Source: Cyanobium sp. E1_MAG_00006 (GTDB lineage Bacteria; Cyanobacteriota; Cyanobacteriia; PCC-6307; Cyanobiaceae). From it: a DNA stretch of 64,000 bases. Positions 1-64,000 of the stretch are shown one piece after another. The first letter of the stretch is position 1, and every line of letters begins with the position of its first letter. The position numbers and the translations under genes were made by a program. The DNA is taken from NCBI GenBank assembly GCA_027488975.1, contig JAIYAQ010000028.1, positions 1-64,000 of the forward strand. The letters are read 5' to 3'. The notes under the pieces were generated by a model, which was given only the letters and a program-made list of their open reading frames with translations, had not been told where the DNA came from and did not search any database.

Positions 1-63
1 AACGCTGCAGCGCCGACGATAGTTGGGGGGTAGCCCCCTGAGAAAATAGGTCGATGCCAGGTT
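1..63 (+). rRNA. rrf: 5S ribosomal RNA, 3' part
   Basis: The first 63 bases match the 3' half of a cyanobacterial 5S rRNA, including a GACGATAGT-type segment, a GGGGGTAGCCCCC hairpin region and the closing GATGCCAGG end. The 5' part lies outside the window. A rho-independent terminator follows about 75 bases downstream, as expected at the end of a 16S-23S-5S operon read on the plus strand. Identification is from recognised conserved segments; the exact 3' end is uncertain by one or two bases. Confidence 0.9.
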
Positions 64-137
64 AAAACTTTTTGCTCACCTTCTGAAGCGATAGCACCGC
101 AGCTGCGCAGCCGCCGGTCCTACCCCCAGAACGAAGA

Positions 138-162
138 AGCCACCCTGCGGGGTGGCTTTTTT
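138..162 (+). terminator. rho-independent terminator of the rRNA operon
   Basis: Seven-base-pair arms AGCCACC and GGTGGCT enclose a six-base loop and are followed by a run of T. It lies 75 bases after the 5S rRNA on the same strand, so it most likely ends the rRNA operon. Confidence 0.85.
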
Positions 163-249
163 GTTGGTTGGTGGAGGGGCTGATGCGGGTGGAGGGGTGC
201 TCCCGCACTTTCCCTCCTGGTGTGGATGGAACAGGGGCGGATCCCCGGC

Positions 250-645
250 TCAGGAGCGGTGGACGTGCACCTGCTTCCAGTGGCCGTTCAGGCACTGCCA
301 CACCCGGGTTTCGCAGCAGCTGCTGGTGATGGGTTCGCCGTTCTGCAGGCGCTGGGTCAGTCGCGTGTAGCTCAGAATGACGGCATCGTCGGCGAGCCAG
401 CGCAGGTGCGGCCGCGCCATTGAGACTTGGGCGAGGCTGAGATCGCTGCCCTGCTGGGCGGCCAGTTCGAAGTAGTACCGGTGAAACGGCAGGCCTTCCG
501 CGAGGATGCCATTGGTCTCGGCCTCGAAGCAGCTCAGCTCTTCGCTGCAGAGTTCGGCGTAGGTGTCCCAGTCGCCTCGGAGCACGCTCTCCAGCATGGT
601 CTGGTTGAGGCTGAGGATTTCGCGATCACGATCGGCGCTCGTCAT
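250..645 (-). CDS. CaMKII association-domain-like / NTF2-fold (SnoaL-like) protein
   Basis: A 131-residue protein resembling the small NTF2-fold family related to the calcium/calmodulin-dependent kinase II association domain. Visible family features are an N-terminal helix with an LxxNxxML pattern, the segment GDWDTYAELCSEELSCFE, a central HRYYFE stretch and a C-terminal ETRVWQ...WKQVHVHRS strand pair. The family has an open conical fold; its role in bacteria is not settled, so no function is assigned. The ATG at 645 is chosen because it places the family's first helix at the N terminus; a longer reading to 723 would run into mtnC. It overlaps the 3' end of mtnC by 20 bases, suggesting co-transcription. 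Confidence 0.75.
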   Translation of the reverse strand: MTSADRDREILSLNQTMLESVLRGDWDTYAELCSEELSCFEAETNGILAEGLPFHRYYFELAAQQGSDLSLAQVSMARPHLRWLADDAVILSYTRLTQRLQNGEPITSSCCETRVWQCLNGHWKQVHVHRS

Positions 646-1393
646 TGTTGACTCTGAGCTGGTTGTAGTCGTTGATCCTCTCAAACGATCCGCTGTTTCG
701 GCCTGGGTTGCCGGGGCGGTCACTGAAGATCACCGCGAGGCCCGCACGATCGGCCGCTTCCAGCTCGGCCAGAGCATCGCTGATGAAGAGCACCTGTGCT
801 GGATCACAGCCCATGGCAGCGGCGATTGCGGTGTAGCTGGCTGGTTCTTGCTTGGCGCCAGTACGCGTGTCGAACCAGTGGCTGAACAGGCTGCGGAGAT
901 CGCCGGCCTGGCTGTGCCCATAGAGCAGCTGCTGGGCGGGTACGGAGCCGGAGGAGTAGACAGCCAGCACCAAGCCTTGCTGGTGCCAATCCTTCAGCGC
1001 CTGCGGAACATCCGCGAACAGTGGCGCCACGATTGCGCCACTGGAATAACCATCCCGCCAGATCCGTCCCTGTAGATCCTTGAGGGCGGTGACCTTGATG
1101 TCGTGATCGATCAGCCAACTCAGATAGGGCACGACTACCGCGGCCGCGTCCGCCGGCGAGCGATCCATCGGTTCTGCGTGCACCTTCTCCAGCAGCGCCC
1201 TCGCCTCCGGATGCTGATCGTCGCGCCAGGTCCGCCACACATCCCGAACCAGGAGTGCGATGTCGTCCTCGCCGGCGTGATCGGCCAGATACGGTCCCAG
1301 TCGCTGGCGTGCATAGGGAAACAGCACGTCGGCCACGAAGCTCACGGGACAGGTGGTGCCCTCGATGTCCAGCAGCAGGTGGGTGATGGCCAT
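626..1393 (-). CDS. mtnC: acireductone synthase (enolase-phosphatase E1), methionine salvage
   Basis: A 255-residue HAD-superfamily enzyme that enolises and dephosphorylates 2,3-diketo-5-methylthiopentyl-1-phosphate to acireductone in the methionine salvage pathway. The N terminus carries the HAD motif I as LLLDIEGTTCPVSF, close to the MtnC signature; later come a YSSGS motif II region and a motif III/IV region with FISDALAELEAADRAGL. The ATG at 1393 places the HAD motif at residues 5-12; a TTG eight codons upstream is possible. It lies 57 bases downstream of mtnB on the same strand, while mtnD is about 11 kb away at 12210-12758. Cytoplasmic. Confidence 0.93.
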   Translation of the reverse strand: MAITHLLLDIEGTTCPVSFVADVLFPYARQRLGPYLADHAGEDDIALLVRDVWRTWRDDQHPEARALLEKVHAEPMDRSPADAAAVVVPYLSWLIDHDIKVTALKDLQGRIWRDGYSSGAIVAPLFADVPQALKDWHQQGLVLAVYSSGSVPAQQLLYGHSQAGDLRSLFSHWFDTRTGAKQEPASYTAIAAAMGCDPAQVLFISDALAELEAADRAGLAVIFSDRPGNPGRNSGSFERINDYNQLRVNNDERRS

Positions 1394-1450
1394 CGGGATG
1401 GGGGCTGTGGCGAGCAAGGAAAAGGGCCTAAGCAGACGTTTCGTCTGCGT

Positions 1451-2227
1451 TCACGCCTGTTCGTGCTGAAGCGTGCGGTGCTGGCTCAGCGCCTGCAGCA
1501 GCAGCTGGCGCCACCGCTGCTCCAGCAGAAACTCCAGAATCTCCAAGTGGCGATGGGCGTTGGCCAGATCCCGTCCCCAGGCATAGAGCCCATGGCCGGC
1601 GATCAGCAAGCCTTGGGGCGCCGCGGGCAGCAGAGGCCGGGCCTTGGCCGCGAGCCGTGGCAGATCCTGATCGTTGGCAAGTACGGGCAACCTGACGCTG
1701 GTGGCGTGGGTGTGGATGCCCTCCAGCCCTTTGAGCATCTCCAGTCCGCACAGCTCAAGCGAACCGGCCTGCGCGGCCTCAGCCGGCAGCTGACCGTTCC
1801 CCTCCAGCGCCCACTGCGAGAGCAGTGTCCCGGCCTGGGAGTGGGTGTGCAGCACTGCGCCGGCTCCGCAGGTCTCGACGATCGCCAGGTGCAGGGCGGT
1901 TTCGGCGCTGGCTTTGCCGCTGCCTGCGATTACCTCGCCGCTCCGGTCCACCTGGATCAGCTCATCGGGGCGGACCCGGCCTTTGTGCACACCACTGGGT
2001 GCCATCAGCAGCACCAGTGGCTCCTTGCTGGCCACGCAGCTGAAGTTGCCGCCGGTGCCGTCGCACCAGCCACGACGATGGATATCGGCCATTGCTTCAG
2101 TGAGTCCCTGGGCTAGCCCCGGGACCCCTTCAGAAGTCTGTTCCGCAGTCAGGGCAGGGGTGTGTCCATCGGCTGCGACGTCTGGTGAGGCTGGGGCCAC
2201 GGCGGCTGAGGGGATTGGTTCCATCAT
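1451..2227 (-). CDS. mtnB: methylthioribulose-1-phosphate dehydratase (class II aldolase fold)
   Basis: A 258-residue class II aldolase/adducin-fold protein that dehydrates 5-methylthioribulose-1-phosphate in methionine salvage. Diagnostic segments are RGWCDGTGGNFS near the N terminus, APSGVHKG, the zinc-site pair in VLHTHSQAG, and IAGHGLYAWGRDLANAHRHLEILEFLLE near the C terminus. The first 30 or so residues are poorly conserved. The ATG at 2227 forms a TGATG junction with the stop of mutM, so the two are probably translationally coupled; an ATG one codon later is equivalent. mtnC follows directly. Confidence 0.92.
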   Translation of the reverse strand: MMEPIPSAAVAPASPDVAADGHTPALTAEQTSEGVPGLAQGLTEAMADIHRRGWCDGTGGNFSCVASKEPLVLLMAPSGVHKGRVRPDELIQVDRSGEVIAGSGKASAETALHLAIVETCGAGAVLHTHSQAGTLLSQWALEGNGQLPAEAAQAGSLELCGLEMLKGLEGIHTHATSVRLPVLANDQDLPRLAAKARPLLPAAPQGLLIAGHGLYAWGRDLANAHRHLEILEFLLEQRWRQLLLQALSQHRTLQHEQA

Positions 2228-3078
2228 CAGCCACCGCTCTGGCATTGGGGGCACCAGTGACTGCTGCGGCCGCCCAGCCGGTCGCGGCGGATGGTGGTGC
2301 CGCACACCCGGCAAGGCTCACCCCCCCGGCGGTAGACCCAGGCGGCGTTGCCGTAGTTGCCGTTGGTGCCGCTGAGGTCGCGAAAGTCGCTGAAGGTGGT
2401 GCCGCCGGCGCCGATGCTGGTGTGCAGAACCTCCACCAGGGCGGCGTGCAGGGTCTCCAGCCGGGCCAGCCCGATCCGGCCGCTGGCGGTGCTGGGGGCG
2501 ATGCCGCTCAGGAACAGGGATTCGTCGGCATAAATGTTGCCCACCCCGGCCACCAGGGCCTGATCGAGGAGCGCGCTTTTGATCGGTCGGCTCGAGCCCG
2601 CCAGGCGTTGCGCCAGGTATGTGGGGCTGAAGCCATCGCTGAAGGGCTCGGGGCCCAGTTTCTGGAGGCCCGTGATCACGGCTTCGGGGGGCTGGCCAGG
2701 CGGCACCCACCACATCTGGCCGAAGCTGCGGGTGTCCACGAAGCGCAGCTCCTGACCTGAGCTGCTCCAGAGGCGCACGCGTGTGTGGCTGCAGGGCTCC
2801 CTGGGCTGCTCAAGCCAGAGGAATTGCCCGGTCATGCGCAGATGCACGCCCCAGTGGCCGGCGGGCTCGCCCTGCTGCTCCAGCGCTGCGATCAGGTATT
2901 TGCCTCGTCGTTGCCAATGGCCCACCCGGCAGCCCTGGAGGGCAACGCAGAACAGCTCGGGATCGGGCGGCCAGGCCACGGCCCGGGCCCGCAGCACCTC
3001 GATCCGCTCGATGCTGAAGTCGTGCAGCTGACGCTCCAGGCCCCGGCGCACTGTCTCCACCTCGGGAAGTTCGGGCAC
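2227..3078 (-). CDS. mutM: formamidopyrimidine-DNA glycosylase
   Basis: A 283-residue base-excision repair enzyme that removes 8-oxoguanine and formamidopyrimidines and nicks the abasic site. The mature N terminus PELPEVETVRRGLE carries the catalytic proline and glutamate. VGNIYADESLF precedes the helix-two-turn-helix region, and the C-terminal zinc finger shows CRVCGTTI followed by HWCPQC. The start codon is GTG at 3078. Length matches the family. It leads an mtnB-mtnC group and follows psaE on the same strand, but a terminator separates it from psaE. Confidence 0.96.
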   Translation of the reverse strand: MPELPEVETVRRGLERQLHDFSIERIEVLRARAVAWPPDPELFCVALQGCRVGHWQRRGKYLIAALEQQGEPAGHWGVHLRMTGQFLWLEQPREPCSHTRVRLWSSSGQELRFVDTRSFGQMWWVPPGQPPEAVITGLQKLGPEPFSDGFSPTYLAQRLAGSSRPIKSALLDQALVAGVGNIYADESLFLSGIAPSTASGRIGLARLETLHAALVEVLHTSIGAGGTTFSDFRDLSGTNGNYGNAAWVYRRGGEPCRVCGTTIRRDRLGGRSSHWCPQCQSGG

Positions 3079-3186
3079 GGACGGGCGACGTTCAGGGGCT
3101 CAGGCTGCCACGACGCTTGCCGCCGCGTCGCTTGCCCTCACGGAGCCGGCTGGCGCGGGGATTACCGTCGCCGAATGCTTCCAACA

Positions 3187-3219
3187 GCAAAAGCCCCAAC
3201 CTGGGGACAGGCTGGGGCT
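3187..3219 (-). terminator. rho-independent terminator of psaE
   Basis: On the minus strand the arms AGCCCCA and TGGGGCT, extended by an inner CCTG/CAGG pair with one mismatch, form a strong hairpin followed by TTTT. It lies about 33 bases after the psaE stop codon and before mutM. Confidence 0.8.
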
Positions 3220-3251
3220 GTAAGGACTCAAGCCCGTGAACGGGCATTGAA

Positions 3252-3461
3252 TCAGGCCTTCTCGAGCTCGCTCTCGGAGAAGTTGTTGGTGTTGATGCCG
3301 CCTTCGGAGCCGCTGAAGCCGTTGTAGTTCACCTTCTCGAAGCGGACCACGACGGGGTAGCGGATGCCCGAGGTGTCGATCGAAGCAATCGTGCCGACTT
3401 CGTTGAACCAGTAGGACTCAGGACGCTTGATGCGCACCTTGTCGCCGCGGGAGATGGCCAT
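3252..3461 (-). CDS. psaE: photosystem I reaction centre subunit IV
   Basis: A 69-residue SH3-like stromal/cytoplasmic subunit of photosystem I that helps dock ferredoxin and supports cyclic electron flow. The sequence contains the family signature [18 protein letters not shown] at residues 6-23, the YPVVVRF strand, and NYNGFSG toward the C terminus. Length is typical. The start is the ATG at 3461. It is monocistronic by appearance: an own terminator follows and the upstream neighbour is divergent. This gene is the clearest evidence that the organism is an oxygenic phototroph. Confidence 0.97.
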
Positions 3462-3573
3462 CGCTGCGCTGAAAAGGGGTGGCTGTCGAAGCGAATGTAC
3501 CCGCGCTGGCCGGGCATGCCGGGGAGGCCGTCACGAAACGTGGCACCATCGACCCCCACCCCTGCGATCTCCC

Positions 3574-4617
3574 ATGAGCGAGGCTCCCGCCTTCAGCCTC
3601 GAGTTGCCCGATCCCGAGAGCGACACCATCAGCTCGATGGAGTTCCTGGCCCGCATCGAGGAGGCCTGGGCGATCTGCGACCGCTTCGACCTGCAGAACG
3701 AGATCTGGCGCGGCCGCATCCTCAGGTCGGTGCGCGACCGCGAGCGGCGCGGCGGTGAGGGCCGCGGTGGCGGCTTCCTGCAGTGGTTGCGCGAACAGGA
3801 GATCAGCAAGACCCGCGCCTACGCCCTGATCCAGCTGGCCGAATCGGCCGACCAGATGCTTGGTGAGGGCGTTCTGGAGGAGACCAGCGTCAACAATTTC
3901 TCCAAGCGCGCCTTCATGGAGACGGCCCAGGCCGATCCGGAGGTGCAGCTGATGATCGGCGAGGCCGCCAACGACGGTCAGCAGATCACCCGCAAGCAGG
4001 TGCGTCAGCTCACCGACGAGTTCACAGCGGCCACAAGCCCGCTGCTGCCTGAGGAAATCCGCCAGCGCACCGCCGAGAACCTGCTGCCGCCGCGGGCGGT
4101 GGCACCACTGGTGAAGGAGCTCGCCAAGCTGCCGGAGGAGCAGCAGGACGACCTGCGCAAGGTGCTGCGCGATGAACCCGAGCTGGATCGGGTGAAGGAC
4201 GTGACCAGCACCGCCCGCTGGCTGAGTAAGGCCTCCGAGGCGGGCCTGGCGGTGCGGGCCTTTCAGCAGGGGGAGCTGGATCTGGAAAAGGCGATGCAGG
4301 AGGCGATGCGTCTCGATGCCCTCGGCCTGCTGGCGGATGCAGTCGGCCAGGCTCAGGCTCTGGAATCAGCGGTGCTGAAGCTGCACACCAGCTGGCGCCG
4401 GCTCAATGGTCTGCAGGAGCGCCTGTGGGTGGAGAGCGGCAGCAGCACTCCCCATCTGCGGGAGCTGCTCACTGCCCTGCAGACCCTCAGCGGCACCACC
4501 CTGCGGGTGTCGCTCGGTGAGCTGGCGGGTGGCAAGCGGGTGCGCCTGCAGCTGGTGGAGGAGGCGCCTGATCAGTTGGAGGCTCCGCCCATTCCGGTGA
4601 TCGCCCAGGCCGGTTAA
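3574..4617 (+). CDS. conserved protein with a helix-turn-helix-like segment, function unknown
   Basis: A 347-residue, largely helical, charged protein. I recognise no named family. Residues about 60-80 contain FLQWLREQEISKTRAYALIQ, which resembles the helix-turn-helix or ParB/DUF3102-like segment in which a host factor recognises DNA; the rest is acidic-basic helix with LPEEIRQRT and LVKELAKLPEEQQ. No signal peptide or membrane segment. The ATG at 3574 is chosen because the upstream in-frame extension lies in the divergent psaE promoter area. It ends 10 bases before the RecQ-type helicase gene, so the two probably form one transcription unit. A DNA-related role is an inference from that segment and neighbour. 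Confidence 0.75.
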   Translation: MSEAPAFSLELPDPESDTISSMEFLARIEEAWAICDRFDLQNEIWRGRILRSVRDRERRGGEGRGGGFLQWLREQEISKTRAYALIQLAESADQMLGEGVLEETSVNNFSKRAFMETAQADPEVQLMIGEAANDGQQITRKQVRQLTDEFTAATSPLLPEEIRQRTAENLLPPRAVAPLVKELAKLPEEQQDDLRKVLRDEPELDRVKDVTSTARWLSKASEAGLAVRAFQQGELDLEKAMQEAMRLDALGLLADAVGQAQALESAVLKLHTSWRRLNGLQERLWVESGSSTPHLRELLTALQTLSGTTLRVSLGELAGGKRVRLQLVEEAPDQLEAPPIPVIAQAG

Positions 4618-4627
4618 GGTCGCGCCC

Positions 4628-6112
4628 ATGCCGGATGCGCTCGAGCAGGCTCTGCAGGAGCACTTCGGCTGGAGCGACTTCCGCCCCGGCCAGCGGCCTG
4701 TGGTGGAGGCGATGTTGCAGGGGCGTGACTGCCTGGCGGTGCTGCCCACCGGTGCCGGTAAATCGCTCTGCTATCAGCTGCCCGCTCTGGTGCGCGGCGG
4801 CCTGGTGCTGGTGATCTCGCCGTTGGTGGCCCTGATGCAGGACCAGGTGCTGCATCTGCAGCGCCGCGGCATCGCCGCCGCCTGCCTGCACCGGGGGCTG
4901 GATCCCGAGCGCCGCCGCGATCTGCTGGCCCGGGTGCGCGCCAACCGGCTGCGGTTGCTCTATCTGGCGCCGGAGCGCCTGCAGGTGGAGGCCACCCGCC
5001 AGCTGCTGGAGGAGATCCAGGATCAGGGGCAGCTGGTGGGGGTGGCCATCGATGAGGCCCACTGCATCAGCGCCTGGGGCCACGACTTCCGGCCCGACTA
5101 CCGACGCCTCGGCCAGTTGCGTCGTCTCTGCCCCGGGGTGCCGCTGGTGGCCCTGAGTGCCACGGCGGCGCCCCGGGTGCGGGCCGATCTGATCAGGCTG
5201 CTGGAGCTGCGCCGCCCCCTGATTCAGGTGCGCTCCGCCCGGCGCGACAACCTGGCCTATGTGATGCGCCGGCGGCCGGCTGATCCGCTGCCGCAGGTGC
5301 TGGAGGCGCTGCAGCAGGCGCGCGGGGCGGTGCTGATCTATGCCCGCACCCGCCGTTCGGTGGAGGCCTGGGCCGGCCGGCTGGGGCAGGCGGGCATCGA
5401 GGCCATCGCGTACCACGCCGGTATGGATCCCGAGAGCCGCGCCCTGGCCCTGGCGCACTTCCAGGAGCATCCGGCACCGGTGTTGGTGGCCACCGTGGCT
5501 TTCGGCATGGGGGTGGACCGGCCGGACGTGGGCCTGGTGCTGCATCTGGATCTGCCCGCCAGCGCCGAGGGCTATCTGCAGGAATCGGGCCGCGCCGGGC
5601 GCGACGGGCTGCCTGCCCAGTGTCTGGTGCTGTTTGATCCGGACGACCGCACCAGCCTGGCCTGGGCGATCCGCGCCTCGTCCGATGAGGCCGGTGTTGC
5701 GCAGGAGCAGGGGCGGCTGGAGCTGGCCCTGCAGCAGCTGCGGCGGATGGAGGCGGTTGCCGAGGGCGGGGGCTGCCGTGAACAGGCCCTGCTGCTGGCG
5801 GTGGGCGAGCTGGTGCCCCCCTGTGGCCGCTGTGATCGCTGCATCACGCGTCCGGATCTGGTGGACTGGTCGGAGCAGGCGTCCCAGGTGCTGGCGCTGC
5901 TGGAGCAGCGCAGCGGTGTGGACTTGCGCAGCCTTGGCGAGGACCTGGCCCAGGCGGAGGGAGAGGAGGTGGAGCGCTGGCGCTGGCTGGCCCGGCGCCT
6001 GGTGCAGGAGGAGCTGATCAGCGAGAGCGACGACGGCAGCCAGCGGCTTTGGCTGAAGCCGGCGGGGCGCCGATTCCTGCGCCAGCCCTGGACGCTGAAG
6101 CTGGCGGCCTGA
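4628..6112 (+). CDS. recQ: RecQ-type ATP-dependent DNA helicase
   Basis: A 494-residue superfamily 2 3'-5' DNA helicase of the RecQ family. Motif 0 is in FGWSDFRPGQ, Walker A is PTGAGKS, the DEAH box is in AIDEAHCISAWGHDFRPDY, motif III is ALSATA, and motifs V-VI are in TVAFGMGVDRPDV and QESGRAGRDG. A cysteine cluster near residues 380-400 (CREQ ... CGRCDRC) matches the RecQ zinc subdomain, followed by a winged-helix-like tail. The protein is shorter than E. coli RecQ and shows no HRDC domain. It starts with ATG 10 bases after the preceding gene. Confidence 0.93.
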   Translation: MPDALEQALQEHFGWSDFRPGQRPVVEAMLQGRDCLAVLPTGAGKSLCYQLPALVRGGLVLVISPLVALMQDQVLHLQRRGIAAACLHRGLDPERRRDLLARVRANRLRLLYLAPERLQVEATRQLLEEIQDQGQLVGVAIDEAHCISAWGHDFRPDYRRLGQLRRLCPGVPLVALSATAAPRVRADLIRLLELRRPLIQVRSARRDNLAYVMRRRPADPLPQVLEALQQARGAVLIYARTRRSVEAWAGRLGQAGIEAIAYHAGMDPESRALALAHFQEHPAPVLVATVAFGMGVDRPDVGLVLHLDLPASAEGYLQESGRAGRDGLPAQCLVLFDPDDRTSLAWAIRASSDEAGVAQEQGRLELALQQLRRMEAVAEGGGCREQALLLAVGELVPPCGRCDRCITRPDLVDWSEQASQVLALLEQRSGVDLRSLGEDLAQAEGEEVERWRWLARRLVQEELISESDDGSQRLWLKPAGRRFLRQPWTLKLAA

Positions 6113-6122
6113 GGGCGCGTGT

Positions 6123-6803
6123 TCAGCGGCTGTTCTCCCCGGCACCCAGCAAGGGTGTGATGTCGAGTTCGACAGGGCTGGCTCGCAGCGCCTTGGTGAA
6201 GCAGGCCTGGCTGAACAGCTCGCGTTGGCTGAGGCGTTGGACGCGGGGCCTGCTGCTGATGTTGTCGTAGCGCAACAGGATCAACTGGTCGAAGTCGTCC
6301 TCAGCGATGGGCGGCATGGCATTCCAGCCCAGCCCCCGGGCGAGATCCGGCATGCGTTGGTGTTCCCAGAAGAGCACGTGCAGTCCGCGCGTGCCCGCGA
6401 TGCTCTGCCTCAGTTGCGTGCCGAAGTCGAAGGACTGCTCCGGCGACTGCGTGACGATGCGGATGTTGACACCGCTAGCCACACCGAGGGGAACCGCGCT
6501 CTGGTAGCTGCGGGCGTTCTTGCTGGTGTCCGGATCGACGTAGAAGCTGCTGAGACTCACCGGGTTGCCGAAGCAGCCCGGGATCAGCCGAGCCAGGGCA
6601 ATCGCGCGCAGGAAACCCTTCGGTGACAGGTTGTAATCGCCCCGAAGGATGTCCTTGTCTGCGTGTCGCAGCAGCATCACCTCGGCAGCCTCTGCGCCCG
6701 GGCCAATCCCGTCTGCGCTGCAGAACAGGATGACGGCGAATGACAGCAGGAAAGCTGCCCGATTCGGGGCTGCTCGCTGCGGGGTAGGTCGGAGATGGGG
6801 CAA
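6123..6803 (-). CDS. exported histidine-phosphatase-like protein
   Basis: A 226-residue protein with an N-terminal hydrophobic segment (about residues 17-38) ending in AEA, consistent with a signal peptide and export to periplasm. Immediately after is EVMLLRHADKD, a variant of the histidine phosphatase superfamily RHG motif with alanine in place of glycine, and LSPKGFLRAIALARL which fits the following helix. A second histidine may be supplied by HVLFWEHQRM. Substrate unknown; this branch is often annotated only as hypothetical. The start is a TTG at 6803, the only candidate that retains the signal peptide. It lies 12 bases after the LysM gene on the same strand. Confidence 0.7.
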   Translation of the reverse strand: MPHLRPTPQRAAPNRAAFLLSFAVILFCSADGIGPGAEAAEVMLLRHADKDILRGDYNLSPKGFLRAIALARLIPGCFGNPVSLSSFYVDPDTSKNARSYQSAVPLGVASGVNIRIVTQSPEQSFDFGTQLRQSIAGTRGLHVLFWEHQRMPDLARGLGWNAMPPIAEDDFDQLILLRYDNISSRPRVQRLSQRELFSQACFTKALRASPVELDITPLLGAGENSR

Positions 6804-6815
6804 GGACGATCGCGG

Positions 6816-7976
6816 CTACACGCCCTTGGTCTTGCAGAGATCAGTGATCAACTGCTGCTCGAAATCGCTCTGGGGTGCATCCCATGTTTTCCAGGTGCCC
6901 GACTGGCCGGTGGCGTTGAGACGGCGGGCGTTGCAGTTCACCGCCAGGTAGAGGGGCTGGCCTTCGCTGTTGAGGCTGGGGGCCACAAAGCTGCCGCCCA
7001 TGGGCTGCCAGTTGGCCCAGTCCACCTGCAAGGGGCCGTAGCTGCGCCAGTCGGGGCTGGAGGGCTTGGCGGGCTTGGCGGCGCTCGCCGAGCTGACGGG
7101 CTTGGTTGCGGCGGCAACGACAACGGCTGGCTTGGCCACTGCTGCATTGGGCTTGGCTGCTGCCGCTGAGGGGCTGGAGCTGACCACCTGGCTGGTGACG
7201 GGTCTGGCGCTCGCGATCGCCGTGGCGGTGGCTGCGCTTGTGGCTGGGGTTGCGGTGGTGCTCGCCGCAACGGCGGGCTTCGCTGGCTTGCTGGCGGTGC
7301 TGACGGGTTTCGGAGTTGGCTTGACCGGCGGTTTGGTCGCCACGGTGCTGGGACGGGGGCGAGCCGCCGGAGTGGTGGGAGCCTTCAGGCGGAGGGTGCT
7401 GCCGGCTTGGAGATCGTTCGGTTCTTTCAGGCCGTTGAGGGAGATCAGACGGTCCATCGAAATGCCGTAGCGGTCGGCGATCTCGGAGAGGGTTTCACCT
7501 GGCTGGACCTTGTGGTCGGGCGCATTGCGGTTCAGCGGGGCCGCGGCGCTGGCGGGCCGGGCCGAGCTGGCGCCAGGCACCTGGATGCTGCTGCCGGCCC
7601 AGAGATCCTTGGCGCTGCGCAGGTTGTTGAGTTGCATCAGGCGATCCACGCTGGTGCCATGGCGCTCGGCGATCTCCGAGAGGGTCTCGCCCGGTTTCAC
7701 CGTGTAGTTGCCGGAACCTGACGACGCGCCACCGCCACCCCTGGCGTTGCTGCCGCCCCCGGCACCGGGAACCTGGATGCGGCTGCCAGCCCAGAGATCC
7801 TTGGCGCTGCGCAGACCGTTGAGCTGCATCAGGCGTTCGACGCTGGTGCCGTAGCGCTCAGCGATTTCGGAGAGGGTTTCGCCCGGCTTCACCACCACCT
7901 CGCCGGCCAGGCTCGGCAGGGGCAGCAGCAGGGCCAGGGCCAGGGCGGCGGCGGTGCGGCGCATCGGGGAGGGCAT
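6816..7976 (-). CDS. LysM-repeat peptidoglycan-binding protein
   Basis: A 386-residue exported protein. A signal peptide (residues 1-24, ending SLAG) is followed by three LysM domains at roughly residues 26-70, 90-135 and 153-200, each with V/KPGETLSEIA, a Y/HGTSVxRLMQLN stretch and a W/QAGSxIQVP end. Next is a long Ala/Thr/Lys/Pro-rich linker (about 200-300), then a conserved C-terminal domain of about 75 residues with WRSYGPLQVDWANWQ and two cysteines. The LysM repeats bind peptidoglycan; the C-terminal domain has no function I can assign. ATG start at 7976. The histidine-phosphatase-like gene follows in the same direction. Confidence 0.85.
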   Translation of the reverse strand: MPSPMRRTAAALALALLLPLPSLAGEVVVKPGETLSEIAERYGTSVERLMQLNGLRSAKDLWAGSRIQVPGAGGGSNARGGGGASSGSGNYTVKPGETLSEIAERHGTSVDRLMQLNNLRSAKDLWAGSSIQVPGASSARPASAAAPLNRNAPDHKVQPGETLSEIADRYGISMDRLISLNGLKEPNDLQAGSTLRLKAPTTPAARPRPSTVATKPPVKPTPKPVSTASKPAKPAVAASTTATPATSAATATAIASARPVTSQVVSSSPSAAAAKPNAAVAKPAVVVAAATKPVSSASAAKPAKPSSPDWRSYGPLQVDWANWQPMGGSFVAPSLNSEGQPLYLAVNCNARRLNATGQSGTWKTWDAPQSDFEQQLITDLCKTKGV

Positions 7977-8091
7977 GGCGACTGTGGCTGAACCTTAAGG
8001 AGATCTGCCGGAGACGCCAGTCCCCATCAGCAACGAAAATCACCGCGTCCGACCCTTCCCCTTCAACTCCTCTGTTCAGCCAAACAGCGGT

Positions 8092-9465
8092 TCAGCCAAG
8101 CAGCCGGCGTATCAGGGGCAGCCGACCCGCATAAGGCGGATAGCGGAAGGGTGCATCCAGTCGGAAGGACCGCCGCAGCACACTGCGGCGGTGGGAGAAC
8201 GTCTCGAAGCCGGCCTTGCCGTGGTACGTCCCCATGCCGCTGTTGCCCACGCCCCCGAACGGCAGCTCCGGAACGCCTGCCTGCAGCACCACATCATTCA
8301 GGCAGACCCCGCCGGAGCTGGTGCGCTGCAGCAGGGTGCGCTGATGCTGGCGCTGGCTCGTGAACAGATAGAGGGCCAGCGGTTTCGGGCGGCTGTTGAT
8401 CAGCTGGATCGCTTCCTCCAGATCCTCCACCACGAGCACCGGCAGCAGCGGACCGAAGAGCTCCTCCTGCATCAGAGGATCTTCAGGCCCCTCCACCCGG
8501 ATCAGGCTCGGCGCGATCCGGCGTTCGCCCGGTTCGCAGGCGCCGCCGTGCAGCAGCTGGCCCCGCTGCCGGGCCCCCTCCAGAAGGCCGTTTAAACGGT
8601 CGTACTGGGCTCGGTTCACGATGCTGCCCAGATCGGGCGAGCGCAGCGGATCCGCTCCGAAGCAGTCGTCGATGCGGCTGCGCAGCAGGCTCAGCAGCCG
8701 GTCGGCGATCGGACGCTGCACCAGCAGGTAGTCCGGAGCGATGCAGGTCTGGCCTGCATTCAGGGTCTTGCCCCACACCAGCCGGCGGGCGGTCACCGTC
8801 AGGTCGGCATCCGCCAGCACCACCGCCGGGCTCTTGCCGCCCAGTTCGAGGGTCACGGGGGTGAGGTGCTGAGCTGCGGCGGCCATCACCAGCCGGCCCA
8901 CCCGCTCGCCCCCAGTGAAGAAAACGTGATCGAACCGCTCCTGCAGCAGCGCTGCGGCGGTGCTGCCATCCCCCTGCACCACCTGCACCGTGGTGGGCGG
9001 GAAGGCCGCACCAATGATCTGGGCGATCAGCGCGGCGGTGGCTGGGGCGTGCTCGGAGGGCTTGAGCACCGCTGTATTGCCTGCTGCCAGGGCGCTCACC
9101 AATGGCTGTAGGCAGAGATGGAATGGATAGTTCCAGGGGCCGATGATCAACACGCAGCCGAGAGGTTCGGGGATCACCTCGGCCTGTCCGGGCTGCAGGC
9201 TCAGGGGAACTCCCACCCGCTGGGGCGCCATCCAGGCCTTGAGGCGGCGGCGGCAGAGCCTCAGCTCCTGCTGGACAGCCACCAGTTCGTAGTAGGCCTC
9301 CACGTCCGGTTTGCCCAGATCGCTGGCGAGTGCTTTCAGAACAGCGTCGCTGTGCTGCGTGAGAGCACGCTCAAGCCGCTCCAGCTGTTCAAGTCGCCAG
9401 CCCAGAGGTCGGGTATGGCCGTCGCTGACGAACTGGCGCAGCTGGGCGATCGGGGCGGCAAGCAT
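8092..9465 (-). CDS. aldehyde dehydrogenase family protein
   Basis: A 457-residue NAD(P)-dependent aldehyde dehydrogenase of the short class-3-like group that oxidises aliphatic aldehydes. Visible motifs are the cofactor loop region VLIIGPWNYPFHL, FTGG-ERVG, the general base glutamate in LELGGKSPAVV, the catalytic cysteine in LNAGQTCIAPDY and the C-terminal PFGGVGNSGMG. A hydrophobic or amphipathic C terminus (YPPYAGRLPLIRRLLG) resembles those of membrane-associated members. The ATG at 9465 is chosen; a reading extended to 9708 would run into the tRNA-Thr gene and lacks family residues. In cyanobacteria such enzymes oxidise long-chain aldehydes; the substrate here is inferred. Confidence 0.92.
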   Translation of the reverse strand: MLAAPIAQLRQFVSDGHTRPLGWRLEQLERLERALTQHSDAVLKALASDLGKPDVEAYYELVAVQQELRLCRRRLKAWMAPQRVGVPLSLQPGQAEVIPEPLGCVLIIGPWNYPFHLCLQPLVSALAAGNTAVLKPSEHAPATAALIAQIIGAAFPPTTVQVVQGDGSTAAALLQERFDHVFFTGGERVGRLVMAAAAQHLTPVTLELGGKSPAVVLADADLTVTARRLVWGKTLNAGQTCIAPDYLLVQRPIADRLLSLLRSRIDDCFGADPLRSPDLGSIVNRAQYDRLNGLLEGARQRGQLLHGGACEPGERRIAPSLIRVEGPEDPLMQEELFGPLLPVLVVEDLEEAIQLINSRPKPLALYLFTSQRQHQRTLLQRTSSGGVCLNDVVLQAGVPELPFGGVGNSGMGTYHGKAGFETFSHRRSVLRRSFRLDAPFRYPPYAGRLPLIRRLLG

Positions 9466-9666
9466 CGGTGGCTGGGGCGTGGTTCGGTTTCCGGCGATGA
9501 CCGAAGGCCAGCAGCTTGGCAAGCCGTCGCCGTGACCTGCCTGATGGGCGGTTCTCGGCGACGGCACCGATTCAGCCTCAGCGATGGTCAGCGTGAATAC
9601 GGTTGATCCTCGAACCAGATCAATCGTTAACTGAGCTGGGCGCCTGGAGTGGGGACGCGGGGCAGA

Positions 9667-9738
<72 letters not shown>

Positions 9739-9748
9739 ATGTGGAAGG

Positions 9749-9830
9749 TGGGCCGGGTTGGATTTGAACCAACGTAGGCAGAGCCAGCGGATTTACAGTC
9801 CGCCCCCATTAACCACTCGGGCACCGACCC
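9749..9830 (-). tRNA. tRNA-Tyr (GTA anticodon)
   Basis: Read on the minus strand, an 82-base class II tRNA. Acceptor arms GGGTCGG and CCGGCCC, anticodon loop CTGTAAA (anticodon GTA), a long variable arm and T arm GTTGGTTCAAATCCAAC. It lies 10 bases upstream of tRNA-Thr on the same strand, so the pair is probably one transcript. CCA is not encoded. Confidence 0.95.
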
Positions 9831-9957
9831 GAACCACACCCCAAGAACTTACCAGTCGGCCGATCCGCTCCCCTGGTTGATCTGCTGGCTGATCGGTTGG
9901 CCTGGCAGCCTCTGACTACCATCGGGCCAAGTGGTTCCCGGAGTGCCGGCGCCCCCC

Positions 9958-10404
9958 ATGCGCGTGCTGCTGCTCAACGGACCGAACCTCAACCTGCTGG
10001 GCCGGCGCGAGCCCGGGCTCTACGGGGCACAGACCCTTGAGGCGATCGAGGCGGATCTGGTGCGTCAGGCCGCGGCTCTCGGTGTGGCCCTGGAGTGTTT
10101 TCAGAGCAACCACGAAGGGGCCCTGGTGGACAGGATCCACGCCGCCAGCGGCCAGGCCGACGGCATCCTGATCAACGCCGGCGCCTACACCCACACCTCG
10201 ATCGCCCTTCGCGATGCCCTGCTGGGCGTGGCGATTCCCTTCGTGGAGCTGCACTTGAGCAACGTGCACGCGCGTGAGCCTTTTCGCCACCATTCCCACC
10301 TGGCAGATCGGGCTGTGGGCGTGATCTGCGGCTTCGGATCCGCCAGCTACGGGTTGGCACTGCAGGGCCTTGTGCAGCATCTGCGCCCGGTTGCCGGGGC
10401 ATGA
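9958..10404 (+). CDS. aroQ: type II 3-dehydroquinate dehydratase
   Basis: A 148-residue dodecameric type II enzyme that dehydrates 3-dehydroquinate to 3-dehydroshikimate in the shikimate pathway. Family signatures are [20 protein letters not shown] at the N terminus (with the catalytic tyrosine), a central [17 protein letters not shown], and [19 protein letters not shown]. The ATG at 9958 gives the usual length; a start nine codons upstream is less likely. The stop overlaps the ATG of the next gene as ATGA. Confidence 0.96.
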
Positions 10405-11039
10405 CGGCCATTCTCGAGAACCCCACCGCCCGGGTGAAGTGGCTGGCCGCTCCCAGCAGCGCCACCTGGCTGGCGGCGGCGATCGAGCGGTCTGATCTGG
10501 TGCTGATCGATCACGCCCACTGCGAGCGCAAGGCGGCTGGTGTGGCTCTGCAGCTGATGTTCCGGTATCCCTCAGATGAGCTTCTGGGGGCGGCGCTGAG
10601 TGCGCTGGCGCGTGAGGAGCTGGAGCATTTTGAGCAGGTGCTGCGGCTGCTTCAGGCTCGTGCCATCCCCCTGCGGCCCCTGCCTGCCCCCGCCTACGGC
10701 GCCACCCTCACGGCGGTGGTGCGCCGGGGCGAGCCGGAGCGGATGCTGGACGCCTTCCTGGTGGCGGGTCTGATCGAGGCGCGCAGCCATGAGCGCATGG
10801 CTCTGCTGGCGGCCCACAGCCCCGAGCCTGAGCTGCAGGATCTGTATGGCGCGTTATTGGCCAGCGAGGCGCGCCATTTCGGCCTCTACTGGCTGCTGGC
10901 CGAGGAGCGCTACGGGCGCGAGGCCACGGTGGCGCGGCTGGAGCAGCTGGCGGCCGTCGAGGTTCAGGCGCTCACGGGGGAATTGGCCAATCCGGAGGAT
11001 GTGCGCATGCATTCAGTGGGAGTGATTCCCGAAGGCTGA
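10401..11039 (+). CDS. miaE: MiaE-like tRNA-(ms2io6A37)-hydroxylase, di-iron
   Basis: A 212-residue ferritin-like di-iron protein matching the MiaE family, which hydroxylates the isopentenyl side chain at position 37 of certain tRNAs. Metal-ligand helices are visible as [40 protein letters not shown] and [10 protein letters not shown], giving the expected ExxH pattern. The start ATG overlaps the aroQ stop (ATGA), so translation is likely coupled although the pathways are unrelated. Activity on tRNA is inferred from the family. Confidence 0.85.
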
Positions 11040-11269
11040 ATGTGATCGACGGGTCTGCAAGAACAGCAGGCGGTCGTGCCGCTGCGGCAGCGGGATGGTG
11101 ACGCTCTCAACCCGCCTGTTCGTTAGGGTCGCTCCGCACGTTCGATTTCCCACGAGCACTTTCCCGTGCGGCAGCTGAGTTGATCCGAGGCGTCTCGCTG
11201 CCCTGCCGGTTGATCGCGCCGGCCCCCTGCCCTGATCTCCTGGCTACGCCGGACAACCTTTCTCCCTAG
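11040..11269. other. intergenic stretch without a supported gene
   Basis: This segment between the MiaE-like gene and the desaturase remnant holds no recognisable gene, tRNA or terminator with a U-tract. In the reading frame of the remnant a stop at 11267-11269 bounds it upstream, so a lost N-terminal part of the desaturase may once have lain here. Confidence 0.4.
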
Positions 11270-12200
11270 CAGATTCCCTACCCCAGCAAGGCCGAGCTGC
11301 TGGCCTGCCTGCCGCCGGAGCTGTTCAGTATCAAAGGGCTTCAGGCTTGGGGCAGTCTGATGCTCTCGCTTGGTCTGTCCCTGCTGGCGTAGGGCCTCGG
11401 CAGCTTGATTCCCCTTCGGCTCTGGGCTGCCCCCCTCTGGCACCTCTATGCCCTGATCACAGGCACCGCGGCAACCGGCTGCTGGGTGATCCCCCACGAG
11501 TGCGGTCACGGCGCGTTCCATCCGAACCGGCGCGTTGAGGCTGCTGTGGGCTTTTTTGCTGCACAGCCTGCTGTTGGTGCCGTACTTCACTTGGCAGCAC
11601 AGCCATGCGTTGCATCACGCCAATCGCAACCACCTCGAGGGTGGCGAAACCCATGTGCTGCCGCGGGCGGAGTCGTGGATGGGTCGCGTCGTGGCGGGCA
11701 CACGCCGGCGCCTTGGGCCCTGGCCCTTCGGGAATCTCGGTGTGCTGCTGATGCTGCTTGCCCTGGGATTGGCCGCGGTTCAGTTCTCTCTGGCGCAGGT
11801 TCTCTGCGTCTATGGCTTGCCCTGGCTTGTCGTCAATGCCTGGCTGGTTGGTTACACCTGGCTCCAGCACACCGAAACCGATATCCCTCACGTCTCATCG
11901 CCGGAGTGGACCTGGGCCAAGGGCGCCCTGGAGACGGTGGATCACCCTTACGGCCCGCTGCTGAACCTGCTGCATCACGGCATCGGTTCCACCCACGTGT
12001 GCCACCACATCAATCCGTGCATTCCCCACTGCAACGCCTGGCAGGCCAAAGCCCTGCTGCGGCAGCGTTTTCCCGATCTGGTGCGGCATGACCCCACCCC
12101 CGTCCACCGCGCCCTGTGGCGGGTCGCCACCCGCTGTTCGGTGGTGCGTCAGCAGGCTCCGGGGAGCGGCTTCTTCTATCTGGAGCCGCTGGCCCCGTAG
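11270..12200 (+). pseudogene. broken FAD2-like (delta-12 type) fatty acid desaturase
   Basis: Three frames together encode a membrane fatty acid desaturase. The first histidine box HECGHGAF lies in the frame open after 11392, the second (HSHALHH) and third (STHVCHH) lie in the frame that ends at 12200. In the first frame a TAG at 11390-11392 follows IKGLQAWGSLMLSLGLSLLA. The switch to the other frame occurs at a run of six T at 11552-11557, which reads as one base too many. No start codon is seen upstream before a stop at 11267-11269. The downstream piece alone (TTG at 11535) would lack the first histidine box. The intact family introduces double bonds into acyl lipids. A sequencing error could explain the T run but not the TAG as well. 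Confidence 0.8.
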
Positions 12201-12209
12201 CTGCCACGA

Positions 12210-12758
12210 TCAATACAGCAGGGGGTAGTGCTCGGCGATCGGGTCGCCGCTGAACTGGGCCACCCAGCCTGCCGGGTTGTCGAAGAACCGGATGGCGCAG
12301 AAGAGGGGCGCACTGCCCATGTCGAACCAGTGCTTTGTGCCCGCGGGCACGCGCAGGAAGTCATCCGCTTCGCAGAGCACCTGCAGCACCTCGTCGCCGA
12401 TGTGGAGGCAGAACAGGCCGCGGCCCTCCACGAAGAAGCGCACTTCGTCTTCGCTGTGGGTGTGCTCCGCCAGGAATTTCTGGCGCAGGGCCTGGCGATC
12501 GGGGTGATCCGGGGTGAGCCGGATGGCATCCACCGTGGGGTAGGTGCCGCTCGCCTGCACGCGTGCAATCTCCGGCGCATAGGCCTCCAGGATCTGCTCC
12601 GGAGCGGCACCGGCCGGTAGCTCCGCCCGCGCCGGCCAGCGCTCGTAACCGATGCCCCGTTCGGCCAGCTCTGCGCCGATCTGGGCGGCATCGGTGCAGG
12701 CCAGTAGCGGTAGGGGCTGGCGGCCGCTGGCGGCTGTGAAGATCTCGAGTCGACTCAC
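12210..12758 (-). CDS. mtnD: acireductone dioxygenase, methionine salvage
   Basis: A 182-residue cupin enzyme that oxidises acireductone to the 2-keto-4-methylthiobutyrate precursor of methionine (iron form) or to methylthiopropionate and CO (nickel form). The metal ligands are visible as H-T-H-S-E-D-E with the following GxxxHWFDMG histidine, in EHTHSEDEVRFFVEGRGLF and PAGTKHWFDMG. The start is the ATG at 12758. It is distant from mtnC and mtnB (about 11 kb) although the three act in succession. Confidence 0.95.
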   Translation of the reverse strand: MSRLEIFTAASGRQPLPLLACTDAAQIGAELAERGIGYERWPARAELPAGAAPEQILEAYAPEIARVQASGTYPTVDAIRLTPDHPDRQALRQKFLAEHTHSEDEVRFFVEGRGLFCLHIGDEVLQVLCEADDFLRVPAGTKHWFDMGSAPLFCAIRFFDNPAGWVAQFSGDPIAEHYPLLY

Positions 12759-12870
12759 CGGCGTTCAGCGCCATGGTGCCTTCAGCCTAGAAAGGGTGCT
12801 CCAGCGCCACCAGTGGGGGGCAGCCGTGCCTGAGGCCGATCGATTGCTGGCGCTGGCGCCGGCCGTGACC

Positions 12871-13614
12871 ATGCCTGCCGTGACCGTGGTGGGCGTCGGT
12901 CCCGGCGATCCCGATCTGCTCACCGTGGCAGCCGTGCGCGCTATCGCGGCGGCGGCGGTGGTGGCCTATCCGGTGGCTCAGCCGGAGGCGGAGGGCATGG
13001 CTGCCCGCATCGCTGCTCCCTGGATTGCCCCTGGTCAGCGACGTCTGCCGCTGCTGTTCCCGATGGTGGAGGAGCCCGAACCGCGCATCGCTGCCTGGCA
13101 TGCCGCCGCCGATGCCCTGGCCGCCGAAGTGGCGGCCGGACGCTCTGTGGTGCTGCTGTGTGAGGGGGATGCCTCGCTGTACGCCAGCTGCTCCTATGCC
13201 CTGCTGGCTTTGCGCCGGCGCCACCCCGGCTGTGCCCTCACGGTGGTGCCCGGCATCACGGCGGTGGCGGCAGCGGCTGCTGCCGCCTCGTCGCTGGGTC
13301 TGCCCTGGCCCCTGGCCCTGCAGCAGGAGAGCCTGCTGATCCGCCCCACGCCCGAGACCCCGGCGGAGCTGGAGGCGTTGCTGGAGCGCTCGGCCGCCGA
13401 GGGCACGGTGCTGGCGCTGCTCAAGCTGGGGCGCCGCTGGGCCTGGCTGCGGCCGCTGCTGGAGCGGCGCGGGCTGCTGGGGCAATGCCTGTTCGCCCGG
13501 CGGGTGGGCTGGCCCGATCAGTTGCTGGCGTCGGCGGATCAGGTGCCGGCCGAGGAACAGCCCTACTTTTCGCTGCTGTTGATCCGCCAGGCCTGGCCGG
13601 CGGTGCTGCCTTGA
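12871..13614 (+). CDS. cobI: precorrin-2 C20-methyltransferase
   Basis: A 247-residue SAM-dependent tetrapyrrole methylase acting in cobalamin synthesis. The N terminus has VTVVGVGPGDPDLLTVAAVRAI, typical of the precorrin methylase fold, followed by a LLCEGDASLYASCSYALLAL segment and a VVPGITAVAAAAA segment. The ATG at 12871 places the GxGPGDP loop at the N terminus; a GTG at 12826 is a possible earlier start. Length fits the family. It lies beside mtnD in the opposite orientation. Which C20 or C11 step is used cannot be fixed by eye, but the C20 assignment is the best match. Confidence 0.85.
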   Translation: MPAVTVVGVGPGDPDLLTVAAVRAIAAAAVVAYPVAQPEAEGMAARIAAPWIAPGQRRLPLLFPMVEEPEPRIAAWHAAADALAAEVAAGRSVVLLCEGDASLYASCSYALLALRRRHPGCALTVVPGITAVAAAAAAASSLGLPWPLALQQESLLIRPTPETPAELEALLERSAAEGTVLALLKLGRRWAWLRPLLERRGLLGQCLFARRVGWPDQLLASADQVPAEEQPYFSLLLIRQAWPAVLP

Positions 13615-13645
13615 GCCAAGGTCGGGGCTGATTGCCTTTCCGTTG

Positions 13646-14395
13646 ATGACCCCCATCGACTGGTTCGCTCTGCTCCATCCGGTGCTGGTGATCCTGTTCG
13701 TGTACCCAGTGGTGGGAGCCACGATCCGGCTGGGGATCCTGGTGCGGGAGCGGCGCCTCGGTATCACCAAGCAGCTGCCCGCCGTGTCGCGGGAGCACAG
13801 CGACCATGGCCTCTGGGTCACCGCCGGGGTGGTGGTGGCGGTGCTGATCGCCCTGGCTTACTCGTTTCTGAGCAAGGCGTTCGACCCAGCTGCGGTCTTC
13901 CCAGGCGGCACGGCGCGGCTGGCCCTGCTGTTGCTGGTGGCCGCCGGCACCCTGGTGGCCCTGCTGGCGCTGCTGCGGGTGAAGCGGGCGTCCCTGCGGG
14001 CCAGCTTCGCCCTGCTCACCTGGGCGGGACTGCTGGGGCTCGGCAGCCAGCCGGAGATCTGGCGGCTGTCCGACAACCCCTTCACCCCAGAGTTCTGGAG
14101 CTCGCACTACTGGAGCGGCGTGCTGCTCACCGGCCTGCTGCTGTTCACCCTGGCGATCCGACCGGAGATCAGTCGCCAGCTGCGCTGGCGACGCCTGCAC
14201 GTGGCGGCCAACATCCTGGTGATGGTGCTGCTGGCGGTGCAGGCGATCACCGGCAGCCGCGATCTGCTGGAGATCCCACTCAGCTGGCAGAAGCCGGCGA
14301 TCTATCGCTGTGATTTCCAGGCCCGCACCTGTCCGGAGCCAGCTGCTGCGGCACCAGGCTCAGACGGTCCGGCTGCAATGCCAGCCCAGGCCTGA
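13646..14395 (+). CDS. DUF4079 family membrane protein
   Basis: A 249-residue protein with about six hydrophobic helices: WFALLHPVLVILFVYPVVGATI, GLWVTAGVVVAVLIALAY, LALLLLVAAGTLVALLALL, FALLTWAGLLGLGS, WSGVLLTGLLLFTLAI and LHVAANILVMVLLAVQAITG. The LHP and HVAANI...QAITG segments are typical of the cyanobacterial DUF4079 family, a cytochrome-b561-like fold with histidines in membrane helices. Function unknown. ATG at 13646 (a TTG lies one codon earlier). Its 3' end overlaps the glycosyltransferase gene on the opposite strand by 116 bases (14280-14395), in a poorly conserved Ala/Pro-rich tail. Confidence 0.8.
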   Translation: MTPIDWFALLHPVLVILFVYPVVGATIRLGILVRERRLGITKQLPAVSREHSDHGLWVTAGVVVAVLIALAYSFLSKAFDPAAVFPGGTARLALLLLVAAGTLVALLALLRVKRASLRASFALLTWAGLLGLGSQPEIWRLSDNPFTPEFWSSHYWSGVLLTGLLLFTLAIRPEISRQLRWRRLHVAANILVMVLLAVQAITGSRDLLEIPLSWQKPAIYRCDFQARTCPEPAAAAPGSDGPAAMPAQA

Positions 14396-16361
14396 GCAGG
14401 TTCGCCAGCAGCGCCAGCAAGGCCCGCCACTCGGGAGGGGCCTGACGCAGGGGCCAGGCATCGGGGCGTCCGTAGAGCCAGCGCTGCAGAGCCTGCAGCG
14501 CTGGCAGCGCCGTGGGTTCTCCGCTGGCCCAGCGCACGCGGGTGGCGCCGGTGGCGGATGCGCTCAGGGGCAGCGGCGGCAGGCAGGAGCCTGTGTGGGC
14601 CTCACTGAGCTGCAGGGTCTCCAGCCGGCTGCCGGCCGGCAGGGCCGCCAGCCCCTTCAAGGCGGCGCCGCTCTCGCTGAGGGCGGTGATCTGAACCGGC
14701 AGGCTGATCGGCTGACCCGCGGGGCCGCTGGCCTGCAGTGTTGCCGGCAGGGCGATGCTCATCCAGGGGGTGGGATCGTTGCGGGGCGGATCCCAGCAGG
14801 CCCGTAGCGCCACCAGCAGCCCCAGCAGGGTCAGGCTGCCCCAGAGCAACCCCAGCCAGATCGTTGGCGTTCCCGCTCCTCTGATCAGCACCCGGACGAT
14901 CAGAAGCAGATTCACTCCGTTCAGCAGCAGCAGCACCAGCAGGGGGGCGGCCAGCACCGGGGCGATGCCGCCCCTGCTCCGCGGGCGGTGCTTGGGGGTG
15001 ATCCGAAACGGCTGTACCCGGCCCCACAGGCTGGCCAGCACCGTCGACGTCAGGGGCACCGTCAGCGCCCAGCTGGGTAGATCGGCCAGCAGGGCATGGC
15101 GGCTGCCGCGGTTGAGCCAGCCCATGCTCAGCAGCAGAGCCAGCCACAGGGGCAGCAGCTGTTCGACGATGCCGGCGGAGGTGAACTGGATCGGCGTCAC
15201 CCCGAGGAGTCCGATGCCGAGGGGCATCATCAGCAGCAGCAGGCGGGGGATCGTGCTGAACCAGTGCAGCGCCCCTTCGCAGTAAGCCAGCCGTTGGCTT
15301 CCGCTCAGCCCCCGCAGCCGCAGGGCGCCCTGGCGCAGCCGCAGGGCCTGCAGGGTGCCGCCGGCCCAGCGCTGCCGCTGGCGCACGAAATCGAGCATCG
15401 TTTCGGCCGCGAGGCCTGCGCTGAGCTTCTCGCCTAAATAGCGCAGCTGCCAGCCGCCCGCCGCCAGGGCCATACCGGTCACCATGTCCTCGGAGATGGC
15501 CTCCTCCACAAAGCCGCCGATCTGCTCGAGCGCCGCCCGGCGCGCCACGAAGCTGGTGCCGGCGCACACCACGGCGTGCCAGGCGCTGTGCACCGGTTCG
15601 ATCCAGCGATAGAAGCTCTCTTCATCCGGCAGCAGCCAGGCCTCCATGCCCAGGTTGCGCATCACCGGATCGGCGTTGAGGAAGTGCTGCGGCGTTTGCA
15701 CCAGAGCCACCTGCGGGTCGAGCAGCTGGCCGATGGTGCGCTCGAGGAAGTGCTGCTGCGGCACAAAATCGGCATCGAACACGGCCACCAGTTCGCCATC
15801 GCCCAGGGCAAGGCCGGTGTTGAGGTTGCCGGCTTTTGCATGGCGGCGCTCCGGCCGGTGGTGATAACGGCAGCCATGGCGGGCGGCCAGGGCGGCCACC
15901 TCCGGGCGACCGGCATCGTCGAGCAGCCAGAGGGTGCGCCGGGGGTAGTGGAGGCTGGCGCAGCCCAGCAGGCAGCGCTCCAGCACCGGCAGCGGCTCGC
16001 CGCAGGTGGGGATCAGTACATCTACCCAGGGGCGCCAGTCGCTGGCCCGCCAGCGGGCCTCGGCGGCATCGGCCTCGGGCCGCCCATCACTGAACCGTAG
16101 CCAGGCGAGCAGCAGCGGCAGCAGCCCGCTCAGCAGCAGCCAGCCCTCCGCCAGCAGCAGCAGCAGGCTCAGGGCGGCAGCCGGGGCTGTGCTCAGGTTC
16201 AGGCTGCTGGCCGCACGCCAGTGCAGGTAGCGCAGGCTCAGCAGTGCCAGCAGCAGCAGCAGGCTGCGCCGCATCCAAATGGGGCAGCTCGCTTCCGGCC
16301 GGCGACTCAGCCACAGGGGCCAGAGCAGCGCCAGCCAGGGGAGCACCAGCTCCGGGTTCAT
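14280..16361 (-). CDS. cellulose-synthase (BcsA)-like family 2 glycosyltransferase, membrane-bound
   Basis: A 693-residue processive glycosyltransferase. N-terminal membrane helices (about residues 1-90) precede the catalytic domain with VDVLIPTCGEPLPVLE, LLDDAGRPEV, the DxD in AVFDADFVPQ, TPQHF, and the acceptor-site motif QRQRWAGGT. More membrane helices follow (about 370-560), then a small beta domain at about 565-620 that resembles the PilZ position in BcsA but lacks the RxxxR motif and has ALSESG in place of DxSxxG. It starts at ATG 16361, overlapping the dus stop as ATGA. Its 3' end overlaps the DUF4079 gene. Polymer made is unknown; no bcsB-like partner is in the window. Confidence 0.85.
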   Translation of the reverse strand: MNPELVLPWLALLWPLWLSRRPEASCPIWMRRSLLLLLALLSLRYLHWRAASSLNLSTAPAAALSLLLLLAEGWLLLSGLLPLLLAWLRFSDGRPEADAAEARWRASDWRPWVDVLIPTCGEPLPVLERCLLGCASLHYPRRTLWLLDDAGRPEVAALAARHGCRYHHRPERRHAKAGNLNTGLALGDGELVAVFDADFVPQQHFLERTIGQLLDPQVALVQTPQHFLNADPVMRNLGMEAWLLPDEESFYRWIEPVHSAWHAVVCAGTSFVARRAALEQIGGFVEEAISEDMVTGMALAAGGWQLRYLGEKLSAGLAAETMLDFVRQRQRWAGGTLQALRLRQGALRLRGLSGSQRLAYCEGALHWFSTIPRLLLLMMPLGIGLLGVTPIQFTSAGIVEQLLPLWLALLLSMGWLNRGSRHALLADLPSWALTVPLTSTVLASLWGRVQPFRITPKHRPRSRGGIAPVLAAPLLVLLLLNGVNLLLIVRVLIRGAGTPTIWLGLLWGSLTLLGLLVALRACWDPPRNDPTPWMSIALPATLQASGPAGQPISLPVQITALSESGAALKGLAALPAGSRLETLQLSEAHTGSCLPPLPLSASATGATRVRWASGEPTALPALQALQRWLYGRPDAWPLRQAPPEWRALLALLANLLRPGLALQPDRLSLVPQQLAPDRCGPGNHSDRSPASAS

Positions 16362-17374
16362 GGCAGCTGGGCCGAGGCTTGTTCCAGTAAAGCCAACGCC
16401 TCGGCCGGTGTGGGGGCGCGCATCAGGGCGTGGCGGAGCTGGGGGGCGCCCACGAAGCCGGTGCAGGTCCAGCTGAGGTGTTTGCGCGCAATCAGCAGGC
16501 CGTGGTCGCCCCTGGCGGCCACCAGGGCCTGCAGCTGCTCGCTTGCCAGCCGGATCCGCTCGAGAGCACCGGGGGTGGGAGGGACCGGCCGACCGCTGAG
16601 GGCGGCATCGATCTGGCCCACCAGCCAGGGGGCGCCCATGGTGCCCCGCCCCACCATGACCCCATCGGCGCCGGTGGCCGCCAGGCAGAGCTGGGCATCC
16701 TCGGGGCTGTTCACATCGCCGTTGGCGATCAGCGGGATCGTGAGCTCCCGCTTCACCGCGGCGATGGTGGCCCAGTCGGCCTGGCCCTTGAACCCCTGCT
16801 CCCGGGTGCGGCCGTGCAGGGTGAGCAGCTGGGCGCCGGCCTCCTGCAGCTGCCGGCACCAGGCCGCGGCGCTGGCCGCCGTCTCCGCTGCGTCGGTGGT
16901 GCCGCACCAGCCCAGGCGGGTCTTCACCGTCACCGGGATGGTCACGGCCGCGGCCACGGCCGCCACGATGCGAGCCGCCAGCGCGGGGTCGCGGATCAGG
17001 CCGCTGCCGCCGCCCTTGCGGGCGATCTTCTTCACCGGGCAGCCCATGTTGATGTCGATCAGGAAGGCGCCGGCGGCCTCGGCCCGGCGGGCTGCCTCGG
17101 CCATGGCGGCCGGGCGGTAATCAAACAGCTGCACACCAATCGGGCCGACCTCCGTGGCCAGCTCCTCCACCTTGATCAGCCCATGGCCGAGTTCCAGGCT
17201 GGTGGCGTTCACCATCTCGGTGAACAGCAGCGCGTCGGGGGCCTTGCGCCGCACCAGGCCCCGAAAGATGCGATCGCTCACCCCGGCCAGGGGCGATTGC
17301 AGCACCCGGCAGCGCAGGCGCCGGGCCGTGCCGTTACCGGGTAGCTGCAGAAAAGATTCGGGATTAAGAAACAT
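16358..17374 (-). CDS. dus: tRNA-dihydrouridine synthase
   Basis: A 338-residue FMN-dependent enzyme that reduces uridine in tRNA D loops. Typical segments are VLQSPLAGVSDRIFR (FMN-binding), LFTEMVNATSLELG, IDINMGCPVKKIARKGGGS with the catalytic cysteine, LLTLHGRTREQGFKGQADW and IPLIANGDVNSPEDA. The ATG at 17374 lies inside the last codons of the giant gene, so the two overlap by 11 bases; the stop overlaps the ATG of the glycosyltransferase gene by 4 bases. The first 25 residues are variable, so a slightly later start cannot be excluded. Length fits the family. Confidence 0.92.
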   Translation of the reverse strand: MFLNPESFLQLPGNGTARRLRCRVLQSPLAGVSDRIFRGLVRRKAPDALLFTEMVNATSLELGHGLIKVEELATEVGPIGVQLFDYRPAAMAEAARRAEAAGAFLIDINMGCPVKKIARKGGGSGLIRDPALAARIVAAVAAAVTIPVTVKTRLGWCGTTDAAETAASAAAWCRQLQEAGAQLLTLHGRTREQGFKGQADWATIAAVKRELTIPLIANGDVNSPEDAQLCLAATGADGVMVGRGTMGAPWLVGQIDAALSGRPVPPTPGALERIRLASEQLQALVAARGDHGLLIARKHLSWTCTGFVGAPQLRHALMRAPTPAEALALLEQASAQLP

Positions 17375-20300
17375 GCACTACTAAGTCGTTGTAATCCCAG
17401 TCACTTGGAGCAGAACCAATGAGGTCTTCGAATCCAAACTTGTTGTCGCCAATCACCTTTAGGTGCTTGTTTCCGTCGGAGGCTGTGGCTCCGAAGGTGA
17501 ATAGATCCTGTTTGGGTGTGATGATCACTGGGGCATAAATGCCGGCATCGTTTCCACTTGCGTCCCAGGTAATAGTTCGTTCAGTGGTGCCACCGATGTT
17601 GATGGAGCTTCCCCAGGGATTGATCAGGTTGTCGCGAACGGCCTTGCGGAAGGCCTCGCTATTCTCTGCCCGCACACCAGCAACGGAATAGCCCGTGAGG
17701 GGGTCGCCATCGACCTTCACCAGGCCGAACTGATTGATGAACCCCGAATTGGTGCTGATGGAAAGATTGATGCGGCTGCCTGTCGAGGGAAGATCAGTCA
17801 GGTCAATCAGGGCATCAGAGCCGTTGCGTTGCAGCCGGCCCATGCCGATGACGCTGGTGTCGGGAGCTGTCAGTGATGTGCTGATGGCTAAATCAAGATC
17901 ATTGAAATCGGCGTCATTGATGCCGCCGTCATCCAGCCGCAGCCGGAACCCGTTGGTGCTGCTGTTGCTGAGTTGGATGTTGGGTGAACTGTTGGTCGGA
18001 TTGTTGCCGCTGCTCTGGGCGAACCGTAGTTCCTGGCCGGCTGCCACATAGACCGATTTGCGGCCCCTGTTGGTCGATTCAAGGGTCGCTCCAATCGAGC
18101 CAAGCTGAATGCCATCACGGGTGATCAGTTCAATGCTGTTCTGCCAGGAGGCCTGGGACGAGTTGACCTCAAACGTGAGCCAGAGGCCGGTGCCGGCAAC
18201 ACCGTCCACCACCAGCCCGAGTCCATCAGCGCTGATCTGGACTGTTGGATTGATGGCAAGAGAGGCCAGGCCCATCGGGTCATCAATGACACCATTGCGG
18301 CTGCGATCGAAATCGCCCAGTTCCCCATCTTTGAGGTAGAGGCGTGCGCCGTCAACGTTGCCGTTGTTGTCGCGATCAACCAGAACTCCGCCGAGTCCTG
18401 TCTGCGGGTTGTAATTGAACAGAAAATAACCGCCCTTGCCGTCGGGCTTGAACAGGGCATTCCAGTTTTGCGCCCCTTCGCCAAAATAGAGATCGACAGT
18501 TTGAATGGTATTACTGAAGCGCGTTGTATAGGCTTCTCGGATCTGATTTTCTGTGGTTTGATCAATCGAGTTGATGGCGTTGACTTCGGGTGCAATAGAG
18601 AAGCTTGGCTGGTCTGATGTGGCTAGCACAATGTTGTCGGGGGCTTGTGTCTTGCCATCTGTTGCATGGATTGTGATGCTGCTCTTCAGTTTGGTGGTGA
18701 CTTCGCCCACCAGTGACTCAGTCTTGCCCGTGATGCCATTGAACAAAAGACTGATCCTCTGGACCCAGTTGGTTCCTGTTTTGGAATCGTTGATCAGATT
18801 TTCATTCTGATTGATTGAAATCGCTCCGGGCTGGCCTGCTGACGTCTGGAAGGCTGCGACAAATCGCTGAAGTGAGTCGTCGATGCCATCGTTGTTGATG
18901 TCCTTGCCTGCTTCGAAACCATCGTCGGTGCCGTCATTGTTGAGGTCGCTGGAGTCAAAGATCCGGATAGTCTTTTGGCTCGCTACATCTTCTTCGTCGA
19001 CAACGCTGATGGTGAATTCGTCCATCCCTGTGTTGCCTGGGTCGCGGCTATACCGCCACTGCTGATTGACGAGATCGATGCTGGCTTTGCCAAATCTCGG
19101 TTGGGTCGAAATGGACAGTCCTTCTTCGAGGGAGAGGCCATGAACGCTTCTCGTTTCCAGCAGGCCTGTGATGTCTGATTGCCCCTCAGCAAGCCTGGCC
19201 CATGCTGAGCTGAGCAGCAGCGGAGCATTGCTCGCTTGTTGATCAAAGGTGTTGTCCTTGTCGATCACCAGCTGGGGCAGGCTGATGGTCATGGAGTTCT
19301 TGCTGGTGTTCGCTTGGTCGAGGCTGATGCTGTGGACAAGCAGTGACGGATAGCTGTCGGCCAGATCAGCCGCAGATCCGTTGGGGATGGGCGTGATTTG
19401 CAGTTGGCCAAGGGATATGCCGCCGTTGATCGCATCCCAGCCAGTAGCGCCAGGGCCAAAGCGAAGCCTGAGATCAATGAGATTGGTTGTTGGATCGCTG
19501 GTAATGGTGGACAGTTCCAGCAGGTGTTGAACCATTGGCTGGTTGGTTGGGTCGATCCAGAATTCGGAGCGGTTGTAGCGAAGAATGACTTCGGCGCCAG
19601 TGATTTTCGACCAATCGATGACAGCCTTTTGTGATGCCGATGGGCTATTTGCGTTGTCAAACAGCTGCAAGGACAACAGGTATGGGTTGTTACTGACTAA
19701 CTTGCCTTCATGGCGCGCAAGCGTTGCTGGTTTGTTGGCTAGCGCGGGATCAATCTTGCCAAAGCTGAGTAATTCTGTAGGGAGCAATTCGCCATTCTGA
19801 TTCTGCAGGCCAAAGCCGAGGTGTAGATCGGTTGCTGGAAGCGTCAGAGCGTTTCCGCGGGCTTCCTTGTACAGGGACGAGCTAGGGAATGGCAGTTCAA
19901 AGCGTTCGCTGATTGCGCCAGCAGCTTTGTTGCCAGGCCCGAGGTCGATCAGGCCTGATTGTTCATCCAGGCTCACTTCATAGAATGAACCAGGCAGCAT
20001 CGTCAGGTTAGCGACCAGGGACGACAGATCGACCAACAGCTCAGGGCCCGCGGTGTCTCGTACTGGCAACACCGCCAGCTCCTTCCGTTCACCCGTGATC
20101 GCATGGATGCTGGACAGTTTGACGGTTGCATCGGCAGCAATCGTGACCGCTTCGGAAAACTTGAGTTGAAGCAACACCGAGCTGCCACTGGTGATGAAGG
20201 AGTGGCCGAGATGATGCGGTCCTTTGAAGTCAATCCTTGATGTGTAGAAGGATGGATTGCCCACCAGCGACAAGCCAGCAGCGTTCTTCAGCGCATCTCC

Positions 20301-23300
20301 CTGGGAGACCAGGTCGACCACCAGGTAGCCCTCCCGTCCCTGCAGCAGATGGTTGCCGCTGGTTGCCAGGGTGAGCGCCAGCGATTTTCGATCCGCCGCC
20401 AGGACAACACCTGGATCGCCCAGTGACAGGCCCGCCACCAGCTCACCAATGCTCCAATCGCTGGGATCGTTGGTCACAATCAGCCTCAGGGCGCCCCCTT
20501 CAGGCGTCAAGGGCTGGTCAAAGCTCATGTTGAAGATGAGCTGGTCTTCGCCTTCAACAACCTTGAACTCGCTGATTGTTGGCGGTTGGGGCTGGTTGCC
20601 GGATCCTTCGCTGAGGACGATGTTCTGCTCGGCAGGTTGTTGAAGATTCTGTTTGCTCTGATCGGCAAGCACCAGCACCTGGGGGTCGCTGATCAGCGTT
20701 GTTTGATCCGTGGTCTGAACAATGGCGTACTGCAGATGGTCGGTAATCAGCGCCCCGTCAACGGTGGTGCCGTCAGGGCGATAGAGCAGCTGGCCCGCAT
20801 TGAGTTGATCGAGGGTGATCAGGCGCAGGGCCATCAGGTTCAGTGGTTTGGCCTCGCTGGCTGGCGTCTCGCGGGTTGGCTTCCAGAGCAGGGTGCCGGC
20901 AAAGGGAGAGGTCAGGATGCGGATGCCGTCACGGCTGGGGTCAAAGGATGGACCGTCCCTGTCGACGGGGTTGAATGCCGCCGCCGTCAGTGCCATGGCT
21001 GAGGTGTTGCTGATCAACACCGGCTTGGTGTTGCCGGTGGGTTGATCATCCACGGGGTTCACCCCCAGCTTCAGGTCAAAGCTGTAGGTCCCCGATGCGG
21101 CCTCAACGGTGAGCACCAGTGGCACCTCACCATTGACGTCAGCAGCAGGCGTGAGGGTGAGCTGCTGGCTGTTGGCGTCGACGTCAATCGTGATCCTCCC
21201 TGGATCCTGCGTCTTGGCGTGCTGCAGGCTGATGAACTTGACCAGCTCAAACCGATCGCGATCAAGAAACGCTGATGTCAGCGTGGCCAGGTCAATCGTC
21301 AGCGGGGTGTCTTCGTCAGTGCTCAGCTCGAGCGGCTTGATCTGGCGAGGAGTATCGGCCACCGCGGTGACGTTGACGGGCAGCCGCAGTGTGCGTTGCG
21401 CGCTCGCTTGGTCGATGGTGATCAGCACTTCGCTGGTGCCGTTGAAGTCAGCTGACGGGGTGATGCTCAGCGTGTTGTCGGATCGGTTGCCATCGCGGTT
21501 CAATTGCAGGTTGCCGTCACCGGTCACGGCCAGCACGGTGAAGGGGTCGCTCACTCCGAGCAGGGTGTTGAAGCTGGCCTGGAGCGGGGTGTCTTCGCTG
21601 ATCGTCAGCAGGGCAGTCGGTGTGCTCTGAACGCTGCTGGTGCCCAGCAGAACTGACGTCGGCAAGTAGGACAACGGATGCCAGCCTTGGCCCCCGGGTT
21701 TCGGACTCAGGACCTGGGCGATCGCCTGGGATCCGGCGTACAGGGTGCCGTTCACCAGCTGCAGTGCCGGTACAGCCCCGCTGTCCGTCCAGTTGAGGCG
21801 ATGACCCTGTTGGGGATCAAAGCCCAGCAGCAGTTGCTGGCGGCCGCTGTTGTCGGCATGAACCGCAAAGACTCCGTCGGCATCGGGCTGGATCAGGACC
21901 ACCCCAGCCAGCCGTGCCAATGCGGCCGCGCTCAGTTCGGTGGCTGCCACTGTGGCGCTGCCGTTGGCTGCAACTGTCAGCGTGTTGGCGGCCGGGTTGA
22001 TCTGAATGCCACTGTGGCCCTGCAGCAGGATCAGGCTGATGTCGCCGGCCCCTGCAGTTTTGGCTTTTTCGCTCAGACGCTCAATGCTGAGCTGAAGCTG
22101 TTGCTCGCCCGAGAGGATCTCCAACGCTCCGGGCAGGTTGGTGAACCCGTTGATGGTGAAGTCGGTGCCGTAGGTCAGCTGGCTGCTGACCATCAGACTC
22201 AGGCTGGCGCCCAGGTCGCTGGCGGGATGGTTCAGGGCAACGCTGTAGGTGGTGGTGTCACCCTGGGCCTTGGTGACCCAACCCGCGTCGGCAAAGCTCA
22301 GCCCGTTCTGAGCCGAGCGGGGGGTCTGCAGCAACCGATCAAAGAGGGCTGTGAGCGCAACGGCATCGACCGCGTCCCCCTGCAGGCTCTCCAGCAGATC
22401 AGCGAAGCTGTCGCCTTGCATGATCTGTTTGAGCCCCACCAGGGCCAAGGCCGGGCCGTGGGATAGGCCGGTCAGCTCGGCCGTGGCCGAGGACACGGTC
22501 ACGATCTGACGATTGAGGTTGGCCACCAGGTCAGCCAACAGGTCCATGGCTGCGCTGACGCTCTCGCCCTGGTCGGCAAGGGTGGAATCGCTGCTGCTGA
22601 TCAGGCCTGCCAGGAATGTGAAGTATTGCTTGAGGGATGCAGCATTGCCGAGATCCAGGAAGGGAACACGGTTATTGCTCTGCTGCAGGGACTGTTGCTT
22701 CTGGGCATAGAGCGCCAAAGGTAGGTAGACATTCAAACCATCGCTTTGGGGCAGCGTCGGGTAGGAGTTCGCCAGGTCGAGTTGCTCGATGCCAAATGTC
22801 TGAAGTGCATCACCTGTGGCCAACAGCAGGGCCTGCAGCTGGTACTCCATTTGCAGCTGCTTGAGTGCCAGGTTGCGGACCTCAGGATCGGGGTCCTCGA
22901 GCCCGATGTAGCTGCTGGCAGCGCCGATTGAGAGTTCATCAAATCCTGCAATGCCCCTTAGGTAATTCTCGTTGAGAACAACCTGAAGGGAGCCAGACGA
23001 TGGCTGGAAGTGATGCTGAAGCAGCAGGGGCAGGGCTTGCAACGAGCTGATCACGCTCAGCGCATCAGGGATGCGATCCGAGGGGCTAATCGCATCAAAC
23101 AGGGCCAAGTCCCGGCTCAGGCCGGTCATCACGTCGCGGGCATCGGCCGTGGGTTCAACAATCAGCAGGCCACTGAGATCGTTCTCCAGCAGTTGGGCAC
23201 TGATGCGGCTGAAGAGCTCGTCTTGATCTGCTGATCCGTTGCGGAACTCGCTAAATACACGAGCCTCATTGTTGTTGAGATTAAAGTCAAGATTCTGGTC

Positions 23301-26300
23301 AAAGAAGACTTCGTTGCTGCCAAATGTCGGCCCTGTGTAAATTGTGCCCAGCTTGAACTTCAGGCCCGTCTTAGGCATGGGAATGGGCAACTCCAGACGC
23401 AGCAGGGACAACCAGTTGGTCACCGTCTTCAACTGAAGATCAGTCCAAACACGCGTGTTGCCGAGCTTGAGACCGAGAGTGAGATCAGCCGCCGTGCGTC
23501 CCACCCCGAAATCGGGTTCAAAGATTGAACGCAACAGGTTGTTGAGATACAGTCGCTCGTAATCCTGTTTGGTGCCGTTGACGCTGAGTCCACCGAACAA
23601 GCTGGTGCCGAAGCCCACCTGACCGCGAATGCCAGTGACCCGGTAATCAAGGCCCAGATCTACGCTAGAGCTGACATCAAGACTGACCAATTCATCGGCC
23701 AACTTCAGATAAGCGCCGCTGTTGGCTTCTGTGCTGGCATTGAACAGCAGCTTCACCATCTGCTGCACATCGATCCCACCACCACTCAGCGCCTTGCCAA
23801 CTTCATTGGCGATCGCCTTGATGCCTTTGGTTGGTGCACTGAAGCCCAGGGTGGCGTCAATGCCCGCAGTCACACCAAAGTTTCCACCAATGGTAATGGG
23901 CAGCGGAATACCAATAACAGCAGTTGTGGCTTCTGGTGGGATTGAGATTTCGGCCCTGGTTTGCAGGCCAGCAGCCATGTCAAGGTTGAACTCAAAAACA
24001 TCAATATTTTTGTCGAGAATAAAGTCAAATAGTGCCTTTGCGGGGTTGTCGAGGATTGGGACTGACAGGCTAGATCGATCGACGAAACCGCTTAAGCCAG
24101 AGGCAATTGGCTTCGGCATGTTGGGCGCAACATTGGGGTTGTTGTTGACCAACGTGTAAAGTTCACCAAAGCCACCCAAGGAATCAATCAGTGGCATGAG
24201 GGCCGAGTTACCGCCTGCTGCCTTGAAGTCGAATTTGTTCTTGCTGACGTCGTAGATCAGCTTCAACGTGGGTAAATCAGCCCAGCTGTTGTTGTTGCTG
24301 CTGCCTCCTGACTCGGCGAGTTTTAGTAGGGATTCAACTGATTTGACAAAGGGTGACAGTGCTGGATAAGGCATCGCCAATGCTGCTTTGCCATAGAGCG
24401 CCAGATAGGGTTCAAATCCGCCACTTACACCGAAGCGTGCTAGCAGCTGATTGACTTTAAAGATTTCAGAACCTACTTTGTCAATGATTTCAATTGTTTC
24501 AAGGCTGCTGTTGCCCTTGTAAGGATTGCCGTAGTAATCCTCAAAATAAGACGTTGCAAGCTGGCCGAGATTCATCTTCGGCAGGATTTCTGTTCTTTGC
24601 TCGGGAATGATTGTTTTGAGCCTTGTTGAGAACTGCGGCACATTGATACCAAAGAGTCTCTTGTAGCCAGATATGAATACCTCGGGAATCTTGATGGCTG
24701 GTATCGTGATATCGACAGCATTGGTCTTGAAGTCGTAGAGCGGAATCTTTGCGCTCAATGTGTTGACAACTGGCTTGACGGCTGGAGAAATGGTGTTGAT
24801 AAAGTTGTATACAGGAGCTGCGGCCGCGTTAAGTAGGCCACTATTGACGGATAGATTGGCATCGACACTAAATATATTGTTGCTGAAATTCAGTTGGGTA
24901 CCTGGATTCAGGCGCACAAGGCCAAAGTCGACCGGCTGATTGTCGGGAGTCAGCAAGAGTGAGGCATTGCGCAATGCAAATGAGCCGTCATCTAGATCAA
25001 CGCTGGTTGAGAAACTGCCCTCAACGGGAAATGTATTGGCGCCTCCAATACTGAGCCTGCCACTGACATCAAGTACCAGCTCATTGGAGCTGGACATATA
25101 GCGGATAGTGCCATTCGCTTTTTCAAAGCCAAATGAGAGTCCTGCGACATTGAACTTGAAGTCGGGTTGCAGGCTTACATCTGCCGTGAATTCAATATCG
25201 CTACCGTTCTTGATTGTCGACTTGATCCCAGCTGTTTGTATCCCCAGCAATTTATAGAGGTCAAAGCGACCATCGTTGCCAAATTTAAGAGCAGTGACGT
25301 CTCCTTCAATGCTAAGAGTACTGCTGCTGCTTTGATTTGTTTCGCTAAAATATTTCAGTTTTAGATTGCCGCTAAGATCTAGCAGGTCACTAATTTTTAA
25401 ATTCTCAATGCTGCCACCCAGTTCCATGGCACGGATCTGGCCTTCAGCTAGTATAAGAGACTCGAGGTCAAGATCGACTGATCCTGCACTTAAGAATGAG
25501 CCATTAAAGTGGAAACCTTCAAGCTCACCCGCGAGTGTGTAGGTGCTGAGGTTGTTGTACTTGCTATTTTGATGCTGATAGCCAATTGAAAGATTGCCAG
25601 ACAGTGCAAAAGGAAGCGATGAATTTTCTTTATCACCCAGAGAAACTTCTGCTTTTGCATTCCAACTGATCGGCGTCCAGGGATCTCGGTTGACGATCAG
25701 CAGGTTCGTCACTTCAACATCAGCACTGACAAGGCCACCGAATACATCGGCAGAAACCGAGGCGCGGGCGAGTCGCAGTGTTTCTTGGTTGAAATAGAGC
25801 TTGTCACGTACGTCGTAGCTGATATTGAGATCACCAGCAAGGTCAAACTCAAGGACTTTGAGTCCTTCGAGGTTGGCTGCAATAAACCAACGTTCTAGTT
25901 TGCCATTGAGAATCGTGAGGCTGATCGAACCGCTAAGCTCAACATTAACATCTAGTTCTGAGACTGCAAAGTTGAATGAATCAACAACCGCGCTAACTGT
26001 GTATTGCTCGTTTGAGTTGTATTTGGTGTAGGCAATTTCGGCTTGGCCGCTGATTGTTGTCTGGCCAAAAAGAACAACGTCTTCCAGGAATGCATTGGCT
26101 TTCCAGGCAAGCACTTCGCCGTTGCTTGTGATTGTCAGATCATTAATGCTGCCGCCAAAGGTCTGGCCGCTTTGGCCAGTCGGTAAGGATAAGCCATTGA
26201 TATTACCATTGATACGGTAGATATCTTTGGCGTAAGCAATGCTGATCGCACCACTGAGAGTCAATTGATCAGTGATTGCGAACTTATTGACTTTTGCTTC

Positions 26301-29300
26301 GATCTTGAGTCGATCAGGTGCTGCCAACGCAGAGCTACCTGCCCCGCTTTGACTGGGAGCGAAGAAGGCGACGTCCAGTTGGCCGCGATCGAGGGTCAGG
26401 TTGCGACCACCAGGCAGACTGAGCACCAGGTTTTTAATGTCGGCCTCAACTTGGTAGTAAGGAACACGCTTGAGTGCCCCTTGATCAATTTCGCTGTAGC
26501 TCAGCTTGAGTGAGCCGTTGAGGTTCAGGCCAGCTAGGCTCAGGTCCTTGACTGAGGCTTGTAACGCCCACGCTGTCAGCTCGGGTGAGCCAGTCCCATA
26601 GGTATCAACCAGCGTCGCCTTAATCGACCCCTTTAGTACGGCAGAGGCAGCATTCAGCGCGGAAGGTAGTTTGAACTCTTTGACTTCTGCACTGATTGTT
26701 GTTTGCCGCTTTTTGTCGGCGTTGTAGCCATAATCAATTTCTGCGGCGCCCTCGACTGAGAATGTGCCAAAGTTGAGCGATGCATTTGTTGCGCGCAATG
26801 AGTAGCTTTGCAACATTTTCTCAAATGGTCGCCCGTCCTTTTTGTCGAGGATGACAAGGTTGCGCAGTTCTCCATTCAGTACGGCACGGTTATTGTTGCC
26901 AAAATCGATGGCAAAGTTTTTGACACCAGCACTGACTGTGTAAGTGTCACCTTCTGTTGCGGATAGCTTCGCTTCGACAGCAAGCGAGCCATTGAAGACG
27001 AAGTTGTCAAACAGGTTAATGTTGTCTGCTGATGCCTTCAGGCTCCAGCTGGAGAGTTGATTGTTGATCAGTTCAAAGCCGAATTCTCCAGCCATGGCTG
27101 GCAGGTCGGCTTTGCCGTCGCCATTGAGATCGATGCTGAAATCACTGACAGTTGCGCTGCCGTTCAGTTTTTGACCGTCACGTTCATAATCGAGATCAAG
27201 ATTGCCGCTTAGGCTCAGTCCATAGAGATTAAGATTGGAGACTTTTGTCTGTAATCCCCAACTGTAAATTGTGCCATCGTTGCCGATGGTTAGATCGTTC
27301 AGGCTTCCTTCGTCCAGTGTGAGATTAATCGCATCGCTTACTTTAAATTTGCTGTCGTTGAAGCCGGCATTGACAATATAGAGGGACTGCCCCAGCTTGT
27401 TTTTGCTATAGCTTTGATCTTGGTATTCGAGATCAAGCTCACCACTGATTTCAATCCCGCTGGCAAGCTTCAGTTGCTTAACGCTACCGGTCAATTCAAA
27501 CCAGTTGAGCTTATTTGTGCCGTTGGCAAAATAGTCAAGGTCAAAGGCCGCCGAGCCATTGATCTTTGCTTGTTGTAATCCAGGGTCCCCAGGTAGCCTC
27601 AGGGAAAAATCGCTAACATCAGCTTTGCCCTTGAGGTTCTCGCTGTTGGTTTTAACATCTTTAGCATAGGTGAGTCGGGCATATCCGTCTGCGCTGAACA
27701 GGCCGCCGACCGAGAAGTTGCTCAGCTCTCCAAAGAGTTCCCAGCCTGTCGCTGAATAAGCTCCAGTTAGTTGTCCATTGCCATCCTTTTGTGGAGTTAG
27801 CGTGAGTTCTTTTACTTCGCCACTTAAACTGGCCCCATTGCCACCAGGAAGGCCAAGTGAGACGTCATCGATTCCACCAGAGAGGACGATTTTGCCAGGT
27901 GCATTTTGTGTAAACTCACTGAGACGAAGGTCGACAAAGCCGTCGATGTTAAAGGTGTTGCTACCAGTACCAAGCTTCAACCCTTCAACTTGTGCAAACA
28001 GATTGACGCTGCTCAGAACATCGTTATTGAGGGTGAAATTGGCAAAGCCATCAGCTTGAAACTTGATGCCAGGTAGGTCAACATTAATAGATTCGGCTTC
28101 TATCGAGCCGTAGGTCTTGCTGCTTTCGCCTTTGCTCGCTGTTAGGGTGTCACGCACCAAATTGAAGCTTCCTTCAACGCTGATGCCGCTGCCGAGATCT
28201 AGCTTCACCGACTCGGCTTCTAGAGCGAAGCCTAGGATTTTTTCGTTCTCAACATCTAAGGAGAGTGAGGCATCATTGATTTGTTGCTGCGGGATTGCAG
28301 AGCCAAGGTTTAGGTTGATGTCTGCATCGGAAATCTTGACCGAGGTGCGCTCCGTTTCGACCTTGCCGCTTAGGCTCTTCTTGTAGTCGACGACTGCTGT
28401 CGCTGATGATAGTGTGAACAAGCCAAGTTCTGCATTCTCCAGCTTTGCCTGGGCGGTAAACTTGCTTAGTTTTTGATTGTTGACTTCAAAGTTGATGTTG
28501 CCGCTATCGATCTGTAGCTTGAGATCGTCACTAAGGGCAACTTTTGCATCGCTCAGGGCAATCTCACCTTTGACTGTCGATGCTTGCGGGCTTTGGTCAT
28601 AGCTGATAGCCGCTGATCCTGAAAGAGTCAGGAGATCAGCAAAGTCAAGGTTGTTGACGTCTGCCTGTAAACTCCAGCTCTCTAGCTGCCCTTCGACGAC
28701 TGCGAAACCGATTTTTCCCTTGTCTATTGCGAGACTGCTATCAGCAATGCGAACGTCAAAGTTGGAAACTTCAGCGAGACCGCTGAGCTTGCTTTTGCCA
28801 TCCTTGAGGCTGTACCCCAGATTCAGATCACCGCTGAGTCTGAGGTTGTCCACCAGCTGCAGACCGTTGACCCTCGTATCGATCGTCCAAGCAGTTACTG
28901 CGTTGTTGATTAGGGTGAGATCCGTGAGCTTGACGTCTAGGTTTTGCAGCGTTAAAGCGCCAACATTATAATCAAAGTCCTTGACCTGAGCTGAAATTCG
29001 ATAGGTCGGCGCGTAGCGGGTATTGGCGCTATTTTCATAACTTGCATTGATGCTGCCATTCAGCACAAATGGTCCCACCGGCAGAGCGCTCACCTCACCG
29101 AAGACCTGCCATTGATTGATGACCGCGTCACTGTCACCATTGCCGGCAGGGTCAAAGATTCTGAATGACAATTCAGCATCATCAAGAACTACTGGTTCAT
29201 TGCTGCTGTCACTCAGAGTGGGTAGTTTGAAGTTGTCTACATTGGCTTTCAGCCAAAGGGTCCGATCTCCGTATTCGACACGTTCACGGAGATTCAGGGA

Positions 29301-32300
29301 CCCACCAAGACTGAAATTCTGATCGCCGAGACTGAAACTCAAATTGTCAATCGCAGCTTGCATGCGCCATTCATTGATGTCCTGGCCTTCTGCAAAGCTA
29401 TAGCGGTCGAAGTAGCCATTCAGGCCTTGCAGGCTTAGCCCGGGCACCGCGATTCCAGCATCGGGTCGGCTGTTCGAGGTGATGCCGACTGGAAGGCTGC
29501 GATTGGCATCGATGCTGAAGACCACACCATGGTCTACCCAGCCGGTTGCAATCAGTTGTTGGCGCTCATTGCCATCAATTACATAAGTGTATTGACCGCT
29601 CTTGGGATCGCGACATTCGCTCACATCAACCAAGCCAGCATCGCTGCTATAGGCTCTGAAAATGTCCTTTTCTACCAACACCCATTCGCCGCTGATCTCG
29701 CTATTGCTTGGAGTGGATGAAGCCAGTTTGATGATCTTGGGATCGAGACTGGACATGTAGCGGCTGACCAGCACATGGCTTTCGCTGAGTGCAGGTTGCG
29801 TACCAATCGTGCGCACCACCTTGTCTTGACTGCTCTGAGAAGGAGCAGCAAACAAGTTTTCACCAACGAGCGTATTGACGCTGTTGCTGCCGATCAGTTG
29901 GACGTTATCAGTTTGTTCGCGCAATGTGGCGTAGCCGCCATTTTGGTTGCTGTCAATTTCAAGCAGCAGCCGATTGAAGCTGTTGCTGATTGAATAGTTG
30001 GCACTGCCGCTCGCAAGCTCGATTAGTAACGCAGAAGGCCGTTCGGCTTCAGCGACGTCAATTGTGAGGCTGCGTGTCGTTTCTCCGGAGTCGATGTGAA
30101 TGTATTGTGGCTGCTTGCTATAGCCTTCAATCTTGTAATCCTTGCCATATTCTGCTGCGCCGTCGTAATGGAGTAGGAAGACTGCCCCTCCTGAAGGAGC
30201 AGGTTGCGATAGCCGTAGGATTAATTCGTAGCGACTGGTATTGCTCTGTCCAAAGGCCTGCTCGACGTTCTGGGCCTTGTTGAGGCCTGCGATAGCAGGT
30301 GCGACCGCAGTGGTGCTGCTGCGTAGCACAATTCCGCGGTTAATTGAGGCAAAGTCTTCTGGTGTCAACGGTGCGAAAGCCGCTACGGATGGAGCATCGG
30401 CAATTCCGCTCTCTGACTGCTTGCTGCTGATTGCGGTTGCCAGGCTGTCCAATACACCCCCGCTCTTCAGAAGTTCGGTTTTGACCTCTGAAACCGCTGT
30501 TGTGACTAAGTACGCATTATTGTCGTACTGCTTTGCTGCGATGCCATCAAAGGCATCCATGTATGCCTTCAGCTCGCTTGCGCGATCTGATAAATCCATG
30601 GACTGCAGCAGACCCTTGATTTCGATGTCACGCCCTTGGATGTCGAGGCGACCGTCTTTGAAGGCCAATGCTCCCAGGCCTTTGTGGGGCATCGTCAGGA
30701 CAGCAAAGCCCAAGACCAAGGCCAGATCTGAAGCATTGTTCAGATCGATGGTGAAGGTGCCGGAATCGAGTCCATCCGATACAGCACTGGCATAGCTTGC
30801 AGTTCCCACACCTTGGGCCACTAACTTGAGCAGGGTTTTGTAGTAGCCATCTGTCTGGCCAGCGATGGTCAGAGCTAGGTAGGGCAAGAGCTGGTAGGCA
30901 TAGATCTCTGCCTCGTAGCCGGCCTGCTTGTTGGGCGAGCGCAATTGATCGCGCTGGATGTCCAACTGCTGGTAGATCCGATGCATCAACCCGGTGAGTA
31001 GCATCACCCGGTTTTCAAAGCTGTATTGCTGCAGCAGATCAGGCTGTGCTGTTCTCGGATCAGCGGCCGCCCGTGCCAGGGCGTCATAGACCCGTAGGAC
31101 GTTATTGAAGTTGTCAGCAAGGCTGGCTGGCTGCTTCAATGCGGTTTTGAAGCTTGTTTCGAGGCTTGCTGGAACCAGTTTGCTCAGGGATGTACGGTTG
31201 TTATCAGCGTTGATCGGGTCAAACCAGCGGCTTGTATTGACGCTTGAATTCGTAACAAAGCTGTAGGGGATGTAGTCAAGCAGAGCACTGTTTTTGACAG
31301 ATTCCCAGTGGGTGTCTGCGATTGAAAGGTCTGCCCTGGAAATATAGGTTGAATTATTGGCCAATCCTGTCATCACATCCACAGCTGAATTTTGGGATGC
31401 TGCTTTTGTGTAGACCAGCGCAGAACGGAAATCAGGGATGCCGTTCTGGGTGATCACGCTGTACTTGCTGCCATCCCAGACTGTGTTTGAAGCTTCGCTG
31501 GTATCCAGCAGGATTTGATCAATACGGCTAGAAACATCGAATTGATAAAATGCCTGGTTAATCGTTTTGACTAATTCTCCCTGGTCTGTGGCGAGGTCTC
31601 TGTTTTCGTCCATGCTGACCTTGAAGGTCCCCATCAGGGGGCCGCCGGTCAGCGAACTGATCTTGACAGACCATGTCTTTGGCTTGAAGAACGGTATTTT
31701 GATTGAAGCAAGAGTGAGATTGAAGGGCCATGCTTCCAAGCCAAACTTGATGCCGAGCCCTGCACCGATCGTGTTGTTAAACACGATTTGATCCTTGGCT
31801 CCAGTCCCTTTGAATGGTAGCTTCAGGTAGTCATTGACGACTCCATCCGCTGCAATGGGGCTGAACAGAGTATTGTTGACGAGTGCTGGGTAGTTGGCAT
31901 TGACCAATTCAATGCTCTGGGGGATCTCAATGTTTTGGTAGCTCTTGCGGAACTCTGTCAGCCATGCTTCGCTGTCGCTGAATGGACCAACTGGCAGCGC
32001 TTCATCAAGCAGGCCATACTTGAGAATTGGATCATTCCAGGCATAGGCAACAAAACTCTGCAGGCTGTCAGCGGCCTCGGTGTACGTACCCACCATGCGC
32101 ATCTGATTGACAATCACCGGGTCTGGCTCCCCGCGGCCCAGGGTGATGTCCTTCAGCCCTTGAACTGTCAACGATGCTTGATCCGGTGACCAGGGGGTCA
32201 GATCGCGAATGATGACTTGCTTGTCGCTTCCGGCTGCAGCACCGAACAGCGGCACCATCGGACCATGGATGACCGTGCCGATGTTGATCGGCTTGCCGTT

Positions 32301-35300
32301 GTTATCAGTGAACTGGAAATATTGACTGTCGACCGTTGCAGGCATGTTCTGAATCAGCTTCAGGACATCCTTGCCATATTGTTGTTTGACTCCGTAGGTG
32401 ATGTAATCAGCGATCGCACCTTCAAAACCGAACGGCGTGACTGCCTGGCTCTTGAGTGATGTGAAGAGCTGCGGATTGATGCCATCGCTGCTGGTCAGTT
32501 CGACAGGAGCTTTGAGGTTTCCGTAGAACGTACGGCCCTCCCCATCCTTGTAGAAGGCCAGGGGGACATAGTCTCCGCGGTTGAGAAATGGTCGGTCACC
32601 TTTGAAGAATGACTTCAACACGCCTGATGACGTGAGCGCCATCTCCTCGTCGAGGCGTTGAGGATTGAGCAGTTCGCCGCCGTGGAGCACGACTCCGATT
32701 TCACTGAGTGCCCCTGCGCTGATCGACAGGTGCAGGGGATCTGCCCCTGTCCCATTAATGGACTGGGACGAGAAAAACAGTTCCGGCGTCTGCTTACTTG
32801 GCAGAAGCTGCAGAGATCCAGCTTGAAGCGTGAGGGGGGCCCCCTCCTTCAATTGCTGGCTCCATCCGTTACCGGTGACTGCCAGGTTCAGGCTGTTGGC
32901 ATCGACGAAACCCAGTCCCGTGTTGCGCTCAAGGCTTTCAAGGCGACCTCGGCTCAGGGGATTGGCGCTGGTCCAGATCCAGCTCAGGCCCCCTGTGCTG
33001 CCTCCACTGTTGAGTGAGGCAGTGGCCTGCTGTTCTGGGGTGAGGCCATTGCTGCCATAGCTGTTGAGTTGTAACGGTGCGATATTGCCCGCATCAAACC
33101 AGTGATAGACACCATTGCTATTCGCCATGCGCTCGCTCGAGAAATAGCGCAGGATTGGCGTGCCATCGCTGTAGTCGTAGGTCGACTTCAGTGTGCCTCC
33201 AAGTTCTGCAGCAGTGGCACTTGACTGGAGCTTGTTGGCCAGGTTCTGGGCAGTACCGGTGACCAGAAGAGCAACATTGCTTCCTGCTACAAGATCGTCC
33301 CGCTCATGCAGATTAGCGTTACGCAATGTGCTGCCTGGAACCTGGCGGTATTCGGCATTCTTGTCGTTCACCAACCCTACCCAATTGCTGATCAAGGCAT
33401 CCTTTTGTCCGGTTGGCTTGTAGACCACGGATAGGCCTTGTGGAATGAGGCCTTCGAGGTTGTAGATCCTGCCTGAACTCAGTACCGTTTCTGGTTTGGT
33501 GCGATCAGCGTTGGTCCGTGTGTAGGCGTCACCGTCATAGTTCCATACCATGCCATTGCCTTCGTTGTCGCCAACAACGGTGAACACTGAACCGGACCCC
33601 CACTCAGCGAGGTGGGATGCCAGTTGTTCGGTTGAGGCGTACTCCATGAAGGCAGCACTGCGCACAGTGGCTAGCTCATTGCCTGGCTGTTTGTTGCTGA
33701 ACAGGCCTTGACTTGACTTTTGCCCGAATCCCAATAGTGCTTTGAGCTGGGCTTCGCTGGCTGCAAGATCGCTCCACCCCTGCGCAGCTTCCAGCAACGG
33801 TTTGGCATTGGCGACCGCCTCATAGCCCTCGAGATCGAGCTTGAGGGCCTGGCTCGAGGTGGTGTAAACCTGTTGAACTGGATCCAGAACCGAGAGGTAA
33901 TAAGCCTTTTGCAGCGCGGTGCTGCCCTTGGTGAGATCGAGCCGATTTTCAAGACCAATCTGTAGGTCGCGGTTGGTCTTGGTTGTTGCGCTTGCACTGC
34001 GCCATTGGTTGTCGCCATCGGCGGCGCTTGTTTGCCTTGCCAGTTCAACGTTGGTTGGCAGCACCTCAATGGGATTGCTGCCAGCGGCGACATTGGTGTC
34101 AATCAGGTAGGTCACCAATGCGCCGGCGCTGTTCCAGGAGGCGACCACCACCTGGCCCTCGAGGGCGACCAGATCGGGGGCGACCGTCTCACTGGCAGCC
34201 AGTTGCAGCTTGTCCAGGCTGGCCACGTCGAGCCAGTCCTGACCATCGAAACTGCGGGCGGCGATGCGCACTCGCCCATCGGCACCGATGTAGGACTTGT
34301 ACGCTGTGTTGGCAATGGGGTCGTGGGTGAACCGCATGACGCCATTTACGGCACTGGCGAGTCCGCCGCTTTGGCTGCCTGACAGGTGGTTGCTGGTACG
34401 ACCCTCCAATTGCTGCAGAGCCAATTGCACTGCCAGGGGTGCCTGGGGGTTGAGGTTCTCGACGATGCCGGCGGCGCGTTTGACCGGGTCGGCATTGCTG
34501 AGGAAGCTGAGGTCGCTGCGTTCGGCCTGGGTTTTAAAGAACGAGGGCATTAGCCACTGCACCGTGCCTGACGCCAGTTGGCCCGACCAGGGCGATGCTG
34601 GAGCCTGGCGAAGCACCGCTCCTGCATCAACGGCCTTGGTGTAAATTGCACCACCCCGCTCGACGCGCGGTTCGCCGGCAAAGGTTACCTGGGAGCTGTA
34701 AAGTCCGCTGTCGCTGACTCGCAGGCGCAATTGGCCATTGTTGGCCAGTTGGCGTAGCAATCGTTCATCCTCGGTTGCATCGGGTCGGTCCATCTGTACC
34801 AACGCCAATCTCAGGCTCAGGGTGCCGCTGTTGTGGACGTACGTGTTGGCATCCGCTTGTGCTGTTTCCGTGTAGCTCAGTGAAATTGCCCTGTTGTTGC
34901 TGTTGGCGAGTGCGAGACTCGGTTTGCCGTAGAGGCTGTCAAGCACCGTGCCTAGGGGCCGCCAGCGACTTCCGTCGTAAAAGTGCAGGTCTAGTTCGAT
35001 ATCGCTGCCCTCAGAAATGAGGTCCAGCTCGACTGAGGCGTAATTGGTGGTTAGTTTGGGATTGATATCGATGTATTTGGCCTGAGCCAGGCCGTAGTAC
35101 AGATAGCTGTCGACAGCAGTTTCCTGGCCTTTCTCTTCGGAACGCAGTCTGAGACGATCCGTCGGTGCAACAGCACTGTTGATGGCACTAGCCGAACGCA
35201 CGGTCGAGACGTTCTTCATGGCGTTGATGCGTGCATCAATCGCCTGCGAATCCGCTAAGGCATATAAAACTCGCTTGGGAATGGCATTGTCGACAATCAG

Positions 35301-38300
35301 GCTGAGTAGTCTTGCTCGCTCCTTGTCTGTCAGATTCGGATATTGACGACGCAAAGCATCTCCCAATGCTGAGCTGGCCGGCGAGTTGAGAAGCTTGGCA
35401 TCGGCAAAGAAGAGATCTACCCCTTGCGGAGTGACCAGACTGGAGCCGGCAATGTTGATCCAGTCGATGCGATCGATCAGTTTGTCTCCAAGCTTGGCCA
35501 GCAGAGTGATGTCGTAACTGACACTGGAGTTTCCAATCAGTTCGCGAAGATTGAGCGGCTGTAGTTCTAGATTTAGTAGCCAGGAATTGCGGCCATAGGC
35601 TTCTGTGAAGCTGGCATACCGGCTGGTGTCTAGCGAGCCTCGAGCCAGCAGAAAATCGTAGTTGTGGTCGAGATCGAGACGCAGGGAGCCAAGGGTTGGA
35701 TCGTAACTGTAACTTCCGCTTGGTTTGTCACCGAAGTAATCTGAGAACCGAATGCGTTGTTCGACGTCCTCGTCTGCTCCTGTGATCTTGCCTTTGCTGT
35801 CAACCAACTGGCGCTCGGTGCCCAGTTTGTAATCAAAATAGACGCCAAGCCGACCGGAGATATTGTAATTGGGTACTCCAAGCGCCAGACCGATGTAAGG
35901 CTCAAGGTTGACTTCAAACGAGTTTTCAGACAGGTCGCTGCCAAGGCCTTCCTTGGCTGCTTTGCCCACCAGTGCGGCGATCTGTTTGGTTTGCTCAATT
36001 TTATCACTTACACTGCTCTGAATGGTCTCGATCTTTTTGCCAAGAACCTCGAGATCGTCGGAAGTCAGGGTTGAGATCAGGCTAAGGCTGAGCGCCAGGC
36101 TGGCATCCAAACCGAGCATGCCGCTCAGCAGGGGAATCCCGGTTGGGATCGTGATTGATCCCCCCAACTCCAGTCCGGCAGTTGCCTTGAGTGAGAAGAG
36201 TGTAAGGAGATCCTCAGTGAGATATTCAGCGATGAATTTCGCTGGTTTGTATAGCGCTGGGATCGTGACGTCAACGCTGGCGTTAAAGTTTGCGCTCACG
36301 CTTTTATCCAGCTTTCCTTTTACGCTTTTGTTGTTCGGCTTCGCTTTCTTCTTTTTTTCCTTCTCGCTCAGTTCTGTCAGGGACTCGGTGCTCGCCGCTA
36401 ATTTGGCAATCTCTCCCAGGAAGGTCGCCTGGGAATTTGCTGTATTGACGTTTGCCGCGTACAGCCATTGGTAGGGATCGTCCGCTTGTAGATCGTCACG
36501 GAACAGCAATCCCAGGTCAAGGTTGTTGATCGATGCGGTGCCCGAGCTTGAGCTTGTTTTGACGAGATTATCAAGCGCACGGATGGTATTGCCGAGTTGC
36601 TTGAAGATGGGGGTGATTGTTGCGCGTTTGCCTTTGGATGAGATGTAGGAGGCTGTATCGATCAGTTCAATGAGCTGAAGCTTTTTGTCTTTGTAGGCGT
36701 TATCGGGTACAACTTCAAGTAGCGACAGAATGGCATTATCAATTGCTTTGAGGCCGGTGAGCTTTAGCTCCTTCTCCATCGTCTCCACAAAGGGACGGAC
36801 GGGTTTGAGGACCTTCAACGCCATTTCAGCCTGTGATTTCACCCCTGCAAACAGGGCCGAGACAGATGCATTGAGATCTGTGAGCCCTGCGCTTAAGCCC
36901 GTTGCTACATTGATCCTTGGTGAAACCTGGAAAAAGGTGGGATTGCCGAGGGTAGCTTTAGTGGCATCGTCCAGCTTGGAAGGATCCAAGGTGTATGTCC
37001 ATTGGCCCTTGGCATCAACGGTGACATTGCCGTAGTCGGCAGTGTTCAAACTGGAACCAGAGCCATAGGTCTTGAAATAATCGGTGAATTCTTTGAATTC
37101 CTCTTGAATGGATTTCTTTGTAAAAAGGTCACTGATATAGCTTGTGGTGACTTCTTCGGCTTCTTTCTTGACATCGGCAGCTTTTTTCTTGCCGAAAAGT
37201 GTTAGTCTTTCTTGATTGCTGAGCTGTTGGCTGCGTTTGATGGTGGTCAGTGCAGACGTCGCGACGGCACCGCTGATGTCCAGCACTACCTCTGAAATGG
37301 CGTTACCAGTCAGGTCGTATAGGGTGACCGTGTCCTGCAGGGTAGGGTATAGGGGAGTGACCTGGAACAGGCCTGCGCCGGCCAGGTTTTCGACCAAGGT
37401 TCGGTCGAGATCAACACTGTCTTTACTTGCTGGGGCGCTGCGATTGAGATAGGTGATGCCGCCAAGGTTGACATCTTTGATATCGACCAGACCAAGATCG
37501 AAACTTTGTTCTGGGGCGCGATCGTCGATTGACCCCAGGGTCCACAACGTGGGGGCGAGCGTCTGGCTGGCTGCCTTGATTGCAGCCTGCAGATCAAAGC
37601 CTGAGGCGCCGAGGCTAATGGCGACATCATCCAGCCTTTCCAGATTGATGCTGTTGTTGCCACTCAGGTTGATTACGCCATAGCGGCGCTGTTCATCTTC
37701 CTGGTATGCAAGTTTGAGACCGCCGATGGAACGGAATTCAGTTCCAGCGATCGAATAGGGCTTGGTGTTGACGATCTCAAACGCGGCACTCGTCGGACGG
37801 ACAACGGCTGTGCCTGTGGCTGTGGGATTGCCGCCAAACACCACCTGTCCACTGACTGCCAGTGGATCTGCCTCAGGAATGCTGAGCTGGGCGTCACCAT
37901 CGAAGGTGATGGTGTACGGGGCGCTGTCGCTGCTACGTGCGTATTGCAGAGCTTTGCTGCCTGCTGTGACCTGGGCTTCTCCCAGGCTGAACTGCAACGG
38001 TTCGGTGAGATTGGTGGGGGTGATCGCAAAGGAGCTGATGCTATTGGCATCAGTTTTGAACTCACTCAGCTTGGCTGTGAAGGGCTGAGCGTGTTGGGCC
38101 GAGTCAGGGTCAAGCCAGAGCTCGCTGATGCCTTCAACGGCCAGGCTGGGCTCTGCTGAGCCAGTGGTGACGAGCTTGATGCTGCCATTGACATGGTTCC
38201 TGAAATGGTTGCTGCTTCCAAGCCACTTCGAGAGATCCAGGCTGCCGTCAAGGACGATCAGCTTGCGTTCACCATTGTTGTCGATCTTGCCTGTGAACTG

Positions 38301-41300
38301 AATGGTTTGACCTGCCCACGTGCCCGTGCCGGTGATGCTTTCGATGCCATTGGTATCCGTGCCGGTGGTTGTGTAGTTGACATTCGTCAGGCCATAGAAG
38401 GAAACCGGAGTTGCTGATTGTTGGTCGCCATAAAATGCAATCTCAGCCAGCTGCATTGCTGTCTGATCGCCTCGAATCTTAGGGAAAACCAGCCTGTATT
38501 CGGAGGCGTAGGATGTATTGCTGACGCTGGTGTAAAATTCTTTTGACCGTGTTGTCGGCGTCAGCAGGTCACCTGATGCAGCAAGAGTCCAGCTCCCATT
38601 GTTGAGTCCGTAAAGCTCATAAGCGATTGGGTCCCGGGGATCAGAGTCTTCGGCTGTTGTAATCGTGAAGCCGGTGATCTTTGTCCCGGTTTCATAGGTC
38701 AGTTCGAAGCCAGAATTTGTGCCGCCCAGATTCTTGTATTTTGTGCCCGGCATGCCATCAAAGGCTTGCTCAGCTGTTTCGTTGGCAAGCGATTGGCTTG
38801 TGCTCTGGTCGTCAAGGTCAATGGCCTTGATCGTCGCTGGTTTGCCTGGGAGCAATGGACCTCGTGAGGCCTGATACCCCTTCAGATTCAGCTCGCTCAG
38901 TTGCAAGGCACTACCCGGGCTCCTGACCTCTGGAAAGGTGATTCTGTATTTCTGTAGATAGGGCAGGTTGTCCGGGAGTTGTATGTCTTCTGATTTCGTT
39001 TTGATGGCTTTTGGCGTATTCAGATTCCCGCTGCTCAGCTCTTGCCAGCCGCTGGCCGTATACCCGTAGAGGGCATAGGCCATGGGTTGTCTGCCTTCCT
39101 GTGCCGAACCTCTTCCGAGCACAACATTGCCGATTCGTTTGTCCGCATCCCTGTCGGCTGTGGTTATGGAGAGGCTGGTGAGTTTGGTTTGGTCTTCGTA
39201 GGTGAATTCAATCCCAGACTTGCTTCCAGCTGGATTTAGGTGTTTGGTTCCTCTCGTGTTGTCAAATGCTTTGCTGGCGTCTTCGCCGCTGGATGGGGAG
39301 ACGGGGCCCTGACCATATTCATCTGGGCCAACGACATAGTCAAGGTTGATCTGTTTGGTGACAAGAGGAGCGGGAAAGGGTTTGGGAGGGCCGGATGGGT
39401 CCGTTGCTGGGGTGTCGTCGTTGCTGAGCGTGGCGACCACGGGGCCCGCCGTGGCGATGGTGTAACCCGTGCCTCCCGCCAGGGACAGGGCAATGGTTTC
39501 GTTGCCTTCGATCCACTCGTCAACGCTGGGATCCAGGGTGATGGTGGCTGTGCTGGCACCGGCTGCGAAGGTGATGGTGGTGCCGTTGCCGCCTGTGCTT
39601 GGAAGGCCCGTGTAATCCTCGAATGCCGTCGCGCTGCCCGTCACGTTGTAATTCACTGTCAGGGCCGCGCTGGGATCCTCGGTGCGGCTGAAGGTGTAGG
39701 TGACAGTCGCGTTGCCGTCTTCGCTGACGCTGGTTGTATCGACGCTCAGGCTGATGGCTGGAAAATCGTCGTTGCTGATTGTGCCGACCACAGGAGCCGC
39801 GGTGGTCACGGTGTAACCCGTGCCTGCCTCCAGGGTCAGTGCAATGGTTTCATCTGCTTCGAGCGTCGTGTCAGCGCTGGGATCCAGCGTGACGGTCGCA
39901 GTGCTCGAGCCTGCCGCGAAGGTGATGGTGTTGCTGCCAGAAGCGAGGCCTGTGTAATCCGTACCATTGGTAGCTGTGCCAGCCACGCTGTAGTTCACGG
40001 ACAGGGCGGAGCTGGTATCGCCTGTTCTGCTGAAGGTATAAACTAGGTTGGTGTTGCTATCTTCGCTGGTACTAGACGGTGAGACGGCAAGGCTGACGGA
40101 TGGGTCGTCGTTGCGGATCGTGCCGACCACCGGTCCTGTGGTGGTTACAGTATAAAGAGGGTTTGCTTTTAGGGTGACCTCAAAGGTTTCATCCGCTTCG
40201 ATCGTGGTGTCACTTATGGGACCAATATATAATTTGTATGTACTGAAGCCGGGCTGGAAAGTAAAGTTTATATTCTCGCCTGGATTTGGGCCGTAGTAAT
40301 CGGTACCACCCAAGGTGGCTGTGGTAACCATGCGATACGACGCAGTCAGTGACGAGCTTGTATCACCAGTGCGGCTGAAGGTGTAAACAATGGAGGTGTT
40401 GCTGTCTTCGTTGACGCTGGCCGGTGAGACAGTCAGGCTGATGGCTGGAAGGTCGTCGTTGCTGATCGTGCCGACGACCGCAGATGTGGTGGCGACGCTG
40501 TAACCCGTGCCAGCTTGCAAAGTGAGTTCAACGGTCTCATCGGCTTCGACGGTCACATCCGAGGTTGGTATGACGTTCAGGGTTGCGGAGCTGGAATTTG
40601 CCGCGAAGGTGATGGTGTTGCTGCCAGAAGCGAGGCCTGTGTAGTCCGTACCATTCGTAGCTGTGCCAGCCACGCTGTAGTTCACGGTCAGGCTGGAGCT
40701 GGTATCGCCTGTTCTGCTGAAGGTATAAACTAGGTTGGTGTTGCTGTCTTCGTTGATAGCGGCTGGAGAGACATTCAGTGTGACATTGGTTGATGGTTGC
40801 TGTGTGGCGAGGCTCCAGAGCTCTTGGCCGTAGCTCGGCGTGGAGGCCGATACGATGAGCTTCCCAGCAATCTCGCTTACCTGGGCGATCCCGGTGAGAG
40901 AACCCGTGTTAAGCTTGACGAGCGTTTTTGATGCTGAGTTAAACTCGAATAACGACTCGCTATTTGGGTTGCTAGCTTTTTCGGTGACATATAATTCATC
41001 CCAGTTTGGGAGAAAGGCTAGCGATGCTGTTCCCGATTTGAGATCAGTTGCTTGACTTGTGCTGCTCTCGAAATAAATTAGGCTGTTCGTTGTTGATCCG
41101 CTCGAAGTATGCTCCAGGATGATCATATAGTTGAATTCTGGAGGCGCCATTGGGGCTTGAACCACGACCGGCCTGGCTTCCTTGATGATGGTTCCTGAGC
41201 CCAAGCCAGTTTTGACTGTGATGTCGGCATCAAGAACATGACTGGTTGTTCTGTTGTTGTTTAAATCATCGATTAGAGTGGCTGTTTCGATTGTGCTGAT

Positions 41301-42374
41301 CTTCAATGAGTTGTCTGTGATTCTTGCGAATGTTGCCCCTGCTTGTGGGCCGCCGTTCATTGCAATTACAAGCCAGAGACTGTCTGCTGTGATGGCTGTT
41401 ATCTGTCCAAACTTTTGCTGTGAGCCCATCCCTTGCTCTGGCAGGAGCGCCCAGATGCTCTCTTTGTTGAGAGGCCTGCTGTTGCTGCCTGTTGGACGAC
41501 CTGTCAGTAAAATGAGGCTTTGGGGTGGATTGCCATTAACACTTCCTCCTTCTAGGAGGATTGGCCAGCCCATTGCATATTCTTCATCCGAGGATGTGGC
41601 CACGTAGATCGAGCCTGATCCGGCAACGGTGGTGGACGGGATCAGCTTGTTGATGGCATTGCTTGTTGCGCTTGGATCGAATGAGTAAAATTCAATAGCT
41701 TGCGTGCCGCTATTGTCTTTGGCTAAGAAATAGTATTTCTTATCCAGCTTGACCATGCCTCGAAGATCTATGAGATCTGGAGCGCCATTGAGTGTGAATT
41801 CGCGGGTTTGCCTGGCGTTGGCGCTATCGGTGAAGCTGTAGTAAAGCTTGGGGGTGTAATTGTTAACTGCAGTGAAAATGTGTACTTCTTTGTCGTCAAG
41901 GCTGGCGTCTGCGGAGGCGCCAAAGTCTCTGTCGTTGTACTGGTTTACAGTGTCTGTAAGCTCCGCTTTGATGAGTTGCGGAGAGGCTGTGAAGGCAAGT
42001 CCGCTGTTGTCGGCGGAAAGTGAGTATAGCGATCGTTTTGATGGGTCTGTTTGGTCAACCGATGTAAAGAATAGGGTCGATGGGCCACGTGGTCCGTAGA
42101 TTGCAGGTGGACCATCGACCAATGTCGCATCTGGATAGGCGCTTGGGTCGATGAGAGCTGAGGTGCCGGTTGCCGTGCCATCGGTTATCCAAAGTTCGTT
42201 TTTGTTAGCTGCATTTTTGATGGAAAAAATTATTTTTTGTGTTTCAGTGGTCCAGGTTGTCGAGTTGAACTCGACCAGGGTCATGAAGTTGCTTGGTGTT
42301 GACGAGGGAGTTCCATTGACAAGATCCTTGATCAGCTCTTCGTTGACTGCTGGCGATGATGATTGGCTGGTCAT
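17364..42374 (-). CDS. giant multidomain surface/secreted protein, 8,336 residues
   Basis: A single uninterrupted frame. Rough residues: 50-525, an ELWITDGTATGT-type region, probably beta-propeller; 526-985, four Calx-beta domains; 1005-1325, two discoidin-like domains; 1325-3525, mostly unassigned, with a lysine-rich patch near 2002-2026; 3525-4140 and 6260-6790, two copies of a superdomain ending in a divergent Calx-beta-like unit; 4330-5815, about 19 beta-rich units; 6910-7110, cadherin-like pair with ISEDTPL and STDEDTPL; 7380-7495, an SbsA Ig-like domain; 7806-7832, DxNxDG motifs; 8299-8336, DUF4114 ending DYNDLVVHVS. No signal peptide, membrane helix or RTX nonapeptide run is seen. A calcium-stabilised adhesin exported by a type I-like route is an inference. 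Precedent: giant Synechococcus surface proteins such as SwmB. The ATG at 42374 is 46 bases after the upstream gene. GC is lower than its neighbours. Confidence 0.9.
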   Translation of the reverse strand: MTSQSSSPAVNEELIKDLVNGTPSSTPSNFMTLVEFNSTTWTTETQKIIFSIKNAANKNELWITDGTATGTSALIDPSAYPDATLVDGPPAIYGPRGPSTLFFTSVDQTDPSKRSLYSLSADNSGLAFTASPQLIKAELTDTVNQYNDRDFGASADASLDDKEVHIFTAVNNYTPKLYYSFTDSANARQTREFTLNGAPDLIDLRGMVKLDKKYYFLAKDNSGTQAIEFYSFDPSATSNAINKLIPSTTVAGSGSIYVATSSDEEYAMGWPILLEGGSVNGNPPQSLILLTGRPTGSNSRPLNKESIWALLPEQGMGSQQKFGQITAITADSLWLVIAMNGGPQAGATFARITDNSLKISTIETATLIDDLNNNRTTSHVLDADITVKTGLGSGTIIKEARPVVVQAPMAPPEFNYMIILEHTSSGSTTNSLIYFESSTSQATDLKSGTASLAFLPNWDELYVTEKASNPNSESLFEFNSASKTLVKLNTGSLTGIAQVSEIAGKLIVSASTPSYGQELWSLATQQPSTNVTLNVSPAAINEDSNTNLVYTFSRTGDTSSSLTVNYSVAGTATNGTDYTGLASGSNTITFAANSSSATLNVIPTSDVTVEADETVELTLQAGTGYSVATTSAVVGTISNDDLPAISLTVSPASVNEDSNTSIVYTFSRTGDTSSSLTASYRMVTTATLGGTDYYGPNPGENINFTFQPGFSTYKLYIGPISDTTIEADETFEVTLKANPLYTVTTTGPVVGTIRNDDPSVSLAVSPSSTSEDSNTNLVYTFSRTGDTSSALSVNYSVAGTATNGTDYTGLASGSNTITFAAGSSTATVTLDPSADTTLEADETIALTLEAGTGYTVTTAAPVVGTISNDDFPAISLSVDTTSVSEDGNATVTYTFSRTEDPSAALTVNYNVTGSATAFEDYTGLPSTGGNGTTITFAAGASTATITLDPSVDEWIEGNETIALSLAGGTGYTIATAGPVVATLSNDDTPATDPSGPPKPFPAPLVTKQINLDYVVGPDEYGQGPVSPSSGEDASKAFDNTRGTKHLNPAGSKSGIEFTYEDQTKLTSLSITTADRDADKRIGNVVLGRGSAQEGRQPMAYALYGYTASGWQELSSGNLNTPKAIKTKSEDIQLPDNLPYLQKYRITFPEVRSPGSALQLSELNLKGYQASRGPLLPGKPATIKAIDLDDQSTSQSLANETAEQAFDGMPGTKYKNLGGTNSGFELTYETGTKITGFTITTAEDSDPRDPIAYELYGLNNGSWTLAASGDLLTPTTRSKEFYTSVSNTSYASEYRLVFPKIRGDQTAMQLAEIAFYGDQQSATPVSFYGLTNVNYTTTGTDTNGIESITGTGTWAGQTIQFTGKIDNNGERKLIVLDGSLDLSKWLGSSNHFRNHVNGSIKLVTTGSAEPSLAVEGISELWLDPDSAQHAQPFTAKLSEFKTDANSISSFAITPTNLTEPLQFSLGEAQVTAGSKALQYARSSDSAPYTITFDGDAQLSIPEADPLAVSGQVVFGGNPTATGTAVVRPTSAAFEIVNTKPYSIAGTEFRSIGGLKLAYQEDEQRRYGVINLSGNNSINLERLDDVAISLGASGFDLQAAIKAASQTLAPTLWTLGSIDDRAPEQSFDLGLVDIKDVNLGGITYLNRSAPASKDSVDLDRTLVENLAGAGLFQVTPLYPTLQDTVTLYDLTGNAISEVVLDISGAVATSALTTIKRSQQLSNQERLTLFGKKKAADVKKEAEEVTTSYISDLFTKKSIQEEFKEFTDYFKTYGSGSSLNTADYGNVTVDAKGQWTYTLDPSKLDDATKATLGNPTFFQVSPRINVATGLSAGLTDLNASVSALFAGVKSQAEMALKVLKPVRPFVETMEKELKLTGLKAIDNAILSLLEVVPDNAYKDKKLQLIELIDTASYISSKGKRATITPIFKQLGNTIRALDNLVKTSSSSGTASINNLDLGLLFRDDLQADDPYQWLYAANVNTANSQATFLGEIAKLAASTESLTELSEKEKKKKAKPNNKSVKGKLDKSVSANFNASVDVTIPALYKPAKFIAEYLTEDLLTLFSLKATAGLELGGSITIPTGIPLLSGMLGLDASLALSLSLISTLTSDDLEVLGKKIETIQSSVSDKIEQTKQIAALVGKAAKEGLGSDLSENSFEVNLEPYIGLALGVPNYNISGRLGVYFDYKLGTERQLVDSKGKITGADEDVEQRIRFSDYFGDKPSGSYSYDPTLGSLRLDLDHNYDFLLARGSLDTSRYASFTEAYGRNSWLLNLELQPLNLRELIGNSSVSYDITLLAKLGDKLIDRIDWINIAGSSLVTPQGVDLFFADAKLLNSPASSALGDALRRQYPNLTDKERARLLSLIVDNAIPKRVLYALADSQAIDARINAMKNVSTVRSASAINSAVAPTDRLRLRSEEKGQETAVDSYLYYGLAQAKYIDINPKLTTNYASVELDLISEGSDIELDLHFYDGSRWRPLGTVLDSLYGKPSLALANSNNRAISLSYTETAQADANTYVHNSGTLSLRLALVQMDRPDATEDERLLRQLANNGQLRLRVSDSGLYSSQVTFAGEPRVERGGAIYTKAVDAGAVLRQAPASPWSGQLASGTVQWLMPSFFKTQAERSDLSFLSNADPVKRAAGIVENLNPQAPLAVQLALQQLEGRTSNHLSGSQSGGLASAVNGVMRFTHDPIANTAYKSYIGADGRVRIAARSFDGQDWLDVASLDKLQLAASETVAPDLVALEGQVVVASWNSAGALVTYLIDTNVAAGSNPIEVLPTNVELARQTSAADGDNQWRSASATTKTNRDLQIGLENRLDLTKGSTALQKAYYLSVLDPVQQVYTTSSQALKLDLEGYEAVANAKPLLEAAQGWSDLAASEAQLKALLGFGQKSSQGLFSNKQPGNELATVRSAAFMEYASTEQLASHLAEWGSGSVFTVVGDNEGNGMVWNYDGDAYTRTNADRTKPETVLSSGRIYNLEGLIPQGLSVVYKPTGQKDALISNWVGLVNDKNAEYRQVPGSTLRNANLHERDDLVAGSNVALLVTGTAQNLANKLQSSATAAELGGTLKSTYDYSDGTPILRYFSSERMANSNGVYHWFDAGNIAPLQLNSYGSNGLTPEQQATASLNSGGSTGGLSWIWTSANPLSRGRLESLERNTGLGFVDANSLNLAVTGNGWSQQLKEGAPLTLQAGSLQLLPSKQTPELFFSSQSINGTGADPLHLSISAGALSEIGVVLHGGELLNPQRLDEEMALTSSGVLKSFFKGDRPFLNRGDYVPLAFYKDGEGRTFYGNLKAPVELTSSDGINPQLFTSLKSQAVTPFGFEGAIADYITYGVKQQYGKDVLKLIQNMPATVDSQYFQFTDNNGKPINIGTVIHGPMVPLFGAAAGSDKQVIIRDLTPWSPDQASLTVQGLKDITLGRGEPDPVIVNQMRMVGTYTEAADSLQSFVAYAWNDPILKYGLLDEALPVGPFSDSEAWLTEFRKSYQNIEIPQSIELVNANYPALVNNTLFSPIAADGVVNDYLKLPFKGTGAKDQIVFNNTIGAGLGIKFGLEAWPFNLTLASIKIPFFKPKTWSVKISSLTGGPLMGTFKVSMDENRDLATDQGELVKTINQAFYQFDVSSRIDQILLDTSEASNTVWDGSKYSVITQNGIPDFRSALVYTKAASQNSAVDVMTGLANNSTYISRADLSIADTHWESVKNSALLDYIPYSFVTNSSVNTSRWFDPINADNNRTSLSKLVPASLETSFKTALKQPASLADNFNNVLRVYDALARAAADPRTAQPDLLQQYSFENRVMLLTGLMHRIYQQLDIQRDQLRSPNKQAGYEAEIYAYQLLPYLALTIAGQTDGYYKTLLKLVAQGVGTASYASAVSDGLDSGTFTIDLNNASDLALVLGFAVLTMPHKGLGALAFKDGRLDIQGRDIEIKGLLQSMDLSDRASELKAYMDAFDGIAAKQYDNNAYLVTTAVSEVKTELLKSGGVLDSLATAISSKQSESGIADAPSVAAFAPLTPEDFASINRGIVLRSSTTAVAPAIAGLNKAQNVEQAFGQSNTSRYELILRLSQPAPSGGAVFLLHYDGAAEYGKDYKIEGYSKQPQYIHIDSGETTRSLTIDVAEAERPSALLIELASGSANYSISNSFNRLLLEIDSNQNGGYATLREQTDNVQLIGSNSVNTLVGENLFAAPSQSSQDKVVRTIGTQPALSESHVLVSRYMSSLDPKIIKLASSTPSNSEISGEWVLVEKDIFRAYSSDAGLVDVSECRDPKSGQYTYVIDGNERQQLIATGWVDHGVVFSIDANRSLPVGITSNSRPDAGIAVPGLSLQGLNGYFDRYSFAEGQDINEWRMQAAIDNLSFSLGDQNFSLGGSLNLRERVEYGDRTLWLKANVDNFKLPTLSDSSNEPVVLDDAELSFRIFDPAGNGDSDAVINQWQVFGEVSALPVGPFVLNGSINASYENSANTRYAPTYRISAQVKDFDYNVGALTLQNLDVKLTDLTLINNAVTAWTIDTRVNGLQLVDNLRLSGDLNLGYSLKDGKSKLSGLAEVSNFDVRIADSSLAIDKGKIGFAVVEGQLESWSLQADVNNLDFADLLTLSGSAAISYDQSPQASTVKGEIALSDAKVALSDDLKLQIDSGNINFEVNNQKLSKFTAQAKLENAELGLFTLSSATAVVDYKKSLSGKVETERTSVKISDADINLNLGSAIPQQQINDASLSLDVENEKILGFALEAESVKLDLGSGISVEGSFNLVRDTLTASKGESSKTYGSIEAESINVDLPGIKFQADGFANFTLNNDVLSSVNLFAQVEGLKLGTGSNTFNIDGFVDLRLSEFTQNAPGKIVLSGGIDDVSLGLPGGNGASLSGEVKELTLTPQKDGNGQLTGAYSATGWELFGELSNFSVGGLFSADGYARLTYAKDVKTNSENLKGKADVSDFSLRLPGDPGLQQAKINGSAAFDLDYFANGTNKLNWFELTGSVKQLKLASGIEISGELDLEYQDQSYSKNKLGQSLYIVNAGFNDSKFKVSDAINLTLDEGSLNDLTIGNDGTIYSWGLQTKVSNLNLYGLSLSGNLDLDYERDGQKLNGSATVSDFSIDLNGDGKADLPAMAGEFGFELINNQLSSWSLKASADNINLFDNFVFNGSLAVEAKLSATEGDTYTVSAGVKNFAIDFGNNNRAVLNGELRNLVILDKKDGRPFEKMLQSYSLRATNASLNFGTFSVEGAAEIDYGYNADKKRQTTISAEVKEFKLPSALNAASAVLKGSIKATLVDTYGTGSPELTAWALQASVKDLSLAGLNLNGSLKLSYSEIDQGALKRVPYYQVEADIKNLVLSLPGGRNLTLDRGQLDVAFFAPSQSGAGSSALAAPDRLKIEAKVNKFAITDQLTLSGAISIAYAKDIYRINGNINGLSLPTGQSGQTFGGSINDLTITSNGEVLAWKANAFLEDVVLFGQTTISGQAEIAYTKYNSNEQYTVSAVVDSFNFAVSELDVNVELSGSISLTILNGKLERWFIAANLEGLKVLEFDLAGDLNISYDVRDKLYFNQETLRLARASVSADVFGGLVSADVEVTNLLIVNRDPWTPISWNAKAEVSLGDKENSSLPFALSGNLSIGYQHQNSKYNNLSTYTLAGELEGFHFNGSFLSAGSVDLDLESLILAEGQIRAMELGGSIENLKISDLLDLSGNLKLKYFSETNQSSSSTLSIEGDVTALKFGNDGRFDLYKLLGIQTAGIKSTIKNGSDIEFTADVSLQPDFKFNVAGLSFGFEKANGTIRYMSSSNELVLDVSGRLSIGGANTFPVEGSFSTSVDLDDGSFALRNASLLLTPDNQPVDFGLVRLNPGTQLNFSNNIFSVDANLSVNSGLLNAAAAPVYNFINTISPAVKPVVNTLSAKIPLYDFKTNAVDITIPAIKIPEVFISGYKRLFGINVPQFSTRLKTIIPEQRTEILPKMNLGQLATSYFEDYYGNPYKGNSSLETIEIIDKVGSEIFKVNQLLARFGVSGGFEPYLALYGKAALAMPYPALSPFVKSVESLLKLAESGGSSNNNSWADLPTLKLIYDVSKNKFDFKAAGGNSALMPLIDSLGGFGELYTLVNNNPNVAPNMPKPIASGLSGFVDRSSLSVPILDNPAKALFDFILDKNIDVFEFNLDMAAGLQTRAEISIPPEATTAVIGIPLPITIGGNFGVTAGIDATLGFSAPTKGIKAIANEVGKALSGGGIDVQQMVKLLFNASTEANSGAYLKLADELVSLDVSSSVDLGLDYRVTGIRGQVGFGTSLFGGLSVNGTKQDYERLYLNNLLRSIFEPDFGVGRTAADLTLGLKLGNTRVWTDLQLKTVTNWLSLLRLELPIPMPKTGLKFKLGTIYTGPTFGSNEVFFDQNLDFNLNNNEARVFSEFRNGSADQDELFSRISAQLLENDLSGLLIVEPTADARDVMTGLSRDLALFDAISPSDRIPDALSVISSLQALPLLLQHHFQPSSGSLQVVLNENYLRGIAGFDELSIGAASSYIGLEDPDPEVRNLALKQLQMEYQLQALLLATGDALQTFGIEQLDLANSYPTLPQSDGLNVYLPLALYAQKQQSLQQSNNRVPFLDLGNAASLKQYFTFLAGLISSSDSTLADQGESVSAAMDLLADLVANLNRQIVTVSSATAELTGLSHGPALALVGLKQIMQGDSFADLLESLQGDAVDAVALTALFDRLLQTPRSAQNGLSFADAGWVTKAQGDTTTYSVALNHPASDLGASLSLMVSSQLTYGTDFTINGFTNLPGALEILSGEQQLQLSIERLSEKAKTAGAGDISLILLQGHSGIQINPAANTLTVAANGSATVAATELSAAALARLAGVVLIQPDADGVFAVHADNSGRQQLLLGFDPQQGHRLNWTDSGAVPALQLVNGTLYAGSQAIAQVLSPKPGGQGWHPLSYLPTSVLLGTSSVQSTPTALLTISEDTPLQASFNTLLGVSDPFTVLAVTGDGNLQLNRDGNRSDNTLSITPSADFNGTSEVLITIDQASAQRTLRLPVNVTAVADTPRQIKPLELSTDEDTPLTIDLATLTSAFLDRDRFELVKFISLQHAKTQDPGRITIDVDANSQQLTLTPAADVNGEVPLVLTVEAASGTYSFDLKLGVNPVDDQPTGNTKPVLISNTSAMALTAAAFNPVDRDGPSFDPSRDGIRILTSPFAGTLLWKPTRETPASEAKPLNLMALRLITLDQLNAGQLLYRPDGTTVDGALITDHLQYAIVQTTDQTTLISDPQVLVLADQSKQNLQQPAEQNIVLSEGSGNQPQPPTISEFKVVEGEDQLIFNMSFDQPLTPEGGALRLIVTNDPSDWSIGELVAGLSLGDPGVVLAADRKSLALTLATSGNHLLQGREGYLVVDLVSQGDALKNAAGLSLVGNPSFYTSRIDFKGPHHLGHSFITSGSSVLLQLKFSEAVTIAADATVKLSSIHAITGERKELAVLPVRDTAGPELLVDLSSLVANLTMLPGSFYEVSLDEQSGLIDLGPGNKAAGAISERFELPFPSSSLYKEARGNALTLPATDLHLGFGLQNQNGELLPTELLSFGKIDPALANKPATLARHEGKLVSNNPYLLSLQLFDNANSPSASQKAVIDWSKITGAEVILRYNRSEFWIDPTNQPMVQHLLELSTITSDPTTNLIDLRLRFGPGATGWDAINGGISLGQLQITPIPNGSAADLADSYPSLLVHSISLDQANTSKNSMTISLPQLVIDKDNTFDQQASNAPLLLSSAWARLAEGQSDITGLLETRSVHGLSLEEGLSISTQPRFGKASIDLVNQQWRYSRDPGNTGMDEFTISVVDEEDVASQKTIRIFDSSDLNNDGTDDGFEAGKDINNDGIDDSLQRFVAAFQTSAGQPGAISINQNENLINDSKTGTNWVQRISLLFNGITGKTESLVGEVTTKLKSSITIHATDGKTQAPDNIVLATSDQPSFSIAPEVNAINSIDQTTENQIREAYTTRFSNTIQTVDLYFGEGAQNWNALFKPDGKGGYFLFNYNPQTGLGGVLVDRDNNGNVDGARLYLKDGELGDFDRSRNGVIDDPMGLASLAINPTVQISADGLGLVVDGVAGTGLWLTFEVNSSQASWQNSIELITRDGIQLGSIGATLESTNRGRKSVYVAAGQELRFAQSSGNNPTNSSPNIQLSNSSTNGFRLRLDDGGINDADFNDLDLAISTSLTAPDTSVIGMGRLQRNGSDALIDLTDLPSTGSRINLSISTNSGFINQFGLVKVDGDPLTGYSVAGVRAENSEAFRKAVRDNLINPWGSSINIGGTTERTITWDASGNDAGIYAPVIITPKQDLFTFGATASDGNKHLKVIGDNKFGFEDLIGSAPSDWDYNDLVVHVS
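17367..17990 (-). other. C-terminal DUF4114-type region of the giant protein
   Basis: The last residues read FGFEDL then DWDYNDLVVHVS and stop, the characteristic end of DUF4114, a beta domain common at the C terminus of large cyanobacterial extracellular proteins. A related acidic motif, LRLDDGGINDADFNDLDLAI, sits about 170 residues upstream (17870-17990), so the domain may be present twice or in two parts. DUF4114 is thought to bind calcium or act in anchoring or secretion; that role here is an inference. Confidence 0.75.
18880..18960 (-). other. DxNxDG calcium-type motif cluster in the giant protein
   Basis: Residues about 7806-7832 read DLNNDGTDDG then DINNDGIDDS. The spacing of aspartates and asparagines matches calcium-binding loops of dockerin or thrombospondin type 3 repeats. 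It follows a cadherin-like unit that ends IRIFDSS. Calcium binding is inferred from the motif. Confidence 0.7.
22000..23600 (-). repeat. superdomain copy 2 of the giant protein
   Basis: Residues about 6260-6790. Order: beta-rich stretch (LGLKLGNTRVWTDLQ, LPIPMPKTGLKFKLG), an acidic VFFDQNLDFNLNNNEA loop, DVMTGL, about 250 mostly helical residues, then a Calx-beta-like unit with TTYSVALN, YGTDFTINGF, ILSGEQQ and SLILLQG. The same order occurs in copy 1 at 29950-31800. Confidence 0.6.
24930..29390 (-). repeat. block of about 19 degenerate beta-rich repeats in the giant protein
   Basis: Residues about 4328-5815. I divide the stretch into about 19 units of 65-90 residues. Each begins with a W/F-centred strand (for example SWSLQADVNNLDF, AWALQASVKDLSL, SWGLQTKVSNLNL), continues LxLSGxLxLxY, then a A/V-xVxxFxLxL strand and an L-x-x-G-x-L-x-L strand before the next unit. 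Strands alternate polar and hydrophobic residues. The pattern recalls AsmA/TamB-like or repeating beta-groove proteins, but I do not recognise a named family. The DNA has lost repeat identity, so expansion is old. GC is lowest here: 27 of 60 bases in 25201-25260. Confidence 0.75.
29950..31800 (-). repeat. superdomain copy 1 of the giant protein
   Basis: Residues about 3525-4142. Order: beta-rich GIGAGLGIKFGLEAWPFNL, then GTFKVSMDENRDLATDQGE, then VDVMTGLANNSTYIS, about 350 mostly helical residues, and a Calx-beta-like unit with YELILRLSQPAPSGG, YGKDYKIEGY and IDSGETTRSLTIDV. Matches the order of copy 2. Confidence 0.6.
38400..39360 (-). repeat. two tandem discoidin-like domains of the giant protein
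   Basis: Residues about 1005-1175 and 1175-1325. Both carry a KAFDNTRGTKHLN / QAFDGMPGTKYKN start, a GIEFTYEDQTKLTSLSITTA / GFELTYETGTKITGFTITTA core, a YALYGY/YELYGL strand and a LQLSELNLKGYQ / MQLAEIAFYGDQ end. This is the pattern of F5/8-type-C-like carbohydrate-binding domains. Confidence 0.75.
39913..40065 (-). repeat. near-identical Calx-beta DNA repeat, copy A
   Basis: About 153 bases that recur at 40600-40752 with roughly six visible mismatches, 687 bases apart. They encode the same half of the third and first Calx-beta domains. Much closer at DNA level than the other Calx-beta units, which points to recent duplication or gene conversion. Confidence 0.85.
40600..40752 (-). repeat. 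near-identical Calx-beta DNA repeat, copy B
   Basis: Partner of the segment at 39913-40065; encodes the matching part of the first Calx-beta domain. Confidence 0.85.
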
Positions 42375-42419
42375 GTTCTTTTGTGCTTGTGTGAGAGGTT
42401 TTTTGAAGCGCAGTTCAAG

Positions 42420-43100
42420 TCAGATGACTGATGGCCCGTTGTGCCTGATCGTTGGCTGCTGATCAAGTTCAGGATTGGGTCCAATAACCACGGGGTTTCT
42501 CCAGCCCGGCAGGAAGGCAACGCTGAAGATCTCCTGCATTCCGCTGTTGAATGAGGTCCTGGCCAGCAGCTCGCGCTCGCTGAGGTCCACCAGTGCGATG
42601 CCGCAATGGCGTTCACGGCAGCGTGCTTCAAGGGGCAGAGCTCCGGACAGATCTGTTTCGTGGATCTGAGACACTCCCACCGCTGCCAGCTCGCCGAAGC
42701 AGTCCAGACCGCGGGTGAAGCCTGGCGGTTCAATGCTTGTTTCACTCACGGCTTGCCAGGGCATTGCCTGCTCTGCCCTGAGGCACGTCGGGTTGGTGCA
42801 GATCAGCGTTCTCTCGCCGGACTCCAACCAGATCAGCTGTTGCTGATGAAGCCGAGGCGAGTGCGGCATCGCCATGCCGTGGAGCACCACCCGGTTGCTG
42901 GCCACATCGATCAGGTAGCCCTGGGTTGTCTTGTGTTCACGCCAGCTCCCGGCTGTATTGCCCTGGCCCAGTGCCGAGGCATGGGCTGGCGCCAGCGGCA
43001 CTGGCTGCACTCCCGTAGAGGGAGCGGGTGTCCCCGCTGCATCGCCTTGCGCGATCCCTGGGAGTACAGAGTCTGATGTGGGTGTCCTTGTGCTGATCAT
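42420..43100 (-). CDS. 5'-truncated DUF4915 / TIGR03032-like protein
   Basis: A 226-residue protein whose residues 45-220 match the C-terminal half of the DUF4915 (TIGR03032) family: GSWREHKTTQGYLIDVAS, GMAMPHSPRLHQQQLIWLESG, PGFTRGLDCFGELAAVG, HCGIALVDL and GMQEIFSVAFLPGWRNPVVIG. Complete members have roughly another 150-180 N-terminal residues with the first half of a likely beta-propeller; here that part is replaced by 40 low-complexity residues and I see no match to it upstream in any frame. So it is either a remnant or a half-domain still in use. It ends 45 bases before the start of the giant gene and is read in the same direction. ATG start at 43100. Function of the family is unknown. 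Confidence 0.75.
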   Translation of the reverse strand: MISTRTPTSDSVLPGIAQGDAAGTPAPSTGVQPVPLAPAHASALGQGNTAGSWREHKTTQGYLIDVASNRVVLHGMAMPHSPRLHQQQLIWLESGERTLICTNPTCLRAEQAMPWQAVSETSIEPPGFTRGLDCFGELAAVGVSQIHETDLSGALPLEARCRERHCGIALVDLSERELLARTSFNSGMQEIFSVAFLPGWRNPVVIGPNPELDQQPTIRHNGPSVI

Positions 43101-43367
43101 GTGAGTGACGGGCCCGCCCTTCCTCTGGAGTGGCTGGGTGGCTCAGGTGAGCTGGCTTCTTTTGCTGGGAAGCCGTGCCAAACATTTTGCTCGCGCCCCT
43201 TTCTAGCTCTGAATACTTCGCTTTTTTCATCACCCATCTGGTTGGTCGTGGCCGGCCCAGGGGCTCAAGGCTTCTGTGCCGGATGCTGCCGGGGGGGCTG
43301 GCTGACCGCGTCAGCGACCCTTTGGCGTGCGGGCCTGGCGGCAAGGATCCAGGAGCAGCGCGTGGCA
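43101..43367. other. intergenic stretch without a supported gene
   Basis: Upstream of the truncated DUF4915 gene. Short frames here show no conserved protein, and the missing N-terminal half of DUF4915 is not seen. A weak hairpin with GGCTTC and GAAGCC arms lies near 43154-43174. Confidence 0.4.
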
Positions 43368-43796
43368 TCAGGGCCTTGAGCTTGGGCGGCGCACCCGGGC
43401 TTCGACCCGAGGCGGCGTCCAGCGGCGCGCAGCCGCTTTGCGCAGGGTCGCCAGCTGCCGCGGTTTGCCCAGCTCCCGGCGATCAGGATGGGCCACGTAC
43501 AGCTGCCCCACCGCTGCGATCTCCACGGCGGTGGTGAGGGCGGTGGGGTGATCTGGCCGCAGCACCGGGCTGCCCAGGGTGGCGAGGCAGCCAAAGGCGG
43601 AGCCCACCAGGGTGGGGGCATGGGTGATGCCGGCCGCCAGCCTGCTGCTGGTCTGCGCTAATTCAAAGGCCGCCGGTTCGAGCACCATCAGCGAGTTGAG
43701 CACAACGCCTCCGGTGAAGCTCACCAGCAGGTAGCACCCGGCGGCTCCCATCAGCACAGGGCCGTTGAACAGCGGTTCTTCGGCCAAGGCATCCAT
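43368..43796 (-). CDS. small hypothetical protein with a hydrophobic N-terminal half
   Basis: A 142-residue frame with a likely membrane segment, GPVLMGAAGCYLLVSFTGGVVLNSLMVL, near residues 12-39, followed by a moderately hydrophobic GITHAPTLVGSAFGCLATLG and a very basic arginine/proline-rich tail. I do not recognise a family. The coding potential of the first 100 residues looks reasonable, the tail may be out of frame or degenerate. Start ATG at 43796. It lies divergent from the DUF1823 gene, with a perfect-armed palindrome between them. Confidence 0.4.
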   Translation of the reverse strand: MDALAEEPLFNGPVLMGAAGCYLLVSFTGGVVLNSLMVLEPAAFELAQTSSRLAAGITHAPTLVGSAFGCLATLGSPVLRPDHPTALTTAVEIAAVGQLYVAHPDRRELGKPRQLATLRKAAARRWTPPRVEARVRRPSSRP

Positions 43797-43932
43797 CAGG
43801 CTCCACAGCTTTTAGGGCAGCAGGATCAACCACAGCAACAGATGGGGGTCGCAGAGCAGTACGTCCAGCTTGGGACTGAGGCAGAGGCTGGGGCTGTGGC
43901 ACTGGCAGTGGCGTTGTGTCCTCTATCCCTTA

Positions 43933-43956
43933 GCAGTGATTACATGTCATCACTGC
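43933..43956. promoter_or_regulatory. 24-base near-perfect palindrome between divergent genes, candidate operator
   Basis: Arms GCAGTGAT and ATCACTGC pair perfectly, and the eight-base centre is itself palindromic in ACATGT, so only one base pair of the 24-base element is mismatched. It lies 35 bases upstream of the DUF1823 ATG and 137 bases from the opposite gene's start. No run of T follows, so a terminator is unlikely. It fits a dimeric regulator's site, but does not match the NtcA (GTA-N8-TAC) or CRP spacing. Confidence 0.45.
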
Positions 43957-43990
43957 CAAGGCATTGCAACAGCGAAGCCATCCCCCGCCC

Positions 43991-44470
43991 ATGCTTGCCG
44001 ATCAGGACGCCGCTGCCCCTGTTGCCCACCCCCTCAGCCGGGAGCTGCTGGAGGCGGTGTTGGCCGACCGCACGAGCGATCGCTTCGTGTGTGAGCTGAT
44101 CTGGCCGCGCCTGGGTTATGCCCCCGATGGCTCCGGCGCCTGGAGCGCGGGCCCGTCGGCGGGCGAGGTGTGGCGGGAGGCGTTTCCGATCGAACCGCAG
44201 TTCATCGCCGAGCGGCCCCCCGCGGTGGCCCTCACCCGCTCCATCCCCAAGCAGCACAAGCAACTGCTGAAGGATCAGCTGGGTTTCGCGGGCTACCGGA
44301 TCGGGGAGCTCTATCCCCGTCGTACCCGCCGCGCCACCGCCGTGAACTGGCTGCTGGCCCACCTGGCCGAGCGGGGTGAAGTGTTGCCCGAGAGCGGCCC
44401 GCTGCCGGAGCTGCTGCCGCCGCCGGCCGATCCGGTGGCGGGCCATCCGGGCGACCTGCCTGTCCGTTGA
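43991..44470 (+). CDS. DUF1823 family protein
   Basis: A 159-residue soluble protein with the DUF1823 signature of cyanobacteria and plastids: LEAVLADRTSDRFVCELIWPRLGY, FPIEPQFIAERPPAVALTRSIPK and the very conserved LLKDQLGFAGYRIGELYPRRTRRATAVNWLLA. Function unknown. The ATG at 43991 is chosen; a TTG or other start upstream would pass through the palindrome. der follows 50 bases downstream in the same direction. Confidence 0.9.
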   Translation: MLADQDAAAPVAHPLSRELLEAVLADRTSDRFVCELIWPRLGYAPDGSGAWSAGPSAGEVWREAFPIEPQFIAERPPAVALTRSIPKQHKQLLKDQLGFAGYRIGELYPRRTRRATAVNWLLAHLAERGEVLPESGPLPELLPPPADPVAGHPGDLPVR

Positions 44471-44485
44471 GCCCGGCCTGTAGGG

Positions 44486-44514
44486 TTGACAACAGGACAA
44501 GTTGTTGAGATAAG
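44486..44514 (+). promoter_or_regulatory. possible sigma-70-type promoter of der
   Basis: TTGACA at 44486-44491, a 17-base spacer and GATAAG at 44509-44514 (four of six matches to TATAAT). The predicted transcription start would be about 44521, at the annotated TTG start of der. Confidence 0.35.
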
Positions 44515-44519
44515 CCGTT

Positions 44520-45884
44520 TTGGCGCTTCCTGTCGTCGCCATCATTGGGCGTCCCAATGTGGGCAAATCCACCCTGGTGAACCGCCTGTGCAAGAGCCGT
44601 GAGGCCATCGTGCACGACGAGCCCGGTGTGACGCGTGATCGCACCTACCAGGAGGGCTACTGGGGGGATCGCACCTTCCGCGTGGTGGATACCGGCGGCT
44701 TGGTGTTCGACGACGACAGTGAATTCCTGCCGGAGATCCGCGACCAGGCCAACCTGGCCCTGGCGGAAGCCGCCGTGGCGGTGGTGATCGCCGACGGCCA
44801 GCAGGGCCTCACCGCGGCCGATGAATCCATCGCCGAATGGTTGCGGGGCCAGAAGGTGCCCGTGCTGCTGGCGGTGAACAAGTGCGAGTCGCCCGATGCC
44901 GGCCTGGCCATGGCCGCGGATTTCTGGAGCTTGGGCCTGGGTGAGCCCTATCCCGTGTCCGCGATCCATGGTGCCGGCACCGGTGATCTGCTCGACAAGG
45001 TGGTGGGTTACTTGCCGCCCGTGGAGGAGCAGGAGGCTGAGGAGCCGATTCAGATGGCGATCATCGGCCGGCCCAACGTGGGCAAATCCAGCCTGCTCAA
45101 TGCCGTGTGCGGCGAGAAGCGGGCGATCGTGAGCCCGATCCGCGGCACCACCCGCGACACGATCGACACCACGATCGAACGCGAGGGCCAGACCTGGAAA
45201 CTGCTCGACACCGCCGGCATCCGCCGCCGCCGCTCCGTGAGCTACGGCCCGGAGTATTTCGGCATCAACCGCAGCTTCAAGGCGATCGAGCGCTCCGATG
45301 TATGCGTGCTGGTGATCGATGCCCTCGATGGCGTCACCGAACAGGATCAGCGCCTGGCGGGTCGCATTGAAGAAGACGGCCGCGCCTGCGTGATCGTGGT
45401 GAACAAATGGGATGCGATCGAGAAGGATTCGCACACAATGCCGGCGATGGAGAAGGAGCTGCGCGCCAAGCTCTACTTCCTCGACTGGGCACCGATGCTG
45501 TTCACCTCCGCCCTCACCGGCCAGCGGGTGGAGAGCATCTTCGCCATCGCCGCCGTGGCCGTGGAGCAGCACCGCCGCCGGGTGAGCACCTCGGTGGTGA
45601 ACGAGGTGCTGCAGGAGGCCGTGAGCTGGCGCTCGCCGCCCACCAGCCGCGGCGGCCGCCAGGGCCGCATCTATTACGGCACCCAGGTCGCAACCCGGCC
45701 GCCCAGCTTCACGCTGTTCGTGAATGATCCCAAGCTGTTCGGCGACACCTACCGCCGCTATGTGGAGCGCCAGATCCGCGAGGGCCTCGGCTTCGAGGGT
45801 TCGCCGCTCAAGCTGTTCTGGCGCGGCAAGCAGCAGCGCGATGCTGAGAAGGATCTGGCCCGCCAGCAGGCCCGCGGCCGCTGA
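44520..45884 (+). CDS. der: ribosome-assembly GTPase Der (EngA), double Era-like
   Basis: A 454-residue GTPase with two tandem G domains and a C-terminal KH-like domain, needed for 50S subunit assembly. First G domain: GRPNVGKST (residues about 10-18), DTGG, NKCE. Second: GRPNVGKSS near residue 184, [12 protein letters not shown]. The tail has [10 protein letters not shown] and [14 protein letters not shown], typical of the KH-like domain. Start is TTG at 44520, giving [16 protein letters not shown]; no other start near this point preserves the P-loop. It leads a plus-strand gene group with an EcfT-like gene, pipX, pipY, sepF and proC. Confidence 0.96.
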
Positions 45885-45893
45885 ACAGGCCTG

Positions 45894-46802
45894 ATGGACT
45901 GGTTGCGGCAGATCCCCATCGGCCAGTACGTCGATGGCACAGACAGCTGGCTGCGGAGCATTGATCCGCGCCTGAAGCTGGCCTGGACCCTGGCCTTCCT
46001 GCTGACCCCGATCCTGGCTGGCCCCGCCTGGCGCCTGGCCCTTGTGGGCCTGCTGTTGCTGGTCACCGCCGCCAGCGGCCTGCCCTGGCGCATCTGGCGC
46101 CGCACCCTGCCGCTGCTGATCCTGCTGGCGCTGCTGGTGGGGTTGTTGGCCACCCTGCTACCGGCAGGGTCGGTGGCGTCCGGGCAGCTCAACCGCCCGC
46201 CTCAGGAGCTTCGCCTGGCTCCCCAGCAGCGTGGCCTGCGCTGGGAGCTGCTGCGCTGGGGCCCCGTGCAGCTGGGGCCCGTGCCGCTCGGGCCGCTGGT
46301 GGTGACCCGCCGCTCCGCTGAGCTGGGCCTCAACAGCGCCACCCTGTTGTTCACCGTGATTCAAAGCGCCAACCTGCTGCTGCTCACCACGCCGCCCGAG
46401 GAGCTGGTGTGGGGGCTGAGCTGGTGCCTGGCGCCGCTGGCGCCGCTGGGGGTGCCGGTGGACCGTCTCGGCTTCACCCTGCTGCTGGCCCTGCGCTTTC
46501 TGCCGCTGGTGCAGGAGGAGTTCCAGAACCTGCTGCGCTCGCTGGCCACCCGGTCGGTGAACCTGCGGCGGCTGGGTCTGAATGCGTCCCTGGGCCTGGT
46601 GCTCGGCCTCGGTGAGCGGCTCCTGGCCAACGTGCTGCTGCGGTCCGAGCAGGGAGCTGAAGCCCTTCTGGCGCGTGGTGGCCGCTGGATTGCGCCACAT
46701 CTGCTGCTGCGGACCGGAGTGTTGCAACGGCGACTGCAGTGGGTCTCCGGATTGGCGCTGGTGGTGTTGCTTGGACTGCGCTGGAGGTACGGTGCGTTGT
46801 GA
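45894..46802 (+). CDS. ecfT: EcfT/CbiQ-like transmembrane component of an energy-coupling-factor transporter
   Basis: A 302-residue membrane protein of the CbiQ/EcfT family, which links substrate-binding S proteins to the ATPases of ECF vitamin/metal transporters. N-terminal RIPIGQYVDGTDSWLRSIDPRLKLAWTL is a family hallmark; several membrane helices follow, and the coupling region LLRSLATRSVNLRRLG resembles the ATPase-interaction motif. No A or S components are in the window, so they are encoded elsewhere. ATG at 45894, nine bases after the der stop. Co-transcription with pipX is a recurrent picocyanobacterial layout as far as I recall. Confidence 0.85.
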   Translation: MDWLRQIPIGQYVDGTDSWLRSIDPRLKLAWTLAFLLTPILAGPAWRLALVGLLLLVTAASGLPWRIWRRTLPLLILLALLVGLLATLLPAGSVASGQLNRPPQELRLAPQQRGLRWELLRWGPVQLGPVPLGPLVVTRRSAELGLNSATLLFTVIQSANLLLLTTPPEELVWGLSWCLAPLAPLGVPVDRLGFTLLLALRFLPLVQEEFQNLLRSLATRSVNLRRLGLNASLGLVLGLGERLLANVLLRSEQGAEALLARGGRWIAPHLLLRTGVLQRRLQWVSGLALVVLLGLRWRYGAL

Positions 46803-46826
46803 TCGGTTGCCACAACACCTGAGCGC

Positions 46827-47093
46827 GTGAGCACAGAGCGTTATCTCAACCACCCCACGTTTGGTCTGCTCTATTGCGTGGCTGAGGCCAGTGAGGGTCG
46901 TGATCTCTACGCCACGCTCTATGCCCAGCGCATGTTCTTTCTGGTGACCGTCCAGGAGCGAGGTGCCCAGTTTGAGGTGCTTCCGCTGATGGATGCTCGC
47001 CACATCGCCGAGCAGAACCTGGCCCGGGCGCGGCGGGAGGGGCCGGAGGTTCATGGCCGCTGGCGTCAGCTGTTCGACAAAACTTTCATCTAG
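46827..47093 (+). CDS. pipX: PipX, PII/NtcA-interacting regulatory protein
   Basis: An 88-residue small protein with a Tudor-like N-terminal domain and C-terminal helices. It coactivates the nitrogen regulator NtcA and is sequestered by PII. The start YLNHPTFGLLYCV, then LYATLYAQRMFFLVTV and the helical LxxxRRExxE stretch match PipX closely, and length is typical (about 89). GTG start at 46827. It is followed by the YggS-type gene pipY, 21 bases downstream, the standard cyanobacterial operon. Cytoplasmic. Confidence 0.95.
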   Translation: MSTERYLNHPTFGLLYCVAEASEGRDLYATLYAQRMFFLVTVQERGAQFEVLPLMDARHIAEQNLARARREGPEVHGRWRQLFDKTFI

Positions 47094-47113
47094 GCGGCGC
47101 TGCGCCCCGAACC

Positions 47114-47791
47114 GTGAGCCCTGATCCGCTCCACCCTCAATCTGCGGAGGCTCGCCTGGCGGCGATTCAGGCCGAGCTCCCTCCGGGCTGCCGGCTTCTG
47201 GCGGTGAGCAAGGGCCAGCCCGCCACTGCCATCCGTGCCCTGGCGGCCGCCGGCCAGCGCAGCTTCGCCGAGAGCCGCCTGCAGGAGGCCGCAGCCAAGC
47301 AGCAGGAGCTGGCGGATCTGCCCGATCTCGACTGGCATTTCATTGGCCGGTTGCAGGCCAACAAGGTGCGGCCCGTGCTGCGCACCTTCGCCACGATTCA
47401 CTCCGTCGATTCGCTCGCGTTGGCGGAACGGCTGGCGCGCATCGCCGCCGAGGAGCAGTGCGCGCCGCAGGGTTTGCTGCAGGTGAAGCTGCGGCCGGAT
47501 CCCAGCAAGGGGGGCTTCGAGCCGCAGGAGCTTCTCCGGGACTGGCCTCAGCTGCAGCAGCTGGCGCCGCTGCGGATCAGCGGGCTGATGACCATCGCCC
47601 CGCTGGCGCTGGACCTCCAGGAGCGCCGGAGCCTGTTCCAGGACTGTGCCGCCCTGGCCGGGAAGCTGGGCCTGGGAGAGCTTTCGATGGGCATGAGCGG
47701 CGACTGGCGCGAGGCCGCGGCCTCGGGAAGCACCTGGGTGCGCATCGGATCGGCCCTGTTCGGCGAGCGTCAGCAGCCGGCACAGTTGTGA
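47114..47791 (+). CDS. pipY: pyridoxal-phosphate homeostasis protein (YggS/PROSC family)
   Basis: A 225-residue PLP-binding protein of the YggS family, encoded next to pipX in cyanobacteria (PipY). The PLP lysine is in RLLAVSKGQPA; other signatures are FAESRLQEAAAKQ, LDWHFIGRLQANKV, HSVDSLALAERL and LSMGMSGDWREAAASGSTWVRIGSALFG. It buffers pyridoxal phosphate and is not a racemase. GTG start. sepF and proC follow in the same direction. Confidence 0.95.
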   Translation: MSPDPLHPQSAEARLAAIQAELPPGCRLLAVSKGQPATAIRALAAAGQRSFAESRLQEAAAKQQELADLPDLDWHFIGRLQANKVRPVLRTFATIHSVDSLALAERLARIAAEEQCAPQGLLQVKLRPDPSKGGFEPQELLRDWPQLQQLAPLRISGLMTIAPLALDLQERRSLFQDCAALAGKLGLGELSMGMSGDWREAAASGSTWVRIGSALFGERQQPAQL

Positions 47792-47857
47792 ACGGCAGCC
47801 TTGCCACCGCTGACGTGGGACGCTATCTAGGACCAGTGCCGAGTCCGAGGTTTTCAG

Positions 47858-48415
47858 GTGTCGCTGCTCTCCCGTCTTCGTGCTGTCGTGTCCGGCGATG
47901 ACTATCTCGACGGTTACGACGATGACGACCTGGAGTACGACCAGGGTGAAGTGCCCGAAACCAACGGCAGCACCCGCCCCGGCGCCCTGGCGGTGAGCAG
48001 CGACTTTTCGGTTGGTGATCCATTCACCGGCAGCAATGTGATCGGCATGCCGGGCATCTCCTCCGCCGCGGCGGAGGTCACCCTGATGGAACCCCGCAGC
48101 TTCGATGAGATGCCCCGGGCGATCCAGGCGCTGCGCGAGCGCAAGACCGTGATCCTGAATCTCACGATGATGGAGCCGGATCAGGCGCAACGCGCCGTTG
48201 ATTTCGTGGCCGGTGGCACCTTTGCCATTGATGGCCACCAGGAGCGGGTCGGCGAGAGCATCTTCCTGTTCGCCCCCAGCTGTGTGACGGTGACCACCGC
48301 CAGCAGCGACGAGGCCTCCTCCCCCACGATCGTCTCGCGCGAGACCTCCCAGGAGCAGGACGCAGCCCCCAGCCCCGCCTGGGGCCGGCCGGACTTCGGC
48401 GCCAGCCTCGGCTGA
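47858..48415 (+). CDS. sepF: cell division protein SepF
   Basis: A 185-residue SepF (YlmF/Cdv2) protein that bundles and anchors FtsZ at the division site. An N-terminal amphipathic helix ([12 protein letters not shown]) is followed by an acidic linker, then the core domain with [67 protein letters not shown], closely matching the family. GTG start at 47858. Between pipY and proC, as in other cyanobacteria. Confidence 0.94.
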
Positions 48416-48436
48416 GCCAGCGGTGGCCCTCCCCTC

Positions 48437-49279
48437 TTGAGCAGCTTCTCCCCTGGCACCTTCGGGGTGATCGGCCTGGGTCGCATGGCCCAGGCCTTGC
48501 TGTTTCCACTGATGGCCAGCGGTCTGCTGCCGCGCGAACGGGTCCAAGCGGTTGTGGCCAGCGATGCCTCTGCCCAGCGGCTGGCGGCCGCCCATCCCGG
48601 CCTGGCCGTGGGCACCGATGCCGCAGCTGCCTGGCGCGCCGACGCGCTGCTGCTGGCCGTGAAGCCCCAGCAGCTGGCCGCACTGGCGGCAACGGCGCCG
48701 GCTCCGCCTTCGGCAACGGAGGGCGCGGCTGAGGGCTCCACTCAGCCACCGCTGCTGATCTCGGTGCTGGCGGGGGTCACCCTGGGGCGGCTGCAGGCGC
48801 TCTTCCCTGGCCGTCGCATCGTGCGGGCGGTGCCGAACACCCCCTGCCTGGTGGGAGCGGGCCTGTGCGGCCTGGCCTGGGGTGAGGGCGTCAGCGAAGC
48901 CCAGCGGCGATGGGTGCAACAGCTGTTCGCCCAGGTGGCTGAGGTGGTGGAGCTCCCGGAGCCGCAGCTCGATGCCTTTCTGGCGCTCACCTCCTCCGGG
49001 CCGGCGTTCGTGGCGCTGGTGTCCGAGGCGATGGCCGATGGTGCCGTGGCGGCCGGCCTGCCGCGGGCCCTGGCCCAGCACCTGGCCCACCGCACCCTGG
49101 CGGGCACCGCCGCTCTGCTGCACGAGCAGGATCTGCATCCCGGCCAGCTCAAGGACATGGTGAGCAGTCCCGGCGGAACCACCATCGCGGGCCTGCGGCG
49201 CCTTGAGGCGGGTGGTGTGCGCTCGGCTCTGCTGGAGGGGGTGCTGGCGGCCGCGGAGCGCAGTCGCGAGCTGGGATGA
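48437..49279 (+). CDS. proC: pyrroline-5-carboxylate reductase
   Basis: A 280-residue NAD(P)H-dependent enzyme that makes proline from 1-pyrroline-5-carboxylate. Rossmann glycine loop FGVIGLGRMAQAL at the N terminus, then VKPQQL, RAVPNTPCLVGAGLCG, LTSSGPAFVALVSEAMADGAVAAG and the tail LKDMVSSPGGTTIAGLRRLE, all typical. TTG start at 48437. Its stop abuts the stop of plsY on the other strand with no bases between them. Confidence 0.95.
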   Translation: MSSFSPGTFGVIGLGRMAQALLFPLMASGLLPRERVQAVVASDASAQRLAAAHPGLAVGTDAAAAWRADALLLAVKPQQLAALAATAPAPPSATEGAAEGSTQPPLLISVLAGVTLGRLQALFPGRRIVRAVPNTPCLVGAGLCGLAWGEGVSEAQRRWVQQLFAQVAEVVELPEPQLDAFLALTSSGPAFVALVSEAMADGAVAAGLPRALAQHLAHRTLAGTAALLHEQDLHPGQLKDMVSSPGGTTIAGLRRLEAGGVRSALLEGVLAAAERSRELG

Positions 49280-49960
49280 TCAGGTCTGTGGGGGGTCGGC
49301 CTGCGGTTTCCTCTGCCCAAGCCGTGGTTCGGTGCCTGCCAGCAACCGCTGCAGATTGCTGCGGTGGCGCCAGATCACCAGGCCGCTGGTGAGCAGCGCC
49401 AGGGCGAGATAGGGCCAGCGCAGGCCCATGGCCTGATCCTGGAACCAGCCGAGCATCAGCAGCGGCAGGGCCAGAGCGGCCATCACGCTGGACAGCGAAA
49501 CGATGCGGCTGATGCTCAGCACGGCGAGGAACACACCGAAGCAGGCCAGGCCCACCGGCCAGGTGAGCCCCAGCAGCATCCCCAGCGCCGTGGCCACCGC
49601 CTTGCCGCCGCGCCAGCCCAGCCACACCGGCCAGATGTGGCCGGCCAGGGCGGCCAGGCCGGCGGCTACCACCCAGCTGTCGCTGAGCCAGTCGGCCTCG
49701 GATCCCTGCAGCGGCACGCCCAGCGGTTGGAGCAGCGCCTTGGCCAACAGCACCGCCAGGGTGCCCTTGAGGACATCCACCAGGAACACCGCCAGAGCCG
49801 GCCCCTTGCCGAACTGCCGCAGCACGTTGGTGGCACCGGTGGAGCCGGAGCCGAGGCTGCGGATGTCGACACCACGCAGCCAGCGGCCTGCCAGGTAGCC
49901 GGCGGGAATCGAGCCGAGCAGGTAACCAGCCAGCAGGGTCAACGGGATGGTGAGGGTCAA
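49280..49960 (-). CDS. plsY: glycerol-3-phosphate acyltransferase PlsY
   Basis: A 226-residue membrane enzyme that transfers acyl from acyl-phosphate to glycerol-3-phosphate, starting phospholipid synthesis. Signature GYLLGSIPAGYLAGRWLRGVDIRSLGSGSTGATN near the N terminus and W-LGWRGGKAVAT, plus about six membrane helices. The TTG at 49960 overlaps the stop of the DUF3086 gene (TTGA). Length is near the family norm with an added hydrophilic tail. Confidence 0.95.
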   Translation of the reverse strand: MTLTIPLTLLAGYLLGSIPAGYLAGRWLRGVDIRSLGSGSTGATNVLRQFGKGPALAVFLVDVLKGTLAVLLAKALLQPLGVPLQGSEADWLSDSWVVAAGLAALAGHIWPVWLGWRGGKAVATALGMLLGLTWPVGLACFGVFLAVLSISRIVSLSSVMAALALPLLMLGWFQDQAMGLRWPYLALALLTSGLVIWRHRSNLQRLLAGTEPRLGQRKPQADPPQT

Positions 49961-50922
49961 AGCAGGTCGTCCTCCTGATTGAGTTCAGCGGGGCTGCCAG
50001 CGAAGGCCAGCCAGAGCGGGAACTGCAGGATCGGAATGTCCACCACCACCTCAGCGGCATCGACCACGATGAAGGGCAGCTCGCCGCGCTCCTCGAGCCG
50101 GTCGGCCCGTTCGATCAGTGCATCGGGTCGCTCGAAGAGCACGATGCCGCTGCTGGGGCCGAAGTCCTCGCGGGCCAGGCCCAGGCAGTCCTGAAGGCCG
50201 CGGCGCCATTCCCCCAGCCGTTCCGGTTGGCCGGCCAGCACCAGGGCCTGGAAGCGCTCGCCGTAGAGATCCCCGAGGATGGCAATCGCGGCGGCGGCGA
50301 TCAGGGCATTGCGGTTGCGGGAACCGCTGCTGGGCTGGGCCCCGCGGCCTCCCTGGTTGAGGAACCAGTCGTCGAGGAGGGCTGCGCCGCCGGGTTCAAG
50401 CGTGCGGCGCAGTTTCCAGGGGTCTGCGTAGAAATCCGGCTGGCCCTGGAAGCTGGCCAGACGATCGCGGATCAGCTCGGCATCGCCGCTGAACTGGCCG
50501 GCGGCGGCCGGGGCTGGGGTCAGGTTGCCGGCCGCGGCGCTCGCTGCCGCTGCGGCCTGATCCAGTGCGGAGGGTTGCACCACCAGGGGCTGGGCCACGA
50601 GCTCCATCTGCTCGGCACTGATCGCCAGCTCCTGCAGGGCGCCCACGAGGTAGTCCTGGAAGCCCTTCAGCCGTCGGGCCATCGCATCCGACTGGCCCGC
50701 GAAGCTGCTGCCGATCTCCTGCTGCAGCTGGGTCTGGCGTGCTTCAAGCTCGCGGATCTCCGCCTCCAGGGCATCCCGGCGTGCCTTCAGCTCGCGCAGG
50801 GCCAGATCGGTCCAGGCGGCGGGTGCTGTCCCGGAGTTGTCGGGCTGGGTGGGCAGCCCGGAATCGCCGGAGTCCTGGGGCGGCTGGGCTGGGTCGCTGG
50901 CTGGAATCGCGTCGTCGCTCAT
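49957..50922 (-). CDS. DUF3086 family protein
   Basis: A 321-residue soluble protein. An N-terminal coiled-coil-like stretch (LALRELKARRDALEAEIRELEARQTQLQQEIG, about residues 41-71) is followed by an Ala-rich linker and a C-terminal domain with DFYADPWKLRRTLEPGGAALLDDWFLNQGGRG and GIVLFERPDALIERADRLEERGELPFIVVD, recognised from the cyanobacterial DUF3086 family. Function unknown. ATG at 50922 overlaps the upstream stop (ATGA). Sits in a chain with plsY and DUF3119. Confidence 0.85.
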   Translation of the reverse strand: MSDDAIPASDPAQPPQDSGDSGLPTQPDNSGTAPAAWTDLALRELKARRDALEAEIRELEARQTQLQQEIGSSFAGQSDAMARRLKGFQDYLVGALQELAISAEQMELVAQPLVVQPSALDQAAAAASAAAGNLTPAPAAAGQFSGDAELIRDRLASFQGQPDFYADPWKLRRTLEPGGAALLDDWFLNQGGRGAQPSSGSRNRNALIAAAAIAILGDLYGERFQALVLAGQPERLGEWRRGLQDCLGLAREDFGPSSGIVLFERPDALIERADRLEERGELPFIVVDAAEVVVDIPILQFPLWLAFAGSPAELNQEDDLL

Positions 50923-51359
50923 GGCTGGGCGCTCACGTGAAGATTGAGCTGCTCGCGCAAGGTGGTGGCATCAAACAGCACGGGCAGCAGGTGAATGCTG
51001 CGCTGTTCACGGAAATAGAACAGCACCGGCAGGGGGTGCCAGAACAGTTTCCAGCCCAGCCAATCGCTGTAGGGGAAGTTGCGCAGCAGGCTGGCGCCCC
51101 GCCAGACCAGCAGCGCCTCGGCGGAGAACTGCAGGCGCAGCAGCTGGCTCTGCAGCAGCAGGAACAGGCCGAACAGGCCCACCACCAGGGCGGCCCAGGG
51201 GTTCAGCGCCAGGCTGGCCACACCCAGCAGCACCACGCCAAGAGGAACCCAGGGTCTGGGGGCCAGGATCACGCCCAGGGCCGGGTCCGGCAGCGGTGAG
51301 CCGGCGGTGCCTGCGCTGGTGGCAGGGCTGCTGGGAGGGTTGGCGAGAGGATCGGTCAT
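50919..51359 (-). CDS. DUF3119 family membrane protein
   Basis: A 146-residue protein with two adjacent hydrophobic helices (WVPLGVVLLGVASLALN, WAALVVGLFGLFLLLQ) followed by LLRLQFSAEALLVWRGASLLRNFPYSDWLGWKLFWHPLPVLFYFREQRSIHLLPVLFD, the cyanobacterial DUF3119 signature. It resembles a PH-like domain behind two helices. Function unknown. Start ATG at 51359; stop overlaps the DUF3086 start (ATGA). Confidence 0.88.
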   Translation of the reverse strand: MTDPLANPPSSPATSAGTAGSPLPDPALGVILAPRPWVPLGVVLLGVASLALNPWAALVVGLFGLFLLLQSQLLRLQFSAEALLVWRGASLLRNFPYSDWLGWKLFWHPLPVLFYFREQRSIHLLPVLFDATTLREQLNLHVSAQP

Positions 51360-51369
51360 GGCAGGGCGG

Positions 51370-52173
51370 TCAGTCGCCGAAGAGCAGCTGGGTGAGCACC
51401 ACGTCCATCAACGACACGGTGACCAGAATCATCACCACGGCACCGGTGGTGCTGGTGCCCACCTCCTTGGGGCCGCCGCGGGTGGTGAGTCCCCAGCCGC
51501 AGGCGATCACGGCGATCTGCAGACCGAACACAACCGCCTTGAGCAGCATCGAGGGCAGATCGCTCGGTTCCATCCAGGTGCGCACGGAATTCCAGAACAC
51601 CGCTGGCGGGATGCTGTAGAGCGCCGTGCTGCTCAGCTGGCCTGACCAGACCGCCACAGCAAAGAACAGCAGGCACTGCACCGGCGTCATGATCACCATC
51701 GCCACCAGCCGTGGCACCACCAGGTATTGCACCGGGTCGGTGCGCAGCATGGTGATCGCATCGATCTGTTCGGTCACCTTCATCGTGCCGAGCTGGGCTG
51801 CGTAGGCGGTTGCCACCTTGCCTGTCATCAGCGTGGCGGTGAGGATCGGCGCAATCTCACGGGCCAGACCCAGCGCCAGGATGCCGCCCACGGTGGCACC
51901 GGCCCCCTGTTTGGTGAGTTCCGCTGCTACCTGGATGTTGAACACCGTGCCAGCGGCCAGGCCGGTGATCAGCACGATCAGAAAGCTGCCGGGGCCGGCC
52001 TCCATCAGTTCGGCCATCAGGTCGTTCACGCCGATGCGGCCGCGGGCGATGGCCGCCACCGCCTGACCGCCGATCAGGGCGCTATGGCCCAGGCGGCGCA
52101 GCCAGCGGGGCTTCAGCCAGGACGGCAGCTGGCGCTGCTGCCTGGGGGTCGGGGCGGAACGGGACGCAGACAT
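51370..52173 (-). CDS. MlaE-like ABC transporter permease (Ycf63-type)
   Basis: A 267-residue permease of the MlaE/TrnB1/Ycf63 family, which moves phospholipids or related lipids between membranes. Visible features are an amphipathic N-terminal helix, FLIVLITGLAAGTVFNIQVAAEL, LAREIAPILTATLMTGKVATAYAAQLGTMKVTEQIDAI and several membrane helices, followed by CGWGLTTRGGPKEVGTSTTGAVV, all typical. The ATPase and substrate-binding partners are not in the window. ATG at 52173; ten bases before the DUF3119 gene. Confidence 0.9.
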   Translation of the reverse strand: MSASRSAPTPRQQRQLPSWLKPRWLRRLGHSALIGGQAVAAIARGRIGVNDLMAELMEAGPGSFLIVLITGLAAGTVFNIQVAAELTKQGAGATVGGILALGLAREIAPILTATLMTGKVATAYAAQLGTMKVTEQIDAITMLRTDPVQYLVVPRLVAMVIMTPVQCLLFFAVAVWSGQLSSTALYSIPPAVFWNSVRTWMEPSDLPSMLLKAVVFGLQIAVIACGWGLTTRGGPKEVGTSTTGAVVMILVTVSLMDVVLTQLLFGD

Positions 52174-52197
52174 GGTGTGTGGGGCTGCGAGGGGCGT

Positions 52198-53664
52198 TCA
52201 GCGGGCGGCCTGCAGGTGCTGCAGGTGTAGCCCTTTATCCGGCCAGCGGCGGATCACCACCAGGGCAAGCACCACGAGAACGGCCGGAATGATGCCCATG
52301 CACAGGCGGATGGCCAGCAGAGCGCTGTCCGGCTGCAGCATGCCGCGGCTGGCCACGTAACCGCTCAGGCTCATCAGGTTGCCGAAGAAGAACAAGGCAA
52401 AGCTGATGCAGATCTTCTGGGTGAAGACCATCCAGGCGCTGTACTGGCCGGCCGGTTTCTCCGGGTCGGCATCGATCGCATCGGGAAGCAGCGCCCAGGG
52501 AATCAGATACGCCGTGGAGGCACCGAAGCCCACCAGCAGGATCGCGGCCACCAGGGCGGCCAGGCGCAGGCCGTTCGCCAGGGATCCAATCGGGGCGATG
52601 CTGGCATCCAGCGGAATCAGCACCATCGCCGCTAGGCAGCCGGCGATCCACAGACGCGTACCCAGGTGCAGGGCATGGATGCGGCCCTGGCGGTGCGAGA
52701 CGCTGGTCCAGACCTGCAGGCCCACCAGGGTGCTCACCTGAAACGGCAGCAGGATCCAGTTGCTCCATCCCTGCGGCACGTGCATCACCACCGGCAGGTA
52801 GATGAGGGCGGCGGTCTGCATGATCTGCAAGGCGCACCAGAGAAGCAGGTAGAGCCCCAGCACACGCAGAAAGCGACCGTTCTGGCGGACGCGCCGCAAC
52901 AGCCTCCGTGTGGTGCCAGGGTGCGCTTCAGGCCGCTGGCAATGGCGGGCCATCGGCGCGATCCCCAAGCCGCAGAGCAGGGTGGAGGTGGTGATGATCA
53001 GCCCCGAGATCACGCCCACCTGCAGGTAGCTGGCTGGGTTCTGGTGATCGCGCAGCAGCAGACCCCCCAGCACGAGGCCCACCAGTCCCGCCAGGATCGA
53101 GCCGGTGAAACGGGAGGTGTTCAGGCGGGTGCGCAGCGACACATCGGTGGTCAGTTCCGCCGCCAGGGCGGAGTAGGGAAGGTTGACCCCCGTGTAGAGG
53201 CTGTTGGCCACTACGGAGATGGCCACGAAGATGGCGAAGCGCACGGGTGTGCTGCCGGGGGGCAGCCACCACATCAGCGTCATCGCCACGCCGAGGGGCA
53301 CCGCGCAGCCCAGGATCCAGGGGAGCCGGGGCCCCCAGCGCGTTTTGGTCTTGTCGCTCAGCCAGCCGATGGCCGGGTCGTTGATGGCATCCCAGAGGCG
53401 CGCCAGCATCAGCACCAGGCCCGCCATCCAGGCCGGCAGGCCCGCGGCCGATGTGTAGAAGATGAACAGGTAGAAGCCGATCAGGGACGCGGCCATGCCG
53501 GTGCCGGCGTCGCCGAGTCCATAGGCCACCAGCAGGCGCAGGCGGGGGAGTCCCCGCAGATCGGCGGCGTCGGTGCGCGGGTGAGGCGCCGCCAGGCTGG
53601 CGGCCAGACCGGCTGGTGGACTGGGTTCCGGACTGGCGGGTTGCGTGGGCGTTCCGGCGGGCAA
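52198..53664 (-). CDS. MFS/GPH-type sugar or glycoside cation symporter
   Basis: A 488-residue 12-helix transporter of the glycoside-pentoside-hexuronide (MelB-like) group. The N-terminal VAYGLGDAGTGMAASLIGFYLFIFYTSAAGLPAWMAGLVLMLARLWDAINDPAIGWLSDKTKTRWGPRLPWI matches the GPH signature (LxDAxxDPxxGxxSDxxxxxxGxxRPxx). Substrate unknown. Start is a TTG at 53664, the only candidate upstream that keeps the full first helix; a hydrophilic 40-residue N-terminal extension remains, so a later start is possible. Its start faces the tRNA-Gly gene. Confidence 0.85.
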   Translation of the reverse strand: MPAGTPTQPASPEPSPPAGLAASLAAPHPRTDAADLRGLPRLRLLVAYGLGDAGTGMAASLIGFYLFIFYTSAAGLPAWMAGLVLMLARLWDAINDPAIGWLSDKTKTRWGPRLPWILGCAVPLGVAMTLMWWLPPGSTPVRFAIFVAISVVANSLYTGVNLPYSALAAELTTDVSLRTRLNTSRFTGSILAGLVGLVLGGLLLRDHQNPASYLQVGVISGLIITTSTLLCGLGIAPMARHCQRPEAHPGTTRRLLRRVRQNGRFLRVLGLYLLLWCALQIMQTAALIYLPVVMHVPQGWSNWILLPFQVSTLVGLQVWTSVSHRQGRIHALHLGTRLWIAGCLAAMVLIPLDASIAPIGSLANGLRLAALVAAILLVGFGASTAYLIPWALLPDAIDADPEKPAGQYSAWMVFTQKICISFALFFFGNLMSLSGYVASRGMLQPDSALLAIRLCMGIIPAVLVVLALVVIRRWPDKGLHLQHLQAAR

Positions 53665-53805
53665 GGACGCAGTTCCGAACGCAGGTCATAATGCTGCAGC
53701 CGGTGAAAGCCCGCTGGGCGAGAGCCCGCCGCGGTGGCAGCCGGTGTCGTGGGCCACACCACGGTGCGTGGCCTGGCCACGTGCGTTGGTGCAACCTTCG
53801 CAATT

Positions 53806-53876
<71 letters not shown>

Positions 53877-53983
53877 TGATCAATCACAGCCGGAAATTTA
53901 CGGCCGGAAGATACGTGGATGGCGGGTTGTTGATGCAGCTCTGAATCAGTGCATTGATCCAGTTCTGATTATCGCCGGCACTC

Positions 53984-56203
53984 TCAAAGGCCGTGCCGGG
54001 CCAGGTCGTGGCCGCGCATCAGGGGTTCAGCCACCAGCAGCACCAGGCTGCGGCTGGTCATCGGCATCCGGTCGCTGCTGAGCGCCGCTGGCTGTGCGGG
54101 CAGGTCCTCTCCGGGCGGGCGGGCGGTGTCGATGACCCGCAGCCAGCCGGTGGGGCAGTCGGGCAGCTCGAAGCTGAGATCGTCGGCGTAGGCATTCAGC
54201 CCGCACCAGATCAGGGGGGTGTTTTTTTGGTCGTGCAGGCTCCAGGCGAGCGTGTGCGACCAGGCGGCCCAGTCCGGTTTGCCCAGCTCGATGCCGTGCC
54301 ACTCGCGGTGGATGTGCCCCGGCTGATCGAAGCGCAGCGGTCGCCCCTCGCTGTGGGGGATTTCCGGGTTGAGCAGGGCCGCCAGGTGATGGCGGAGGTG
54401 GATCAGGCGCCGCACGAACAGGCTCAGGGCCTGATCGCCCGGGTCGGGTTGCCAGTGCATCCAGCCGAGACGGTTGTTCTGGCACCAGGCGTTGTTGTTG
54501 CCCCCCTGGCTGCGGCGCACCTCGTCGCCCATCAGCAGCATCGGCACTCCGGGGGCCAGTAGCAGCGAGCAGAGCAGGTTGCGCAGCTGGCGTTCGCGCA
54601 GGGCGAGCACGGCCGGGTCGCTGCAGGGGCCTTCTGCGCCGTGGTTCCAGCTGTTGTTGTGGTTGTCGCCGTCGCGGTTGTCCTCACCGTTGGCGAGGTT
54701 GTGCTTGCCGTTGTAACTGACCAGATCCGCCAGGGTGAAGCCGTCGTGGGCGGTGAGGAAGGTGATGCTGCGCCCCAGCACCGCCGGATGGCCGCCATAG
54801 AGATCAGGGCTGCCGGTGAGGCGCTGGCCAACCGCCCAGCAGCTGCGCTCATCGCCTTTCCAGAAGCGGCGCACGTCGTCGCGGAAGCGGCCGTTCCAGG
54901 CGCCGATGCGGCGGGCGGGGAAGTCCGCCAGCCGGTAGAGGCCGCCGCAGTCCCACGGTTCGCTCACCAGCTTGAGGTCCGCCAGCTCCGGGCCGGCTTC
55001 GATGTCCTCGAACAGGGGCGGATTGTCGAGAGGGGCCAGTTCCTCGCCGCGGCTGAGGGCGATGCCGAGATCGAAGCGGAACCCATCCACGCCCAGCTCC
55101 AGGGCCCAGCAGCGCATCGATTCGAGGATCAATCGCCGCACGTGCGGACGGTTGGCGGCGATCGAGTTGCCGCAACCGCTCACATCCAGGTAGTCGCCCT
55201 TGGCGTTCTGGTGGTAGTAAAGGCGGTCGTCCAGACCGCGCCAGCTCAGGGTCGGGCCTGCCTGGTTGCCCTCGCAGGTGTGGTTGTAGACCACATCCAC
55301 CAGCACCTCCAGCCCCGCCTGATGGCAGGCCGTCACCAGCTGGCGCACCTGCTGGCGGATCTGCAGGGGATCGTCTCCCTGCTGGTAGGCGTGATGGGGG
55401 GCCATCCAGCTCAGAGGGCTGTAGCCCCAGTAGTTGAGGCGGCCCGCCGGGGCGTCGTGGGGGTCGAAGGCCATCACCGGCAGCAGCTCCACCGTGGTGA
55501 CGCCGAGCTCCCGCAGGTAGGGAATCGCCTCGATCAGGCCCAGGTAGGTGCCGCGGCCTTCCGGGCTCACCGGACTGCCCCGGCCGCGGCTGAAGCCGCC
55601 CACATGCAACTCGTAGATGACGGTGCGCTGCCAGCTGTGGCGAGGTCGGGGGGCCGCCGCGAAATCGAAGCGGTCACGCTCGGTGACCACACCCTTCAGG
55701 CAGGTGGCGGTGTTCGGTGTGGCGCCGAGGGCATCGATCCGCCGGTAGACATCCCAGCCGGTGATGGCACGGGCGCAGGGATCGAGCAGCAGTTTGGAGG
55801 GGTTGAAGCCGTGGCGGCCGGGCTGCAGCGGGCCGAACACCCGATAGGCGTAGCAACACCCGATGCCGATCCCTTCGACCTCCACATGCCAGTGCTCGCC
55901 GGAGCGGTGGTGTTGGCTATCGAGATCCACCACCTGCATCGGTTCAGGCGCGCTGCCGCTGGCGAACAGCAGCAGCTCCACCCGGGTGGCCAGCGGTGCC
56001 GCCAGGGAGAAATTCACCCCACGCGGCGTGGCCGTTGCCCCCAGGGGCCAGGGTTGTCCCAGGCGAATCGATCCCAACGGAGCCAGCGGGCGACTGCCAC
56101 AAGCTAGGTGTGGCTGCCGGCCTGTGCCCTCGGTTGCGGCACCGAGATGATCAGCGGAGCTCAGAGCGACGCGCGCAGTCGGATGATCGAAGGGCAGGAG
56201 CAA
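53984..56203 (-). CDS. glgX: glycogen debranching enzyme GlgX (isoamylase type)
   Basis: A 739-residue family 13 glycoside hydrolase that removes alpha-1,6 branches from glycogen. An N-terminal CBM48-like region (GATATPRGVNFSLAAPLATRVELLLFASGS) precedes the catalytic barrel. Catalytic residues lie in DGFRFDLGIAL (nucleophile), LVSEPWDCGGL (acid) and LTAHDGFTLADLVSYNGKHN; region I is VDVVYNHTCEGN. The start is uncertain: the TTG at 56203 gives 739 residues but leaves only 5 bases to the divergent ATG at 56209, so a later start is plausible. Storage polysaccharide turnover in the cytoplasm. Confidence 0.9.
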   Translation of the reverse strand: MLLPFDHPTARVALSSADHLGAATEGTGRQPHLACGSRPLAPLGSIRLGQPWPLGATATPRGVNFSLAAPLATRVELLLFASGSAPEPMQVVDLDSQHHRSGEHWHVEVEGIGIGCCYAYRVFGPLQPGRHGFNPSKLLLDPCARAITGWDVYRRIDALGATPNTATCLKGVVTERDRFDFAAAPRPRHSWQRTVIYELHVGGFSRGRGSPVSPEGRGTYLGLIEAIPYLRELGVTTVELLPVMAFDPHDAPAGRLNYWGYSPLSWMAPHHAYQQGDDPLQIRQQVRQLVTACHQAGLEVLVDVVYNHTCEGNQAGPTLSWRGLDDRLYYHQNAKGDYLDVSGCGNSIAANRPHVRRLILESMRCWALELGVDGFRFDLGIALSRGEELAPLDNPPLFEDIEAGPELADLKLVSEPWDCGGLYRLADFPARRIGAWNGRFRDDVRRFWKGDERSCWAVGQRLTGSPDLYGGHPAVLGRSITFLTAHDGFTLADLVSYNGKHNLANGEDNRDGDNHNNSWNHGAEGPCSDPAVLALRERQLRNLLCSLLLAPGVPMLLMGDEVRRSQGGNNNAWCQNNRLGWMHWQPDPGDQALSLFVRRLIHLRHHLAALLNPEIPHSEGRPLRFDQPGHIHREWHGIELGKPDWAAWSHTLAWSLHDQKNTPLIWCGLNAYADDLSFELPDCPTGWLRVIDTARPPGEDLPAQPAALSSDRMPMTSRSLVLLVAEPLMRGHDLARHGL

Positions 56204-56208
56204 GGGCC

Positions 56209-56970
56209 ATGGGCGAACCGGAGCAAGCAGGGTCGGCAGCGAAGCAGCCGGGCCTGCTGATGGGTAGGCCGGCGGATCCAGGGCGACCGCCCCAGCCCGT
56301 GGCCGCCAACCTGTGGCTGTTCGCCCCCAACCGCGACAGCCAGGGCGGCAGCGCCTGGTGGCTGGACTTTGCCGAGGCCCGGGCTGTTGCTGGATCTGAG
56401 GACGTGGCCGGGGTGCTGATCGACTGCCCCGCCCTGACGGAGGCCAACCTTCGCTTCCTGCAGGAGCGGGGCAAGGGGGTGATCGTGTTGCTGGGGCGGG
56501 AGGGCCATGGCCGCACCCGTCGGCTGCAGGAAGCCCTGGGCTGGCCGGTGCTGGTGCAGGAGCAGGAGGCCTACCTGCTGCCCGGTGTGCAGCGATTGCG
56601 CAGCTTCGGCACCGAGCTGGAGCTGGCCGCGGGGCTGCGACTGCTCTGGACCCCGGGGCCTACCCCTGGCGCCAGTGTGCTGCTTGCCGAGGTCGGGGAT
56701 CCCGCCGAGTCCCTGCTGTTCTGTGGCCGTCTGCTCAGTCCGCTGGCGCCGGGGCAGGCTGGCCCGCTGCGCACCAGCCGCAGCTTTCACTGGGGCCGCT
56801 GGTTGCGCAGCCTGGATCATCTGCGCCGTTGGTTGCCGGCTGGCATGCCGGGCTGGCTGGCCAGCGGCGCCGGCCTCGGGGCCCTGCGCGGCGACAAGTT
56901 GATCGGCCAGGGACGAGGCGTGATCGATGCTCTCGACCTGGAGGGTCTGGCGGTTCGCGAGGGGCTCTGA
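56209..56970 (+). CDS. metallo-beta-lactamase-fold-like protein without the usual metal motif
   Basis: A 253-residue protein with an MBL-like arrangement: LWLFAPNRDSQGGSAWWLDF, VAGVLIDCPALTEANLRFLQERG, VIVLLGREGHGRTRRLQEALGWPVL and LLWTPGPTPGASVLLAEV. The position of the canonical HxHxDH is occupied by REGHGR, so the usual two-zinc site is not intact. Function unknown; an inactive or differently metallated member is possible. ATG at 56209. Its start is 5 bases from that of glgX on the other strand. Confidence 0.7.
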   Translation: MGEPEQAGSAAKQPGLLMGRPADPGRPPQPVAANLWLFAPNRDSQGGSAWWLDFAEARAVAGSEDVAGVLIDCPALTEANLRFLQERGKGVIVLLGREGHGRTRRLQEALGWPVLVQEQEAYLLPGVQRLRSFGTELELAAGLRLLWTPGPTPGASVLLAEVGDPAESLLFCGRLLSPLAPGQAGPLRTSRSFHWGRWLRSLDHLRRWLPAGMPGWLASGAGLGALRGDKLIGQGRGVIDALDLEGLAVREGL

Positions 56971-57165
56971 TCGGCCGTTGCGATCGCGCTGATGGGGGCG
57001 TTTCCGCAACATTCAGCAAAAAAAGGGGCAGATCCTTGTGCCGATGGGGGGTTTGTTGGTTGCCGCCCTTCCGCAACACCCATACCATTGGCGCGCTGAA
57101 TCCAGTGGCGGTTGGTGTTCCCGATCCGCCCGGCTGCTACTGAACCCAGAGGCTTTCCCACTCCG

Positions 57166-57441
57166 ATGAACAAAGCTGACCTCGTCAACCTCGTGCATGC
57201 CCGCACCGAGCTGACCAAGACCGAAGTGTCCCAAGTTGTGGACCTCGCCATCGAAACCATCATCGACTCGGTGGTCGATGGCAAGAAGGTGTCGATCCTT
57301 GGCTTCGGCTCGTTCGAACCTCGCGAGCGCTCCGCCCGTCAGGGTCTGAACCCCAAAACCGGTGACAAGATCAAGATCCCGGCCAAGCGCGTTCCTGCCT
57401 TCACCGCCGGCAAGCTGTTCAAGGACCGTGTGCAGGGCTGA
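57166..57441 (+). CDS. hup: HU-family histone-like DNA-binding protein
   Basis: A 91-residue nucleoid protein of the HU/IHF family that bends DNA. MNKADLVNLVHARTELTKTEVSQVVDL, then GKKVSILGFGSFEPRERSARQGLNPKTGDKIKIPAKRVPAFTAGKLFKD, with the GFGSF and RxGxNPxTG loop of the DNA-binding arm. Dimer expected. ATG at 57166; a strong terminator follows. Confidence 0.97.
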   Translation: MNKADLVNLVHARTELTKTEVSQVVDLAIETIIDSVVDGKKVSILGFGSFEPRERSARQGLNPKTGDKIKIPAKRVPAFTAGKLFKDRVQG

Positions 57442-57490
57442 GTTCCTCACCCTTCGACCCTCGCAGCGACCCTGAGGTCGACTGCTGCCA

Positions 57491-57515
57491 ACGGCGACCT
57501 TCGGGTCGCCGTTTT
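57491..57515 (+). terminator. rho-independent terminator of the HU gene
   Basis: Arms ACGGCGACC and GGTCGCCGT (central loop TTCG) followed by a T run. It lies 50 bases after the HU stop and before the gluQRS start. Confidence 0.9.
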
Positions 57516-57538
57516 TGTTGGGTGGCAGCCTGGTCGCC

Positions 57539-58534
57539 GTGACAGCGATCACCCTTCCCGAGCATCTGCAGCGGCTGCTGGCCGAAGGTGAGCGGCTGCG
57601 CCGGCAGCACCACCGTGGTCGCTATGCCCCGTCCCCCACGGGGCCCCTGCACCTGGGCAACCTGCGCACAGCTCTGCTCTCGTGGTTGATCACCCGCCTG
57701 CAGGGGGGGGAGTGGCTCCTGCGCATCGACGATCTCGACACGCCGCGCAACCGCCCGGACGCGGAAGCCTCGATCCTGAACGATCTGCGCTGGCTGGGGC
57801 TCGACTGGGATGGCCCGCTCATCCGCCAGAGCGAGCGGCGGGGGCTCTACGCCACGGTGCTCTCCAGCCTGCGCGGTGCCGGTCTGCTGTACCCCTGCCG
57901 CTGCAGCCGCAGGCTGCTGGCCGATGTCTCGGCACCCCATGGCCGCTCACCGGTTTACCCGCGTTTGTGCCGGGGCCTGGAACCGCGCTGGGGGCCGGAA
58001 GCGGGGCGCCTACCGAGCTGGCGACTGGCGATGGATCCTGGCCTGCTCTGCTGGCAGGAGCAGCTGGTGCCCTGCGGTGTTCTTGATCTGGAGCGGGAGG
58101 TGGGCGACGTGGTGCTGCGGCGCGCGGATGGCTTCCTCGCCTATCACCTGGCGACGGCGGTGGATGAGCTGAGCCTGGGGATGGCCGATGTTGTGCGCGG
58201 CGCTGATCTCTGGGCCGCCACGGGGCCTCAGGTGGCTGTGATGCGTCACCTGAGGCCCCATGGCAGCAGCCTGCCCCGCTACTGGCATACCCCCTTGTGG
58301 CGGGATGGGGCGGGTGAGCGCCTGTCCAAGCGCCAGGGCGGCACCGGTCTGGCGGACCTGCGGGCCCGGGGGCTTGATGCCGCCGCTGTGCTCGGTCTGC
58401 TGGCGGCGAGCCTGGATCTTGTTCCTCCCGCCACGCGGCTCAGCAGCACGGAGCTGTTGCAGGAGCAGTCGCTGCCCCGGCTCCAGGCCTTGCTCCGCCA
58501 GACGCCGGTTGCGCAGGACGCTGCCGGCACTTAA
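57539..58534 (+). CDS. gluQ: glutamyl-Q tRNA(Asp) synthetase
   Basis: A 331-residue truncated glutamyl-tRNA-synthetase paralogue that attaches glutamate to queuosine in tRNA-Asp. Class I signatures are RYAPSPTGPLHLGNLRTAL (HIGH-like), IDDLDTPRNRPDAEASIL, and RLSKRQGGTGL as KMSKS variant. A zinc-binding pattern CRCSRRLL...PRLCRG is present as in GluQ-RS. Length is the family norm without the anticodon-binding domain. The GTG at 57539 is preferred; an in-frame TTG at 57515 lies in the terminator T run. Confidence 0.93.
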   Translation: MTAITLPEHLQRLLAEGERLRRQHHRGRYAPSPTGPLHLGNLRTALLSWLITRLQGGEWLLRIDDLDTPRNRPDAEASILNDLRWLGLDWDGPLIRQSERRGLYATVLSSLRGAGLLYPCRCSRRLLADVSAPHGRSPVYPRLCRGLEPRWGPEAGRLPSWRLAMDPGLLCWQEQLVPCGVLDLEREVGDVVLRRADGFLAYHLATAVDELSLGMADVVRGADLWAATGPQVAVMRHLRPHGSSLPRYWHTPLWRDGAGERLSKRQGGTGLADLRARGLDAAAVLGLLAASLDLVPPATRLSSTELLQEQSLPRLQALLRQTPVAQDAAGT

Positions 58535-58615
58535 GCATCGCCAAGGCTTAAGAAAGGCTTCGGGATCATTGGCGGCAAACCTCTCCACACTGAGGCCACC
58601 ACGAGGAGCAGCCCG

Positions 58616-58867
58616 ATGGACCGATCCGATGGGCGTCTGGGCGGCGTGTGGCCCATGCCTGGCGATCCCTGCCCCAGCTGCGGCGGCAGTGGCGTTCTGC
58701 GCACGGCAGCAACGGGCTACCGCACCTGCCTGACCTGTGTTGGCCAGGGCACTCTGCCGTGCTTTGAGGCTTCGCCGTTTCCGCCGCCGGCCGAGGTGCT
58801 GCGCCGCCGCCGCTGGGCGAAAGGCTTGCGCGGCGAGCTCAGCGCTTGGACTTCTGGCGCCAGATGA
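58616..58867 (+). CDS. small DnaJ-zinc-finger-like protein
   Basis: An 83-residue protein with two CxxCxGxG-type units, CPSCGGSG and CLTCVGQG, about 20 residues apart, resembling half of a DnaJ central zinc finger, followed by a basic tail (LRRRRWAKGLRGE). It probably binds one zinc. No J domain. A Shine-Dalgarno GAGGAG lies 7 bases before the ATG (58603-58608), which fixes the start. The function is unknown; small DnaJ-finger proteins often act in protein folding or photosystem assembly. Its last 29 bases overlap the 3' end of the opposite small membrane gene. Confidence 0.75.
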   Translation: MDRSDGRLGGVWPMPGDPCPSCGGSGVLRTAATGYRTCLTCVGQGTLPCFEASPFPPPAEVLRRRRWAKGLRGELSAWTSGAR

Positions 58868-58949
58868 AGAAGGCCGCCGTGCTCACCACCACCGCCAGGG
58901 GAGCAGCGGTCAGCAGGAGCAGCGCAACGGCGGTCCAGTCGGTATACAT
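58839..58949 (-). CDS. 36-residue small membrane protein
   Basis: The sequence MYTDWTAVALLLLTAAPLAVVV... gives one hydrophobic helix (residues 7-30) followed by a basic WRQKSKR tail. It is too short for most gene finders. The size and topology match small photosystem or cytochrome b6f subunits, but it does not match any I can recall (PsbN, PsbX, PsbM, PsaM, PetG, PetL, PetM). It overlaps the DnaJ-finger gene tail by 29 bases and lies 43 bases from the start of the divergent exported-protein gene. Confidence 0.55.
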   Translation of the reverse strand: MYTDWTAVALLLLTAAPLAVVVSTAAFFIWRQKSKR

Positions 58950-58992
58950 CGCTTCGGGCACGCAACCGCTGCCCATCCTTGCAGGTGAGCCC

Positions 58993-59322
58993 ATGGTCCT
59001 TCCGGCCTCTGACACCGACGGTTGGTGCGCCCGCTGGTCAGGAGCGTCACGGCGGCTGCGCCAGCTGCCGCTGCTGCTTGGTGTGGCCCTGCTGCTGGCG
59101 GCTCCCCTGGCAGCCCCGTCGCCGGTCCGCGCCGGCCTGGAGTTCGACAACTGCCAGCCCACAGCCGATGGCGGCGTCACCTGCGACACCCGGCCCACCG
59201 GCAACACCCGCGCCGACGATGAAGCGGCCCGTTATGGCCTGTTCGATGAGGCGAGCCCCGGCTGGTCGGAGTTCGATCCCTACGAGGGCTACGACGACAT
59301 GTTCGGAGGCAACTGGACCTGA
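58993..59322 (+). CDS. small exported conserved protein
   Basis: A 109-residue protein with a signal-peptide-like stretch, LPLLLGVALLLAAPLAAPSPVRA, at about residues 24-46, then a short acidic domain: GLEFDNCQPTADGGVTCDTRPTGNTR, EAARYGLFDEASPGW and DPYEGYDDMFGG. Two cysteines could form a disulfide. Recognised only as a conserved picocyanobacterial type; no function can be given. ATG at 58993. Confidence 0.65.
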   Translation: MVLPASDTDGWCARWSGASRRLRQLPLLLGVALLLAAPLAAPSPVRAGLEFDNCQPTADGGVTCDTRPTGNTRADDEAARYGLFDEASPGWSEFDPYEGYDDMFGGNWT

Positions 59323-59363
59323 GCTCGTGAGCTGAGCTCTGGACCTGAGCGCTGCAACGGGGC

Positions 59364-60407
59364 TCAGCAGATGCGCGGCAGCTGTTCGCCGCGCCCCAGC
59401 TCCAGGGGCCGCAGCACCCCAAGGGTGTTGCGCAGGCTGACGGGGTGGCGCCGCTTCAGCGCCGCTGGCTCTGTGCCCTGGGGCAGCGGATCACCTACCG
59501 TGCCGATCCTGGCGGCCTGCGGCTGAAAGCGCTGCAGCAGAGCCAGGGCCTGCTCCGCCTGCCCCTGCGGCAACAGAACCACCATGCGCCCCTCATTGGC
59601 CATCGCCAGCGGGTCGAGGCCCAGCAGTTGGCAGGCCCCAGCCACGGCCGGATGCAGAGGGATCGCCGTTTCGTCGAGTTCGATGTGGCAGCCGGCGCCG
59701 CGGGCGATCTCCTCGATGGCGCTGGCCAGGCCGCCGCGGGTGAGGTCCCGCAGGCAGTGCAGCGTCAGGCCCGCCTCCAGCAGAGCCCGCACCGGTTGCA
59801 GCAGCGGCGCCAGATCGCTGTGGAGCGTGGTGCGTAAGCCCAGCTCATTGCGGGCCGCCAGGATCGCCAGCCCGTGGCGGCCCAGGTCGCCGCTCACCAG
59901 CACCGCATCGCCCGGTTGCACCGCCCTGGGGTGGATCGTGAGCGTGTGCTCCAGCCGCCCCACGGCGCTGGTGTTGATGTAGAGGCCGTCGCCCTTGCCC
60001 CGCTCCACCACCTTGGTGTCGCCGGTGATCACCGCTACGCCGCACTCCGCCACGCTCGCGCGGATCGAGGCGATCACCCTCTGGAGCGTGCTGATCGGCA
60101 GGCCCTCCTCCAGGATCAGCGCCAGGCTGAGGGCGATCGGCTCAGCCCCGGCCATGGCCAGGTCGTTGACGCTGCCGCACACCGCCAGTCGGCCGATGTC
60201 GCCGCCGGGGAATTCCAGCGGACGCACCACATAGGAATCGGTGGTGAAAGCCAGCCGGCCGCTCTGCTCCGGCAGCAGGGCCGCATCGTGGGGCACCCCA
60301 TCGGCCGGGCCGAATGCCGGTAGGAGCAGCTCCTGCAGCAGCTGCTGGCTGAGGCGGCCGCCGCCGCCGTGGCCCAGTTCGATGGCGGCGTCGTTGCCGG
60401 GTGGCAT
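59364..60407 (-). CDS. hypE: hydrogenase maturation protein HypE
   Basis: A 347-residue PurM-like ATPase that dehydrates a carbamoyl group on its C-terminal cysteine to a thiocyanate, the CN ligand donor of [NiFe] hydrogenase. N-terminal IELGHGGGGRLSQQLL, DAALL, TTDSYVVRPLEFPGGDIGRLAVCGSVNDLAMAGAEP, ITGDTKVVERGKGDG and the C-terminal PRIC with the acceptor cysteine all match. ATG at 60407, three bases after the hypD stop. Last gene of the nifJ-hypD-hypE operon. Confidence 0.96.
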   Translation of the reverse strand: MPPGNDAAIELGHGGGGRLSQQLLQELLLPAFGPADGVPHDAALLPEQSGRLAFTTDSYVVRPLEFPGGDIGRLAVCGSVNDLAMAGAEPIALSLALILEEGLPISTLQRVIASIRASVAECGVAVITGDTKVVERGKGDGLYINTSAVGRLEHTLTIHPRAVQPGDAVLVSGDLGRHGLAILAARNELGLRTTLHSDLAPLLQPVRALLEAGLTLHCLRDLTRGGLASAIEEIARGAGCHIELDETAIPLHPAVAGACQLLGLDPLAMANEGRMVVLLPQGQAEQALALLQRFQPQAARIGTVGDPLPQGTEPAALKRRHPVSLRNTLGVLRPLELGRGEQLPRIC

Positions 60408-60410
60408 GGC

Positions 60411-61502
60411 TCAGCCCTGGTAGCGGTAGTAGGCGGCACAGGCCCCTTCGCTCGACACCATCGGCGCTCCCAGGGGTGTATCGGGGGTGCAGGCCCGGCC
60501 GAAGTGCGGGCACTGGTGGGGCCTGAGCAGGCCCTGCAGGACCAGCCCGGCGGGGCAGGAGCTTGTTGCCACGGCGGTGAATGCGGCGATGGGGCTGGAG
60601 GTGGTGGTGGCGGTGGGCGTTTTCTGGTGCTCCTCGGGCACGGCGAGCCGGTCGAAGGGCGGCCTGAGCCGGTAGCCGCCGGCCGGGATCACCCCCAGGC
60701 CGCGCCAGGGGGAATCCACCGGTTCGAACACCTGCTCCAGCAGCGCCTGACCGGCGCCGTTGCCCGCCGGCTTCACCGCCGGCCGGTAGGCGTTCTCCAG
60801 CCGCTGCTCGCCGGCTTCCAGCTGGCGGATGCAGGCCAGGATGCCGCGCAGCAGCTCCTCGGCGCTGAAGCCGGTGATCACAATCGGCCGGCGGTGCCGC
60901 GCCACCAGGTCGTGGTACTCCACCTCCCCCATCACGGTGCAGACATGGCCCGCCGCCAGCACCGCCTGCACCCGGCAGCTGGGATCGCCCAGCATCTGAT
61001 CAAGCACCGGCGGCACCCGCACGTGGCACACCAGCAGTTCGAGGTTGGTGATGCCCTGGGCGATGGCCTGGATCGCCAGCAGCGCCGTGGCGGGGGCAGT
61101 CGTTTCGAAGCCCACCGCCAGGAACACCACGCGGTGATCGGGATGGCTGCGGGCGATGCTCAGCACGTCGAGCGGTGCGTAGACGACCCGCACCGCACCA
61201 CCGCGGGCCCGTACGCCGAGCAGGTCGCGGCCATCGCTGCCGGGCACACGCAGCATGTCGCCATAGGAGCAGAGGATCACGTTCGGCTCGGCTGCCATGG
61301 CGATCGCCCGGTCGAGCTGTTCTGTGGCGGTGACGCACACCGGGCAGCCGGGGCCGTGGATCAGGCTGATCTGCGCTGGCAGCAGCCGGTCGATGCCATG
61401 GCGCAGCAGGGCGTGGGTCTGGCCGCCACAGACCTCCATCACCGTCCACGGTTGATGGCAGCTGGCCTGGATCGCCTTGAGCAGGGTCTTGGCTTCGCTC
61501 AT
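60411..61502 (-). CDS. hypD: hydrogenase maturation protein HypD
   Basis: A 363-residue Fe-S scaffold that, with HypC, assembles the Fe(CN)2CO unit of [NiFe] hydrogenase. Signature segments are MEVCGGQTHALLRHGID, IHGPGCPVCVTATEQLD, FLAVGFETTAPATALL, AGHVCTVMG, and the C-terminal cysteine cluster CPHFGRACTPDTPLGAPMVSSEGACAAYYRY. ATG at 61502 overlaps the upstream stop (ATGA). A reading frame extended upstream to 62372 lacks family residues and is rejected. Confidence 0.96.
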   Translation of the reverse strand: MSEAKTLLKAIQASCHQPWTVMEVCGGQTHALLRHGIDRLLPAQISLIHGPGCPVCVTATEQLDRAIAMAAEPNVILCSYGDMLRVPGSDGRDLLGVRARGGAVRVVYAPLDVLSIARSHPDHRVVFLAVGFETTAPATALLAIQAIAQGITNLELLVCHVRVPPVLDQMLGDPSCRVQAVLAAGHVCTVMGEVEYHDLVARHRRPIVITGFSAEELLRGILACIRQLEAGEQRLENAYRPAVKPAGNGAGQALLEQVFEPVDSPWRGLGVIPAGGYRLRPPFDRLAVPEEHQKTPTATTTSSPIAAFTAVATSSCPAGLVLQGLLRPHQCPHFGRACTPDTPLGAPMVSSEGACAAYYRYQG

Positions 61503-62551
61503 GACGGCGGCGCTGTCTGCATCGGCGCGATGCGTGGCGTTCCCAATCGGGGCAGGCTGTAGCTGCTCAGGGCCCGCAGGTATTGGGCCCGCTCGAAGGC
61601 CTCCGGGTCGGGGCAGCGCTGCTGGCTGAGACAGCCGCGGATCTCCTCCACTCCGGCACAGTCGTGGGCCTCCAGCCACTGGCAGAGCTCGGTGTGGATC
61701 TGCCGCAGCTGGCCCGGTCCACCCCGCAACAGGGTGCTCACCACCTGGGTGACCTGGGCGCCCACCATCAGCAGCCGCACGGCATCGTCGCCGCTGGCGA
61801 TGCCGCCGCTGGCCGCCAGATCCAGCTCCAGCCGGCCATGCAGCAGGCCGATCCAGCGCAGCGGCAGGCGCTGATCGATCGCTCCGCTCAGCTCCAGGTG
61901 CGACACGGTATTGAGCGTCTCGATGTCGACATCGGGTTGATAAAAGCGGTTGAACAGCACCAGGCCGCTGACGCCCGCCGCCTCCAGCTGGCGGGCCATG
62001 TGGGCCAGCCCCGTGTACCAGGGGCTGAGCTTCACTGCCACGGGGATCGTCACGGCACGGCACACCTGTTGCACCAGCTCCAGTTGCTCGGCCTCCAGAT
62101 CGGCGCTGCTGCGGTCGGCATCGGTGGGCACCGCATAGAGATTCAGCTCGAGTGCATCGGCGCCGGCGGCGGCGATCGCCGCGGCGGCCTCGCACCACTG
62201 GCCGGGATGGTTGCCGTTGAGGCTGGCGATCACGGGAATGGTCAGCGCCACTCGGGCGGCACGGATTTCCTCCAGGTAGCCGTCCAGTCCCAGGTGCAGC
62301 GGATCGCTGGATGGCAGGTAGCTGAGGGCCTCGGGATGACTCTCGCTGGCGTGCTCCTGATGGTGGTGCCACTCCTGCCAGTCCCGTTCGATCTGCTCAA
62401 GAAACAGCGAATGCAGCACCACAGCACCGGCACCCTCCTGCTCCAGCTGCTGCAGGCGGCCAAGCTCCTGGCTGAGGGGCGCGGCCGCTCCCACCACCAG
62501 GGGTGAGGGCAGGCGCAGGCCCAGGTAGGTGGTGTGGAGATCGGGGCTCAT
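61499..62551 (-). CDS. dihydroorotate-dehydrogenase-like flavoprotein
   Basis: A 350-residue TIM-barrel protein of the class 1 dihydroorotate dehydrogenase-like family. Segments are DLHTTYLGLRLPSPLVVGAAAPLSQ, IPVIASLNGNHPGQWCEAAAAIAAAGADALELNLYAVPTD, VAVKLSPWYTGLAHMARQLEAAGVSGLVLFNRFYQPDVDIETL and SGGIASGDDAVRLLMVGAQVTQV. Such proteins are repeatedly found next to PFOR genes and are probably not the main pyrimidine enzyme. The exact substrate is unknown. ATG at 62551 overlaps the nifJ stop (ATGA). Confidence 0.9.
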   Translation of the reverse strand: MSPDLHTTYLGLRLPSPLVVGAAAPLSQELGRLQQLEQEGAGAVVLHSLFLEQIERDWQEWHHHQEHASESHPEALSYLPSSDPLHLGLDGYLEEIRAARVALTIPVIASLNGNHPGQWCEAAAAIAAAGADALELNLYAVPTDADRSSADLEAEQLELVQQVCRAVTIPVAVKLSPWYTGLAHMARQLEAAGVSGLVLFNRFYQPDVDIETLNTVSHLELSGAIDQRLPLRWIGLLHGRLELDLAASGGIASGDDAVRLLMVGAQVTQVVSTLLRGGPGQLRQIHTELCQWLEAHDCAGVEEIRGCLSQQRCPDPEAFERAQYLRALSSYSLPRLGTPRIAPMQTAPPS

Positions 62552-64000
62552 GGGGAGGGCGCCTCCGGCGCTGGCTTCGCCGCTGGGTTAGCCGTCGGAG
62601 CGGCGGCCAGCCGCTGGTAGAGGCCCCAGCGTTCGCGTTGCTCCGCTTCGGCTTCGCGGCTGAGGGCGCGGGCCTGCTCGGGATGGCTGTAGCGGAGCAT
62701 GCGGAAGCGGTTCTCGCCGGCCATCGCTTCGGAGAGGGGCAGGCTGGGGGTGCGGGAGTCCACCACCAGCGGCGCCAGCCCCTGGCTGCGGCGCCGCGGG
62801 TCGTGGCGGTAGAGAAGCCAGCGTCCGGAATCCACAGCCTGCTTCTGGTGTGCCATGCCGCGGGCCATGTCGATGCCGTGGGCGATGCAGTGGGAGTAGG
62901 CCAGGATCAGTGAGGGGCCGGGGTACGACTCCGCCTCCAGGAAGGCCCGCAGGGTGTGCTCGTCGCGGGCACCCATGGCCACGCTGGCCACATAGACGTG
63001 GCCGTAGGTCATCGCCATCAGGCCCAGATCCTTCTTCGCGGTGGCCTTGCCGCCGCTGGCGAACTTGGCCACGGCACCCTTGGGGGTGGATTTCGACATC
63101 TGGCCGCCGGTGTTGGAGTACACCTCGGTGTCCAGCACCAGCAGGTTCACGTCGTGCTGGCTGGCGAGCAGGTGATCGATGCCGCCGAAGCCGATGTCGT
63201 AGGCCCAGCCATCGCCGCCGATGATCCAGATGCAGCGCTTCACCAGATCGTCGGCCAGCTGCAGCAGTTCGTCGGCAGCCCGCTGGTTGTTGTCGTGGTG
63301 GTCGTTGTCGTGCCCGTCGCCTGCGCGCGCTGGTTCCAGCAGGCGCCGCAGCTCCACCACGCGCTGCCGCTGCTCGTGGATGCCGGCCTCATCGCTCTGG
63401 TCCGCCTGGAGCAGGCCATCCACCAGGCTGGCCGGCAGGCTGGGAGACAGCTGGCGCAGCAGCTGTTCGGCGCGGGCGCGGCGTTGATCGAAGGCCACGC
63501 GGAAGCCGAGGCCGAATTCGGCGTTGTCTTCGAATAGGGAATTGCTCCAGGCCGGGCCGCGGCCCTCGGCGTTGCGGCTCCAGGGGGTGGTGGGCAGGTT
63601 GCCGCCGTAGATCGAGGAACAGCCGGTGGCGTTGGCGATCACCATCCGATCGCCGAACAGCTGGCTGGCGAGCTTGAGGTAAGGCGTCTCGCCGCAGCCG
63701 GCGCAGGCGCCTGGAAACTCGAACAGGGGCTGCTGCAGCTGCTGCTGGTTGATGTGCCGGCGGTTGAGGCTGAGGCGATCCGGGTTGGGCAGCTGCAGGA
63801 AGAAGTCCCAGTGCCGGCGGCTCTGTTCGCGCAGGGGACGCTGTGGCGCCATGTTGATCGCCTTTCGCCGTGGCGTGCTGCGATCGCGGGCCGGGCAGAC
63901 CTCCACGCACAGGCTGCAGCCGGTGCAGTCCTCCCCCGCCACCTGGATCGTGAAGGCCTGATCGCGCCAGTCCGGATCGCGGGCGGCGCTGCTGCGGAAT
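62548..64000 (-). CDS. nifJ: pyruvate:ferredoxin (flavodoxin) oxidoreductase, C-terminal part
   Basis: The 3' portion (484 codons) of a pyruvate:ferredoxin oxidoreductase, which decarboxylates pyruvate to acetyl-CoA under low oxygen and reduces ferredoxin or flavodoxin. Visible: FTIQVAGEDCTGCSLCVEVCPA (4Fe-4S), PGACAGCGETPYLKLASQLFGDRM, and the TPP-binding segment WIIGGDGWAYDIGFGGIDHLLASQHDVNLLVLDTEVYSNTGGQMSK. The 5' part runs out of the window. It heads the overlapping chain nifJ, DHOD-like, hypD, hypE, so pyruvate oxidation and hydrogenase maturation are co-regulated. Confidence 0.95.
   Translation of the reverse strand, partial: FRSSAARDPDWRDQAFTIQVAGEDCTGCSLCVEVCPARDRSTPRRKAINMAPQRPLREQSRRHWDFFLQLPNPDRLSLNRRHINQQQLQQPLFEFPGACAGCGETPYLKLASQLFGDRMVIANATGCSSIYGGNLPTTPWSRNAEGRGPAWSNSLFEDNAEFGLGFRVAFDQRRARAEQLLRQLSPSLPASLVDGLLQADQSDEAGIHEQRQRVVELRRLLEPARAGDGHDNDHHDNNQRAADELLQLADDLVKRCIWIIGGDGWAYDIGFGGIDHLLASQHDVNLLVLDTEVYSNTGGQMSKSTPKGAVAKFASGGKATAKKDLGLMAMTYGHVYVASVAMGARDEHTLRAFLEAESYPGPSLILAYSHCIAHGIDMARGMAHQKQAVDSGRWLLYRHDPRRRSQGLAPLVVDSRTPSLPLSEAMAGENRFRMLRYSHPEQARALSREAEAEQRERWGLYQRLAAAPTANPAAKPAPEAPSP

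Follow-up and report, generated by a model that had tools for sequence, protein, structure and literature searches.

What became of a fatty acid desaturase gene in a picocyanobacterial genome whose remnant still carries all three histidine boxes, and where did this gene come from? The question is raised by a locus in Cyanobium sp. E1_MAG_00006 (genome G000; 2,698,210 bases in 40 contigs), and it was addressed in the first 64,000 nucleotides of contig JAIYAQ010000028.1 (assembly GCA_027488975.1), a stretch of DNA that we call the window. The remnant lies within contig C1 (79,488 bases), surrounded by DNA with a G+C content of about 64-69%. An original prediction, made from the letters of the window, had described a decaying desaturase similar to the oleate delta-12 desaturases of plants, possibly acquired and then lost. 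Our analysis leads us, with high confidence, to regard the locus as a pseudogene of the b-type desaturases, intact in the last ancestor that the window genome shared with its sister G218, the nearest species sampled, and decayed in the window lineage, where another gene of this type (copy B) likely allowed the loss. A search of titles and abstract openings found no publication on this pseudogene, which does not prove that none exists.

Table 1. Features of the desaturase locus and its neighbours in the window (position 1 is the first letter of the window), with the copy-B loci of six genomes in the last row.
Feature	Position	Strand	Basis
aroQ	9931-10404	+	
miaE-like gene, left neighbour	10401-11039	+	PF06175
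Desaturase remnant	11180-12200	+	translation, homology to the G218 gene, same slot
TTG, probable original start	11180-11182	+	same place in G218, G150 and G189
In-frame TAG, new in this analysis	11267-11269	+	reading, translation
In-frame TAG, given in the original prediction	11390-11392	+	reading, translation, alignment to sister
Histidine box 1, PHECGH	11492-11509	+	translation
Six-T run, one base more than in the sister gene (frameshift)	11552-11557	+	reading, alignment
Histidine box 2, WQHSHALHHANRN (shifted frame)	11592-11630	+	translation
Deletion junction between boxes 2 and 3 (174 bp or 58 codons lost, in frame)	11732/11733	+	alignment to L039
Histidine box 3, HVCHH	11994-12008	+	translation
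ARD family gene (acireductone dioxygenase-like), right neighbour	12210-12758	-	PF03079
cobI-like precorrin-2 C20-methyltransferase gene	12829-13614 (start approximate)	+	TIGR01467 over cut-off
DUF4079 gene	13643-14395	+	
Copy-B loci of G000, G218, G286, G148, G319 and G372	L156, L154, L155, L157, L158 and L160, in this order		

The lesions were established by reading, translation and alignment (Table 1). In agreement with the original prediction, its TAG shares the reading frame of box 1, the T run holds one base too many, and the three boxes are distributed over two frames, the second of which contains boxes 2 and 3 and is open to the stop at 12198-12200. The list of lesions given there was incomplete, as a second TAG upstream and an in-frame deletion had been overlooked. 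Base-by-base alignment identifies the 174 bp missing from the window as positions 2020-2193 of L039, the sister contig; the deleted stretch contains a hydrophobic segment, and the gap removes 12 columns that are invariant in the family. With two TAGs, one frameshift and this deletion, a single full-length open frame is absent from the window, and the standard code yields no full-length protein from the gene. A corrected T run of five and another base at 11390, which would have overturned the earlier interpretation, would leave the gene broken all the same, because the deletion and the other TAG would remain. At the level of domains, the longer window piece scores 40.8 bits against FA_desaturase (PF00487), above the curated cut-off of 29.7, the shorter piece scores 20 bits and falls under it, and the sister gene reaches 81 bits. 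Among the NCBIfam equivalogs, neither the longer piece (25.7 bits with NF052548) nor the sister gene (54.5 bits) attains the cut-off of 500. A sequence search of solved structures gave no relative and one chance match (E 0.2).

The original prediction had also counted the lack of a visible start codon among the defects. There is indeed no ATG; the sister gene has none near the conserved PSKAELL motif either, and a TTG is retained upstream of the interval that the prediction covered. Since a TTG recurs about 20-33 codons upstream of PSKAELL in 32 of the 45 distinct relatives checked, and is kept at 11180 in the window, the start codon probably does not belong to the set of lesions.

Sequence searches place the relatives of the window among Synechococcaceae-type cyanobacteria. 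Across 300 family genomes, the best match to the longer piece outside its own genome is found in G218 (81% identity over the aligned part), on contig CAIZNP010000239.1 (L039) of an uncultured Synechococcaceae metagenome assembly; a separate search of genome contigs returned two loci only, one of which is a distant Acidimicrobiales gene. The desaturase gene of L039 is open throughout and stands in the same order as in the window, i.e. miaE - desaturase - ARD - cobI, so that the intact orthologue to be looked for in a sister strain was found in the same slot. The base-by-base comparison counts 86 mismatches in 1172 aligned bases, besides the extra base of the T run and the 174-base deletion, a degree of similarity that reflects homology and not chance. 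Identity amounts to 93% and 95% in the two aligned stretches that span the desaturase pieces together with the neighbours, and the proteins encoded alongside share 92% (miaE), 97% (ARD) and 98% (cobI) identity in the BLAST segments. Further downstream, the reverse strand of the window contains one open frame of 8351 codons (17367-42419) with a G+C content of 46-63% against about 69% around it; matches to Calx-beta, Cadherin_5 and Big_9 point to a giant surface or adhesin-like protein.

The broken gene bears marks of relaxed constraint in its sequence. In a tree of 46 desaturase rows (family genomes, the sister and one distant Acidimicrobiales record), whose root is a very long distant row and whose deep forks are therefore unsure, the end branch of the window measures 0.11 and that of G218 0.011. 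The window row deviates at nine of 118 positions that are invariant in the other rows; one of these is an edge effect of the deletion, which leaves eight. The other 44 rows have no more than three such deviations each, and the median for the whole set of 45 is 0. One of the sites under strong conservation is the alanine before HECGH: it does not vary among the 43 further family rows used, no fewer than 40 of which have a letter at this position, and is replaced by proline in the window. When changes were polarised by six outgroup genes, a procedure that left 22 of 57 differences unassigned, the window branch received 17 non-synonymous and 10 synonymous changes and the G218 branch one and seven (Fisher p = 0.018). 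With G150 as sole outgroup, all but six of the 57 differences were assigned, and the counts are 19/16 and 3/13 (p = 0.031). By pairwise dN/dS the broken copy cannot be told from working genes: its values, 0.30 overall and 0.25 when the N-terminal tail is left out, are hardly higher than those of copy B (0.24) or miaE (0.27). Relaxation shows only in the polarised counts, and the contrast becomes weak when these are set against the copy-B branch of G000 (p = 0.088).

Could the gene be intact after all? An extra base in a homopolymer is a common type of sequencing error, and the T run sits at the change of frame, where a slippery site might be expected if readthrough of stops and frameshifting were programmed and the enzyme still made. 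Errors of sequencing or assembly are nevertheless very improbable as the cause. The gene of G218 is whole in the same place; two separate TAGs, the 174-bp deletion and eight changes at invariant positions would all have to be erroneous; the neighbouring genes have full-length frames; and the site lies in the interior of a 79-kb contig, away from the ends. Programmed recoding has a practically negligible probability: ribosomes would have to get past two stops and a frameshift on the same mRNA, all three lesions are absent from the sister gene, the deletion takes away 12 columns invariant in the family, and constraint looks relaxed. The pseudogene is thus retained as the explanation, and the following steps are proposed for it. 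Judging by its family, the whole enzyme would have possessed a di-iron centre bound by the three histidine boxes, and would have introduced a second double bond into membrane-lipid fatty acids. Judging by the whole G218 copy, the gene was presumably intact at the same place in the ancestor that G218 and the window genome share. The window lineage then gained the two in-frame stops, the frameshift and the deletion of the hydrophobic segment, as the comparison of the two genes shows; a piece that lacks box 1 or the deleted segment should be inactive. This loss was likely tolerated because the lineage already had copy B on contig C17 – the copy is observed, its causal role is what we presume.

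Which desaturase has decayed here can be told from motifs. In Chi et al. (2008; PMC2593844), a clade of delta-12 homologues from Synechococcus and Prochlorococcus (clade 1, b-type) is defined by the boxes AHECGH, WX2SHX2HHX3N and HX2HH, which resemble those of microsome-type desaturases; the cyanobacterial genes are placed with diatom desaturases, apart from higher plants and some green algae, and the b-type is reported for only four of the marine Synechococcus strains treated there. The sister gene on L039 fits all three of these boxes, AHECGH included. The window gene fits box 2 and box 3 of the published description; it differs in box 1, with PHECGH in place of AHECGH, and as a broken copy that is 58 codons short between boxes 2 and 3. 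Hence it would be assigned to the b-type by motif, and not by a tree with named proteins; it is a decayed descendant of this type and not a working member, and the delta-12 position specificity, taken over from the family, is putative. The classical cyanobacterial DesA (clade 3, chloroplast-like delta-12) belongs to the same superfamily (FA_desaturase) and presumably catalyzes the same reaction, but the boxes HDCGH, HX2HH and HXPHH given for it in PMC2593844 are not those of the window, which has HECGH and HVCHH. With the plant microsomal FAD2, by contrast, the window gene has the HECGH-type box 1 in common, and its resemblance to this oleate desaturase probably goes further than this box. The motifs therefore bear out the earlier view of a decaying desaturase of microsomal-like type. 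The accompanying claim that such a family is unusual for the group found no support: the type was described in 2008, and matches to the longer piece at E <= 1e-40 occur in 154 of 300 family genomes, in 109 of the 196 of good quality and in 33 of 59 genera. Other studies report that the presence of desaturases varies among freshwater picocyanobacteria (PMC9361551) and that desaturases are regulated by temperature, salinity and light (PMC12834511, PMC7393227). Elsewhere in G000, the boxes of another desaturase gene (L007; C2:28920-29759) fit the c-type (clade 4, Bacillus delta-5-like) as characterized in PMC2593844.

The distribution of the slot gene within the genus was studied in 25 genomes, the window's own included, in which matches to the desaturase, miaE and cobI were sought. 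Four contain the desaturase in the slot (G000, G218, G150 and G189). In ten, the matches to miaE and cobI are only about 0.6-0.7 kb apart, which leaves room for ARD alone, and ARD was seen in between in both of those that were read (G064 and G251). Seven genomes have wider gaps, and four could not be judged. The five wider gaps that were read hold other sequence, with no desaturase remnant (best E 1.6); in the sequence preceding the G150 gene, a search for remnants gave a best E of 0.60. The interval between miaE and ARD (window 11040-12209; L065, L070-L076) is thus variable in the genus, being empty, occupied by the desaturase, or filled with other sequence. In the same slot of G177, a second, partial miaE match lies beside the full gene (L071 3191-3322), perhaps the remnant of a duplication.

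Two of the four slot copies are broken, and in different ways. The copy of G000 carries small mutations and a deletion; the orthologue of G189 is cut by an insertion sequence between the contig ends C44 and C94 (end of L066, start of L067). The insert has inverted ends (TGACGTG...) and a 4-base duplication, and its ends match 12 and 20 places in the G189 genome, as expected of a multi-copy element; a complete copy encodes a transposase with HTH_21 and rve domains. Judged by the sequences, the slot gene has been inactivated twice, by different routes. It would also appear to be dispensable, given the ten of 25 genus genomes without room for it and the split gene of G189. No other gene of the type was found in G189 at E <= 1e-50 (a draft of 160 contigs), hence redundancy does not explain the loss in this genome, and the slot gene may be lost without a second copy.

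In an rpoB tree of 45 genomes, G000/G218 and G150/G189 form two subclades of the genus. The desaturase tree disagrees with this history, as the slot copies group with genes from other genera, apart from the other genes of the genus (fork 99/100). Two interpretations are open to the slot gene: either it is ancestral to the genus and has often been lost, or it entered, or moved between species, by recombination.

In the window genome, FA_desaturase is matched ten times, at nine places, counting the window's own. One of them, copy B (C17:4665-5795; L003/L068), is of the same family as the window gene and comprises 378 open codons with all three boxes, the lone TGA counted in it being its own stop. 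Where the two can be aligned, it shares 68% identity with the longer window piece; its place in the genome and its phylogenetic position are different. G218 likewise has copy B as a full-length frame of 378 codons with all three boxes. The copies of G000 and G218 group with genes of another genus, g6 (G286 and G148; 100/99), in spite of the separation of the genera by rpoB, which suggests transfer or old paralogy. The effect on membrane lipid unsaturation that had been envisaged for the loss of the window gene is uncertain, because C17 still carries this other full-length frame of the type.

A loose end is the start of copy B. Its frames in G000, G218, G286 and G148 show no ATG, GTG or TTG until codons 54-82 (codon 64 in G000), and the 378-codon frames of G319 and G372 have none in the codons printed before PSKAELL. 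The ratio pN/pS is 1.34 in the 18 codons before this motif, 0.44 in the 45 codons from it onwards and 0.20 later, so the 45 codons are under some constraint. One codon near the expected start reads ATC in G218, G286, G319 and G372, CTG in G148 and AGC in G000, and an out-of-frame ATG is present in G000, G218, G286 and G148. A near-cognate start (ATC or CTG) is possible; another idea is a shift from the out-of-frame ATG. The AGC codon casts doubt on the copy of G000, and it is unproven that copy B, with no usual start before codon 64 there, is a real replacement for the slot copy (copy A).

These observations bear on two further explanations of the broken gene. According to one, transfer brought the gene in and it was later lost, as the original prediction had proposed. 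In its favour, most of the assessable genomes of the genus lack the slot gene, the slot differs between species, and the slot copies group against rpoB. We consider it unlikely nonetheless: the same slot is occupied in G218, G150 and G189, across two rpoB subclades, so that an arrival, if there was any, predates the window species; the family matches in more than half of the genera sampled; the deep forks of the gene tree are unsure; and a search for carriers found nothing in a phage collection and eight records in a plasmid collection (seven from Streptomyces, one from Agarilytica), all below 60% identity. An earlier transfer may thus have taken place, but the gene is not new to the strain, as three other species of the genus have it in this slot too. 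According to the other explanation, both copies are failing, i.e. copy B has lost its start too and b-type desaturation is disappearing from the strain. The AGC of G000, at a codon where four relatives have ATC and a fifth CTG, and the missing start codon would fit this reading. Against it, the G000 copy B retains its open frame and all boxes, its branch length (0.056) is close to that of the G218 copy (0.055), and its polarised changes are 10 non-synonymous and 17 synonymous; a failure of both copies is fairly doubtful. A broader picture, in which the b-type is subject to turnover, the slot copy being repeatedly lost and here yielding to a horizontally spread copy B that lacks an ATG, GTG or TTG start and is translated, for example, from a near-cognate ATC or CTG, is offered as a tentative possibility.

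The pseudogene that we favor among these explanations is an ordinary one of a known family, a gene loss caught half way. Its value lies in the setting: at one conserved place, a desaturase copy is seen between the whole state of the sister species and its absence in other species, which makes for a clean example, and another species shows a different inactivation of the same slot gene. For the family at large, draft annotation may count dead copies as desaturase genes, and gene calls may be too short because ATG starts are often missing.
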